38,631 nucleotides of DNA from Actinomycetota bacterium (GTDB lineage Bacteria > Actinomycetota > CADDZG01 > WHSQ01). Shown here in pieces: positions 1 to 38,631 of this stretch. Position 1 is the first letter of the stretch; each line of letters opens with the position of its first letter. The notes beneath the pieces were generated by a model, which worked only from the letters and a program-made list of their open reading frames with translations, was not told the origin of the DNA and made no database searches. The stretch spans positions 20,284-58,914 of the forward strand of contig WHSQ01000013.1 of assembly GCA_009380005.1 (NCBI GenBank), in the 5' to 3' direction. The position numbers and the translations under genes are program-made.

Positions 1-1
1 C

Positions 2-232
2 GCCTTCGCGCGGGCCCTCTCCGTCACGACGCTGGGAGGCCCCGCGCTCACCCGTGTCGTGGTCGTCGCGCTGATCGTCATGGCAATATCCCGTTTCGTG
101 CCGCTGGCGGCGGTGCAGTTCTATGTCCAGGGGGCTGCAGCCATAGTGGCCCTGTGGCCGCTGGCCTACGCGATGCGGACACGGCCGGCACCCTATACGG
201 CGGGCCGATCGCGAACCGTGCCGACCGGCTGA
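2..232 (+). CDS. C-terminal end of a multi-pass membrane protein (partial)
   Basis: An open frame runs in from the left edge and stops at TGA 230-232, giving about 76 residues. It contains two hydrophobic stretches (about residues 18-36, rich in V/L/I, and about 40-57) followed by a basic, Pro/Arg-rich tail that looks cytoplasmic. This is the end of a polytopic membrane protein. Too little is left to name the family; glycosyltransferase, O-antigen-ligase or transporter families are all possible. An overlapping ORF at 154-414 is Arg-rich and shows no domain, so I prefer this frame. Confidence 0.5.
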   Translation, partial: AFARALSVTTLGGPALTRVVVVALIVMAISRFVPLAAVQFYVQGAAAIVALWPLAYAMRTRPAPYTAGRSRTVPTG

Positions 233-460
233 CGTCGATCATCGGGGCATTCCGGCGGCTCCGCAGGCGGCGGGACGCAAGGACGGTTGTGATGTTGTCT
301 AGTACGCGCGTTCACACTCAAGAAGACTCAGCGGAGTTGCGCCGTCTAAGCTACGAAACAGTCGACGATCTGCCGGGATCTCGCCCTCTTGAGGACGACG
401 CCACGGTTCTTTAAGGCAAAGCGGGGATCCATGTTGTCGCCTCCGAACCGCGCTTCGTGC

Positions 461-577
461 TCAGGAGGACGGGCGGTCCACGTCGTACTCCAGACGTCTC
501 ACCGTGACGTCCCCTTCCTCGATGCGCACGTAGCAGGCACGCGGGTCTGGTGATTGGACGGCCTTCGGCACTGGAAC
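461..577 (-). pseudogene. Remnant of a metallophosphoesterase C-terminus
   Basis: On the minus strand a 39-residue open stretch between two stops reads VPVPKAVQSPDPRACYVRIE and continues to an end in RRLEYDVDRPSS. This resembles the last strands of calcineurin-like metallophosphoesterases of the YfcE/Ap4A-hydrolase type, where a P(K/R)xxDPRAxY segment follows the final metal-binding loop and the protein ends in a vxvRRxxYDv strand. No start codon fits and the metal-binding core is absent, so it is a decayed fragment. The rest of the 233-747 stretch shows no other gene, RNA or repeat that I can support. Confidence 0.42.
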
Positions 578-747
578 TCATCCGTGTGGCTCCGTGCTGT
601 CGAACGAAGGATACGGAAGCGCGAAGGTTTCAGTCCGGTGTGCATGCGTGCAGCGCGGACCGGGGGCGGATAAGAAGAGGTAGGGCTGGTCATCGAGGTG
701 AGTCGGTTTTCTGAGGCCGGAATGTGACCAGGATGAGGTGAGTTGAG

Positions 748-1713
748 CTGGGGTTCGTCATCATGGGAGCGGGTGCGGTAGGTGGGGTGATCGGGGCGCG
801 ACTCGCCCAGCGTGGGCATGAGGTCGTCCTTGTGGCGCGTGGTGAGCATCTCGCGGCGATCCAGGAACGAGGTTTGAGCCTGCTGTCGAGCGAATCAGAG
901 GAGACCCTGTCGCTTCCAGCCACGGACGATCCGACGACACTTGACATAGGCGGCAATGATGTCGTGATCCTCGCCGTCAAGGGTCAGGACACTGAGTCCG
1001 CACTCGGTTCGTTGGCGGCCCGTGCGCCGTGTGATGTTGCACTGGTGTGCGCTCAGAACGGCGTGGCCAACGAGCGCAAGGGATTGCGCCACTTCGCGCG
1101 CGTCTACGGAGCGGTGGTCATGTGTCCGGCGGGATTCCTCGAGCCGGGAACAGTGATCGCCTACTCTTCGCCAATCACAGGCATCATCGACGTGGGTCGG
1201 TACCCGGAGGGCAGCGACGCGTTGGCACGGGAGTTGGCGACTACGTTGACTTCGTGCGGGTTTGCGTCACGGGCGCGCGAGGACGTGATGCGGTGGAAGT
1301 ACCGCAAGCTGCTCCAGAACCTCACCAATGTGATCGAGGCCTTGTGCGGGCCCGAGGCCCGGTCCGGACCGATCGCTGAACTCGCGATCGCAGAGGGAGA
1401 GGCCTGCCTTGAGGCCGCCGGCGTAGACGTGGCGAGCGCGGAGGAGGACCGGAAGCGTCGCGGTGATCTCCTCAAACTTGAGCCCATCGGGAAGCTGACC
1501 TGGAAGCCCAGCTCTTCGTGGCAGAGCCTGGCTCGCCACGCTGGCACGATCGAGGTCGATGAACTCAACGGTGAGATCGTGCTGCTGGGGCGCTTGCATG
1601 GCATCGCGACGCCGGTCAACGAGCTTCTCCAGCGCACCGCGCACCGCCTCGCTCATGAGCGAGCAGAGCCGGGGAGCCTCACCGAACGAGACCTGCTCGG
1701 CGAACTGGACTAA
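748..1713 (+). CDS. Ketopantoate reductase family protein (ApbA/PanE-type 2-dehydropantoate 2-reductase)
   Basis: NADPH-dependent reductase of the ApbA/PanE family; the classical member reduces ketopantoate to pantoate in pantothenate/CoA synthesis, in the cytoplasm. The N-terminus FVIMGAGAVGGVIGARL is a Rossmann beta-alpha-beta with the GxGxxG dinucleotide loop, followed by the VVLVARG strand. The C-terminal half has the helical domain with the RWKYRKLLQNL segment carrying the family's conserved Lys/Asn. The first ATG (763) would cut into the first beta strand. A CTG at 748, six bases after a GAGGTGA ribosome site (736-742), restores it, so I use CTG 748; a one-base deletion in the leader is the alternative. 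Many paralogues act on other 2-oxo acids and nothing nearby belongs to pantothenate synthesis, so the substrate is open. Confidence 0.8.
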   Translation: MGFVIMGAGAVGGVIGARLAQRGHEVVLVARGEHLAAIQERGLSLLSSESEETLSLPATDDPTTLDIGGNDVVILAVKGQDTESALGSLAARAPCDVALVCAQNGVANERKGLRHFARVYGAVVMCPAGFLEPGTVIAYSSPITGIIDVGRYPEGSDALARELATTLTSCGFASRAREDVMRWKYRKLLQNLTNVIEALCGPEARSGPIAELAIAEGEACLEAAGVDVASAEEDRKRRGDLLKLEPIGKLTWKPSSSWQSLARHAGTIEVDELNGEIVLLGRLHGIATPVNELLQRTAHRLAHERAEPGSLTERDLLGELD

Positions 1714-1913
1714 GGACCCAGTTCCTTACCTTTTCGACTGGATCTCTGCAGATCTGGCTCTCAAGGCGAAGTACGAACGCCACTGGTTGCCGATCGGCCG
1801 AGGTCGCAGCGAGCGGAAGCGAGACCCACCGAACGCGGATCCCCAAGCACCTTGCGCCCGAGCGGCCGGCGCTACAAAGGAAAGGGAGCCGCCTACCGGT
1901 GGCAACCCAGACC

Positions 1914-2690
1914 TTACGAGGCGGTAGCGCGGAACGCGTGAGTCTTGTAAGGCATCAGGAAGGACTCTCGATCTCGCAGCTGTGGGTGCTCGCTACAAAG
2001 GGCCTGAACCTCAGCAAGCAACTCATCCCGCTCGCCGTCGGGAAGGATAGAGATGTAGCTGCGCGACCGCATAAGACCCATGAGTTGCTCCTCCGTTAGC
2101 TCCTGCTCGAAGTCGAAGACGCGATGTTCCGTCGAATCAAACAGGCCTGAACCTTCTAGCTTCACCACGAACTCAGCTTCCATGCCTTCGGCCCCGCCCA
2201 GCGTGGCGGCCATAGCGGCCTCGCTCCCGACGATGTCCGAGAGTGCCTTGACCCACGGGACGGTCTCGTCGCGCATGTTCGTCAACAAGCCGACACATCC
2301 TCCAGCGCACAGAACACGCCTCATCTCCGGTACCGCTCGCTCATGATCGAACCAGTGGAACGCCGTCGCCGCGGTGAGGACGTCGACAGTGGCGTTCCCA
2401 AGCGGAAGCGCTTCCGCCGCGGCGCCAACCACGTTGAGCCCCTGCGCGATCGCTCCCTGCAGCATCGCTACCGAAGGATCGACGCCGATCACGGAGTGCC
2501 CCAGCTCCACCAGCCGCGACGTGAGGTTCCCTGGCCCGCACCCGATGTCAACGACGGTGGTGGGCTCGTCGCCTACCACCCACCTGATTGCATCAACTGG
2601 GTATCCCGGTCGATACCGCCCATAGTCGTGAGCTCTCGACAGGAATGAGGCCCGCCTGGCATTCAGATTTTCCCTCGCCCCCTTGTTCAC
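1914..2690 (-). CDS. Class I SAM-dependent methyltransferase (methyltransferase type 11)
   Basis: A 258-residue cytoplasmic methyltransferase. Motif I, VVDIGCGPGNLTSRLVELG (about residues 46-64), is the SAM-binding loop. VIGVDPS supplies the acidic residue at the end of beta 2. The segment AFHWFDHERAVPEMRRVL with GG and a following LLTN is typical of the type 11 family (UbiE/Trans-aconitate methyltransferase-like). The N-terminal FLSRAHDYGRYRPGYP is also characteristic. The start is GTG 2690 with no clear ribosome site. The substrate cannot be told from sequence. The gene stands alone between an uninformative 200-bp gap (1714-1913) and a 274-bp gap (2691-2964). Confidence 0.82.
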   Translation of the reverse strand: MNKGARENLNARRASFLSRAHDYGRYRPGYPVDAIRWVVGDEPTTVVDIGCGPGNLTSRLVELGHSVIGVDPSVAMLQGAIAQGLNVVGAAAEALPLGNATVDVLTAATAFHWFDHERAVPEMRRVLCAGGCVGLLTNMRDETVPWVKALSDIVGSEAAMAATLGGAEGMEAEFVVKLEGSGLFDSTEHRVFDFEQELTEEQLMGLMRSRSYISILPDGERDELLAEVQALCSEHPQLRDRESFLMPYKTHAFRATAS

Positions 2691-2964
2691 ATGAATGTGT
2701 CTACACCCCGGAGGTCGCAGCCCGCAGGGATCGACCGAGGTCGGATTCCGCTGCCTGCGTCCTTGATAGGGAAGTTGGCTTGGGTAGAGCCATCGGGCTA
2801 GCCATGACTTCGGCCGATCCGCAAATCGCGGGACCGCAGGTAAACGGGGTGGACCCAGCTTCCCATAATACGAACCGCCAACTTCCGCTTCAGCTTGCCA
2901 TTCCGACTGCCTCGATCCCTCAGCGGGAACGGGTCACCAAACGCTGCTGCCGGGGGAAAGACTT

Positions 2965-4411
2965 TCAGTTGTAGTGCCGCAGGGCTGGCCATACCTCCGA
3001 CCATGAATCGCGCGGCCCATCTGCGATCCAGATAGAGGCTCCATACTCCTCGTTCTTGAGGCCGGCCTCGTTCGTGATGGCTCCGATCCGCTCCACACCG
3101 ACGAAGAACCTGTCCAAGTACTCGCGGGAGAAGTGCCCGACTATCAAGACTGTCCCTGCATCGGGTGGACCCCACAGCCAGTAGTTGTTGTGGCCACTGC
3201 TCGCGCTCGGCAGGCCAAACTCCGGACCGTAGAGATCGATCGCCCCCGCCTCCCCATAGCTAAGCGTAAATACCGTTGCCCGAGCCTGCCGTCCCGTGGG
3301 AAGCGTCCTGTAGGCGGAAGCCACTTGCCGAGTAAATGACTCCCACCCGTAAGTCTCTCCCAACTCCTGATTCATCTCATTGAAGGGCGTTTGGGCGAGC
3401 ACTTCGGGCGGAAGCAACGGAACGGCGACGGGAAGCCCGGCGACGCCCCCGACCACAACCGCCGCCAAAACCCGTCTCCTGGTGAGCCATCGTTTGGGCC
3501 TTTCTAGGAACCTCTCTGTCGCCACGGCTCCCGCGCCCAGTAACGGCACGTAGAGAGGGGCGAGGAAATAGGGTTTCGAAGACAGCGCGACGAACGTGAC
3601 GATCAAGACGACGAAGGTCCAACCCACGAAGCGGTAGGGCATCATGCGCTCATCGCGGAAGAACGAACGCAGACCCGCGATCCAGATCGGAAGGGCGACC
3701 GGACCGATGAACAACACCTGCAGGGGAAGGAAGAGGAAAGAGTTCGCCTCATGGACTCCTTCGGCGTAAAGGCTCTCGGCCATTTCGAAAAAGGGCCAAC
3801 CATTCTGAGTTTGCCAGATGAGATTCGGCAACCACATCACAATTGCGATCGCCACGCCGAGCCACAAGAGCGGGGCGCGCAGGAGACGCCGGTGCTCCGT
3901 CATCAACACACCTAGAAAGAGCGCTCCGGCGACGAAGAGAACCGTCCATTTATTGAGGAGGCCGATGCCCGCCACCGCGCCGGCGAGCAGCCAGAGGCGC
4001 TGCTCCCCCGTCTGGATCACCCGGAGCACGAGGTAGATCAGCAACGCCGAGACCAGAACATCGAATGTCGTGGTACTGAGGAGGTGCCCGAGCGCCAGGA
4101 AGATCCCGGCGGCGCCGGTTGCAAGGGCAGCGAGCGCCTGGGCGAATGTTCGGCCTCCGAATCGTCGAGCGAACGCTCCTGCAAGTGCGATAAGGCCACC
4201 GATCGAGATGGCCGGCAGGAGTCTCAGGGTGAACAACGAGTGATCAAACACACCGGTCAACCAAGCAACCAACGGGGTCAGGGGGGCTGGTCTATGTAGC
4301 CCCACGCCAGTCGCTCGCCCGCTTCAATGAAATAGAGCTCGTCTCGGTGATGCCCGTAACGACCACTCATCGCGAGAAGGAGGGCCACGACACTGAACGC
4401 GATGACCCAAA
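2965..4411 (-). pseudogene. GT39 family glycosyltransferase (ArnT/PMT-like), interrupted by IS21 and frameshifted
   Basis: A polytopic membrane glycosyltransferase that would transfer a sugar from a polyprenyl-phosphate donor on the outer face of the membrane. The catalytic first loop is visible as [20 protein letters not shown] followed by QPP, then about ten hydrophobic helices and a soluble C-terminal tail. Two lesions break it. First, after the codons for QPP the frame needs seven C's (minus strand) but only six are present (G run 4281-4286 on the plus strand), so the frame stops; the next frame continues exactly with [12 protein letters not shown]. Second, an IS21 element cuts the gene after base 4411, and the first 12 codons lie beyond the IS at 6405-6441. 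Joined and repaired, the protein is about 494 residues, a normal size. The frameshift could be a sequencing error; the IS insertion cannot. Confidence 0.82.
4407..4411. repeat. Target-site duplication, left copy (CCAAA)
   Basis: The five bases CCAAA directly before the left IS end are repeated directly after the right IS end at 6400-6404, as expected for an IS21-family transposition (4-8 bp duplication). One copy belongs to the GT39 reading frame. Confidence 0.85.
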
Positions 4412-4461
4412 TGTAGGAGATCACGAATAGTGCTCTGAGTTGATCACGAAAAGTGCACAGG
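4412..4461 (+). repeat. IS21 left terminal inverted repeat region
   Basis: Starts TGTAGG. Contains two related boxes, GATCACGAATAGTGC (4420-4434) and GATCACGAAAAGTGCACAGG (4442-4461), which are probable IstA binding sites. Pairs with 6350-6399. Confidence 0.8.
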
Positions 4462-4557
4462 CCTCCGGGAGACCGGGGGCTTCTTCTTTGTCGGGAAAAG
4501 AGGCGTCCCTCCCGCCAGGCTGCGGTTGTCGAAGACCTCAGCCGACAGGAGGGACAC

Positions 4558-5592
4558 GTGTTCAACAAGGAGATATGGATGGACCTACATGCACTGCACC
4601 GTCAGGGTTGGAGCATCGCCGCTCTGGCGCGCGAGTTCAACCTCAACCGCAGAACCGTCGCTCGCTACGTCGACGCGCCCGAGGCCCCGACCTATGCCGG
4701 CCGTGACTGTCCCGCCGATCTCGCACCCGATCAGCTAGCCCACGTCGTGCGCCGCCTCGAGGTCTGCAAGACGATCCGGGCGACGACCCTTTATCGCGAG
4801 GTGACCGAGCTCGGCTATGAGGCCAGCTACGTGAGCTTCGCCCGGCGGGTCCGGCTGCTTCGAACGATCGAGCCCAAAGAGCCCGAGGTCCGCTTCGAGA
4901 CCGATCCCGGCGTCCAGGTCCAGATGGACTGGACCGAGCTCGGGCGCTGGCAGCTCGCCGACACCATGGTCGAGCTCAAGGCATGGGTCGCGGTCCTGGG
5001 CTTCTCGCGCGCGGTCGCGTTGCGCTTCGCGACCGACAAGACGCGCGCCACGACGCTCGAGCTGATCCCGCAGGTGTTGAATGATCTCGGCGGCGTCCCT
5101 CAAGAGGTCCTGACCGATCGCGATCCTGCGCTCGTGATCGGCGAGACGTCCGACAAGCGGGCGATCTTCGCATCGGAGTGGGTCGATCTGGCGCTGTCGC
5201 TCGGGACTATGCCCAAGGCATGCCGTGCCTATCGCGCCAAGACCAAAGGCAAGGTCGAGCGCGTCATCAGAGAGATCAAAGAGGACTTCTTGCCGTGGTT
5301 AACCGGCCAAGCCCTGCCACCGGGTCCGTCACTCGCCGACTACCAAGCGCTCGCTCGGAGATGGTCACTAGATGTCGTCGGGACCCGGCGCCACCGCACC
5401 ACCGGGCGCATCGTCGCCGAGACGTGGCTCGAGGAGCAGCCGTTGCTGACACCGATCCCGATGAGATTGCTGCAGCACTCGCGCGGCACACACGTTCACA
5501 CAGCTGATGTGATCGACCTCTCGGCGATCAAGGCGCAGGGCGCGCTCGTGGAGCATCGCAGCCTCGATGCCTATGGGCTGGTGGCGCCGTGA
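4558..5592 (+). CDS. istA: IS21 transposase IstA
   Basis: DDE-type transposase that cuts and joins the IS ends together with IstB. The N-terminus has a helix-turn-helix ([17 protein letters not shown]) for end recognition. The catalytic core shows the three acidic positions in context: [17 protein letters not shown] and [12 protein letters not shown]. The start is GTG 4558, directly preceded by a strong AGGAGGGA ribosome site; the longer open frame upstream would begin inside the IS end. The product is 344 residues, at the short end for IstA. The stop overlaps the istB start by four bases (GTGA), implying coupled translation. Confidence 0.92.
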
Positions 5593-6344
5593 ACGAGTCG
5601 ACCTATCAGCGTTTGCGAGGCCACCTCGCCTATCTCGGTCTTTCGACCGCAGCCGAACATCTCGCCGCGCATCTTGATGATCCCAAGGCGTCGGTCACCG
5701 AAGTGCTGGAGTCCCTGCTGTCACAGGAAGTCGAGGGAACACGCACGCGCCGCACCGCAGGACGCCTGCGCTTCGCCCACTATCCACTCAAAAAGAAGCT
5801 TGCCGACTTCGACTTCAGCTTCCAGCCAAGCCTCGATCGCAAGGTCGTGGCCGAGCTGTCGACGCTGCGCTTCGTCGAAGATCATCGCAACGTGCTGTTG
5901 TTGGGACCGCCCGGGGTCGGAAAGACCCACCTCGCGATCGCGCTCGGCATCGCCGCGACCGAAGCCGGCTATCGCACCTACTTCACCTCGGCTCAGGATC
6001 TCGTGCGTCATCTCGGCCAGGCGCACCGCGACGGGCGCTTCAACTCCAAGATGCGCACCTACACGGGACCGAGCGTGCTCGTGATCGACGAGCTCGGCTA
6101 TCTGCCGATGGATGCCGAGTCGGCGCATTGGATCTTCGAGGTCGTCACCCGCCGCTACGAGCGCGGGTCGATCGTGTTGACTTCCAACCGCGGCTTCGCG
6201 GAGTGGGGTCAAGTCTTCGCAGACACCGTCGTCGCGTCCACGATCCTGGACCGGCTCTTGCATCACTCGACGGTCATGAACATCAAGGGCAAGTCGTTTC
6301 GGATGCGGGCCCACGAGGACCAGGAGGTGGTCGCTATGCTGTGA
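5589..6344 (+). CDS. istB: IS21 helper ATPase IstB
   Basis: AAA+ ATPase of the DnaC/IstB type that assembles on target DNA and stimulates IstA. Walker A is GPPGVGKT (residues 106-113). Walker B is VLVIDELGYLP. The sensor I region is IVLTSNRGFAEW. The length of 251 residues is normal. The start GTG 5589 overlaps the istA stop, and the end lies five bases before the right inverted-repeat region. All motifs are intact. Confidence 0.93.
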   Translation: MNESTYQRLRGHLAYLGLSTAAEHLAAHLDDPKASVTEVLESLLSQEVEGTRTRRTAGRLRFAHYPLKKKLADFDFSFQPSLDRKVVAELSTLRFVEDHRNVLLLGPPGVGKTHLAIALGIAATEAGYRTYFTSAQDLVRHLGQAHRDGRFNSKMRTYTGPSVLVIDELGYLPMDAESAHWIFEVVTRRYERGSIVLTSNRGFAEWGQVFADTVVASTILDRLLHHSTVMNIKGKSFRMRAHEDQEVVAML

Positions 6345-6349
6345 TCAGA

Positions 6350-6399
6350 CCTGTGCACTTTTCGTGATCGGAAGTGTGCACTTTTGGTGGTCGCCTACA
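6350..6399 (-). repeat. IS21 right terminal inverted repeat region
   Basis: Read on the minus strand it begins TGTAGG and contains two AAAAGTGCAC boxes, the inner one (GATCACGAAAAGTGCACAGG) identical to that of the left end. The outer box is diverged. Confidence 0.8.
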
Positions 6400-6404
6400 C
6401 CAAA
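6400..6404. repeat. Target-site duplication, right copy (CCAAA)
   Basis: Same five bases as 4407-4411, directly outside the right IS end. Confidence 0.85.
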
Positions 6405-6441
6405 TCCAGGGTCTTCCCACTTTGGTTCTCTCGTGCGGCAT
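6405..6441 (-). pseudogene. 5' end of the GT39 glycosyltransferase gene, cut off by the IS
   Basis: Removing the IS and one CCAAA copy joins this segment in frame to the GT39 frame at 4411. It encodes ATG then PHERTKVGRPW and the first base of the next Ile codon, leading into [16 protein letters not shown], the first membrane helix. A TGA lies in frame two codons upstream of the ATG, so 6441 is the only ATG start that fits. This fixes the original gene as 2965-6441 minus the IS. Confidence 0.75.
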
Positions 6442-6552
6442 GCATCAATGATGCCTGTACAAGCTCCCGACGTCTGGGATCCGAGTGAAGGAAGAGCGAT
6501 CTGCCGAAGCAAAGCCGTTCATCGGTGGCGGGTTCGCATTATGGGCGGCTGG

Positions 6553-6602
6553 GTGGGGCCGGCTGGACTCGAACCAGCGACCAACGGATTATGAGTCCGC
6601 CG
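6553..6602 (-). repeat. attL-like direct repeat: 3' half of a tRNA(CAT) gene
   Basis: Fifty bases identical to 10338-10387, covering the tRNA 3' end, T arm, variable loop and anticodon stem-loop of the intact tRNA(CAT). After 6602 the match ends abruptly, and the D arm and 5' acceptor strand are missing, so this is not a tRNA gene. It is the scar expected when an element integrates into a tRNA 3' half. Confidence 0.85.
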
Positions 6603-6704
6603 GCTCGCAAGCTCATCACCAGGCACGTCGCGTGTCTTACCTGTTCACCCCCGGATTCCGACAAACGCGGACAGCCACCGACATACACGTAAGAACGCGC
6701 CGCA

Positions 6705-6726
6705 TGCTGACTGTCTGCTGACTGTC
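6705..6726 (+). repeat. Paired TGCTGACTGT motif near the left island end
   Basis: Two copies of TGCTGACTGT separated by one base, about 100 bp inside the left repeat. A similar pair lies about 85 bp inside the right repeat at 10233-10255 in the same orientation, and both continue into a related (C/T)TCGTCTT-like tail. They could be arm-type recombinase sites; this is inference. Confidence 0.4.
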
Positions 6727-6886
6727 CTTTGTCTTTCGAAGGACTGAAAATCCGCCGCTCATGCTGACCGTGCTCAATCCCTGCGGCCTGGGGTCAACCG
6801 GGACCGCCTGCTCCAGGAGTAGGTCATGGCTCGATGAATCACGTCGGGCGGCGGTCCAGGTCCCGTGCGCACGCCCGGCGGGGGCG

Positions 6887-6892
6887 TACCCT
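6887..6892 (+). promoter_or_regulatory. Candidate -10 box for leaderless HD/LuxR gene
   Basis: TACCCT ends seven bases before the ATG at 6900. It fits TANNNT with transcription starting at or next to the start codon. No good -35 box is visible. Confidence 0.35.
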
Positions 6893-6899
6893 TCAACGA

Positions 6900-8501
6900 A
6901 TGGCGGAGCAAATATCGCCTGAGGGCGAGCCCGTCCGGACCGCCGAGGTCATCGCCGCGGCGTGCCTGGCCACCGACCTGGGCATGGGGTTTCCGTTCGA
7001 GCACGGCCTGCACGGAACGCTCATGGCCATGAGGCTCGCCGATCTGCTCGATGTTGGTCGCGAGGCCAAGTCGCAGACCTACTACGCCTCTCTCCTGGTG
7101 TACTCGGGGTGCACGACGGACCTGGAAATAGCACGCATCTTCGCGGGGAGCAGGACCGAAAACTTCACCCCCAGGATGATGGGATCGCCGCTGGAGGCAT
7201 TTTCGGGGTTCGTCCATGCCCTCCCTCCTCCAGACGCCCCCCCTCTACAACGCGCTTACGAGGTCGGGAGGCGGCTGATTCCACTGGGGAGATTCGTGAA
7301 ACCCCACCTCACGGCCCTCTGCGAGGTCGCAGAGATGATGGCGAAGCGGCTCGGTCTGCCCCCGGCTGTGCACAAACTGTTCGTCCTCCTGACCGAGCGC
7401 TGGGACGGAAAGGGGATGCTGAAGCGAGCGAAGGGAGAGGAAGTCCCCTTGCCTTTTCGCATCGTCGGCGTCGCGCGCGACGCCGCCTACCAGCGGATCC
7501 TGGGCGGGGACGATTATGCCGTAGAGGTGATCAGCAGGCGGGCCGGGCACGCCTTCGACCCCCGCATCGCGGCCCGGTTCATCGAGGAGGCGCCGGAGGT
7601 CCTGGCCGCGGCGGACGGAGCCGGCCCGGCGTGGGAGGCGATCCTGGCCGCCGAGCCTCGCCCCTGGCTGACGCTGGAGGATGAGGGGGTCGACCAGGCG
7701 CTCGCCGCCATCGGCGACTTCGCCGACCTCGTCTCGCCCCACCTTTCTGGACACTCGAGCGGGGTGGCCGAACTCGCGGAGACGGCTGCCCGGCTCTGCG
7801 GCTTCGGTCCCTCCGAGGTCGCCCTCGTGCGGCGGGCGGCGTTCGTGCACGACGTGGGACGCGTCGCGATCGACCCGCGGGTCTGGCAGAAGCCGGCGGC
7901 CCTCACGGTCGATGAGTGGGAGCAGGTGCGACTGCACCCCTACCACACCGAGCGCGTCATGCTCCACCCCGGCTTCCTCGCCTCGCTGGCCGAGCCGGCG
8001 TGCGCGCACCACGAGCGGCTCGACGGGGACGGGTACCACCGAAGGATGTCGGCCCCGGCGCTCACCCCGGCCGCCCGCCTCCTCGCCGCCGCCGACGCGT
8101 TCCACGCTATGCGCGAACCGCGCCCGTACCGGCCCGGACTCTCACCGGAAGAAGCCGCAAGGCTCCTCAGCGAGGACGCGCACGCCGGTCGTCAGGACTC
8201 CGAGATGGTCGCCGCCGTGATCGAAGCCGCGGGGCAGCCGGCGCCGCCGGTTGAGCGCCCGGCCGGGTTGACCGAACGGGAGGCCGAGGTCGTTGGGCTC
8301 CTCGCCCGGGGCCTCCAAACGAAGCAGGTGGCCAGAAGACTCGGTATCTCGGTCAAAACGGCCGATCGCCACATCCAGAACGCCTACAGGAAGATCGGCG
8401 TCTCCAGCCGTACCGCCGCCACGCTGTTCGCCATGGAGCACGGCCTGGTGCCGGCGGCGGGGCCTACGGAGAATCGGTTCGGGACCGATTCCCCGCGCTG
8501 A
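6900..8501 (+). CDS. HD/HD-GYP-like domain protein with C-terminal LuxR-type HTH
   Basis: A 533-residue cytoplasmic protein. The first half looks like a degenerate HD-type helical domain (YYASLLVYSGCTTD where an HD pair would sit). The second domain keeps H317-D318 (VHDVGRVAI) and HHERLDGDGYH (from residue 370), close to HD-GYP but with GYH in place of GYP. Residues about 457-512 form a LuxR/FixJ-type helix-turn-helix (LTEREAEVVGLLARGLQ, VARRLGISVKTADRHIQ). No receiver domain is present, so the HD part is the likely sensor or ligand site. I chose ATG 6900 rather than 6834 because the 22 extra residues are Arg-rich filler and a TANNNT box precedes 6900. Probably regulates the two genes downstream. 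Confidence 0.8.
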   Translation: MAEQISPEGEPVRTAEVIAAACLATDLGMGFPFEHGLHGTLMAMRLADLLDVGREAKSQTYYASLLVYSGCTTDLEIARIFAGSRTENFTPRMMGSPLEAFSGFVHALPPPDAPPLQRAYEVGRRLIPLGRFVKPHLTALCEVAEMMAKRLGLPPAVHKLFVLLTERWDGKGMLKRAKGEEVPLPFRIVGVARDAAYQRILGGDDYAVEVISRRAGHAFDPRIAARFIEEAPEVLAAADGAGPAWEAILAAEPRPWLTLEDEGVDQALAAIGDFADLVSPHLSGHSSGVAELAETAARLCGFGPSEVALVRRAAFVHDVGRVAIDPRVWQKPAALTVDEWEQVRLHPYHTERVMLHPGFLASLAEPACAHHERLDGDGYHRRMSAPALTPAARLLAAADAFHAMREPRPYRPGLSPEEAARLLSEDAHAGRQDSEMVAAVIEAAGQPAPPVERPAGLTEREAEVVGLLARGLQTKQVARRLGISVKTADRHIQNAYRKIGVSSRTAATLFAMEHGLVPAAGPTENRFGTDSPR

Positions 8502-8533
8502 TCCCAGGCCCTCAACGCTGAGCCTTGCATCTG

Positions 8534-8576
8534 GGGAGAACTCCCGATTTCCCCGCACCCCGACCGTCAGTACGTT
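8534..8576 (+). promoter_or_regulatory. Candidate LuxR-type operator and promoter of the membrane protein/monooxygenase operon
   Basis: GGGAGAACTCCC (8534-8545) has perfect 5-bp arms around AA. TACGTT (8571-8576) is a TANNNT -10 box six bases before the ATG at 8583. If transcription starts at that ATG the palindrome is centred near -43, where LuxR-family activators typically bind. The -35 position (TTTCCC, 17-bp spacer) is poor, as expected for an activated promoter. Confidence 0.45.
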
Positions 8577-8582
8577 GACGCC

Positions 8583-8987
8583 ATGGAGAGCGCCCACCAG
8601 CCTGACGCCCGAGACCCCGCCCCGGGGGAGGCCGCTCGCCGTGTAGGCGTCCTGTCCGCCGCCGTCACCGCTCCCGCGCTCTCCGCGCTGGTCCTGATCA
8701 CCGCGGCGGGAACCGACGCTCACCTGGGCGCATCGCGCTACTGGCCGTGGGTGCCGACGGGGCTCCAGGTGCTCGGGCTGTGGTCCGCGGGGAGCGGGCA
8801 GCGGTGGGGATGGCTCCTCGGAGCCGCGGTCCAGCTGCCGTGGATCGCCTACGCCCTGGTCACCGGGCAGCTGGGGTTCATCCCTGGGTGCGCCATCTCC
8901 GCGGTCGTCCAGGCCCACAGCTTCGCGACGGACCAGTCGCCGGCACGGAGGCAACGGGCCCGCGACGGTGTTCAGGTCTACGTGTGA
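8583..8987 (+). CDS. Small integral membrane protein, about four helices
   Basis: 134 residues with a hydrophilic N-terminus (MESAHQPDARDPAPGE) and about four hydrophobic segments: VGVLSAAVTAPALSALVLIT, a YWPWVPTGLQVLGLWSAG region, WGWLLGAAVQLPWIAYALVTG and FIPGCAISAVVQA. The C-terminus is basic and cytoplasmic in character. I recognise no named family. It begins six bases after a TANNNT box, so it may be leaderless, and ends 11 bases before the monooxygenase ATG, whose ribosome site overlaps the stop region. The two genes are therefore one transcript. It may be a membrane partner for the monooxygenase, which is inference only. Confidence 0.7.
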   Translation: MESAHQPDARDPAPGEAARRVGVLSAAVTAPALSALVLITAAGTDAHLGASRYWPWVPTGLQVLGLWSAGSGQRWGWLLGAAVQLPWIAYALVTGQLGFIPGCAISAVVQAHSFATDQSPARRQRARDGVQVYV

Positions 8988-8998
8988 AGGAGGTCGAG

Positions 8999-10186
8999 AT
9001 GGACATGCACACTGAACGGACCGAGACGCTCGTCATCGGGGGCGGGCAGTCCGGACTCTCGGTCGGATACCACCTGGCCCGACACGGCCTGCCGTTCCTG
9101 ATTGTCGACGCGAACGAGCGGGTCGGGGACGCCTGGCGCAAGCGGTGGGACTCCTTGCGGCTCTTCACCCCCAACCGCGTCAACGGGTTGGACGGGATGC
9201 CGTTCCCCGGCCCCCGCTGGGGATTCCCGACCAAGGACGAGTACGCCGATTATCTCAAGAGCTACGCCGACCGGTTCGAGCTGCCGGTGCGAACCGGCTT
9301 GGAGGTGGACCGGCTGACCCGGAACGGGGACGGCTTCCTCGCGACCGCCGGTGATCGGCGCTTCGAAGCCGAAAACGTGGTCGTCGCGATGTCCTCGTGG
9401 CAGCGCCCGCGGGTGCCGGACTTCGCGTCCGACCTCGATCCCGCGATCGTCCAGCTCCACGTCGCCGACTATCGCAACCCGGAGCAGCTCCGCGAGGGGG
9501 ACGCTCTCCTCGTCGGGGCCGGCAACTCGGGAGCCGAGGTCGCCATGGAGCTCTCGAAGACCCGGCGGGTCTGGCTGTCGGGCCCGGACAACGGTGCCCT
9601 CCCCTTCCGGCTAGAAAGCCACGTGGGGCGCATGTTGGGGCCCTTCGTCGCCCGGGTCATCTTTCATCGGGTCTTTTCCACGGGCAATCCGATCGGACGG
9701 CGGATCCGACCGAAGATTCTCGCGAAGCGCGATCCTCTGATCCGGGTCAAGCCGAAGGACCTCGCCGCTGCGGGAGTGGAGCGGGTGCCGCGGACGACCG
9801 GCGTCGAGGGCGGGTGGCCCAGGCTCGAGGACGGCCGTCGCCTGGAGGTCGCCAACGTGGTCTGGACCTCCGGGTTCCACCCCGGATTCTCGTGGATCGA
9901 GCTGCCCGTGTTCGGGCCGAACGAGCCGAAGCACGATGGGGGAATCGTCGACTCCCAACCCGGCCTCTACTTCGTCGGCCTCCGATTCCTGTACTCGAAG
10001 TCGTCGGAGCAGATCCACGGGGTCGGCCGCGACGCCAACCGCATCGCCGAGGCGATCGCTGCCCGCCGGACGCAACGAGCGGCGGTCGGCCGCGGAGAGG
10101 TTCAGGCCGTGGGTGGGCGCCGTGGACTTGAGAAGACCGCGTCGGCGAGGAGCGCTAACCGACGAGGACCTGCGGATCAGCGATGA
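8999..10186 (+). CDS. FAD-dependent monooxygenase (flavin-containing monooxygenase/CzcO-like)
   Basis: 395 residues. The FAD-binding Rossmann motif is GGGQSG (residues 14-19) after TLVIG, and the NAD(P)H-binding one is GAGNSG (about 173-178) after ALLV. The stretch between, with SLRLFTPNRVNGLDGMPFPG and the YADYLKSYADRF region, is typical of the CzcO/YUC-like group that oxygenates small organic substrates. The start ATG 8999 has a strong AAGGAGG ribosome site (8987-8993); the open frame continues upstream to 8747 but only as a shadow of the membrane gene. The last 30 residues are Arg-rich and unlike the family, perhaps read-through into the island's end. The substrate is unknown. Confidence 0.85.
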   Translation: MDMHTERTETLVIGGGQSGLSVGYHLARHGLPFLIVDANERVGDAWRKRWDSLRLFTPNRVNGLDGMPFPGPRWGFPTKDEYADYLKSYADRFELPVRTGLEVDRLTRNGDGFLATAGDRRFEAENVVVAMSSWQRPRVPDFASDLDPAIVQLHVADYRNPEQLREGDALLVGAGNSGAEVAMELSKTRRVWLSGPDNGALPFRLESHVGRMLGPFVARVIFHRVFSTGNPIGRRIRPKILAKRDPLIRVKPKDLAAAGVERVPRTTGVEGGWPRLEDGRRLEVANVVWTSGFHPGFSWIELPVFGPNEPKHDGGIVDSQPGLYFVGLRFLYSKSSEQIHGVGRDANRIAEAIAARRTQRAAVGRGEVQAVGGRRGLEKTASARSANRRGPADQR

Positions 10187-10232
10187 GCCGGTCGCCTCGG
10201 ATGACATGTGCCGTGCTCCCAATGCACCAACG

Positions 10233-10255
10233 TGCTGACTCTGTGCTGACTCTCC
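10233..10255 (+). repeat. Paired TGCTGACTCT motif near the right island end
   Basis: TGCTGACTCT occurs twice in 22 bases, in the same orientation as the pair at 6705-6726, about 85 bp inside the right 50-bp repeat. Proposed as the counterpart of the left pair. Confidence 0.4.
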
Positions 10256-10292
10256 CTCGTCTTCGCAAATGTCGTCGCGGCTCGCCACGCGA

Positions 10293-10325
10293 GCGGGAAA
10301 GCAGCTCCTGCCAGCGGTTTCCCGC
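10293..10325. other. Inverted repeat next to the right island end
   Basis: GCGGGAAA and TTTCCCGC form a perfect 8-bp stem with a 17-base loop, 13 bases from the tRNA 3' repeat. It lies downstream of the minus-strand tRNA and could end its transcript, but no T run follows. A second small stem (GCTCGC-CAC-GCGAGC, 10280-10294) adjoins it. Confidence 0.35.
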
Positions 10326-10337
10326 GCCTTCACGTGC

Positions 10338-10387
10338 GTGGGGCCGGCTGGACTCGAACCAGCGACCAACGGATTATGAGTCCGCCG
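10338..10387 (-). repeat. attR-like direct repeat within the intact tRNA(CAT)
   Basis: Identical over 50 bases to 6553-6602. Here it continues into a complete tRNA, so this side carries the functional copy restored or kept after integration. Confidence 0.85.
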
Positions 10388-10412
10388 CTCTGACCAGCTG
10401 AGCTACGGCCCC
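10339..10412 (-). tRNA. tRNA with CAT anticodon, probably tRNA-Ile2 (k2C34), possibly Met
   Basis: The minus strand folds as a full cloverleaf. The 7-bp acceptor stem is GGGGCCG/CGGCCCC with discriminator A. The D arm is AGCTCAGCTGGTCAGAGC. The anticodon loop is CTCATAA and the T arm GCTGG-TTCGAGT-CCAGC. CCA is not encoded. The sequence GACTCATAATC and the T arm resemble E. coli ileX (Ile2) more than elongator Met, and there is no initiator-type GGG/CCC anticodon stem. Its 3' half is the integration site of the island. Confidence 0.9.
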
Positions 10413-10521
10413 CAGCAGGGTCCCAAGATAGCCGCTCTCCAGGAACGCCGAGCGGTTCCCGGCTCGGATGCCGGTGATCTCCTTCAGTAGAACCCCGACG
10501 GCGCAGGCGAGGATCGGCGAT

Positions 10522-12238
10522 CTAGCTGCGACAGATGCCGTAACGGTTGCAGCGGATCGTTCCCCGCTCGAACTTGGCCGAGCTGGAACCGTTGCTGCGT
10601 ACGACGTCGGTTATCGGGAATCCGAGTCCCCCGAAGACGCCACCGACCTGCTCGAAGTATCGCAACACGGGACCGTGGAGCGCGTGTGCGCCGACGCCCG
10701 GCTTCGACTTGTAGTAGATGCGGCCACGCTCGAAGTTCGTCGTCGAACAACGGCGTATCTTGCAGACGCCGGTGCGCAGGCGACGGGTCGAAGAGATGGG
10801 CCATCTGAGAACCCCGGCCCACTCTCGCTTCGCCACGTACTTGTCGTGCACGGGTCCCCTGAGCCACGCCGTCGCGCTGGGATCCTCGCTCCGGTAGATC
10901 GTGCCCTTCTCGAAGCGCTGGAAGGAGCCTCCCGTCGCGGTCTTCCGCGCGGCCGTGGCCGAGCCCGGTCGGCAGAGGACGGAGTCGTACCTGGCTCGGA
11001 TCGCTCCTGTGACGTTGAGGTTGCGGTTGATGAAGAAACGCGTGGACTTCAGGTTGAGCTCCGATCGCATGTCGTCGCCACGTATGCTTCTCGCCCGTCT
11101 CCCCCACCACCGTGATCCACAAGAGGCGATCGGAGAGTCCTCGCTCGGCCTTGCGGAAACCGGTGATCGTTCCGATGTTGCCGGTCTTGCTCGCCAGGCT
11201 GGCGGTCAGCGAGTCGGCCGAGACCGGGCCCACCTTCCAGACGCGATTGGGGTTCTCCTTCGTGTAGTCGCCGGGATCGCACGTCGCACGGATGTACGAG
11301 AGCTTCTCCACGAAGACGTTCTCGCTGTGCTCGGAGAAACCGCCGCTCGAGGAACTGTAGAAGGCCTGGATCAGAGATCCGTCGGCCTTAAGGACGTGGC
11401 CGCTCGTCGCGTCGACGGCGGCGACCCACCGCGAGCCCATGGAGCCGGCCTCCTTGTCGTAACCGACGTAGTTCTGATCGGAGACGCTGTCGAGCAGGCC
11501 GCAGTTGCAGGGAAGTCGATCCTGGCCCAAGCGCGTGACCTTCTCGAGCGCATAGGTACGGGCGGCCGTCGCCTGGGCGCGCAGCGCGACCGCCGGCCAG
11601 CTGCTCGGCACTTCGCCGAGCCCATACAGGTAGGACTGCATGTCGAGCACGGCCATCGCCCGGAGGACGCCGGAGTAGATGTTGAACTCAACGTGGCCGC
11701 GGTTGTACGTATGGCCGGCCTGCGGGATGAAGACGCGCGCGCCGCTCGCGTAGGTCGCGAAGATGTGCTGAACCGGACCTCCCACCGGGCTACCGACTAA
11801 CTCGCCATCCTCGTCGCGGATCACGTACTTATTCGAAACGGCCCGAAGGGTCCAGGTCTCGCCCGCACGGATCGCACCCACGACCTCGCCGCCCGCGGAC
11901 CCCAGCCGCAATCGCACCCTGCCGCCGAAGGCGGTGAGTTGAAGGACGTCCTGGTTCTGGACGAGGCCGATGCGCAGGCTCGGCACACTCGCCGGTCCGA
12001 TACCGACGCCCTCGTAGTAGTGCTTGAGGACGGCGCGGTAGCCCCAGCCCTTCTTGGCAAGCCCCAAGAGTCCGTACTGCGAGATGCCGGCCCCATGCCC
12101 CCAGCCCGAGCCGTGGAACGTGAACGAGGCCGCGGCGCGGGCCGCGGGGGCCTGCGCCGGAACCAGGATCGCGGCGGCGATGGCCGCGGCGGCGACCCCC
12201 GTGGCCGCCCGGCGCGCTCGCTCCGTTGATCCGGTCAT
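10522..12238 (-). pseudogene. SpoIID/LytB domain protein with C-terminal LGFP-like repeats, one frameshift
   Basis: A secreted cell-wall protein of the SpoIID family (peptidoglycan lytic transglycosylase or its non-sporulating relatives). The signal peptide is residues 1-37 (Arg-rich start, Ala-rich core, ARAAA). Then GSGWGHGAGISQYG, LGEVPSSWPAVALRAQATAA with the conserved Glu, and YSSSSGGFSEHSENV follow, all family hallmarks. At about 11070-11083 the frame breaks: the first frame ends in nonsense after GETGEKHT, while a second frame resumes as GDDMRSELNLKSTRF, the expected next family block, and runs to 10522. The C-terminal part has LGFP-like repeats (FERGRIYYKSKPGVGAHALHG, GGVFGGLGFPITD) that may bind wall polymers. 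One spurious base or two lost bases explain the break; it may be a sequencing error. Confidence 0.75.
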
Positions 12239-12321
12239 GCCTACATGGTGAACGACACGTGGGCATAAGCGATAGGGGTCTGGGCTCGAACGATCGCCGG
12301 CGTCGCGGCCGGGACCTCGAG

Positions 12322-12394
12322 CTCCGGGGGCGGGACTCGAACCCGCAACCTACCGGTTAACAGCCGGTTGCTCTGCCAGTTGAGCTACCCCGGA
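12322..12394 (-). tRNA. tRNA-Asn (GTT)
   Basis: A complete cloverleaf on the minus strand: acceptor stem TCCGGGG/CCCCGGA, D arm AGCTCAACTGGCAGAGC, anticodon stem ACCGG/CCGGT around CTGTTAA (anticodon GTT), T arm GCGGG-TTCGAGT-CCCGC and discriminator G. CCA is not encoded. A TAGGAT box about 16 bases upstream of the 5' end may be its -10. Confidence 0.93.
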
Positions 12395-12501
12395 ACGAAC
12401 GAGTCCGCATCCTACCGGGGGCCGGGTTCGGCCGGACGGGGAAAGGGGCATTACCATCGGTGACCAACTACGCCGCGGCCACACGATCCTTGGAGGTTCG
12501 A

Positions 12502-12777
12502 ATGGGCAAGATGGGATTCCTCGTCGGCTTCGGAGCCGGGTACGTGCTCGGCGCCAAAGCGGGGACCGAACGCTACGACCAGCTCCGACGCCTGTACGAC
12601 AACCTCAGCGCGTCACCTGCGGTGCGTCAGGCGAGGGGAAAGGCGAAGGATGCAGCCACGAGCGGACTGGGAAGCGCGAAGGATGCGGCGAGCGGAAGCG
12701 TCGCGAAGGTCCGCGACGCGGTCAAGCGAGACGACGGTGACCACAGCGGCCTAACGGTGGCTCCGCCACCTACCTAG
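12502..12777 (+). CDS. YtxH-like small membrane-anchored protein
   Basis: 91 residues. It starts MGKMGFLVGFGAGYVLGAKA, a short glycine-rich hydrophobic segment like those of YtxH-domain proteins, then GTERYDQLRRLYDNL and an Ala/Lys-rich helical tail with repeated (G)xAKDAA(S/T)SG units (about residues 45-75), which could form an amphipathic helix. The start ATG 12502 has TGGAGG six bases before it; the longer frame from 12460 lacks a ribosome site. Members are general stress or envelope proteins of unclear role. Its end overlaps the end of the convergent lipoprotein gene by eight bases. Confidence 0.7.
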   Translation: MGKMGFLVGFGAGYVLGAKAGTERYDQLRRLYDNLSASPAVRQARGKAKDAATSGLGSAKDAASGSVAKVRDAVKRDDGDHSGLTVAPPPT

Positions 12778-13350
12778 ACCCCTGCCACGGGGCCGCGGTC
12801 AGGTACTTCTGCCGCAGCCGCACGAAAGGACAGGCGTCCCGGACCGCATCGAACACGAGCGTGCCATCCTCGAGTGACCACTCATAGATCCCGGTCATGC
12901 CGATGCAGTTGGCATCGTTGAAGATCTCGATCCGATCGCCGTCAACCCGGTAATGCGCCGACACGTCGAAGCCCGGCGGATGTTTGCATTCCACTCCCTT
13001 CGCCTCGCTGCGACAATCGACCTCAACCGCGATCGGTTCGAACGTGCCCGTGAGTGTGCCTTGGTCGAAACGCAGGCGCGCTTCCCCCGCATCGAGGCGC
13101 CAGGGGGCACAGCGCTGACAGTAGACCGGCGGACCGCCGGCCTGGCGGACGGTGATGGTCCTCGTGTACGTCCCATCCAGTGGCGTGCGCTCCTCCGGTG
13201 GAGCGGGCTCCGAGTACGGATACGGTTCGCCCACCTCGACCGAGACGCGTCCCTCGTTCCCGCCGGTCGGTCCTTCCCCCGCTGATTCACTACAGGCGAC
13301 AGGATCAGCGGGAGGAGTGCAAGGATCGCACCCCGAAGGAGCATCTTCAT
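12770..13350 (-). pseudogene. Lipoprotein of unknown function with a frameshift at the lipobox
   Basis: The mature part (about 160 residues) has a Pro/Glu-rich linker, then a beta-rich domain with TYTRTITVRQAGG, YCQRCAPWRLDAGEARLRF and IYEWSLEDGTLVFDAV, resembling small secreted beta-barrel domains that measure a dose- or lipid-like ligand; I do not name a family. In this frame no signal peptide exists. The neighbouring frame gives MKMLLRGAILALLPLILS. Adding one G at about 13295-13297 joins them as LPLILSAC-SESAGEG, a perfect lipobox (L-S-A-C). ATG 13350 is also six bases after a TANNNT box (TAAACT). I therefore infer a single-base deletion, real or a sequencing error. Confidence 0.68.
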
Positions 13351-13356
13351 GGATAA

Positions 13357-13362
13357 AGTTTA
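13357..13362 (-). promoter_or_regulatory. Candidate -10 box for the leaderless lipoprotein gene
   Basis: TAAACT on the minus strand ends six bases before ATG 13350. It supports that ATG, and so the signal-peptide frame, as the real start. Confidence 0.4.
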
Positions 13363-13409
13363 CGCGCGGCCGAAGGGCCGAAACATCTCCATACGTCTGC
13401 CCGCTACGG

Positions 13410-14675
13410 CTACTCCAGGTAGTCGCGCAGTTTCTGACTTCGTGATGGGTGGCGCAGCTTCGACAGCGTCTTGGATTCGATCTGACGGATGCGTTCGCGC
13501 GTGACTCCGAATCTCTTCCCAACCTCTTCGAGCGTGCGCGGCTGACCATCGTCAAGGCCGAAACGGAGCCGGATCACCTCGCGGGATCTACCGTCGAGCG
13601 TGTGCAGGACGGATTCCAGCTGCTCCTGCAGCAATCGGAACGACGCCTTCTCGAGTGGGACGACGGCTTCCGAATCCTCGATGAAGTCTCCGAGGTGGCT
13701 GTCCTCTTCCTCCCCGATCGGAGTCTCGAGCGAGACGGGCTCTTGGGAGATCTTCTGGATCTCTCGCACCTTCTCGGTCGTGATCTCCATCTGCTGGGCG
13801 ATCTCATCGGAAGTCGGCTCGCGACCCAGATCCTGGAGCAACTGCCGCTGGATGCGGGCGAGCTTGTTGATCGTCTCGACCATGTGCACGGGGATGCGTA
13901 TCGTCCGGGCCTGGTCGGCGATGGCGCGAGTGATGGCCTGCCGGATCCACCAGGTCGCGTAGGTGGAGAACTTGAATCCCTTGGCGTAGTCGAACTTCTC
14001 GACCGCGCGGATGAGACCGAGGTTGCCTTCCTGGATGAGGTCGAGGAAGGCCATCCCACGACCGACGTAGCGCTTTGCGATCGACACGACCAACCGGAGG
14101 TTGGCCTCGACGAGGTGGCGCTTGGCGCGATGCCCGTCGATGATCTCCCAGCGAAGCTGGCGGCCCTGGTCGTCGCCGACCTTGCCCCCCTCCTTGGCAA
14201 GCCTGTCTTCGGCCATCACACCTTTCTCGATGCGCTGCGCGAGGCTGACCTCCTCCTGCGCGGTCAAGAGGCTCACACGGCCGATCTCCTTGAGGTACAT
14301 CCGGACGGGGTCACTGGGCGGAGCCTTCAGGGCGCTCTCGACCTCCTTGCGAGCCCGGACGCGGTCCTCGTCGACGTCGGGGGCCTGTTCCGGTGACACT
14401 TGCTCTTCCTCTTCCTCGATCACTTCGTCCTCGACGACGTCGACGTTCAACTCCACCAACCGCTGGTAGATCGCGTCGGCCTCATCCGGAGTCAGATCGA
14501 GGGTTGAGAGCTTCTCCGCCAGATCGGCGTTGGTGATCGAGCCCTCCTGCTGGGCATCCGAGATGATCTTCGCGACCACATCGCTGTCCGGAGAGGCGAT
14601 CGCCGTCACGGTTGCGTTGGTTCGCCCTTGCTCTTGCGCGGTGCTCTCGGCCGCCTTGGTTCGGTCAACCATCAC
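13410..14675 (-). CDS. rpoD: Principal RNA polymerase sigma factor (sigma-70, RpoD/SigA)
   Basis: Directs RNA polymerase to housekeeping promoters. 421 residues: region 1.1-like acidic N-terminus with EEEEEQ, region 1.2 ([16 protein letters not shown]), regions 2.1-2.4 ([50 protein letters not shown]), region 3 ([16 protein letters not shown]) and region 4.2 ([20 protein letters not shown]). This is the full group 1 set; the last residues LRDYLE are typical. The start GTG 14675 shares its first base with the dnaG stop (TAGTG), so translation is coupled to dnaG, as in the classical macromolecular-synthesis arrangement. Confidence 0.97.
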
Positions 14676-16480
14676 TATGCGGCCCCCTGCAACCTGCGCA
14701 GGAGATCCCGTCGCTCCGCTTCCATTCCAACGAGCTCGGTGAACAAGGCATCATGTCTGTCTGCATCGACCACCGGATTCACTTGCTGAAGGGTCTCCCG
14801 TCGAATCTTGATGTGTCGCTCCAGTCGGAACACTCTAAGCCGGGTGAAGACTTCGTCGATCCTCTCTTGCCCTGCTTCATCGGCCCCCATCTCCGTGACG
14901 CTCAGCTCGGTCAGCAGCGACACCGCGTCGGGCGACAGGCGCTCGACGAGTACCGCTTGCGAGGCGGGCTCGTCTGCCAACAGGGCGTCCCGAACCGCCG
15001 TGAAAACTTCTCTACGCGGACGCGAGGTGAACTCGTCATCCGCCATCCCCTCCACCCATGGTCGCGTCTCTTGGGGACTCGCCAGCAACAGCCGCAGCGC
15101 TTCCCGTTCGACCTTGACTTGGCCCGGGAGCCTCCGATCTTCATAGGTCCTGGTACCGCCGACGTTCGTGTCCGCAACCCCCCCGGTTTGCACTTCGCTG
15201 AGTGCTCTCTCGACGCCCGCCACGTCGACTCCGATGCGCTCCGCTGCCATGAATACGTATTCGGAACGCGCTATCGGATCAGGGTGGGAGCCTAGCACCC
15301 GTGCGGCCTCCCGGACCGCCCGAGCGCGCGCCTCCGGTGTGTCCAATGGAAGCTTCGTCAGGACCTCCTCCAACTTGAATTGGAGTAACGGCTGCGCTTC
15401 GTCGATCGCTTTGCGCACGCCGTCGGGTCCATCTTCTCTCACGACGTCCGCCGGATCACCACCCGCAGGAAGGATCGCGACGAGGATATCTACACCCACG
15501 CGGTGTTGTATCTCGAAGCTGCGTTCGGTCGCTCCTCGGCCCGCGCTGTCCGAGTCGAGCATCAAGACGACGCGCTGAGTGAACTTCTTCAACATCTCGA
15601 AGTGCGAGCCGCCTAACGCGACGCCGTTGGTCGCAACCGCTTCGCTGATGCCGGCTTCGTGCAGCGCGATGACGTCCGTGTATCCCTCGACGACGACGGC
15701 CACACCGCGCGAGATCGCGGACTTGGCTCGATCCAACCCGTACATCAGCCGGGACTTGGAGAACACCGGCGTTTCGGAGCTGTTCAGGTACTTGGGCTGT
15801 TGATCGCCCATCGCCCGGGCCCCGAAGCCCACGACATCGCCCTGCAGGTTCCAGGTCGGGAAGATGATGCGCTGGCGGAAGGTGTCGTACATGCCCCGGT
15901 CGCGCTCGCTTTTGCGGACCAGGTCGGCCTTCATCAGCTCTTCCTGGGTGAAGCCTTTCGACGTCAAGTGCTTGTAGAGGGAGTCACGACCGGGGGCGTA
16001 CCCGAGCTTCCAGCGCTCGGCGACCTCGCGGCGGAAACCCCTCCCCCCGAGGTAGTTCCGGGCCTCGACGGCATCGGGGGAATCCAGCAGAGTTTCGTGG
16101 AAGAACGCCGCCGCGGCCTCGTTGGCCGCGATGATCCGGGCGCGGAGGTTGGAGCCGGCGCGCTCGCCGGGCCGCGTCTCCTCGTAGCGGAGGAGGAAGC
16201 CTTCCCGCTTCGCGAGCCACTCGACGGCTTCCGGGAAGGGCAGGTTCTCTACCTTCTGGACGAACTGATAGAGGTTGCCGCCCTCGCCGCACCCGAAGCA
16301 AAAAAACAATCCCTTAGACACGTCCAACTGGAACGAGGGCGTCTTCTCGGAGTGGAACGGGCACAGGCCCTTGAACGTGTGGGGGCCGGACTTCTTGAGC
16401 GCCGTGTAACCGGAGACGACATCGACGATGTTCGCCTTCTCTCGAAGGGCATTGATATCGTCGTCGTTGATCTTCGCCAC
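14675..16480 (-). CDS. dnaG: DNA primase DnaG
   Basis: Makes RNA primers for replication. 601 residues. The N-terminal CHC2 zinc finger has C40, H43, C61 and C64 (CPFH ... CFGC). The catalytic core begins with the [16 protein letters not shown] region, and the TOPRIM domain shows [16 protein letters not shown] and [14 protein letters not shown] with its acidic residues. The C-terminal helicase-binding region is present. The start is GTG 16480. It lies 47 bp after dgt and overlaps rpoD by one base, so dgt-dnaG-rpoD form an operon. Confidence 0.97.
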
Positions 16481-16527
16481 GCGCGTCTACCCGGACCCTT
16501 TGCTGCCGACTGCGGGGGAAGTCGATG

Positions 16528-17514
16528 TCATCCTAAGGCCGTGAGACCCGGCGAGGGCGTTCCCAGCAGGTCCTCGAAGGTCCTTATCGCGAAACGATCG
16601 GTCATCCCCGCGACGTAGTCCACGGCCTTCTGGCGGGGGTCCCCATCGTCGGCCGGCTCGACGGGTGGGGCCGTCTCGGCGTAGTGCTCGAGCAGGGTCA
16701 GGACGATCCGCTGCACGCTCTCTCGCGTGGCCGTCGCCACGAGACCCAGGTAGACCCGGTCGAACAGGAACTTTCGCGTCTCGCCCATCGCCTCGGCGAC
16801 GTCGGGGCTCATCTGGATCGAATCGGCGCCCTCCGAACGGACCACGAGGTCCGAGACCATCGTCTGGATGCGCTTCGCATGCGTGCGCCCCAGGACCCCA
16901 AGGGTCGACCTCGGAAGGTCTTCTTCCGAGAGCACGCCGGCGCGGATCGAGTCGTCGATGTCGTGGTTGATGTACGCGATCCGGTCGGCGTAGCGGGCGA
17001 TCTGGCCCTCGAGTGTGTCCGGCATGGGCATGGACCAGGTGTGGTTCGCTATGCCGTCACGGACCTCCCAGGTCAGGTTGAGGTCCTCCAGTACCTCCAC
17101 GATGCGGACGGACTGCAGGTTGTGACGGAAGCCCGGGTGGAAGTCGGCGACCACCTCTTCGCCGAGATGTCCGAAGGGCGTATGACCGAGGTCGTGGCCC
17201 AGGCAGATGGCTTCGACGAGGTCCTCGTTAAGGGCCAGCGCCCGCGCGATCGTCCGGGCGATCTGGGTGACCTCGAGTGTGTGTGTGAGCCGCACCCGGT
17301 AGTGGTCGCCCTCGGGGGCCAGGAAGACCTGGGTCTTGTGCCCGAGCCGCCGGAAGGCCTTGGAGTGCACGATGCGGTCCCGGTCCCGCTGGTATTCGGT
17401 GCGGAGCGGGTCGGGGGCTTCCTCCCGGTCCCGGCCCTTGGAGTCGGCGGACGGTCGGGCCCTCGGCGCCAGGCGGGCCCGCTCGTCGGCCTCGATGCGC
17501 TCGCGTGGGTCCAT
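16528..17514 (-). CDS. dgt: Deoxyguanosinetriphosphate triphosphohydrolase-like protein
   Basis: HD-superfamily dNTP triphosphohydrolase that splits dNTPs to nucleoside and triphosphate. 328 residues. The N-terminal block DRDRIVHSKAFRRLGHKTQV is the family hallmark. Metal ligands are in RLTHTLEVTQIART, and the HD pair is in CLGHDLGHTPFGHLGE, followed by the IANHTW and YADRIAYINHDIDD blocks. The length fits the short actinobacterial Dgt type. ATG 17514 lies six bases after TAGCTT, so it probably has its own leaderless start, with the tandem palindromes just upstream. Confidence 0.95.
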   Translation of the reverse strand: MDPRERIEADERARLAPRARPSADSKGRDREEAPDPLRTEYQRDRDRIVHSKAFRRLGHKTQVFLAPEGDHYRVRLTHTLEVTQIARTIARALALNEDLVEAICLGHDLGHTPFGHLGEEVVADFHPGFRHNLQSVRIVEVLEDLNLTWEVRDGIANHTWSMPMPDTLEGQIARYADRIAYINHDIDDSIRAGVLSEEDLPRSTLGVLGRTHAKRIQTMVSDLVVRSEGADSIQMSPDVAEAMGETRKFLFDRVYLGLVATATRESVQRIVLTLLEHYAETAPPVEPADDGDPRQKAVDYVAGMTDRFAIRTFEDLLGTPSPGLTALG

Positions 17515-17520
17515 CGACCC

Positions 17521-17526
17521 AAGCTA
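17521..17526 (-). promoter_or_regulatory. Candidate -10 box for leaderless dgt
   Basis: TAGCTT on the minus strand, six bases before ATG 17514. No strong -35 box is seen. The palindromic repeats 17556-17662 begin about 42 bp upstream of the start. Confidence 0.42.
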
Positions 17527-17555
17527 GCAGCGACCTGCGACACCCGGAGGACCGC

Positions 17556-17662
17556 CCGAGTACAACAGGACGAGCGCTGGACGCAGGAAATGTTGTAGTC
17601 GGGCACGACACCCTGCCGAGTGCAACAGGACGAGCGCTGGACGCAGGAAATGTTGTAGTCGG
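17556..17662. repeat. Two tandem 47-bp palindromic units, 60-bp period
   Basis: Units at 17556-17602 and 17616-17662 differ at one base (17562 A, 17622 G). On the minus strand each unit has arms CCGACTACAACA and TGTTGTACTCGG, 12 bp with one mismatch in the unit nearer dgt and two in the other, around a 23-base centre. Spacer pieces share GGGTGTCG. They fill most of the gap between ppdK and dgt. Possible roles are stem-loops in the ppdK-dgt transcript, or paired operators for dgt. Confidence 0.85.
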
Positions 17663-17667
17663 CGGGG

Positions 17668-20388
17668 CTACTTGGAGCTGGTCTTGGCTTCGCCCATCAC
17701 GGCTTGGGCCGCCGCGAGTCTGGCTACCGGGATGCGGAAGGGCGAGCAGCTCACGTAGTCGAGGCCCAGCTTGTCGCAGAACACGACCGAGTCCGGGTCC
17801 CCGCCGTGCTCTCCGCAGATGCCGAGGTGGATGCTCGCGTTCGAGCCCCTTCCTAGCTCGACCGCGATCTCCATGAGCCGGCCGACGCCGGGTTCGTCGA
17901 TCGTTACGAACGGGTTGGTGGGGACGAGCTTCCGTTCCTCGTACATGCCGAGGAACTTGCCGATGTCGTCGCGCGAGAACCCGAACGCCGTCTGCGCCAG
18001 ATCGTTCGTGCCGAAGCTGAAGAAGTCGGCGTGTTCGGCGATCGAGCCCGCCACGATGCACGAACGCGGCAGCTCGATCATCGTTCCGAACTCGATGTGC
18101 AGGTCGACGCCGGCGTCCTCGAGGATCTGGTCGGCGACGGGCTGGAGCTCCTCCCGCATCTGGCGCAACTCCTCGGCCGTCGCCACCAGCGGGATCATGA
18201 TCTCCGGTCGAGGGTCCTTCCCCTTCTTCTGGAGCTCGACCGCCGCTTCGACGATGGCCCGCACCTGCATCGCGTACAGACCCGGCTTCACGATGCCCAG
18301 CCGAACGCCGCGCAGTCCGAGCATCGGGTTCACCTCGTGAAGCTCCTCGACCTTCTGCAACATCGTCTTGGCATCGTCGAGCCCGATCGACTCGCCGCGA
18401 AGCTCCACCTTCGACTCACCCCTCTCCTCCGCCAGCGCGACCGCGACCGAGAGGTCGACGTGATTCGGCAGGAACTCGTGCAGCGGCGGGTCGAGCAGCC
18501 GGACGGTTACTGGTAGCCCGTCCATGGCTTCGAGGATGCCGACGAAGTCTCCTCGCTGCAGGGGAAGCAACGCGTCGTAGGCCTGCTGCTCCTCCTCGTC
18601 GGTGTCCGCGAAGATCATCTTGCGCACGGCCGCCACGCGCTCCTCGCCCAAGAACATGTGCTCCGTGCGACAGAGGCCGATCCCCTGGGCTCCCCGGCTG
18701 CGGGCGTTGGACGACTGATCCGGCGTGTCCGCGTTCGCCCGCACCCCCAGCCGGCGCTTCTCGTCGACGACCTTCATGAAGCGTTCGTAGGCCCTCCACA
18801 GCGTCGTCCTACGCGCCGCTTCGTCACCACCGATAGCCGCCTCGAGCGCGGATGGCTCGACCTGCGATCGCTCGATATACACCGAACCGTCGGTGCCGTT
18901 GATGGAGATCCAGTCGCCTTCCTTCACCTCATCGTTGCCGACGCGGAAGCCCTTTGCCTTCCGGTCGATACGGATCGCATCGGCCCCACAGACCGCCGGG
19001 ATGCCCTCGCCACGGGCCACCACCGCGGCGTGCGAGTTAGTCCCGCCCGCCGACGTCAGGATGCCCTGTGCCGTGACCATGCCGTGGTAGTCGTCGGGTG
19101 TCGTCTCCCGGCGTACGAGGATGACCTTCTCTCCCCGCTCAGCCCACTCGGCCGAGTCGTCTGCCGTGAAAACCGCGCGGCCCACGGCGCCGCCCGGCGA
19201 GGCATTGAGCCCCTTCGCGACCGGCTCCGTGGTCGGGTTCAAGCCCGGCTTGAAGAGCTCGTCGAGCTTGCCGGCCGTCAGCCGGTCCCGCACCGCGATC
19301 TCCTCGTCGATCAGACCCTCTTCGACCATGTCGTAAGCGATGACCCACTCGGCCAGTGACGTGCGCTTCCCGACGCGCGTTTGCAGCAACCACAGCTTGT
19401 GGTCCTCGACGGTGAACTCGATGTCGCACATGTCGCGGTAGTGCTTCTCGAGGGTCTTCATGTGACCTTTGAGGTCCTCGAACGCATCCGGCTGTTCGCT
19501 GCCCATCTCCATCAGCGGCGTCGTGTTGCGGATGCCCGCGACGACGTCTTCACCCTGCGCGTTGGCCAGGTAATCGCCGTAGGGGACGTTCTCGCCCGAG
19601 GCCGGGTCGCGGGTGAACGCGACGCCCGTCCCCGAATCCTCTCCCCGGTTCCCGAAGACCATCGACTGAACGTTCACGGCGGTACCGAGATCGTCGGGGA
19701 TCTTGTTGCGGCGGCGGTAATCCTGCGCTCGCTTGTTGTCCCATGACCGGAACACGGCCTCGACGGCTTCATGCAACTGATCCGTGGGGTCCTGCGGGAA
19801 TTCCTTGTTCGTCTCCCTGCCGACGATGTCCTTGAACTCCTGGACCAAGCCCTTGAGATCCTCGGTGTCCAGATCGACGTCGTTCGTAACGCCCTTCTGC
19901 TCCTTCATGTGATCGATCGCGTCCTCGAAGAGATCTCCGTCGATGCCCATCACGGTCTTGCCGAACATCTGCACGAGCCTGCGATAGGAATCCCACGCGA
20001 AACGCTCGTCGTTCATCTGACTGATGAGACCTTGCACGCTCGCGTCGTTGAGGCCGACGTTCAGGACCGTGTCCATCATCCCGGGCATCGAGAACGGTGC
20101 TCCGGAACGAACCGATACGAGAAGCGGGTCCCGGGGATCGCCCAGCGAACGCCCCATGCCCTCTTCGAGGTGCTTGCGATGCTCGGCTACCTGATCGAGC
20201 AACCCCTCGGGGAACCGCTGCCCGCCTTCCCGGTAGGCGTTACAGGCCTCGCAGGTGATCGTGAACCCCGGTGGGACGGGCAGTCCGATGTTGGTCATCT
20301 CGGCGAGGTTGGCTCCCTTGCCACCCAGCAGATACCTCTGCGAAGCATCTCCCTCGGAGAAGTCGTAGACCCACTTGGTACCCATCAC
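17668..20388 (-). CDS. ppdK: Pyruvate, phosphate dikinase
   Basis: Interconverts pyruvate, ATP and Pi with PEP, AMP and PPi. 906 residues, normal length. The N-terminal ATP-grasp domain has GGKGANLAEM and SVRSGAPFSMPGMMDTVLN. The central phospho-His domain has GGTNSHAAVVARGEGIPAVCG with the catalytic His. The C-terminal TIM barrel has GIGLCRTEHMF and the active-site Cys in CGEHGGDP. The position two before the catalytic His is Asn, where the usual motif (GGMTSH) has the Thr that the PDRP/DUF299 regulator phosphorylates. The start GTG 20388 (or ATG 20385) has an AGGGAGG site. It lies 10 bp after a small gene in the glyS operon. Confidence 0.97.
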   Translation of the reverse strand: MMGTKWVYDFSEGDASQRYLLGGKGANLAEMTNIGLPVPPGFTITCEACNAYREGGQRFPEGLLDQVAEHRKHLEEGMGRSLGDPRDPLLVSVRSGAPFSMPGMMDTVLNVGLNDASVQGLISQMNDERFAWDSYRRLVQMFGKTVMGIDGDLFEDAIDHMKEQKGVTNDVDLDTEDLKGLVQEFKDIVGRETNKEFPQDPTDQLHEAVEAVFRSWDNKRAQDYRRRNKIPDDLGTAVNVQSMVFGNRGEDSGTGVAFTRDPASGENVPYGDYLANAQGEDVVAGIRNTTPLMEMGSEQPDAFEDLKGHMKTLEKHYRDMCDIEFTVEDHKLWLLQTRVGKRTSLAEWVIAYDMVEEGLIDEEIAVRDRLTAGKLDELFKPGLNPTTEPVAKGLNASPGGAVGRAVFTADDSAEWAERGEKVILVRRETTPDDYHGMVTAQGILTSAGGTNSHAAVVARGEGIPAVCGADAIRIDRKAKGFRVGNDEVKEGDWISINGTDGSVYIERSQVEPSALEAAIGGDEAARRTTLWRAYERFMKVVDEKRRLGVRANADTPDQSSNARSRGAQGIGLCRTEHMFLGEERVAAVRKMIFADTDEEEQQAYDALLPLQRGDFVGILEAMDGLPVTVRLLDPPLHEFLPNHVDLSVAVALAEERGESKVELRGESIGLDDAKTMLQKVEELHEVNPMLGLRGVRLGIVKPGLYAMQVRAIVEAAVELQKKGKDPRPEIMIPLVATAEELRQMREELQPVADQILEDAGVDLHIEFGTMIELPRSCIVAGSIAEHADFFSFGTNDLAQTAFGFSRDDIGKFLGMYEERKLVPTNPFVTIDEPGVGRLMEIAVELGRGSNASIHLGICGEHGGDPDSVVFCDKLGLDYVSCSPFRIPVARLAAAQAVMGEAKTSSK

Positions 20389-20398
20389 GGTCGCCTCC

Positions 20399-20665
20399 CT
20401 AGGGCTCGAGCTCGATGTCGACGGCGGCGTCTGCGCCGGATCTGAGTTCCACGGTCACCTCGCCGCGTCGACCGTGAACGTCCCAGGCGCGCAGCTTCCA
20501 CTTACCCGGAGTGAGGTGGAACGAATAATGTCCTTGAGGGTCGACGAGGATCGTGTCCATGATGTCGTCGGTCCGGTTGTGCAGCTCGACCGTGCCGATC
20601 TTGACGGTACCCCCTTCCGCAAGCACGCGACCCGAGACATGGGCCTGGTCGATCTTTCGCATCAT
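20399..20665 (-). CDS. Small beta-sandwich protein (carboxypeptidase-regulatory/transthyretin-like fold)
   Basis: 88 residues. [20 protein letters not shown] followed by [20 protein letters not shown] and [19 protein letters not shown] matches the pattern of the carboxypeptidase regulatory-like/prealbumin-like fold: a beta sandwich with the G-x-Y-x-F-x-L-x-P-G turn. No signal peptide is seen. Its ATG overlaps the glyS stop and ppdK follows after 10 bp, so it is co-transcribed with both. No function can be assigned. Confidence 0.75.
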
Positions 20666-21987
20666 CCGAACCGCTTGTCGAGGTAATCCACCAACCCATC
20701 CATACCGATGCGCTCCTGTTCCATGGTGTCCCTATCCCTCACCGTCACGGCCTGATCCTCCAGCGAGTCGAAGTCGACGGTGACGCACACCGGAGTACCG
20801 ACTTCGTCCTGACGACGGTACCGCTTGCCTATCGATCCCGTGACGTCGAAATCGGTCACGAAGCGACGCCGGACGTCGGCGGCCAGGCGGTCCGCCACCG
20901 GAGTCAGATCGGCATGCTTCGACAGCGGCAACACTGCGACCTTGTAGGGGGCAAGACGCTCGTCGAGCCGCAACACCGTGCGCTTCTCGACCTTGCCCGC
21001 CGCGGTCGGCGCCTCCTCTTCCCTGTAGGAATCGATCAAGAACGCCATCAGAGGACGCTCCACCCCGACCGCCGGTTCGATCACGTAGGGGACGTAGCGC
21101 TCATCGGTTTCCGCATCGAAGTAGGAGAGATCCTGACCCGACGCCGCCGAGTGTGCCTTCAGGTCGAAGTCCGTCCGGTTGGCGATCCCTTCCAGCTCGG
21201 ACCAGCCCATCCCGGGGAAGTCGTACTCGATGTCGTACGTGCGTTTCGCGTAATGCGAGAGCTCCTCGGCTTCGTGCTCGCGCAGACGCAGGTTCTCTTC
21301 ACGCATCCCGAGATCCGTGTACCAGCTCATGCGCTCCTTGAGCCAGTAGTCGTGCCACTCCTCGTCGGTGCCCGGCTTGACGAAGAACTCCATCTCCATC
21401 TGTTCGAATTCACGCGTACGGAAGACGAAATTGCCCGGGGTGATCTCGTTGCGGAACGACTTCCCCTGCTGCGCGATCCCGAAGGGGATCTTCTTGCGCG
21501 CCGCCTGTTGCACGGTGAGGAAGTCGACGAACATCCCCTGGGCCGTCTCGGGTCGCAGGTAGACCACGTGCGCGGAGTCCTGCACCGGGCCCATGTGCGT
21601 CTGGAACATGAGATGGAACTGCCGGGGTTCGGTCCAGGCGGGCTCTCGTCCGCAGCTCGGGCAGTTCTTGGCGAGGTCGATGTGATCCGCCCGGAATCGC
21701 TTGTGGCAGTTGGTGCATTCCACCAGGGGGTCCGTGAAGGTCTCGACGTGACCGGATGCCTGCCAGACCTTGGGAGACATGAGGATCGAGCTCTCGAGAC
21801 CCACGATGTCGTCCCGGAGGTGCACCATCGACCGCCACCACTCGTTCTTGATGTTTCGCTTGAGCTCGATGCCCAAGGGCCCCCAGTCCCAGGCGGACCT
21901 CAACCCCCCGTAGATCTCGCTCGACGGGAAGACGATGCCCCTGCGTTTACACAGGTTGACGATGGTGTCGATGCTCACGCCGGCCAT
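20662..21987 (-). CDS. glyS: Glycine-tRNA ligase, single-chain dimeric type
   Basis: Class II aminoacyl-tRNA synthetase charging tRNA-Gly; the one-polypeptide (alpha2) form found in actinobacteria, archaea and eukaryotes. 441 residues. The N-terminus is [20 protein letters not shown], then a zinc-binding insert (CTNC ... CPSC), class II motif 2 region ([21 protein letters not shown]), motif 3 near [10 protein letters not shown], and a C-terminal anticodon-binding domain. I start at ATG 21987, since the 36 residues before it are unlike the family and ATG lies six bases after a TATCAT box (leaderless). First gene of the glyS-ppdK operon. Confidence 0.96.
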
Positions 21988-21993
21988 CAGGGG

Positions 21994-21999
21994 ATGATA
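21994..21999 (-). promoter_or_regulatory. Candidate -10 box for leaderless glyS
   Basis: TATCAT on the minus strand, six bases before ATG 21987. It is close to the consensus and supports the chosen start. Confidence 0.45.
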
Positions 22000-22094
22000 A
22001 GGCGCATGATCCCGGTTACCCGCCGAGAGACACCCGGCCCCCGAAGGGGTGGCGACCGATAGAGATCGCCTTAGGCCTGCTGCTGCTCCTGGCA

Positions 22095-23387
22095 TTGATC
22101 CTGGCGAACGGGTTCTTCGTGGCGGGCGAGTTCGCGCTGATCGCCGCCGACCGCGAGAAGGTCGAGCGCTTGGCCGAGGGAGGCGACCGACGAGCGCGCA
22201 GCGCTCTGGCCGCGCTGAAGTCGCTGTCGTTTCAGCTCTCGGGGGCTCAGCTGGGGATCACGGTGACCTCCTTGATCGTGGGCTTCATCATCGAGCCCAC
22301 CCTGGGACGGTTGTTGAAGCCGGTGCTCGAGCTGCTGGGTCTCCCCGATGACACCGCCCTCGGCGTGGCCATCGGCATCGGGCTCTTCCTGGCGACCGCG
22401 CTGCAGATGGTGTTCGCCGAGCTCGTTCCCAAGAACCTGGCGATAGCAAGGCCACTCGAGCTTGGATTACGTGTCGCGACGCCGATGCGGCTCTACAACA
22501 CGCTGCTGAAGCCGGTGATCCTGTTCCTGAACGCCGCCGCGAACCTGACCGTGAGGTTGTTCGGGGTCAAGCCGCGCGAGGAGCTCATCGGCGTGCGATC
22601 GCTGGACGAGCTCCAGATGTTGATCCAGTCGTCCCGCGAGCATGGGACGCTGCGAGAGGAAGAGTTCTCGCTCTTGCGAAGGTCCATCAACTTCCGGGGG
22701 AAGACGGCCGACGATGCCCTGGTGCCGCGGGTCGACGTCAAGGCGATCCAACAGAACGCGACGTTGAACAAGCTGTCGCAGCAGGCGGCCGACTGCGGAC
22801 ACTCACGGTTCCCCGTGTACGGCGAGGATCTCGACGACATCGTCGGCGTCGCCCACGTCCTGGACATCTATCGGGTCCCGATCGACAAGCGGCGCGCGAC
22901 GCCGGTATCGGAGATCACTCGCGAAGCGGTGATAGTGCCGGAAGCGGCATCGCTCGAATCCGTGTTGACCCGCATCCGGCGAGCTCGCCAGCAACTCATC
23001 GTGGTGGTCGACGAGTACGGTGGCACGGCGGGGATCGTCACCACGGAGGATCTGCTCGAAGAGATCGTCGGTGAGATCGAGGACGAGTACGACCCGCGCG
23101 AGCGCATCCTCACATCACCCGTCGAAGGCGTGCACGTCGTCTCGGGGATGCTGCACCCGGACGAGGTCCTGGAGGCGACTGGACTCCACCTGCCGGAGGG
23201 TGACTACGAAACGCTGGCCGGCTTCTTGCTCGACCTCCTCGACCGCATACCGGAGCCGGGCGAACACGTCTCCTACGCGGGATGGGAGTTCAAGATCCTG
23301 GAGGTCGAGAAGAACCGCATCTCCAAGGTCCTGGTCTGCAGTCCCGGCTCGGAGCAACCCGAAGAAGAGAAGGAAGTTCAGAAGTGA
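22095..23387 (+). CDS. CNNM/CorC-HlyC family membrane protein (hemolysin-like), first of a pair
   Basis: Probable Mg2+/Co2+ transport-related protein with CNNM (DUF21) membrane domain, two CBS domains and a C-terminal CorC_HlyC domain. Visible blocks are [40 protein letters not shown], the [22 protein letters not shown] block and the [20 protein letters not shown] end domain. The TTG start (22095) is inside the first membrane helix; the open frame reads back to about 22059 as [13 protein letters not shown], which should belong to the protein. No usual start codon is in frame there (only ATA or CTG), so the true start, or a one-base error at the GTG 22049, is unresolved. The stop overlaps the next gene by four bases. 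Confidence 0.85.
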
Positions 23388-24733
23388 CGGGTTGGTATCT
23401 GCTGATCGCCCTGGCTCTGCTGATGGCGAACGGTTTCTTCGTGGCCGCCGAATTCGCGCTGACCGCGGCGCGCTGGACCAAGCTCGAGGAGATGGCCGCC
23501 GGAGGCAACAGCCGAGCTCGCGTGGCGCTGTCGTCGATCCGGGAGCTGTCCTTCATGCTCGCCGGCGCCCAACTCGGGATCACGATGGCATCGCTTGGAT
23601 TGGGCTACGTGGCCGAACCGGCCGTTGCCCGGCTCATCGAGGGTGCCCTTCAGAACCTCGTCGAGCTCTCGGAGGGGCTGCTCCACACCATCTCCCTCAC
23701 GATCGCTCTCGCCATCGTGGTCTTCTTGCACATGGTCGTCGGCGAGATGGCTCCCAAGAACCTGGCCATCTCGGAAGCGGAACGCACCGCGCTGTGGCTC
23801 GCCATCCCCTTCCGGCTGTACGCCAACCTCTTCCGGCCCTTCATCGGGGTGCTGAACGCGCTGGCGAACAGCTCCCTGCGCCTGTTGGGCGTCGAGCCCC
23901 AGGACGAGATCTTCTCCAAGCACACCGCCGAGGAGATCGGATCGATGGTCGAGGAGTCGGCCAAGCAGGGCATGATGCGGGAGTTCGAGCATCAGCTACT
24001 GAGCGGAGCCGTCGCCCTCGGCGAACGCGATGCCGCGTCCGTGATGGTTCCCCGCACGGAGATGACCGCGGTGCCCGTCACCTCGACACCGGAGGACATC
24101 GAGCGCGTCGTCCTGGAGACGGGCCACTCCCGGATCCCGCTGTATTCGCGCGATCTCGACGACATCGCCGGTTTCTTCCACGCCAAGGACCTGCTCCGGA
24201 TCCCGGCCGACAAGAGAGCCGATCCCATCTCGCGCAAGTACATCCGCCAGATGCTCGTAGTTCCGGAATCCCGCAAGTTGCGTCCCCTGTTGGTCGACAT
24301 GCGCCGGAGGCGCCAGCACCTCGCCCTGGTCGTGGACGAGCACGGCGGGACGTCGGGCGTCGTAACGCTCGAGGACCTTCTCGAGGAGTTGGTCGGCGAG
24401 ATCCGGGACGAGACCGACGTGGCCGAACTGGGGATCGAGCGCGTAGGACGGGGACGCTTCGTCGTCCCGGGCTCGTTGCACGTAGCCGACGTGGCCGACC
24501 ATCTGGGGCTCGTTCTACCGGAGGGCGAATACGAAACGATCGCCGGCTTCCTCATGGACCGGCTCGGTCGCATCCCCAAGAGACGCGACGTCGTCGAGCA
24601 CAACGGCTGGAAGCTGCGCGTGCGTCAGATGCACCGGCGACGAGTGGTCCAGGTGATCGTCGAGGAACCCCCCAGAACGGCCGTGTCGGAGATGGCAGAC
24701 GAGGCAGCGCAGCAAGCCCGCCGGCCCGTTTGA
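23384..24733 (+). CDS. CNNM/CorC-HlyC family membrane protein, second of the pair
   Basis: A 449-residue paralogue of the preceding protein with the same domains: an N-terminal helix WYLLIALALLMANGFFVAAE, the GAQLGITMASLGLG block, PKNLAISEAERTALWLAIPF, two CBS domains with VDEHGGTSGVVTLEDLLEEL, and the CorC_HlyC end domain PEGEYETIAGFLMDRLGRIP. GTG 23384 overlaps the previous stop (GTGA), so the two are translated together and may form a heteromer. Confidence 0.9.
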   Translation: MTGWYLLIALALLMANGFFVAAEFALTAARWTKLEEMAAGGNSRARVALSSIRELSFMLAGAQLGITMASLGLGYVAEPAVARLIEGALQNLVELSEGLLHTISLTIALAIVVFLHMVVGEMAPKNLAISEAERTALWLAIPFRLYANLFRPFIGVLNALANSSLRLLGVEPQDEIFSKHTAEEIGSMVEESAKQGMMREFEHQLLSGAVALGERDAASVMVPRTEMTAVPVTSTPEDIERVVLETGHSRIPLYSRDLDDIAGFFHAKDLLRIPADKRADPISRKYIRQMLVVPESRKLRPLLVDMRRRRQHLALVVDEHGGTSGVVTLEDLLEELVGEIRDETDVAELGIERVGRGRFVVPGSLHVADVADHLGLVLPEGEYETIAGFLMDRLGRIPKRRDVVEHNGWKLRVRQMHRRRVVQVIVEEPPRTAVSEMADEAAQQARRPV

Positions 24734-24760
24734 CGGATGGAACCCCGAGCGCGTTATGTT
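24730..24760 (+). promoter_or_regulatory. Promoter of the MscS-like gene, leaderless
   Basis: TTGACG (24730-24735), a 19-bp spacer and TATGTT (24755-24760), which ends six bases before ATG 24767. The -35 box overlaps the stop codon of the upstream gene. Confidence 0.5.
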
Positions 24761-24766
24761 CAGCCG

Positions 24767-25504
24767 ATGGCTGACGTCCAAGTGAGCGAAGCGCGTCCCT
24801 ACCTGGTCCGAGCCGGGCTGGCAGGGCTGGCTGCTCTGGCGGGATCGGTGCTCGCCTCCTTCGGCCAGCTCAAGGACAAGGGACGCCCACGGGGGCCCGA
24901 ATTCGATCCCGCGACGGGCACGGAGCAGGCGTTCTTCCTGGTGGGCGTCGCCCTCGTGCTCATCGGCGGCGTGCTTGCGGCTCGCTTCCTCGGTAAGGCC
25001 ATCGGGCGAGCCACGGCCGGCGGCCTGGAAGCCGAGCCCGCCGGCACCCCGCTGGCGCGTCTGGTCACGATCACCGGCTACGTCATCGTCGTCCTCTGGG
25101 TCCTCAGCACGTTCGGGATCCCCCTCGACGTGCTGCTGCTCGGTGGAGCGCTGTCCGGGATCATCCTCGGCATCGCGGCTCAACAGACGTTGGGCAACAT
25201 CTTCGCCGGCATCGTGCTGCTGATAGTGCGCCCCTTCCGGGTCGGCGAACACGCCATCATCAAGTCGACGTTGGGCGAATACGAGGGCCTCGTCACGAAC
25301 ATGGGTTTCTTCTACGTGAAGATCCAGACGAAGAGGGGGCGAGTCGAACTGCCCAATGCGGTCGCGCTCGCGTCGGCGGTAGGGCCCGGCGTGAGATCAC
25401 CCTCCGACGAAGCGAGCGCTCCAGCCGATGAAGAAGAGGAAGAGGCCGAGGCGACGAGCGCCCACGGGCCCGTCGATCGCGCCGACCGCCCCGAAGCCCT
25501 CTAA
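24767..25504 (+). CDS. Short MscS-family mechanosensitive channel protein
   Basis: 245 residues. Three hydrophobic segments (LVRAGLAGLAALAGSVLASF, AFFLVGVALVLIGGVLAARF, LVTITGYVIVVLWVLSTFGI) are followed by the pore-lining helix LGIAAQQTLGNIFAGIVLLI and the start of the beta domain, RPFRVGEHAIIKSTLGEYEG to VELPN. The usual C-terminal alpha/beta cage domain is missing: after LPNAVALASAV comes a disordered acidic tail with EEEEEAEAT. ATG 24767 is preferred to 24737 because a promoter box ends six bases before it. Ends tail-to-tail with dppA, overlapping by four bases. Confidence 0.82.
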   Translation: MADVQVSEARPYLVRAGLAGLAALAGSVLASFGQLKDKGRPRGPEFDPATGTEQAFFLVGVALVLIGGVLAARFLGKAIGRATAGGLEAEPAGTPLARLVTITGYVIVVLWVLSTFGIPLDVLLLGGALSGIILGIAAQQTLGNIFAGIVLLIVRPFRVGEHAIIKSTLGEYEGLVTNMGFFYVKIQTKRGRVELPNAVALASAVGPGVRSPSDEASAPADEEEEEAEATSAHGPVDRADRPEAL

Positions 25505-26307
25505 AGGTAGAGCCTCTTCCACGCCGTCCACCAGTCGTCCGCCTTCGATACCACCGTACGCCCGTCTACGAGCTCAACTCCATCGCGGTTCCTGTAGGGC
25601 TCGGCTTCGGCCGTCGTATGCAATCGGACCTCGATCTCGGCCGGTCGAGGCACGTAGGGCGTCACGGCGTCCAGGTTCCTCAGCGCTTGCCTGGCTCCGT
25701 CGTAGATCATCTCGCGTGCCCGCACCGGCGGGACGTGCTTCGCGCTGTAGCGTCCGTAACCCTTCTTGACCGCGACCGTGGTGAGTCCCTCGCCCAACAG
25801 GACCTTCGCCTCGCCGCACACGGCTTCGTCTCCGGTCACCATCAGCACCGGGGTGTCCCACGTGCCGCAAAGAGCCGCGTTGATCCCGGTCTCACCGACC
25901 TCGACGCCGTTGAACTTCAGGTAGTGCCACTCCGTGCCGCTGACCGTGTGGCTCAAGACCCCGTCGCCCGAACCGGCCATCGCGTGCATCCCCACGAACA
26001 GCGCCGCGTCGCAGCCTTCCTCGAGGGTCTCCGTGTGTTCCGTCCACTCGTTCTGGACGACGTAGGTCACCCGTGGATCTAGCTCCTCGTGGAGCAACGA
26101 GTTGAAGGTCCATCCCTTGCCGGCGCCGTGGCAATCCATCAGGACCACCTCGTCTGCTCCCGCATCGAACGCCCCTCGGGCGGCGGCGTTCATCTCCTGC
26201 GTGTAGAGCTTCCGTCCCTCGGCATAGTGCGGGTTGCCGCCGATCACCTGCTCCCATTTGGTGATCCCGGCGACTCCCTCCATGTCGCTGATGATGAAGA
26301 CCCTCAT
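25501..26307 (-). CDS. dppA: DppA-type D-aminopeptidase (peptidase M55)
   Basis: Zinc-dependent aminopeptidase of the DppA family, acting on D-Ala-D-Ala-type peptides. 268 residues. The N-terminus MRVFIISDMEGVAGI holds the first metal ligands (Asp8, Glu10). MDCHGAGKGWTFNSLL and FVGMHAMAG supply the conserved His residues, and NGVEVGETGINAALCG the later Glu. The ATG 26307 follows GGGAGGTAACG. The neighbours are unrelated. The usual peptide-transporter partners are absent, so a role in peptidoglycan turnover is only inferred. Confidence 0.9.
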   Translation of the reverse strand: MRVFIISDMEGVAGITKWEQVIGGNPHYAEGRKLYTQEMNAAARGAFDAGADEVVLMDCHGAGKGWTFNSLLHEELDPRVTYVVQNEWTEHTETLEEGCDAALFVGMHAMAGSGDGVLSHTVSGTEWHYLKFNGVEVGETGINAALCGTWDTPVLMVTGDEAVCGEAKVLLGEGLTTVAVKKGYGRYSAKHVPPVRAREMIYDGARQALRNLDAVTPYVPRPAEIEVRLHTTAEAEPYRNRDGVELVDGRTVVSKADDWWTAWKRLYL

Positions 26308-26391
26308 CGTTACCTCCCGGTTGTTTAGGGCCGCCTGTCTACACCGGGCCCGCCCCGAGGGCCAATGCCGTGTCTAGTCGGGGTCAGCCAC

Positions 26392-26397
26392 TACGCT
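26392..26397 (+). promoter_or_regulatory. Candidate -10 box for leaderless recO
   Basis: TACGCT ends six bases before ATG 26404. No strong -35 is visible. Confidence 0.38.
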
Positions 26398-26403
26398 GGA
26401 TGG

Positions 26404-27123
26404 ATGCCGGGGCTCTACAAGGACGAGGGAGTCGTCCTGTCCACGATCAAGCTCGGTGAGGCCGATCGGATCCTCACGATCTTCACGCGCGACAACGGAA
26501 AGGTGAGGGCGGTCGCCAAGGGGGTCCGCAAGACCAAGAGCCGCTGGGGCGGACGACTCGAGCCCTTCACGCGGGTCGATCTCCTCGTATATAGAGGTCG
26601 CAACCTCGACACGATCACCGCCGCCGACATCATCGAAGCACACCCCGGGCTCAGGACCGATTACGTGAAGCTGACCTCGGCCGCGGCCCTGGCCGAGTTG
26701 GTCGACAAGATCTCGCCCGACCGGGAACGCTCCGGAGCGACGTACGACCTCCTGCTGGCGGGCTTGGCCGCGATCCACGATGGCAAAGGGACGAGCGTCG
26801 TTCCCGCCTTCCTGGTCAAGCTGTTGTCGCTCTCCGGCTTCCATCCCTCGCTGCAGGTCTGTGCGGGTTGCGGTGACACCCGAGCCCTCGAAGCGTTCAG
26901 TCCTGCGATGGGTGGAGTGGTCTGTCTCGGTTGTTGGGAGGAAGACGGATCGGCGATGCGGCTCGGCGCCGACCGGATCCTGCTGATGGCGCGCATGTTG
27001 TCGCTCGACTTCGGTTCGCCCGCCGACGAGGAAGCCGTCGTCGACGTCACCAACTCGCTTCGCCGCTACGCCGAGTACCACATCGAACGCCCGCTCCGCA
27101 GTCTCCAACTCCTGGCTATCTAG
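26404..27123 (+). CDS. recO: DNA repair protein RecO
   Basis: Recombination mediator that loads RecA with RecR at gaps. 239 residues. An N-terminal OB fold (YKDEGVVLSTIKLGEADRIL, VRAVAKGVRKTKSRWGGRLE) is followed by a helical domain and a zinc site CAGC ... CLGC (about residues 156-159 and 178-181). ATG 26404 gives the normal RecO N-terminus; the longer frame from 26365 adds unrelated residues. The stop TAG directly abuts the uppS ATG, so the two are one operon, a common actinobacterial order. Confidence 0.95.
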   Translation: MPGLYKDEGVVLSTIKLGEADRILTIFTRDNGKVRAVAKGVRKTKSRWGGRLEPFTRVDLLVYRGRNLDTITAADIIEAHPGLRTDYVKLTSAAALAELVDKISPDRERSGATYDLLLAGLAAIHDGKGTSVVPAFLVKLLSLSGFHPSLQVCAGCGDTRALEAFSPAMGGVVCLGCWEEDGSAMRLGADRILLMARMLSLDFGSPADEEAVVDVTNSLRRYAEYHIERPLRSLQLLAI

Positions 27124-27777
27124 ATGTCGCAGATCCCACGTCACATCGCGCTGATCATGGACGGGAACGGTCGCTGGGCACAGGAGCGCGGGCTGGAACG
27201 GACGAAGGGTCACGAGGCCGGCGAGCGAGCGCTGTGGGATGTCGTCCTCGCGTCGCTGAACCTGGGGATTCGCTACCTGAGCGCGTTCGCGTTCTCCACC
27301 GAGAACTGGGCGCGTCCCGAGCCCGAGGTCGAGTTCCTATTGGGCTTCAACCGGGATCTCTTGCGGCAGCGACGCGATGGATTGAATGAGCGCGGTGTGC
27401 GCATCCGGCGCATCGGACGGCGCGAGAACGTCCCCGACGATCTTCTGCAGGAGTTCGACCGGGCCGAAGAGCTGACGGCCGGAAACGATCGGATGGATCT
27501 GCTGGTGTGCTTCAACTACGGGGGCCGGGCCGAGCTGGAGGATGCGGCCAAGACCGGGTCGATCCCCGACAACCTCTACGCACCGGACGTTCCTGACGTC
27601 GATCTGCTGATCCGCACGTCCGGCGAGAAGAGGATAAGCAACTTCTTGCTGTGGCAAAGCGCCTACGCCGAGCTGTACTTCACCGAGACGCTGTGGCCGG
27701 ACTTCGGCGCCGAGGCCCTCGAGGAAGCGGTAGAAGACTACGGCCGCCGCCAACGGCGCTTCGGAGGCCTCACCTAG
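27124..27777 (+). CDS. uppS: Isoprenyl (undecaprenyl) diphosphate synthase
   Basis: Cis-prenyltransferase making the lipid carrier for cell-wall sugars. 217 residues. The catalytic Asp is in ALIMDGNGRWAQERGL; the YLSAFAFSTENWARPEPEV block binds substrate; RTSGEKRISNFLLWQSAYAE is the second signature. It is shorter than usual (about 240-260): roughly 20 residues between GGRAELEDAAK and DVDLLIRTSGE are absent, which may alter product length. It starts immediately after recO. The end overlaps the convergent membrane gene by eight bases. Confidence 0.93.
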   Translation: MSQIPRHIALIMDGNGRWAQERGLERTKGHEAGERALWDVVLASLNLGIRYLSAFAFSTENWARPEPEVEFLLGFNRDLLRQRRDGLNERGVRIRRIGRRENVPDDLLQEFDRAEELTAGNDRMDLLVCFNYGGRAELEDAAKTGSIPDNLYAPDVPDVDLLIRTSGEKRISNFLLWQSAYAELYFTETLWPDFGAEALEEAVEDYGRRQRRFGGLT

Positions 27778-28417
27778 GCTCACTGCCACGCCGGCGCAAC
27801 GCCTCGCCGCCGCCGAAGACCGCGAGGGCAGAGAGAGCCATCGACGCCGCCCCGTTCGGGTAGCTGGGGACCTGACTGCAGCCGCCGGCTACGCCCTCGG
27901 GACCCATCGAGACGGAGCTGCTGCCGTCGTCGGGCGAGCGCTCGATCGTCGTCTCCGTCCGGCCGGGTCCGATCCGCTGGGTGGTCCAGCACACCTGATC
28001 GGGATCCATCACCATCACGAGGAAGGCACCAACCACGGCAAGGGCGATCAGCAGAGCCAGGCCGGCCTGAACCACGCGCGGGCCACCCCCTCGGCCGGCC
28101 ACGATGAAGAACAAGATGCTCGGGATCAGGTACGGGAACCCGGCTCCTGCGAAGGACACGAGGGATAGCGGTAGGCCGACGATCCCCGCCGCCAGCATCG
28201 ATCCCGGCTCCCGCCACCGTCCGAGCGCGGCCAGCGCGGCCTGGGACAGGAGGATCATCGCCATGGGCAGCACCTCGCTCAGCCGGTGAAGGAAGGGTGG
28301 CTCGGCGACCACGACCGCGCCGAGAAGGAACAGCCCCCACACGGCGGACAGGGCTCCGGCGACCAGCCCGAGACGACCCGGCCGGGGAGCGGCCGCCGGC
28401 CCTACGGCCCATGCCAT
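27770..28417 (-). CDS. Integral membrane protein of unknown function
   Basis: 215 residues with about five hydrophobic segments (LGLVAGALSAVWGLFLLGAV, LPMAMILLSQAALAAL, AAGIVGLPLSLVSFAGAG, LIPSILFFIVAG, AGLALLIALAVVGAFLVMVM), then an external loop with CW and GGCS that could form a disulfide, and a final short helix. I recognise no family. The start is ATG 28417 with a GGAGG site; starting at 28453 would place coding sequence on the operator. Transcription appears to be controlled by the operator at 28436-28455. Confidence 0.68.
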   Translation of the reverse strand: MAWAVGPAAAPRPGRLGLVAGALSAVWGLFLLGAVVVAEPPFLHRLSEVLPMAMILLSQAALAALGRWREPGSMLAAGIVGLPLSLVSFAGAGFPYLIPSILFFIVAGRGGGPRVVQAGLALLIALAVVGAFLVMVMDPDQVCWTTQRIGPGRTETTIERSPDDGSSSVSMGPEGVAGGCSQVPSYPNGAASMALSALAVFGGGEALRRRGSEPR

Positions 28418-28435
28418 CTCCGCTGCCTCCCTGCC

Positions 28436-28483
28436 ATTTGAGCGAGTGCTCAAATCCTAGTGGGCGGTCAGGCTCCCGGTCAA
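28436..28483 (-). promoter_or_regulatory. Sigma-70-type promoter with TetR-like operator
   Basis: On the minus strand: TTGACC (28478-28483), 18-bp spacer, TAGGAT (28454-28459), then the perfect palindrome ATTTGAGC-ACTC-GCTCAAAT (28436-28455), overlapping the -10 box and the transcription start. The 8-bp arms and 4-bp gap suit a TetR-family dimer acting as repressor. No TetR gene lies in the window. Confidence 0.68.
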
Positions 28484-28521
28484 TCGTGGAGCGAAAGGCG
28501 GATCTCGACGGGCGGGTGATC

Positions 28522-28734
28522 TCAGGCGAGCCCTATGCGGAGATTGCGGACGCGTTCGGCGCCGTCGTGCGCGACGAGGTCGAAGGTGACCCGCTGGCCG
28601 GGGCGCAAGAAACGGAACATCGGGCTGGAGTCCATGGCGTCGGCGTCCACGCGGTACTCGGTCGACCCGTCGTCGGCGACGAGGGTGCCCGAGCGAGTGA
28701 CGGAGTCGTACGCCTTCACGGTCGCTTGAGGCAT
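28522..28734 (-). CDS. Cold-shock-domain-like small protein
   Basis: 70 residues: ATVKAYDSVTRSGTLVADDG then a valine-rich strand, FRFLRPGQRVTFDLVAHDGA and ERVRNLRIG. This follows the cold-shock fold order (G-x-v-x-x-fd ... G-x-l-x-x-ddG ... l-x-x-GqrV-x-F), but the RNP1 motif (KGFGFI) is replaced by SGTLVA, so nucleic-acid binding is uncertain. It follows era by 14 bp and starts with ATG 28734, seven bases after TAGGAT, so it probably has its own leaderless promoter inside the end of era. Confidence 0.72.
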   Translation of the reverse strand: MPQATVKAYDSVTRSGTLVADDGSTEYRVDADAMDSSPMFRFLRPGQRVTFDLVAHDGAERVRNLRIGLA

Positions 28735-28741
28735 GGGCCGA

Positions 28742-28747
28742 ATCCTA
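28742..28747 (-). promoter_or_regulatory. Candidate -10 box for the leaderless cold-shock-like gene
   Basis: TAGGAT on the minus strand, seven bases before ATG 28734, located just before the era stop. Confidence 0.4.
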
Positions 28748-28748
28748 A

Positions 28749-29669
28749 TCAGAAACCGAGCCGGTCCAGAGCGTGAGGCCTCCGCTGCCAGTCCTTCTCG
28801 ACCCGGGCCCGGAGCGCGAGGAACACTCTGCGTCCGAACAACAGCTCGATCTCTTCTCTGGCTTCCGTCCCGACGGCCTTGATGACTTCGCCTCCCTTGC
28901 CGACGACGATCCCCTTCTGCGATTCGCGCTCTACGTAGATGTGTGCCTTGATCTCGAGAAGACCGTCCTCACGTTCTTCGTAGTCCTCAGTCACGACGGC
29001 GATCGAGTGCGGCAGTTCCTCGCGCGTACGCCGGAGCAGCTTCTCCCGCACGAGCTCGGCCACGAAGGCGGGCGGCGGCTGGTCCGTCCTCGTACCGGGC
29101 GGGTAGTAAGGAGGGCCCGGTTCCATCCGATCGATGATCAGCCCTCGGAGGACGTCCAGTCCTTCGCCCCTCCTCGCCGACACGGGTACGAACTCCTCGA
29201 ACCCGCCGAGTCTCGACGCTCCGCTCAGAGCCACGGCCACGTCGTTCTTGGTCATCCGGTCCGTCTTGTTGACGACGCAGATCTTCGGACAAGATGCGCC
29301 GCGTAGGTCGGCAGCGACCCTCTCGTCTCCGGCCCCCACGCCCGAGGCACCGTCGACCACGAAGAGAGCCAGGTCGACGTCCGACCACGCCTCTCGGACG
29401 ACATGGTTGAGGCGTTCGCCCAGGAGGGTTCGTGGCTTGTGGTAGCCGGGTGTATCGATGAAGACGACTTGGGCGGCCGGTTCATCGAGGATTCCCCGGA
29501 TCGCGTTGCGCGTCGTCTGCGGCTTGTTCGAGGTGATCGAGACCTTCCCGCCGACGAGCCGATTGACGAGTGTCGACTTACCGACGTTCGGACGACCCAC
29601 GACGGCGACGAAACCCGAGCGGAAGCCCTCGATCATCGCGCCCGGACCGCCGGCCGCCGGGTCACTCAC
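28749..29669 (-). CDS. era: GTPase Era
   Basis: Ribosome-associated GTPase needed for 16S rRNA maturation and 30S assembly. 306 residues: G1 GRPNVGKST, G2 region PQTTRNAIRG, G3 DTPGYHKP, G4 NKTD, G5 VSARRGEG, and the C-terminal KH domain (QKGIVVGKGGEVIKAVGTEA) that binds the 3' end of 16S rRNA. Overlaps the end of the upstream CNNM/CorC gene by eight bases. The position after ybeY and CNNM/CorC is the common bacterial order. Confidence 0.97.
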   Translation of the reverse strand: MSDPAAGGPGAMIEGFRSGFVAVVGRPNVGKSTLVNRLVGGKVSITSNKPQTTRNAIRGILDEPAAQVVFIDTPGYHKPRTLLGERLNHVVREAWSDVDLALFVVDGASGVGAGDERVAADLRGASCPKICVVNKTDRMTKNDVAVALSGASRLGGFEEFVPVSARRGEGLDVLRGLIIDRMEPGPPYYPPGTRTDQPPPAFVAELVREKLLRRTREELPHSIAVVTEDYEEREDGLLEIKAHIYVERESQKGIVVGKGGEVIKAVGTEAREEIELLFGRRVFLALRARVEKDWQRRPHALDRLGF

Positions 29670-30933
29670 TCGCGAGTTCCGGCTCCGAGGTCTTCGTGAT
29701 CAATACCTTCTGGATCCGACGGCCGGTGACGCGTTCCGTGACGAATTCGACTGAGTCGTAACGCAACCTCTCGCCCGGACGTGGAACGCGTCCCGTGAGA
29801 CCGAAGACCAGCCCCCCTATCGTGTCCCATTCGTCGTCCGGCAGGGCCACGTCCAAGAGCTCGTTGACCTCGTCGATCGGCACCCGAGCATCGACACGAA
29901 CCCGATCGTCGCCGATGAGCTCGACCAACTGCTCGTCGCGGTCGTACTCGTCGACGATCTCTCCGACGATCTCCTCCAGCAGGTCCTCGATCGTGACCAG
30001 CCCGGCGGTTCCGCCGTACTCGTCCACGACGACCCCGATGTGGACCCTCTGAGCCTGCATCTCTCGCAGCAGCTCCAGGACTTTCTTCTGTTCGGGGATG
30101 AAGTTGGGGGCCCGGCCCAGCGAGCTCAGCTTCGCATCGCGTTTCAAGCCGTCGATCCGCTTCAACAGGTCCTTGGCGTAGACGATCCCAACGATGTTGT
30201 CGACGTCGCCCTCATAGACGGGGATGCGCGAGAACCCATGCTTCGAGATCGTCTCGAGGGCTTCACCGACGGTGGCCGACGCGGGCAGCGTCACCATATC
30301 GGGGCGCGGCACCATGACCTCCCGCACCACCGTGTCCCCGAACTCGAAGATGGAGTGAATGAGCTCGCGCTCTTCCTCCTCGATCTCCTCCTCTTCCTCT
30401 GCCATGTCGACCAGATGCCGGATCTCCTCTTCCGTGACGAAGGGGCCCTTGGGAAGCGCCCTGCCCGGGAGGACGATCATCACCGCGTTGGACAGAGCGA
30501 TGAGGACGCGACCGATGGGGTTCAACGCCTTGCCCAGCAGATAGACCGACGTCGCCGAGAAGAGTGCGGCTCGTTCGGGGTGCTGCACCGCGTAGTTCCG
30601 TGGTGCGATCTCGGCGAAAATGAAGATGGCGATCGTCATCACCACGGCAGAGACCACGCCCGGCGCCGTCTCGAAGGTCCGCAGTGCAAAGGCGGTGGCG
30701 AGCGCGGTAGCGCTGATGTGCGTGAGGAGGGTCAGCAGGACCAGGACGTTCATGTAGGGAGCCGGGTCCCCCACGATCCGCTCGAGACGCCCTGCGTTCC
30801 TCGTCTTGTTCTCCTGAGCCATGTGGTGAGCCTTGACCCGGTTCAGCCTCGACACGGATGTCCCCGCCATCGCCAGGAACCCGGCGAGCAGTACCAATGC
30901 CACGATCACGAGGATGGTCAGGAGGTCACTCAT
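29662..30933 (-). CDS. CNNM/CorC-HlyC family membrane protein, in the ybeY-era operon
   Basis: 423 residues with the same architecture as the pair at 22-24.7 kb: a membrane domain (ILVIVALVLLAGFLAMAGTS, YMNVLVLLTLLTHISATALA), an acidic linker (MAEEEEEIEEEERELIHSI), two CBS domains with [20 protein letters not shown], and a CorC_HlyC end domain. This copy lies between ybeY and era, its usual place, so it is the likely orthologue of the standard CorC/YtfL-type gene. It overlaps ybeY by four bases and era by eight. Confidence 0.92.
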   Translation of the reverse strand: MSDLLTILVIVALVLLAGFLAMAGTSVSRLNRVKAHHMAQENKTRNAGRLERIVGDPAPYMNVLVLLTLLTHISATALATAFALRTFETAPGVVSAVVMTIAIFIFAEIAPRNYAVQHPERAALFSATSVYLLGKALNPIGRVLIALSNAVMIVLPGRALPKGPFVTEEEIRHLVDMAEEEEEIEEEERELIHSIFEFGDTVVREVMVPRPDMVTLPASATVGEALETISKHGFSRIPVYEGDVDNIVGIVYAKDLLKRIDGLKRDAKLSSLGRAPNFIPEQKKVLELLREMQAQRVHIGVVVDEYGGTAGLVTIEDLLEEIVGEIVDEYDRDEQLVELIGDDRVRVDARVPIDEVNELLDVALPDDEWDTIGGLVFGLTGRVPRPGERLRYDSVEFVTERVTGRRIQKVLITKTSEPELASE

Positions 30934-31367
30934 CGAAGGGACCTGCCGGCGAACGACTCGATGACCTCGCGCGAACGCCCGTCCATCCTGCGCTTGTCGT
31001 CTTCCCTTTGGTGGTCGTATCCCAGCAGATGGAGGGTGCCGTGCACGAGCAGCGTGTCCAGCTCGTGCTCCAAGGAATGGCTCAGCTTGTCGGCGTTCGC
31101 ACGCGCTATCTCCGGACAGATCACCACGTCCCCCAACACGAGCGTCTCGTCATCGTCCTCGTTCATGGGAAACGCCAGGACGTCCGTTGTGTGGTCCTCC
31201 CCTGCGAAGCGAGCGTTCAGCATCTTGATGTGCTCCGCCGTTACGAGGAGGACCGAGAGTTCTGCAGCCTCGTCGACCTCTTCGGCGTCGAGCGTATGTC
31301 GAGCGAGCTGGGCGAGACGGGCCTCGTCGACGGTGATGGGTTGTTCGTTGGCGACGAAAACATCCAT
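30930..31367 (-). CDS. ybeY: Endoribonuclease YbeY
   Basis: Zinc-dependent RNase in 16S rRNA 3'-end processing and ribosome quality control. 145 residues. The metal site HGTLHLLGYDH is complete with three His. TDVLAFPMN is the second family block. The start shares base 31367 with the phoH stop, so translation is coupled. Confidence 0.96.
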   Translation of the reverse strand: MDVFVANEQPITVDEARLAQLARHTLDAEEVDEAAELSVLLVTAEHIKMLNARFAGEDHTTDVLAFPMNEDDDETLVLGDVVICPEIARANADKLSHSLEHELDTLLVHGTLHLLGYDHQREDDKRRMDGRSREVIESFAGRSLR

Positions 31368-32365
31368 CAGCGGGAGCGAGCGCGCTTGCGCTGGGCGGCC
31401 TCGGAATAGATGCCGTAGGCCTCGACTATGTCCTGCACGATCTTGTGGCGCACGACGTCCTTGCCGGACAGATGCGAGAACTCGACGCCACCGATCTTCG
31501 AAAGGATCTCCTCCACGACGATCAACCCGCTGTGTGCCCCTTTGGGGAGATCGATCTGGGTCACGTCACCGGTCACAACGGCCTTCGACCCGAACCCCAG
31601 ACGGGTCAGGAACATCTTCATCTGTTCGGGTGTCGTGTTCTGCGCCTCGTCCAGGATGATGAACGCATCGTTCAGCGTGCGGCCGCGCATGAACGCAAGG
31701 GGGGCGATCTCTACGGTTCCCTGCTCGACGTAGCGACGGAACTGTTCGGGCTCGAACATCTCGTAGAGAGCGTCGTACAAGGGACGGAGGTAGGGGTCGA
31801 TCTTCGCGGCGACGTCGCCGGGCAGGAATCCGAGCCGCTCCCCCGCCTCGACGGCCGGTCGCGTGAGGATCAGACGGCTGACGACTCCGGTCTTGAGCGC
31901 CTGGATCGCCATGGCCACGGCGAGGTACGTCTTACCGGTCCCGGCCGGCCCGATCCCGAAGACGATCGTGTTCTTGCGGATCGAATCGCAGTAGCGCTTC
32001 TGGCCGACTGTCTTCGGCCGGATCGGTTTGCCCGATGGAGTAACCACCAGCGTGTCGGTCAGTACCTCGGTCGGCAAGGATCCCTCGCCATCCTCGTCCT
32101 TGATGATCTGGATCGAGCGGCCGACGGCATCCGAGGTCAGCACGTGTCCGCGCTCCAGCAGGGCCAGGAGCTCGGAGAACAGGCGGGAGACGCGCTCGGT
32201 CTCGGCCGGGGGGCCGGTCAGGGTTATCTCGTTCCCCCGGACGAAGATCTGGGTCTCGAACGCGCTCTCGATGAGCTTGAGGAGCTCGTCGCGCGCGCCC
32301 AGGAGCCTGACCATGTCGTGGTGTCCGGGGACCAGGATCTTCACCTGGGTCGATGCGTTCAGCAT
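31367..32365 (-). CDS. phoH: PhoH-family ATPase
   Basis: Cytoplasmic ATPase of the PhoH/YbeZ group, which works with YbeY in RNA metabolism. 332 residues: an N-terminal KH-like part (residues about 1-75), then Walker A GPAGTGKT, the LTRPAVEAGERLGFLPGD block, Walker B AFIILDEAQNTTPEQMKMFL and the TRLGFGSKAVVTGDVTQID block. It sits directly before ybeY as usual, sharing one base. Confidence 0.96.
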   Translation of the reverse strand: MLNASTQVKILVPGHHDMVRLLGARDELLKLIESAFETQIFVRGNEITLTGPPAETERVSRLFSELLALLERGHVLTSDAVGRSIQIIKDEDGEGSLPTEVLTDTLVVTPSGKPIRPKTVGQKRYCDSIRKNTIVFGIGPAGTGKTYLAVAMAIQALKTGVVSRLILTRPAVEAGERLGFLPGDVAAKIDPYLRPLYDALYEMFEPEQFRRYVEQGTVEIAPLAFMRGRTLNDAFIILDEAQNTTPEQMKMFLTRLGFGSKAVVTGDVTQIDLPKGAHSGLIVVEEILSKIGGVEFSHLSGKDVVRHKIVQDIVEAYGIYSEAAQRKRARSR

Positions 32366-32415
32366 GAAGGATTGCCCACGATTCTATCCGGCCCCCGTCA
32401 CGAGCGAGCGGTGCA

Positions 32416-32757
32416 TCAGCCGGGGGGCCAAGACATGGGGCGACCCCCGAGCACATGGAAATGGAGATGATCCACGCTCTGACCGGCCTCCGGGCCGACG
32501 TTGGTCACGAGCCGGTGGCCGCGCGACAAGCCCGCATCGGATGCGATCTTCGCCATCAGCTCGAAGAGCTCGCCCAACAGATCACCGTGCGCGGCATCGA
32601 GCTCTTGGGCGGAAGGGATGTGCTCCTTGGGGATGACGAGTACGTGCGTCGGGGCACCGGGGTTGATGTCCTTGAACGCCAGGGCGCGTTCCGTCTCCGC
32701 GACCGTTTCGGACGGGATCTCCTTCTTGACGATCTTGCAGAAGAGGCAGTCGTTCAT
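32416..32757 (-). CDS. HIT family nucleotide hydrolase/transferase (HINT-like)
   Basis: 113 residues. CLFCKIVKKEIPSETVAE at the N-terminus and the His triad HLHFHVLGG at the end are the HINT hallmarks. The family hydrolyses adenosine phosphoramidates such as aminoacyl-AMP. The start overlaps the mtaB stop by four bases (ATGA). Confidence 0.94.
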   Translation of the reverse strand: MNDCLFCKIVKKEIPSETVAETERALAFKDINPGAPTHVLVIPKEHIPSAQELDAAHGDLLGELFELMAKIASDAGLSRGHRLVTNVGPEAGQSVDHLHFHVLGGRPMSWPPG

Positions 32758-34079
32758 CTGCGGATCACCTCCAGCATCTCGGCCCCACGGATCCCGTCCG
32801 AACGGATCTCTCGTCCCCGGACCCGCACCTCGGAACCCAACAAGCCCTCTCCTTCGAACCAGACTCGCACGTAGTCCCCCGTCTGGCCCGAGCAGACGGC
32901 GTTTCCGTCGATGGAGCGTTCATCCTCTACGAGGACCTCGAGGGGATGGTGCAAGTGATCCTCCAGGAAGCCGCGGCGGATCTGGTTGCCGAGCTCGATC
33001 AGGCGCTTCGACCGCTCCTTCTTGACGTGAGGAGGGACGACATCGTCCATCCCGGCTGCCGGAGTATCCGGGCGGGCGGAGTAGCGGAACACATGAAGCT
33101 TCGAGTATCGGATCCGTCCGACGACGTCCAGCGTGCGTTCGAACGCTTCCTCGGACTCACCCGGGAAGCCGACGATGATGTCCGTCGCCGTGGCCAGGCC
33201 GGGGATCGCCGCCTTCGCCCGTTCCATCGAGTCGACGTACTCCTCGATGTCGTAGGGGCGGTTCATGGCTCGCAAGACCTCGTCATCTCCCGACTGCAGG
33301 GGCACGTGCAGGTAACGGCACATGCGCGGCTCCTTCGCGATCAGGTCGATGACCTCGTCGGTGAGGTGGCGCGACAGGATCGACGACAACCGGATGCGCC
33401 ACAACCCATCGATGTCCAGCAGTCTCGAGAAGAGCCGGATCAGCGAACGCTCGTCACCACCCGAGTCGTACGTGTACTTTCCGAGGTGGACGCCGGTCAG
33501 CACGATCTCTCGCGCTCCGGTCGCCACGCGAGCGCGAGCCTCCGCGACCAGGGAGTCCTCATCCATGGAACGCAAAGGCCCCCGTGTCTTCGGGATGATG
33601 CAGAAGGTGCAGAACTCGTCGCAACCCGTCTGCACCTTGAGGTTGGCGCGTACGCGTTCGACCGTCGGGATCGCGGTCCTTCCCCTCATCCCCAGTTGCA
33701 ACAAGGGCGCCGTTTCGGCCCGGTCTCCCAGGACGTCGGCGATCCGTTCCTTGTCGTTGTTGTCGAGCACCAGGTCGACGCCGTCGATCGCCGCGATCTC
33801 ATCCGGATCGGACACCGCGTAGCACCCGATGACGACGAGCCTGGCGCCGGGGTGGTCTCGGGCGGCGCGCCGGATGGCCATCCTCGACGCCTTGGTCGCC
33901 TCTCGCGTGACCGTGCACGTGTTGATCACGACCACGTCGGGGGAGCCTTGCGCTTCCCAGGGCCGGAGGCCGTGCCCGTACAGCTCTTCGGCCATCTGGT
34001 CGGACTCGGCTTGGTTCAGCCGGCATCCAAGCGTGGTGAACGCGACCTTGGGAGAGGTTCCTACCGCCACGCCGCGCAC
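32754..34079 (-). CDS. mtaB: tRNA (N6-threonylcarbamoyladenosine(37)-C2)-methylthiotransferase MtaB
   Basis: Radical-SAM enzyme that adds a methylthio group to t6A37 of tRNAs reading ANN codons. About 441 residues. The N-terminal MTTase domain begins VAFTTLGCRLNQAESDQM with the first cluster Cys; the second domain has the radical-SAM cluster CDEFCTFCIIPKTRG (CxxxCxxC) and LTGVHLGKYTYD; a TRAM domain ends the protein. The GCRLNQAESD form marks MtaB rather than MiaB (GCQMN). The start GTG 34079, just after the rsmE stop, gives a normal N-terminus; the open frame upstream is a shadow of rsmE. GTG 34070 is an alternative. Confidence 0.93.
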   Translation of the reverse strand: MRGVAVGTSPKVAFTTLGCRLNQAESDQMAEELYGHGLRPWEAQGSPDVVVINTCTVTREATKASRMAIRRAARDHPGARLVVIGCYAVSDPDEIAAIDGVDLVLDNNDKERIADVLGDRAETAPLLQLGMRGRTAIPTVERVRANLKVQTGCDEFCTFCIIPKTRGPLRSMDEDSLVAEARARVATGAREIVLTGVHLGKYTYDSGGDERSLIRLFSRLLDIDGLWRIRLSSILSRHLTDEVIDLIAKEPRMCRYLHVPLQSGDDEVLRAMNRPYDIEEYVDSMERAKAAIPGLATATDIIVGFPGESEEAFERTLDVVGRIRYSKLHVFRYSARPDTPAAGMDDVVPPHVKKERSKRLIELGNQIRRGFLEDHLHHPLEVLVEDERSIDGNAVCSGQTGDYVRVWFEGEGLLGSEVRVRGREIRSDGIRGAEMLEVIRR

Positions 34080-34080
34080 G

Positions 34081-34869
34081 CTAACCGATGATGCCGTAGT
34101 GCCACAGGAGCGCCGACGCGGCCACCACGGGAGCCACCTCGGTACGAAGGATGTGGGGGCCGAGCGAGACCAGTTGCGCGCCCGCGTCGGCGAGGGCCTC
34201 CGCCTCCGCGCGATCGAGCCCACCCTCGGGCCCGACGATCAGCGCCAACCGGTCGACCTCGGCCACGAGGGCACTGCGCAACGGCAACGATGCGTCCTCC
34301 CACAGCGCTATCGCGAGCGGCTCTCGGGCGACGTGACGCACCAGCTCGGGCCACGACAGGCCCCCGCCGACGTCGAGCACGAATGGACTGCGAGATTGTT
34401 TCGCCGCCGATCGCGCTATCGAACGCCACCGGTCGTGCAGCTTGGTCCACTTGGCCTTGTCCCACTCCACGACGGCCCTCTTGGACTCGTACACCCAGGC
34501 CTCGGTGATGCCGAGCTCGGCCAGCCGGTCGATGACCTCATCCACCTTGCGGCCCTTGGCGGCCCCCTGGTACACGACGATGCGCGGCTTCGGGGCTCGG
34601 AGCTCCTCGGTCTCGAGGATGCGAGCCCTCAGCCGGTCGTGCTCGATCGTCTCGACGGCACACCGAGCGAGCATGCCCGCTCCGTCGGTGACGGTCACGA
34701 CATCCGGGACCGAGACACGCAGCACGTGCAGAGCGTGATGCGTCTCGTCGGGAGGGAAGCTGACGAAGTCCTCCGACCACTCCGTCCGGGGCACGACGAA
34801 CCAGGGCGGAGCGCTCAAGACCCGCCACCCCGCCGCCGAGTGGTCGCCAGATTGCACACAGCGCAACAT
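34081..34869 (-). CDS. rsmE: 16S rRNA (uracil(1498)-N3)-methyltransferase RsmE
   Basis: SPOUT-class methyltransferase of m3U1498 in 16S rRNA. The PUA-like N-terminal domain starts WFVVPRTEWSEDFVSFP with HHALHVLRV. The SPOUT domain has AAKGRKVDEVIDRLAELGI, LALIVGPEGGLDRAEAEAL and LGPHILRTEVAPVVAAS, forming the SAM-binding knot. The start is uncertain: ATG 34869 lies 16 bases after the dnaJ stop, while TTG 34818 would give MSAPPWFVVPR and a 245-residue protein, closer to the usual length. The order dnaJ-rsmE-mtaB is typical. Confidence 0.92.
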   Translation of the reverse strand: MLRCVQSGDHSAAGWRVLSAPPWFVVPRTEWSEDFVSFPPDETHHALHVLRVSVPDVVTVTDGAGMLARCAVETIEHDRLRARILETEELRAPKPRIVVYQGAAKGRKVDEVIDRLAELGITEAWVYESKRAVVEWDKAKWTKLHDRWRSIARSAAKQSRSPFVLDVGGGLSWPELVRHVAREPLAIALWEDASLPLRSALVAEVDRLALIVGPEGGLDRAEAEALADAGAQLVSLGPHILRTEVAPVVAASALLWHYGIIG

Positions 34870-34885
34870 GCAGACCACTCGGCCG

Positions 34886-35977
34886 TCATTTGAAGGCTTC
34901 CTTGATCTTGTCGAAGAAGCCCGATCCTTGGCCGACCTCGTCACCGTGGAGCTCGGCGAACCGGAGAAGCAGATCGCGTTCCTCGGGCGTGAGGTCCTTC
35001 GGCGTCTCGACCTTGAGCAAGGCCACCAGCTCGCCTCGGCCCCGGCCGTTGAGATGCGGCATACCTCGACCCCGCAGACGGACTACCTCACCGGATTGGG
35101 TACCGGGCTCGATCTCGATGGTCTCGGCTCCATCCAGGGTCGGCACCTCCACGGCCCCCCCGAGCGCGGCGACCGTCATCGGAAGCGGTACCTCGCAACC
35201 GAGGTCGTCACCCACACGCCGGAAGACATCGTGAGGCTGCACGCGGATGCCGACGTAAAGGTCGCCGGCCCGGCCCCCTCGCGTACCGGCCTCGCCGCGG
35301 CCGGAGACGCGCAACTGCGCCCCGTCGTCGACGCCCGGAGGGACGTGAACCGACAACGTGTCTTCCACCGGAACGCGGCCGGCCCCCGAGCACAACCTAC
35401 ATGGGGTGAGGATCTCCTCGCCCCTCCCGCGGCAACGGGGGCATGTCGTCGCGGTCATCATGTTCCCCAGCATCGTTCGACGCACGGTGCGCAACTCGCC
35501 GGTGCCCCCGCAGTCGCTGCATGTCGTGGGGAAGGTGCCGGGGGCCGCTCCCGATCCGTGGCAGTCCGGGCATCCCTGCAAGGTCGTGATCTCCACCTCG
35601 CGCTCGACCCCGGCCGCCGCTTCCTCCAACGTCAGCTCGATCTCGGCGAGGACGTCGGAACCGCGCGCGGGCCCGCTACGCGCCCGGCCACCCATGCCGC
35701 CGCCGAAGAACGACGAGAAGAGATCCGAGATCCCGTCGAAGTCCGCGAACCCCCCGGCACCCGCACGCTCGTCTCCGAACATGTCGTAACGCTGACGTTT
35801 GTCGGGATCCGACAGGACCTCGTACGCGTGGTTCACCTGTTTGAAGTGGTCCGCCGCTTCGGGATCGTCAGGGTTGGCGTCGGGGTGGTACCGCCGGGCT
35901 AGTTGCCGGTAGGCGCGCTTTATCTCTTCCGCGGACGCATCGCGGCTCACACCGAGGATCCCGTAATGATCGGCCAT
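34886..35977 (-). CDS. dnaJ: Chaperone protein DnaJ
   Basis: Hsp40 co-chaperone that stimulates DnaK. 363 residues. The J domain (1-67) has the HPD motif in [12 protein letters not shown] Gly/Phe-rich linker with GGGMGGRA follows. Then come four CxxCxGxG zinc repeats ([32 protein letters not shown]) and the substrate-binding C-terminal domains ([18 protein letters not shown]). It lies three bases after hrcA and so falls under CIRCE/HrcA control. No dnaK or grpE is nearby, so this is the separate hrcA-dnaJ locus. Confidence 0.97.
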
Positions 35978-35980
35978 GGA

Positions 35981-37030
35981 TCAGGTCAGCTCGGCCAGCA
36001 TCCGCCCCAGGTTACGAGCGACCTCGTGCACGGCAGCGATCGTTCGCCCGTAGTCCATGCGGGTGGGTCCGACGATCCCCAACGAACCAAGGGTGTGGTC
36101 GTCGACGCCGTACGGCGCGGCGATGACCGAGCAAGCCCTCATCTCGGCGAGCAGGTTCTCCGAGCCGATCCGGACCGAGACGTCCCCGGCCCCCAGTCCG
36201 TCCGCCAGCACCTCCAGCAGCACCCGGCGGTGCTCCAAGACCCCGATGACCTGTCGGACCGTCTCGAGATCCGCGAACTTGTCCTCGTCCACGATGTTGG
36301 AGGTCCCCTCGAGGAAGACGTGCTCGGCTTCCCTGCGTCCCAGCTCGATCTTCAACGTCTTGATGATGGTGCCGACGATCTCCCTGAGCTCGACGGGAAG
36401 CTGGTGCAGCGATGCCTCGACGGTCTCGCCGGCATCGGCCAACGGACAACCGACCACGAGACGGTTGAGGGTGCCGGCCAGTTGCTGAAGCTCACTCTCA
36501 TCCAGATCCTCGGGGATCGCGATCACGTAGTTCTCGACCAGGCCGGTGTCCGTCACGAGGACCAACATCGCCCGTTCGGCGCCGAGCGACACGATCTCCA
36601 CGTGCCTGACGGTGCTGGGCCCCAGCGATGGAGCGAACACGACCGCTGCATGGTCGGTCACGGTGGAGAGGAAGGCGGCGGTCTGACGCAGCGATTCCTC
36701 GAGCTCCCAGCGCGGTTCCCCGAAGAACGATTCGATGCTCCGGGCGACGGCGGCCGAGACCTTGCCGTCGCTCCCCCAGGCATCCACGAAATAGCGATAG
36801 CCCGCATCGGTCGGGATGCGACCCGCCGAGGTGTGGGGGTGATAGACGTAGCCGGCCTCTTCCAGGGCGGCCATGTCGTTACGGATCGTGGCGGCCGAGA
36901 CGCCGAGCCGCGACCGGGACGCGATGGTCTTGGACCCGGCCGGCTCGCCGGAGCTGATGTAGTGGGAGACGATCGCGCGGAGCACCGCAGCCTTGCGCTC
37001 GTCGAGGGATCGTTCGTAGTGGCTCATCAC
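35981..37030 (-). CDS. hrcA: Heat-inducible transcription repressor HrcA
   Basis: Binds CIRCE to repress class I heat-shock genes. 349 residues. The N-terminal winged helix has AVLRAIVSHYISSGEPAGSK and VSAATIRNDMAALEEAGYV; the GAF-like core and the hydrophobic segment (VARSIESFFGEPRW, VIGVLEHRRVLLEVLAD) follow; it ends in a TRMDYGRTIAAVHEVARNL block typical of the family. The start is GTG 37030, six bases after a TACCAT -10 box, or ATG 37027. It represses its own operon through the CIRCE just upstream. Confidence 0.96.
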   Translation of the reverse strand: MMSHYERSLDERKAAVLRAIVSHYISSGEPAGSKTIASRSRLGVSAATIRNDMAALEEAGYVYHPHTSAGRIPTDAGYRYFVDAWGSDGKVSAAVARSIESFFGEPRWELEESLRQTAAFLSTVTDHAAVVFAPSLGPSTVRHVEIVSLGAERAMLVLVTDTGLVENYVIAIPEDLDESELQQLAGTLNRLVVGCPLADAGETVEASLHQLPVELREIVGTIIKTLKIELGRREAEHVFLEGTSNIVDEDKFADLETVRQVIGVLEHRRVLLEVLADGLGAGDVSVRIGSENLLAEMRACSVIAAPYGVDDHTLGSLGIVGPTRMDYGRTIAAVHEVARNLGRMLAELT

Positions 37031-37036
37031 CTAACG

Positions 37037-37042
37037 ATGGTA
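37037..37042 (-). promoter_or_regulatory. Candidate -10 box for leaderless hrcA
   Basis: TACCAT on the minus strand, six bases before GTG 37030. A 17-bp spacer would put the -35 region at 37060-37065, inside the CIRCE element, so HrcA would block it. Confidence 0.48.
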
Positions 37043-37059
37043 CCTGAAGGGGCACATAT

Positions 37060-37086
37060 TTAGCACTCCTCCTACCGGAGTGCTAA
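37060..37086. promoter_or_regulatory. CIRCE element (HrcA operator), perfect
   Basis: TTAGCACTC-N9-GAGTGCTAA matches the consensus at all 18 arm positions. It lies 30 bases upstream of hrcA and controls the hrcA-dnaJ operon. Its distal arm contains the stop codon of the zinc-ribbon gene at 37083-37379. Confidence 0.97.
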
Positions 37087-37379
37087 GAGAGGAAACCCGC
37101 CAGGGCGACGTCGTGGTCGCGCCCGCCGCACACGGGGCATTGCGGCAGACGTCCGGTGGCGAGCTCTTCCCAGCAGACCGGGCACCGCCCCCGCAGGTCG
37201 GCCAGGGTCAGCTCGGAGCCGGCGCCACCCTCGACCCCCAGCACTATTCCGGTCTCCGGTTCGACGAAGACCACGTGATCGCGTACGCACCGGTACTCGT
37301 CGGCGCGCTCGAAGGAGCCCCATCGAGAGGTGAAGGTCAACCCGCAGTCGTTGCAGGTGAGGTTACCGAGGTACGCCAT
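37083..37379 (-). CDS. Small double zinc-ribbon protein
   Basis: 98 residues with three CxxC pairs: CNDC (about residues 9-12), then CPVC and CPVCGG near the end. The central part has RCVRDHVVFVEPETGIVLGV. This is a zinc-ribbon layout like small rubredoxin-type or FmdB-like proteins; I cannot name the function. Its TAG stop lies inside the CIRCE arm and it reads toward hrcA, so transcripts from its promoter could pass into the heat-shock operon. Confidence 0.75.
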   Translation of the reverse strand: MAYLGNLTCNDCGLTFTSRWGSFERADEYRCVRDHVVFVEPETGIVLGVEGGAGSELTLADLRGRCPVCWEELATGRLPQCPVCGGRDHDVALAGFLS

Positions 37380-37446
37380 CGGCCAAGCATGCGACCGTCG
37401 GTGACGTTGCGCAACCGGGCCGGCCGCGTGTCCTAGGGGTCGAGCC

Positions 37447-38622
37447 TCAACTCGCGTATCGGATGAAGCGCTCCTCGAGGCGCTGCTCGCCCATGTGACT
37501 CACCACGTCGACCAGTAGGGCGGCGCACTTCGGGTCGAACTGGGTTCCCGCGCACGAGAGCAGCTCGCCGAACGCGTCTTGCATCGGCATCGCACGCCGG
37601 TACGGACGGTCTGAAGTCATCGCATCGAAGGAGTCGCACACCGCCACGATCCGGGCGCCGATGGGGATACCCTCGCCGCTCTTGCCGTCCGGGTATCCCC
37701 TCCCGTCCCAGCGCTCGTGGTGATGCCGGATTATCGGCAGGGCGGGGCGAAGGAAATCGACTCCGCGCAACATCTTCTCTCCGACGACGGCATGCGTTCG
37801 CATCACTCGCCACTCCTCGTCGGTGAGCTTTCCCGGCTTGCGGAGGATGGCATCGGGGATACCGATCTTGCCGACATCGTGGAGGATAGATCCCAGCTTC
37901 ACAGCTCTGCGTTGTTCACCCGAGAGTTGCATCGTTACCGATAAGGCCATCGCCAACTCGGTGATGCGACCGGCGTGTGCCTCGGTGTAGGGGTCTCGGG
38001 CCTCGAGCGCCGAGACCAAGGCTTCCATCGTCTTCGTGTAGCTGAGCTCCAGGCTATCGGCCAGCTGGAGGCGCGTGTAGATGTTCGCCGCGAAGGACGC
38101 CAACACGTCGATCTGGCGGGTCGCGTCCTTGCGGAAGCGTAGGTCGAGCACCCGGTAGACCTCTATCGTGCCTTTGACCTCTCCTTCGACCGTGAAGCGC
38201 GTGATCAAGACGCGGGCGAACCCGAGTTGTTTCAGGAAATCGCGTTCGGCGGAATCGGAGCGCTCGTCGGAGACGGAGATCTCCACCCACTGTCCTGTAT
38301 CGATGACCCACTTCGTGACGGGGAAATCCGACAACTTGTATTCCTCGGCGACCGCGTTCAGGCGGACGGGAGACACGACGGACGCGGCCACGTCGCGCAG
38401 TGTGTCCTTCTCCTCGTCCACGAGCGACACCAGGCACGCGTCGGCGGTCAAAGCATTGACCACGGATCGGGCCAGCCCGGCGAGCAGGTCGGGGATGTCG
38501 ACCGCGTCCTCCATGGATGTGAAATCGAGGACGAAATCGGGAACGGGGAGATCGGGCCGCGCGACGTGGGCCACCAGCTCACGCCCACCGTTCCTACCCC
38601 GCACGAAACTCGAGTCGGCCAT
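37447..38622 (-). CDS. GAF/HD-GYP cyclic-di-GMP phosphodiesterase
   Basis: 391 residues. A GAF-like sensor domain (about residues 40-190, LLAGLARSVVNALTADACLV and VTKWVIDTGQWVEI) is joined to a complete HD-GYP domain: ALEARDPYTEAHAGRITELA, HDVGKIGIPDAIL, THAVVGEKML, HHHERWDGRGYP and CDSFDAMTSDRPYR. All metal ligands and GYP are present, so it should degrade cyclic di-GMP. There is no receiver domain, so the GAF part likely senses a small ligand. ATG 38622 has GGAGG upstream at the very edge of the window. No other signalling gene adjoins it. Confidence 0.93.
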   Translation of the reverse strand: MADSSFVRGRNGGRELVAHVARPDLPVPDFVLDFTSMEDAVDIPDLLAGLARSVVNALTADACLVSLVDEEKDTLRDVAASVVSPVRLNAVAEEYKLSDFPVTKWVIDTGQWVEISVSDERSDSAERDFLKQLGFARVLITRFTVEGEVKGTIEVYRVLDLRFRKDATRQIDVLASFAANIYTRLQLADSLELSYTKTMEALVSALEARDPYTEAHAGRITELAMALSVTMQLSGEQRRAVKLGSILHDVGKIGIPDAILRKPGKLTDEEWRVMRTHAVVGEKMLRGVDFLRPALPIIRHHHERWDGRGYPDGKSGEGIPIGARIVAVCDSFDAMTSDRPYRRAMPMQDAFGELLSCAGTQFDPKCAALLVDVVSHMGEQRLEERFIRYAS

Positions 38623-38631
38623 GGTCCTCCA

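Follow-up and report, generated by a model that had tools for sequence, protein, structure and literature searches.

A three-gene segment at a tRNA-Met gene of an Actinomycetota bacterium: a probable complete integrative element that lacks an integrase

The tRNA-Met island and its three genes

The window (the whole stretch of 38,631 nucleotides that was analysed) comes from a fragmented draft assembly of 639 contigs (G000). An island of about 3.7 kb is found on its contig C44, between an intact tRNA-Met gene and a displaced copy of the 3' part of that gene. The two copies match perfectly over 50 of 50 nt in direct orientation (6553-6602 = 10338-10387), within a 53-nt match at 98% identity, and correspond to tRNA positions 26-75, everything from the anticodon arm to the 3' end. 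ARAGORN places the intact gene at 10338-10412, confirming the tRNA(CAT) 3' repeat described in an earlier note on this DNA. An intact tDNA together with a displaced fragment in the correct orientation, as in tDNA islands, is thus present. The features of the locus are as follows.

4412-6398, plus strand: IS21-family element, a neighbour outside the island (istA 4453-5592, istB 5589-6344; NCBIfam equivalogs over cut-off)
6553-6602, minus strand: putative distal att core, the displaced tRNA-Met 3' part (tRNA positions 26-75; 50/50 identity to the intact gene)
6705-6727, plus strand: left (distal) arm-type pair TGCTGACTGTC TGCTGACTGTCC, with sites starting at 6705 and 6716, 103 bp inside the core
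6762-6769, plus strand: third left arm-type site TGCTGACC, with one mismatch
6900-8501, plus strand: cargo gene 1, an HD_5 (HD-GYP-like) protein with a C-terminal LuxR/GerE HTH (Pfam; NCBIfam partial matches below cut-off)
8583-8987, plus strand: cargo gene 2, a predicted membrane protein of 134 aa with no Pfam family (relatives in G002:C131 and G000:C33)
8999-10186, plus strand: cargo gene 3, an FAD/NAD(P)H flavin monooxygenase (Pfam; PDB 4usr/4usq/4a9w)
10233-10255, plus strand: right (tRNA-proximal) arm-type pair TGCTGACTCTG TGCTGACTCTCC, with sites starting at 10233 and 10244, 105 bp from the core
10338-10412, minus strand: intact tRNA-Met(CAT), the target gene, whose 3' part forms the putative proximal att core at 10338-10387 (ARAGORN and direct repeat)

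The Pfam identities of the HD_5-LuxR protein and the flavin monooxygenase agree with the cargo of regulator, membrane protein and monooxygenase named in the earlier note, and its statement that no recombinase is present also stands: Pfam revealed none among the interior ORFs between the repeat copies, and a PF00589 search of the organism's own genome gave nothing on C44. The gaps left between the island genes are too short for an integrase. None of the three genes is a relaxase or any other conjugation or mobilization gene, the interior carries no ICE, IME or integrase remnant, and a parental element was not found either. Phage, packaging and satellite genes are likewise absent from the island, where PHROGs matches are domain-level or of unknown function only. 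A defence system was considered as the cargo and rejected, the PADLOC matches being weak and domain-level only.

The right flank (tRNA-Asn, rpoD, dnaG, PPDK) is conserved across the family and the left flank is not; among relatives with contigs covering the locus, none has the left-hand genes beside tRNA-Met. The earlier view of housekeeping genes on both sides does not fit the left, where the neighbour of the island is the IS21-family element, next to a frameshifted GT39-like gene. The insertion element has a target duplication, CCAAA, and cuts the 5' end of the GT39-like gene (2965-4305); past the HRDELYF motif of this gene there also appears to be a frameshift. Immediately after the PPDK gene ends, a 47-nt sequence is present twice (17556-17662), the copies being 98% identical and 60 nt apart from start to start.

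A second copy of the cargo was found in a relative of another genus in the same family (G002), which matches window positions 6855-10105 at 93% DNA identity. The comparison places the start of cargo gene 1 most likely at 6900, not 6834, and the copy of cargo gene 3 in G002 ends earlier. For the regulator and the monooxygenase, dS between the two genomes is 0.14-0.16, with a dN/dS of 0.29 each; for the core genes rpoD, dnaG and PPDK, dS is 1.1-1.7. As the cargo dS is far below that of the core genes, the operon has been transferred recently. The ratios indicate purifying selection on the regulator and the monooxygenase and not clearly so on the membrane protein, for which dN/dS is about 1. The cargo match may, however, reflect misbinning of the 10-kb G002 contig (C131). 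On this contig the copy has unrelated flanks on both sides, with no tRNA-Met fragment on the contig and no arm pair; the same element broken at a repeat is thereby ruled out, and the cargo is not bound to the tRNA repeats. Because the cargo also occurs elsewhere without att sites, the genes and the element may have been transferred on separate occasions. LuxR-type HTH genes beside related monooxygenases recur in the phylum, for example in G035:C213, so that the cargo looks like an ordinary captured module. A paralogue of the HD_5-LuxR regulator, at 61% aa identity, lies about 9 kb to the left of the island on C44, outside the att repeats (L029:17816-19411).

Arm-type sites inside both ends

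At each end of the island, about 100 bp inside the core, two 11-bp sites, TGCTGACTNTN, stand in tandem, with one orientation at both ends. The chance expectation for such pairs in the window is 0.01, and no arm site beyond those listed was found inside the island. In a set of 61 genomes, G000 plus 60 relatives, positions 6705 and 10233 are the only places with the exact pair, and a 20-base arm pattern has three occurrences in 397 phylum genomes, namely the two island ends and G008:C22. In G008 about 110 bp separate the pair from the anticodon core of tRNA-Met, GATTATGAGTCCGC, and a third arm site is also present at this homologous end; no integrase was found in 5.3 kb of the G008 contig, which is incomplete.

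As a closed circle, the island would have the 50-bp core in the middle, with about 100 bp on each side of it, then an arm pair on one side and an arm pair with the third site on the other. Judged by its sequence, this layout is that of a lambda-type attP, and the TGCTGACTNTN pairs match integrase arm-type sites. The core repeat and the arm pairs at both ends support the earlier proposal that a tRNA 3' end was the target of site-specific integration. A chance repeat is ruled out, since the copies agree at 50/50 positions in direct orientation and the arm sites are paired. As matching arm pairs stand at both ends, the segment appears to be a complete att-bounded unit and not one surviving end. 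The earlier note had offered either a minimal passenger or the last part of a larger element; a passenger fits, and the last part is disfavoured by the arm pairs at both ends.

No integrase with matching arms was found in G000 by a scan for TGCTGACT-like pairs, with three mismatches allowed, around twelve integrases, nor was a parental integrase-bearing tRNA-Met element with TGCTGACT arms found. Exact-gap scans of viral_contigs gave no virus or phage that combines the tRNA-Met core with TGCTGACT arms, and neither the triple arm sites nor the island regulator had a match there. No mention of TGCTGACT as an arm site was found in open-access literature text, figures not being covered; since figures are unsearchable, the cross-phylum arm motif is not claimed as new.

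Scanning 84,980 species genomes for the arm pair gave 95 stretches, 80 of which were analysed as loci (574 kb). Nine intact tRNAs in these loci lie on the minus strand with the 3' end 67-93 bp from the pair, compared with three tRNAs elsewhere. The nine (Thr, Pro three times, Val, Asp, Asn, Arg and Cys) belong to proteobacteria, actinobacteria, Bacteroidota and Acidobacteriota. In Nitrincola tapanii (L108) a complete element with the shared arm sites was found: its first end has a tRNA-Val 3' repeat (49 bp, 90%) and three arm sites, about 50 bp beyond these sites begins a tyrosine integrase whose arm-binding domain is PF13356, and the opposite end has an arm pair and the intact tRNA-Val. On an IMG/VR contig (L060) a tRNA 3' fragment stands between two arm pairs, the second of which is followed by an integrase. 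Most of the 80 loci have neither a tRNA nor an integrase nearby in the stretch examined, so the arm motif alone is no proof of an att site.

A second element in G000 (C332:6653-7990) carries a different 11-bp pair, TGCGGGATTTY, at both ends and with the spacing seen in the island, along with a C-terminal integrase remnant. The similar layout of this element and of those in L108 and L060 indicates that the arm geometry is general and that the arm sequence varies between elements. On another G000 contig (L197, C188, about 35712-35890), two 11-bp GCGTGTCCAAN sites stand in tandem about 110 bp after a tRNA-like fragment, likely a third arm-site type in this genome as judged from their sequence. 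Pairs of the TGCTGACT type also adjoin tRNA-like 3' sequence in G000 (L078, C636:4018-4036) and tRNA-Ile in G002 (L077, C24:4234-4252), with no PF00589 integrase on either contig.

The tRNA-Met gene as a target of repeated integration

Fragments of the tRNA-Met 3' end occur on G000:C332 (three) and in G002 (three), G003, G007, G009 (three) and G012, a distribution that marks tRNA-Met as an integration hotspot. The fragments on C332 are 91-94% identical to the gene, and only the island core is perfect. G009 has a small integrase-less segment of 1.6 kb adjoining tRNA-Met and G003 has one of 2.9 kb, neither with matching arms. In G007 (L034, C410:5541-6700) the end of a serine recombinase ORF falls within a tRNA-Met 3' fragment (6654-6700), so a serine integrase may use tRNA-Met too.

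Parts of an eCIS-like (contractile-injection) operon lie at the left ends of both C44 and C332 (L029, C44:1-4570; L030, C332:226-4278), inside the region bounded by tRNA-Met fragments. In a related eCIS-like operon (G016:C59), the corresponding parts are on one strand and in one order, about 13.6 kb apart. From this order, C332 most likely continues C44, an inference by synteny; the array would then comprise four displaced tRNA-Met fragments over about 50 kb. Being tRNA-proximal and having the sole perfect core, the island is likely the latest arrival.

Nature and origin of the element

Taken together, the segment at 6553-10387 is very likely a complete integrase-less integrative element in tRNA-Met, of a CIME-like type. 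CIMEs, such as those of the ICESt1/ICESt3 family of streptococci, are att-flanked and integrase-less (PMC5704250, PMC7563491). As in these, both attL and attR are retained here, each with an arm pair and a copy of the 50-bp core (recombination between them being a prediction), and the island has no functional integrase gene and no conjugation or mobilization genes. It also resembles CIMEs in its few cargo genes, in a size within 1.2-13 kb and in its place in an array at the 3' end of the target gene, but differs in that no ICE or IME ancestry can be traced, in being target-proximal instead of distal, and in that no int+ partner element has been identified. The Dehalococcoides ssrA islands without an integration module (PMC3146451) are likewise tandem, with RNA-gene 3'-end repeats and many without a recombinase; their integrase is of the serine type and their site a tmRNA, whereas the signature of the island, with arm-type sites and a tRNA anticodon arm, is that of a tyrosine integrase. 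Islander-type tDNA islands (PMC4383910) share its endpoints, a regenerated tRNA and a displaced 3' fragment, and an anticodon-centred attP, but Islander requires an integrase gene and would filter the island out. Finally, the attP of mycobacteriophage Pixie (PMC3203893) resembles the closed circle, with two direct arm sites on one side, three on the other and a tRNA-overlapping core (47 bp); Pixie is a phage with an integrase and its arms are of the GGGTACAC type, which rules out identity with the arm sites of the island. Att-flanked integrase-less elements are thus an already known class, for which the 'undescribed cassette' of the earlier note is too strong a term; what is new here is a member with unusually complete predicted att sites.

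From the att anatomy we infer the following recombination history. A lambda-type tyrosine integrase with TGCTGACT arm specificity would have recombined an attP (arms, tRNA 3'-half core, arms) with the anticodon arm of the tRNA. The 3' half brought in by the element would have restored the tRNA, displacing the host's original 3' half to 6553-6602, and both resulting att sites would retain core and arm-type sites. The integrase gene carried by related complete elements would be missing, with the regulator and flavin monooxygenase operon filling the interior. If the sites still work, excision would occur only if an integrase with matching arm and core specificity came from elsewhere, in trans or by accretion. 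As no G000 integrase was found with such sites beside it, the element is probably immobile unless a helper arrives.

The integrase may have been lost by internal deletion from a complete unit; alternatively, the element had no integrase of its own after gaining the cargo and was inserted in trans by the integrase of a helper, as MITEs use a transposase. We regard this second course as possible but rather doubtful. It would account for the tRNA-proximal and hence probably last-arrived position, given that the CIMEs of S. salivarius accretion arrays always lie most distal to the target gene (PMC7563491), and for the perfect core, against 91-94% identity in the C332 fragments; these two features lean slightly toward the in-trans passenger over loss in place. 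The arms shared with the integrase-less G008 end, and the small segments adjoining tRNA-Met in G009 and G003, point the same way, but the G008 contig is incomplete, the two segments lack matching arms, and no helper integrase with TGCTGACT arms was found in the G000 assembly. Still more speculative, and unlikely in our view, is a broader form of this idea, in which tandem 11-bp TGCTGACTNTN pairs would be an arm code common to tRNA-targeting tyrosine integrases across several phyla, and the island would belong to a class that keeps the code and borrows the integrases of helpers in trans, in a MITE-like manner.

The ends could instead stem from two tandem elements of one integrase family, joined by an internal deletion. 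Real tandem arrays do exist at tRNA-Met, as the three fragments on C332 attest, and tandem ends seem present in two Pseudonocardiales loci (L091, L147); nevertheless, the 3.7 kb contain no further tRNA fragment and no extra arm site, and the cargo is a single continuous block, 93% identical to G002, making such a composite quite improbable. Most improbable is a coincidental tRNA repeat beside three genes of native origin or gained by homologous recombination: the regulator-monooxygenase pair recurs in phylum genomes such as G035 and the regulator has its paralogue 9 kb to the left, but the matching arm pairs occur at both ends and at no other place in the genome, a geometry that links the ends and contradicts this reading. 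Moreover, the cargo genes were seen at tRNA-Met in none of 15 family relatives; among these relatives, all from other genera, no exact empty site was found.

For the complete integrase-less element favoured here, the arm-type sites alone delimit the island and bear out both of its ends, and such hitchhikers might be searched for by sequence only; finders such as Islander need an integrase gene and are blind to integrase-less islands. Within the limits of draft genomes, the case also shows that a regulator-monooxygenase operon has recently moved between genera.
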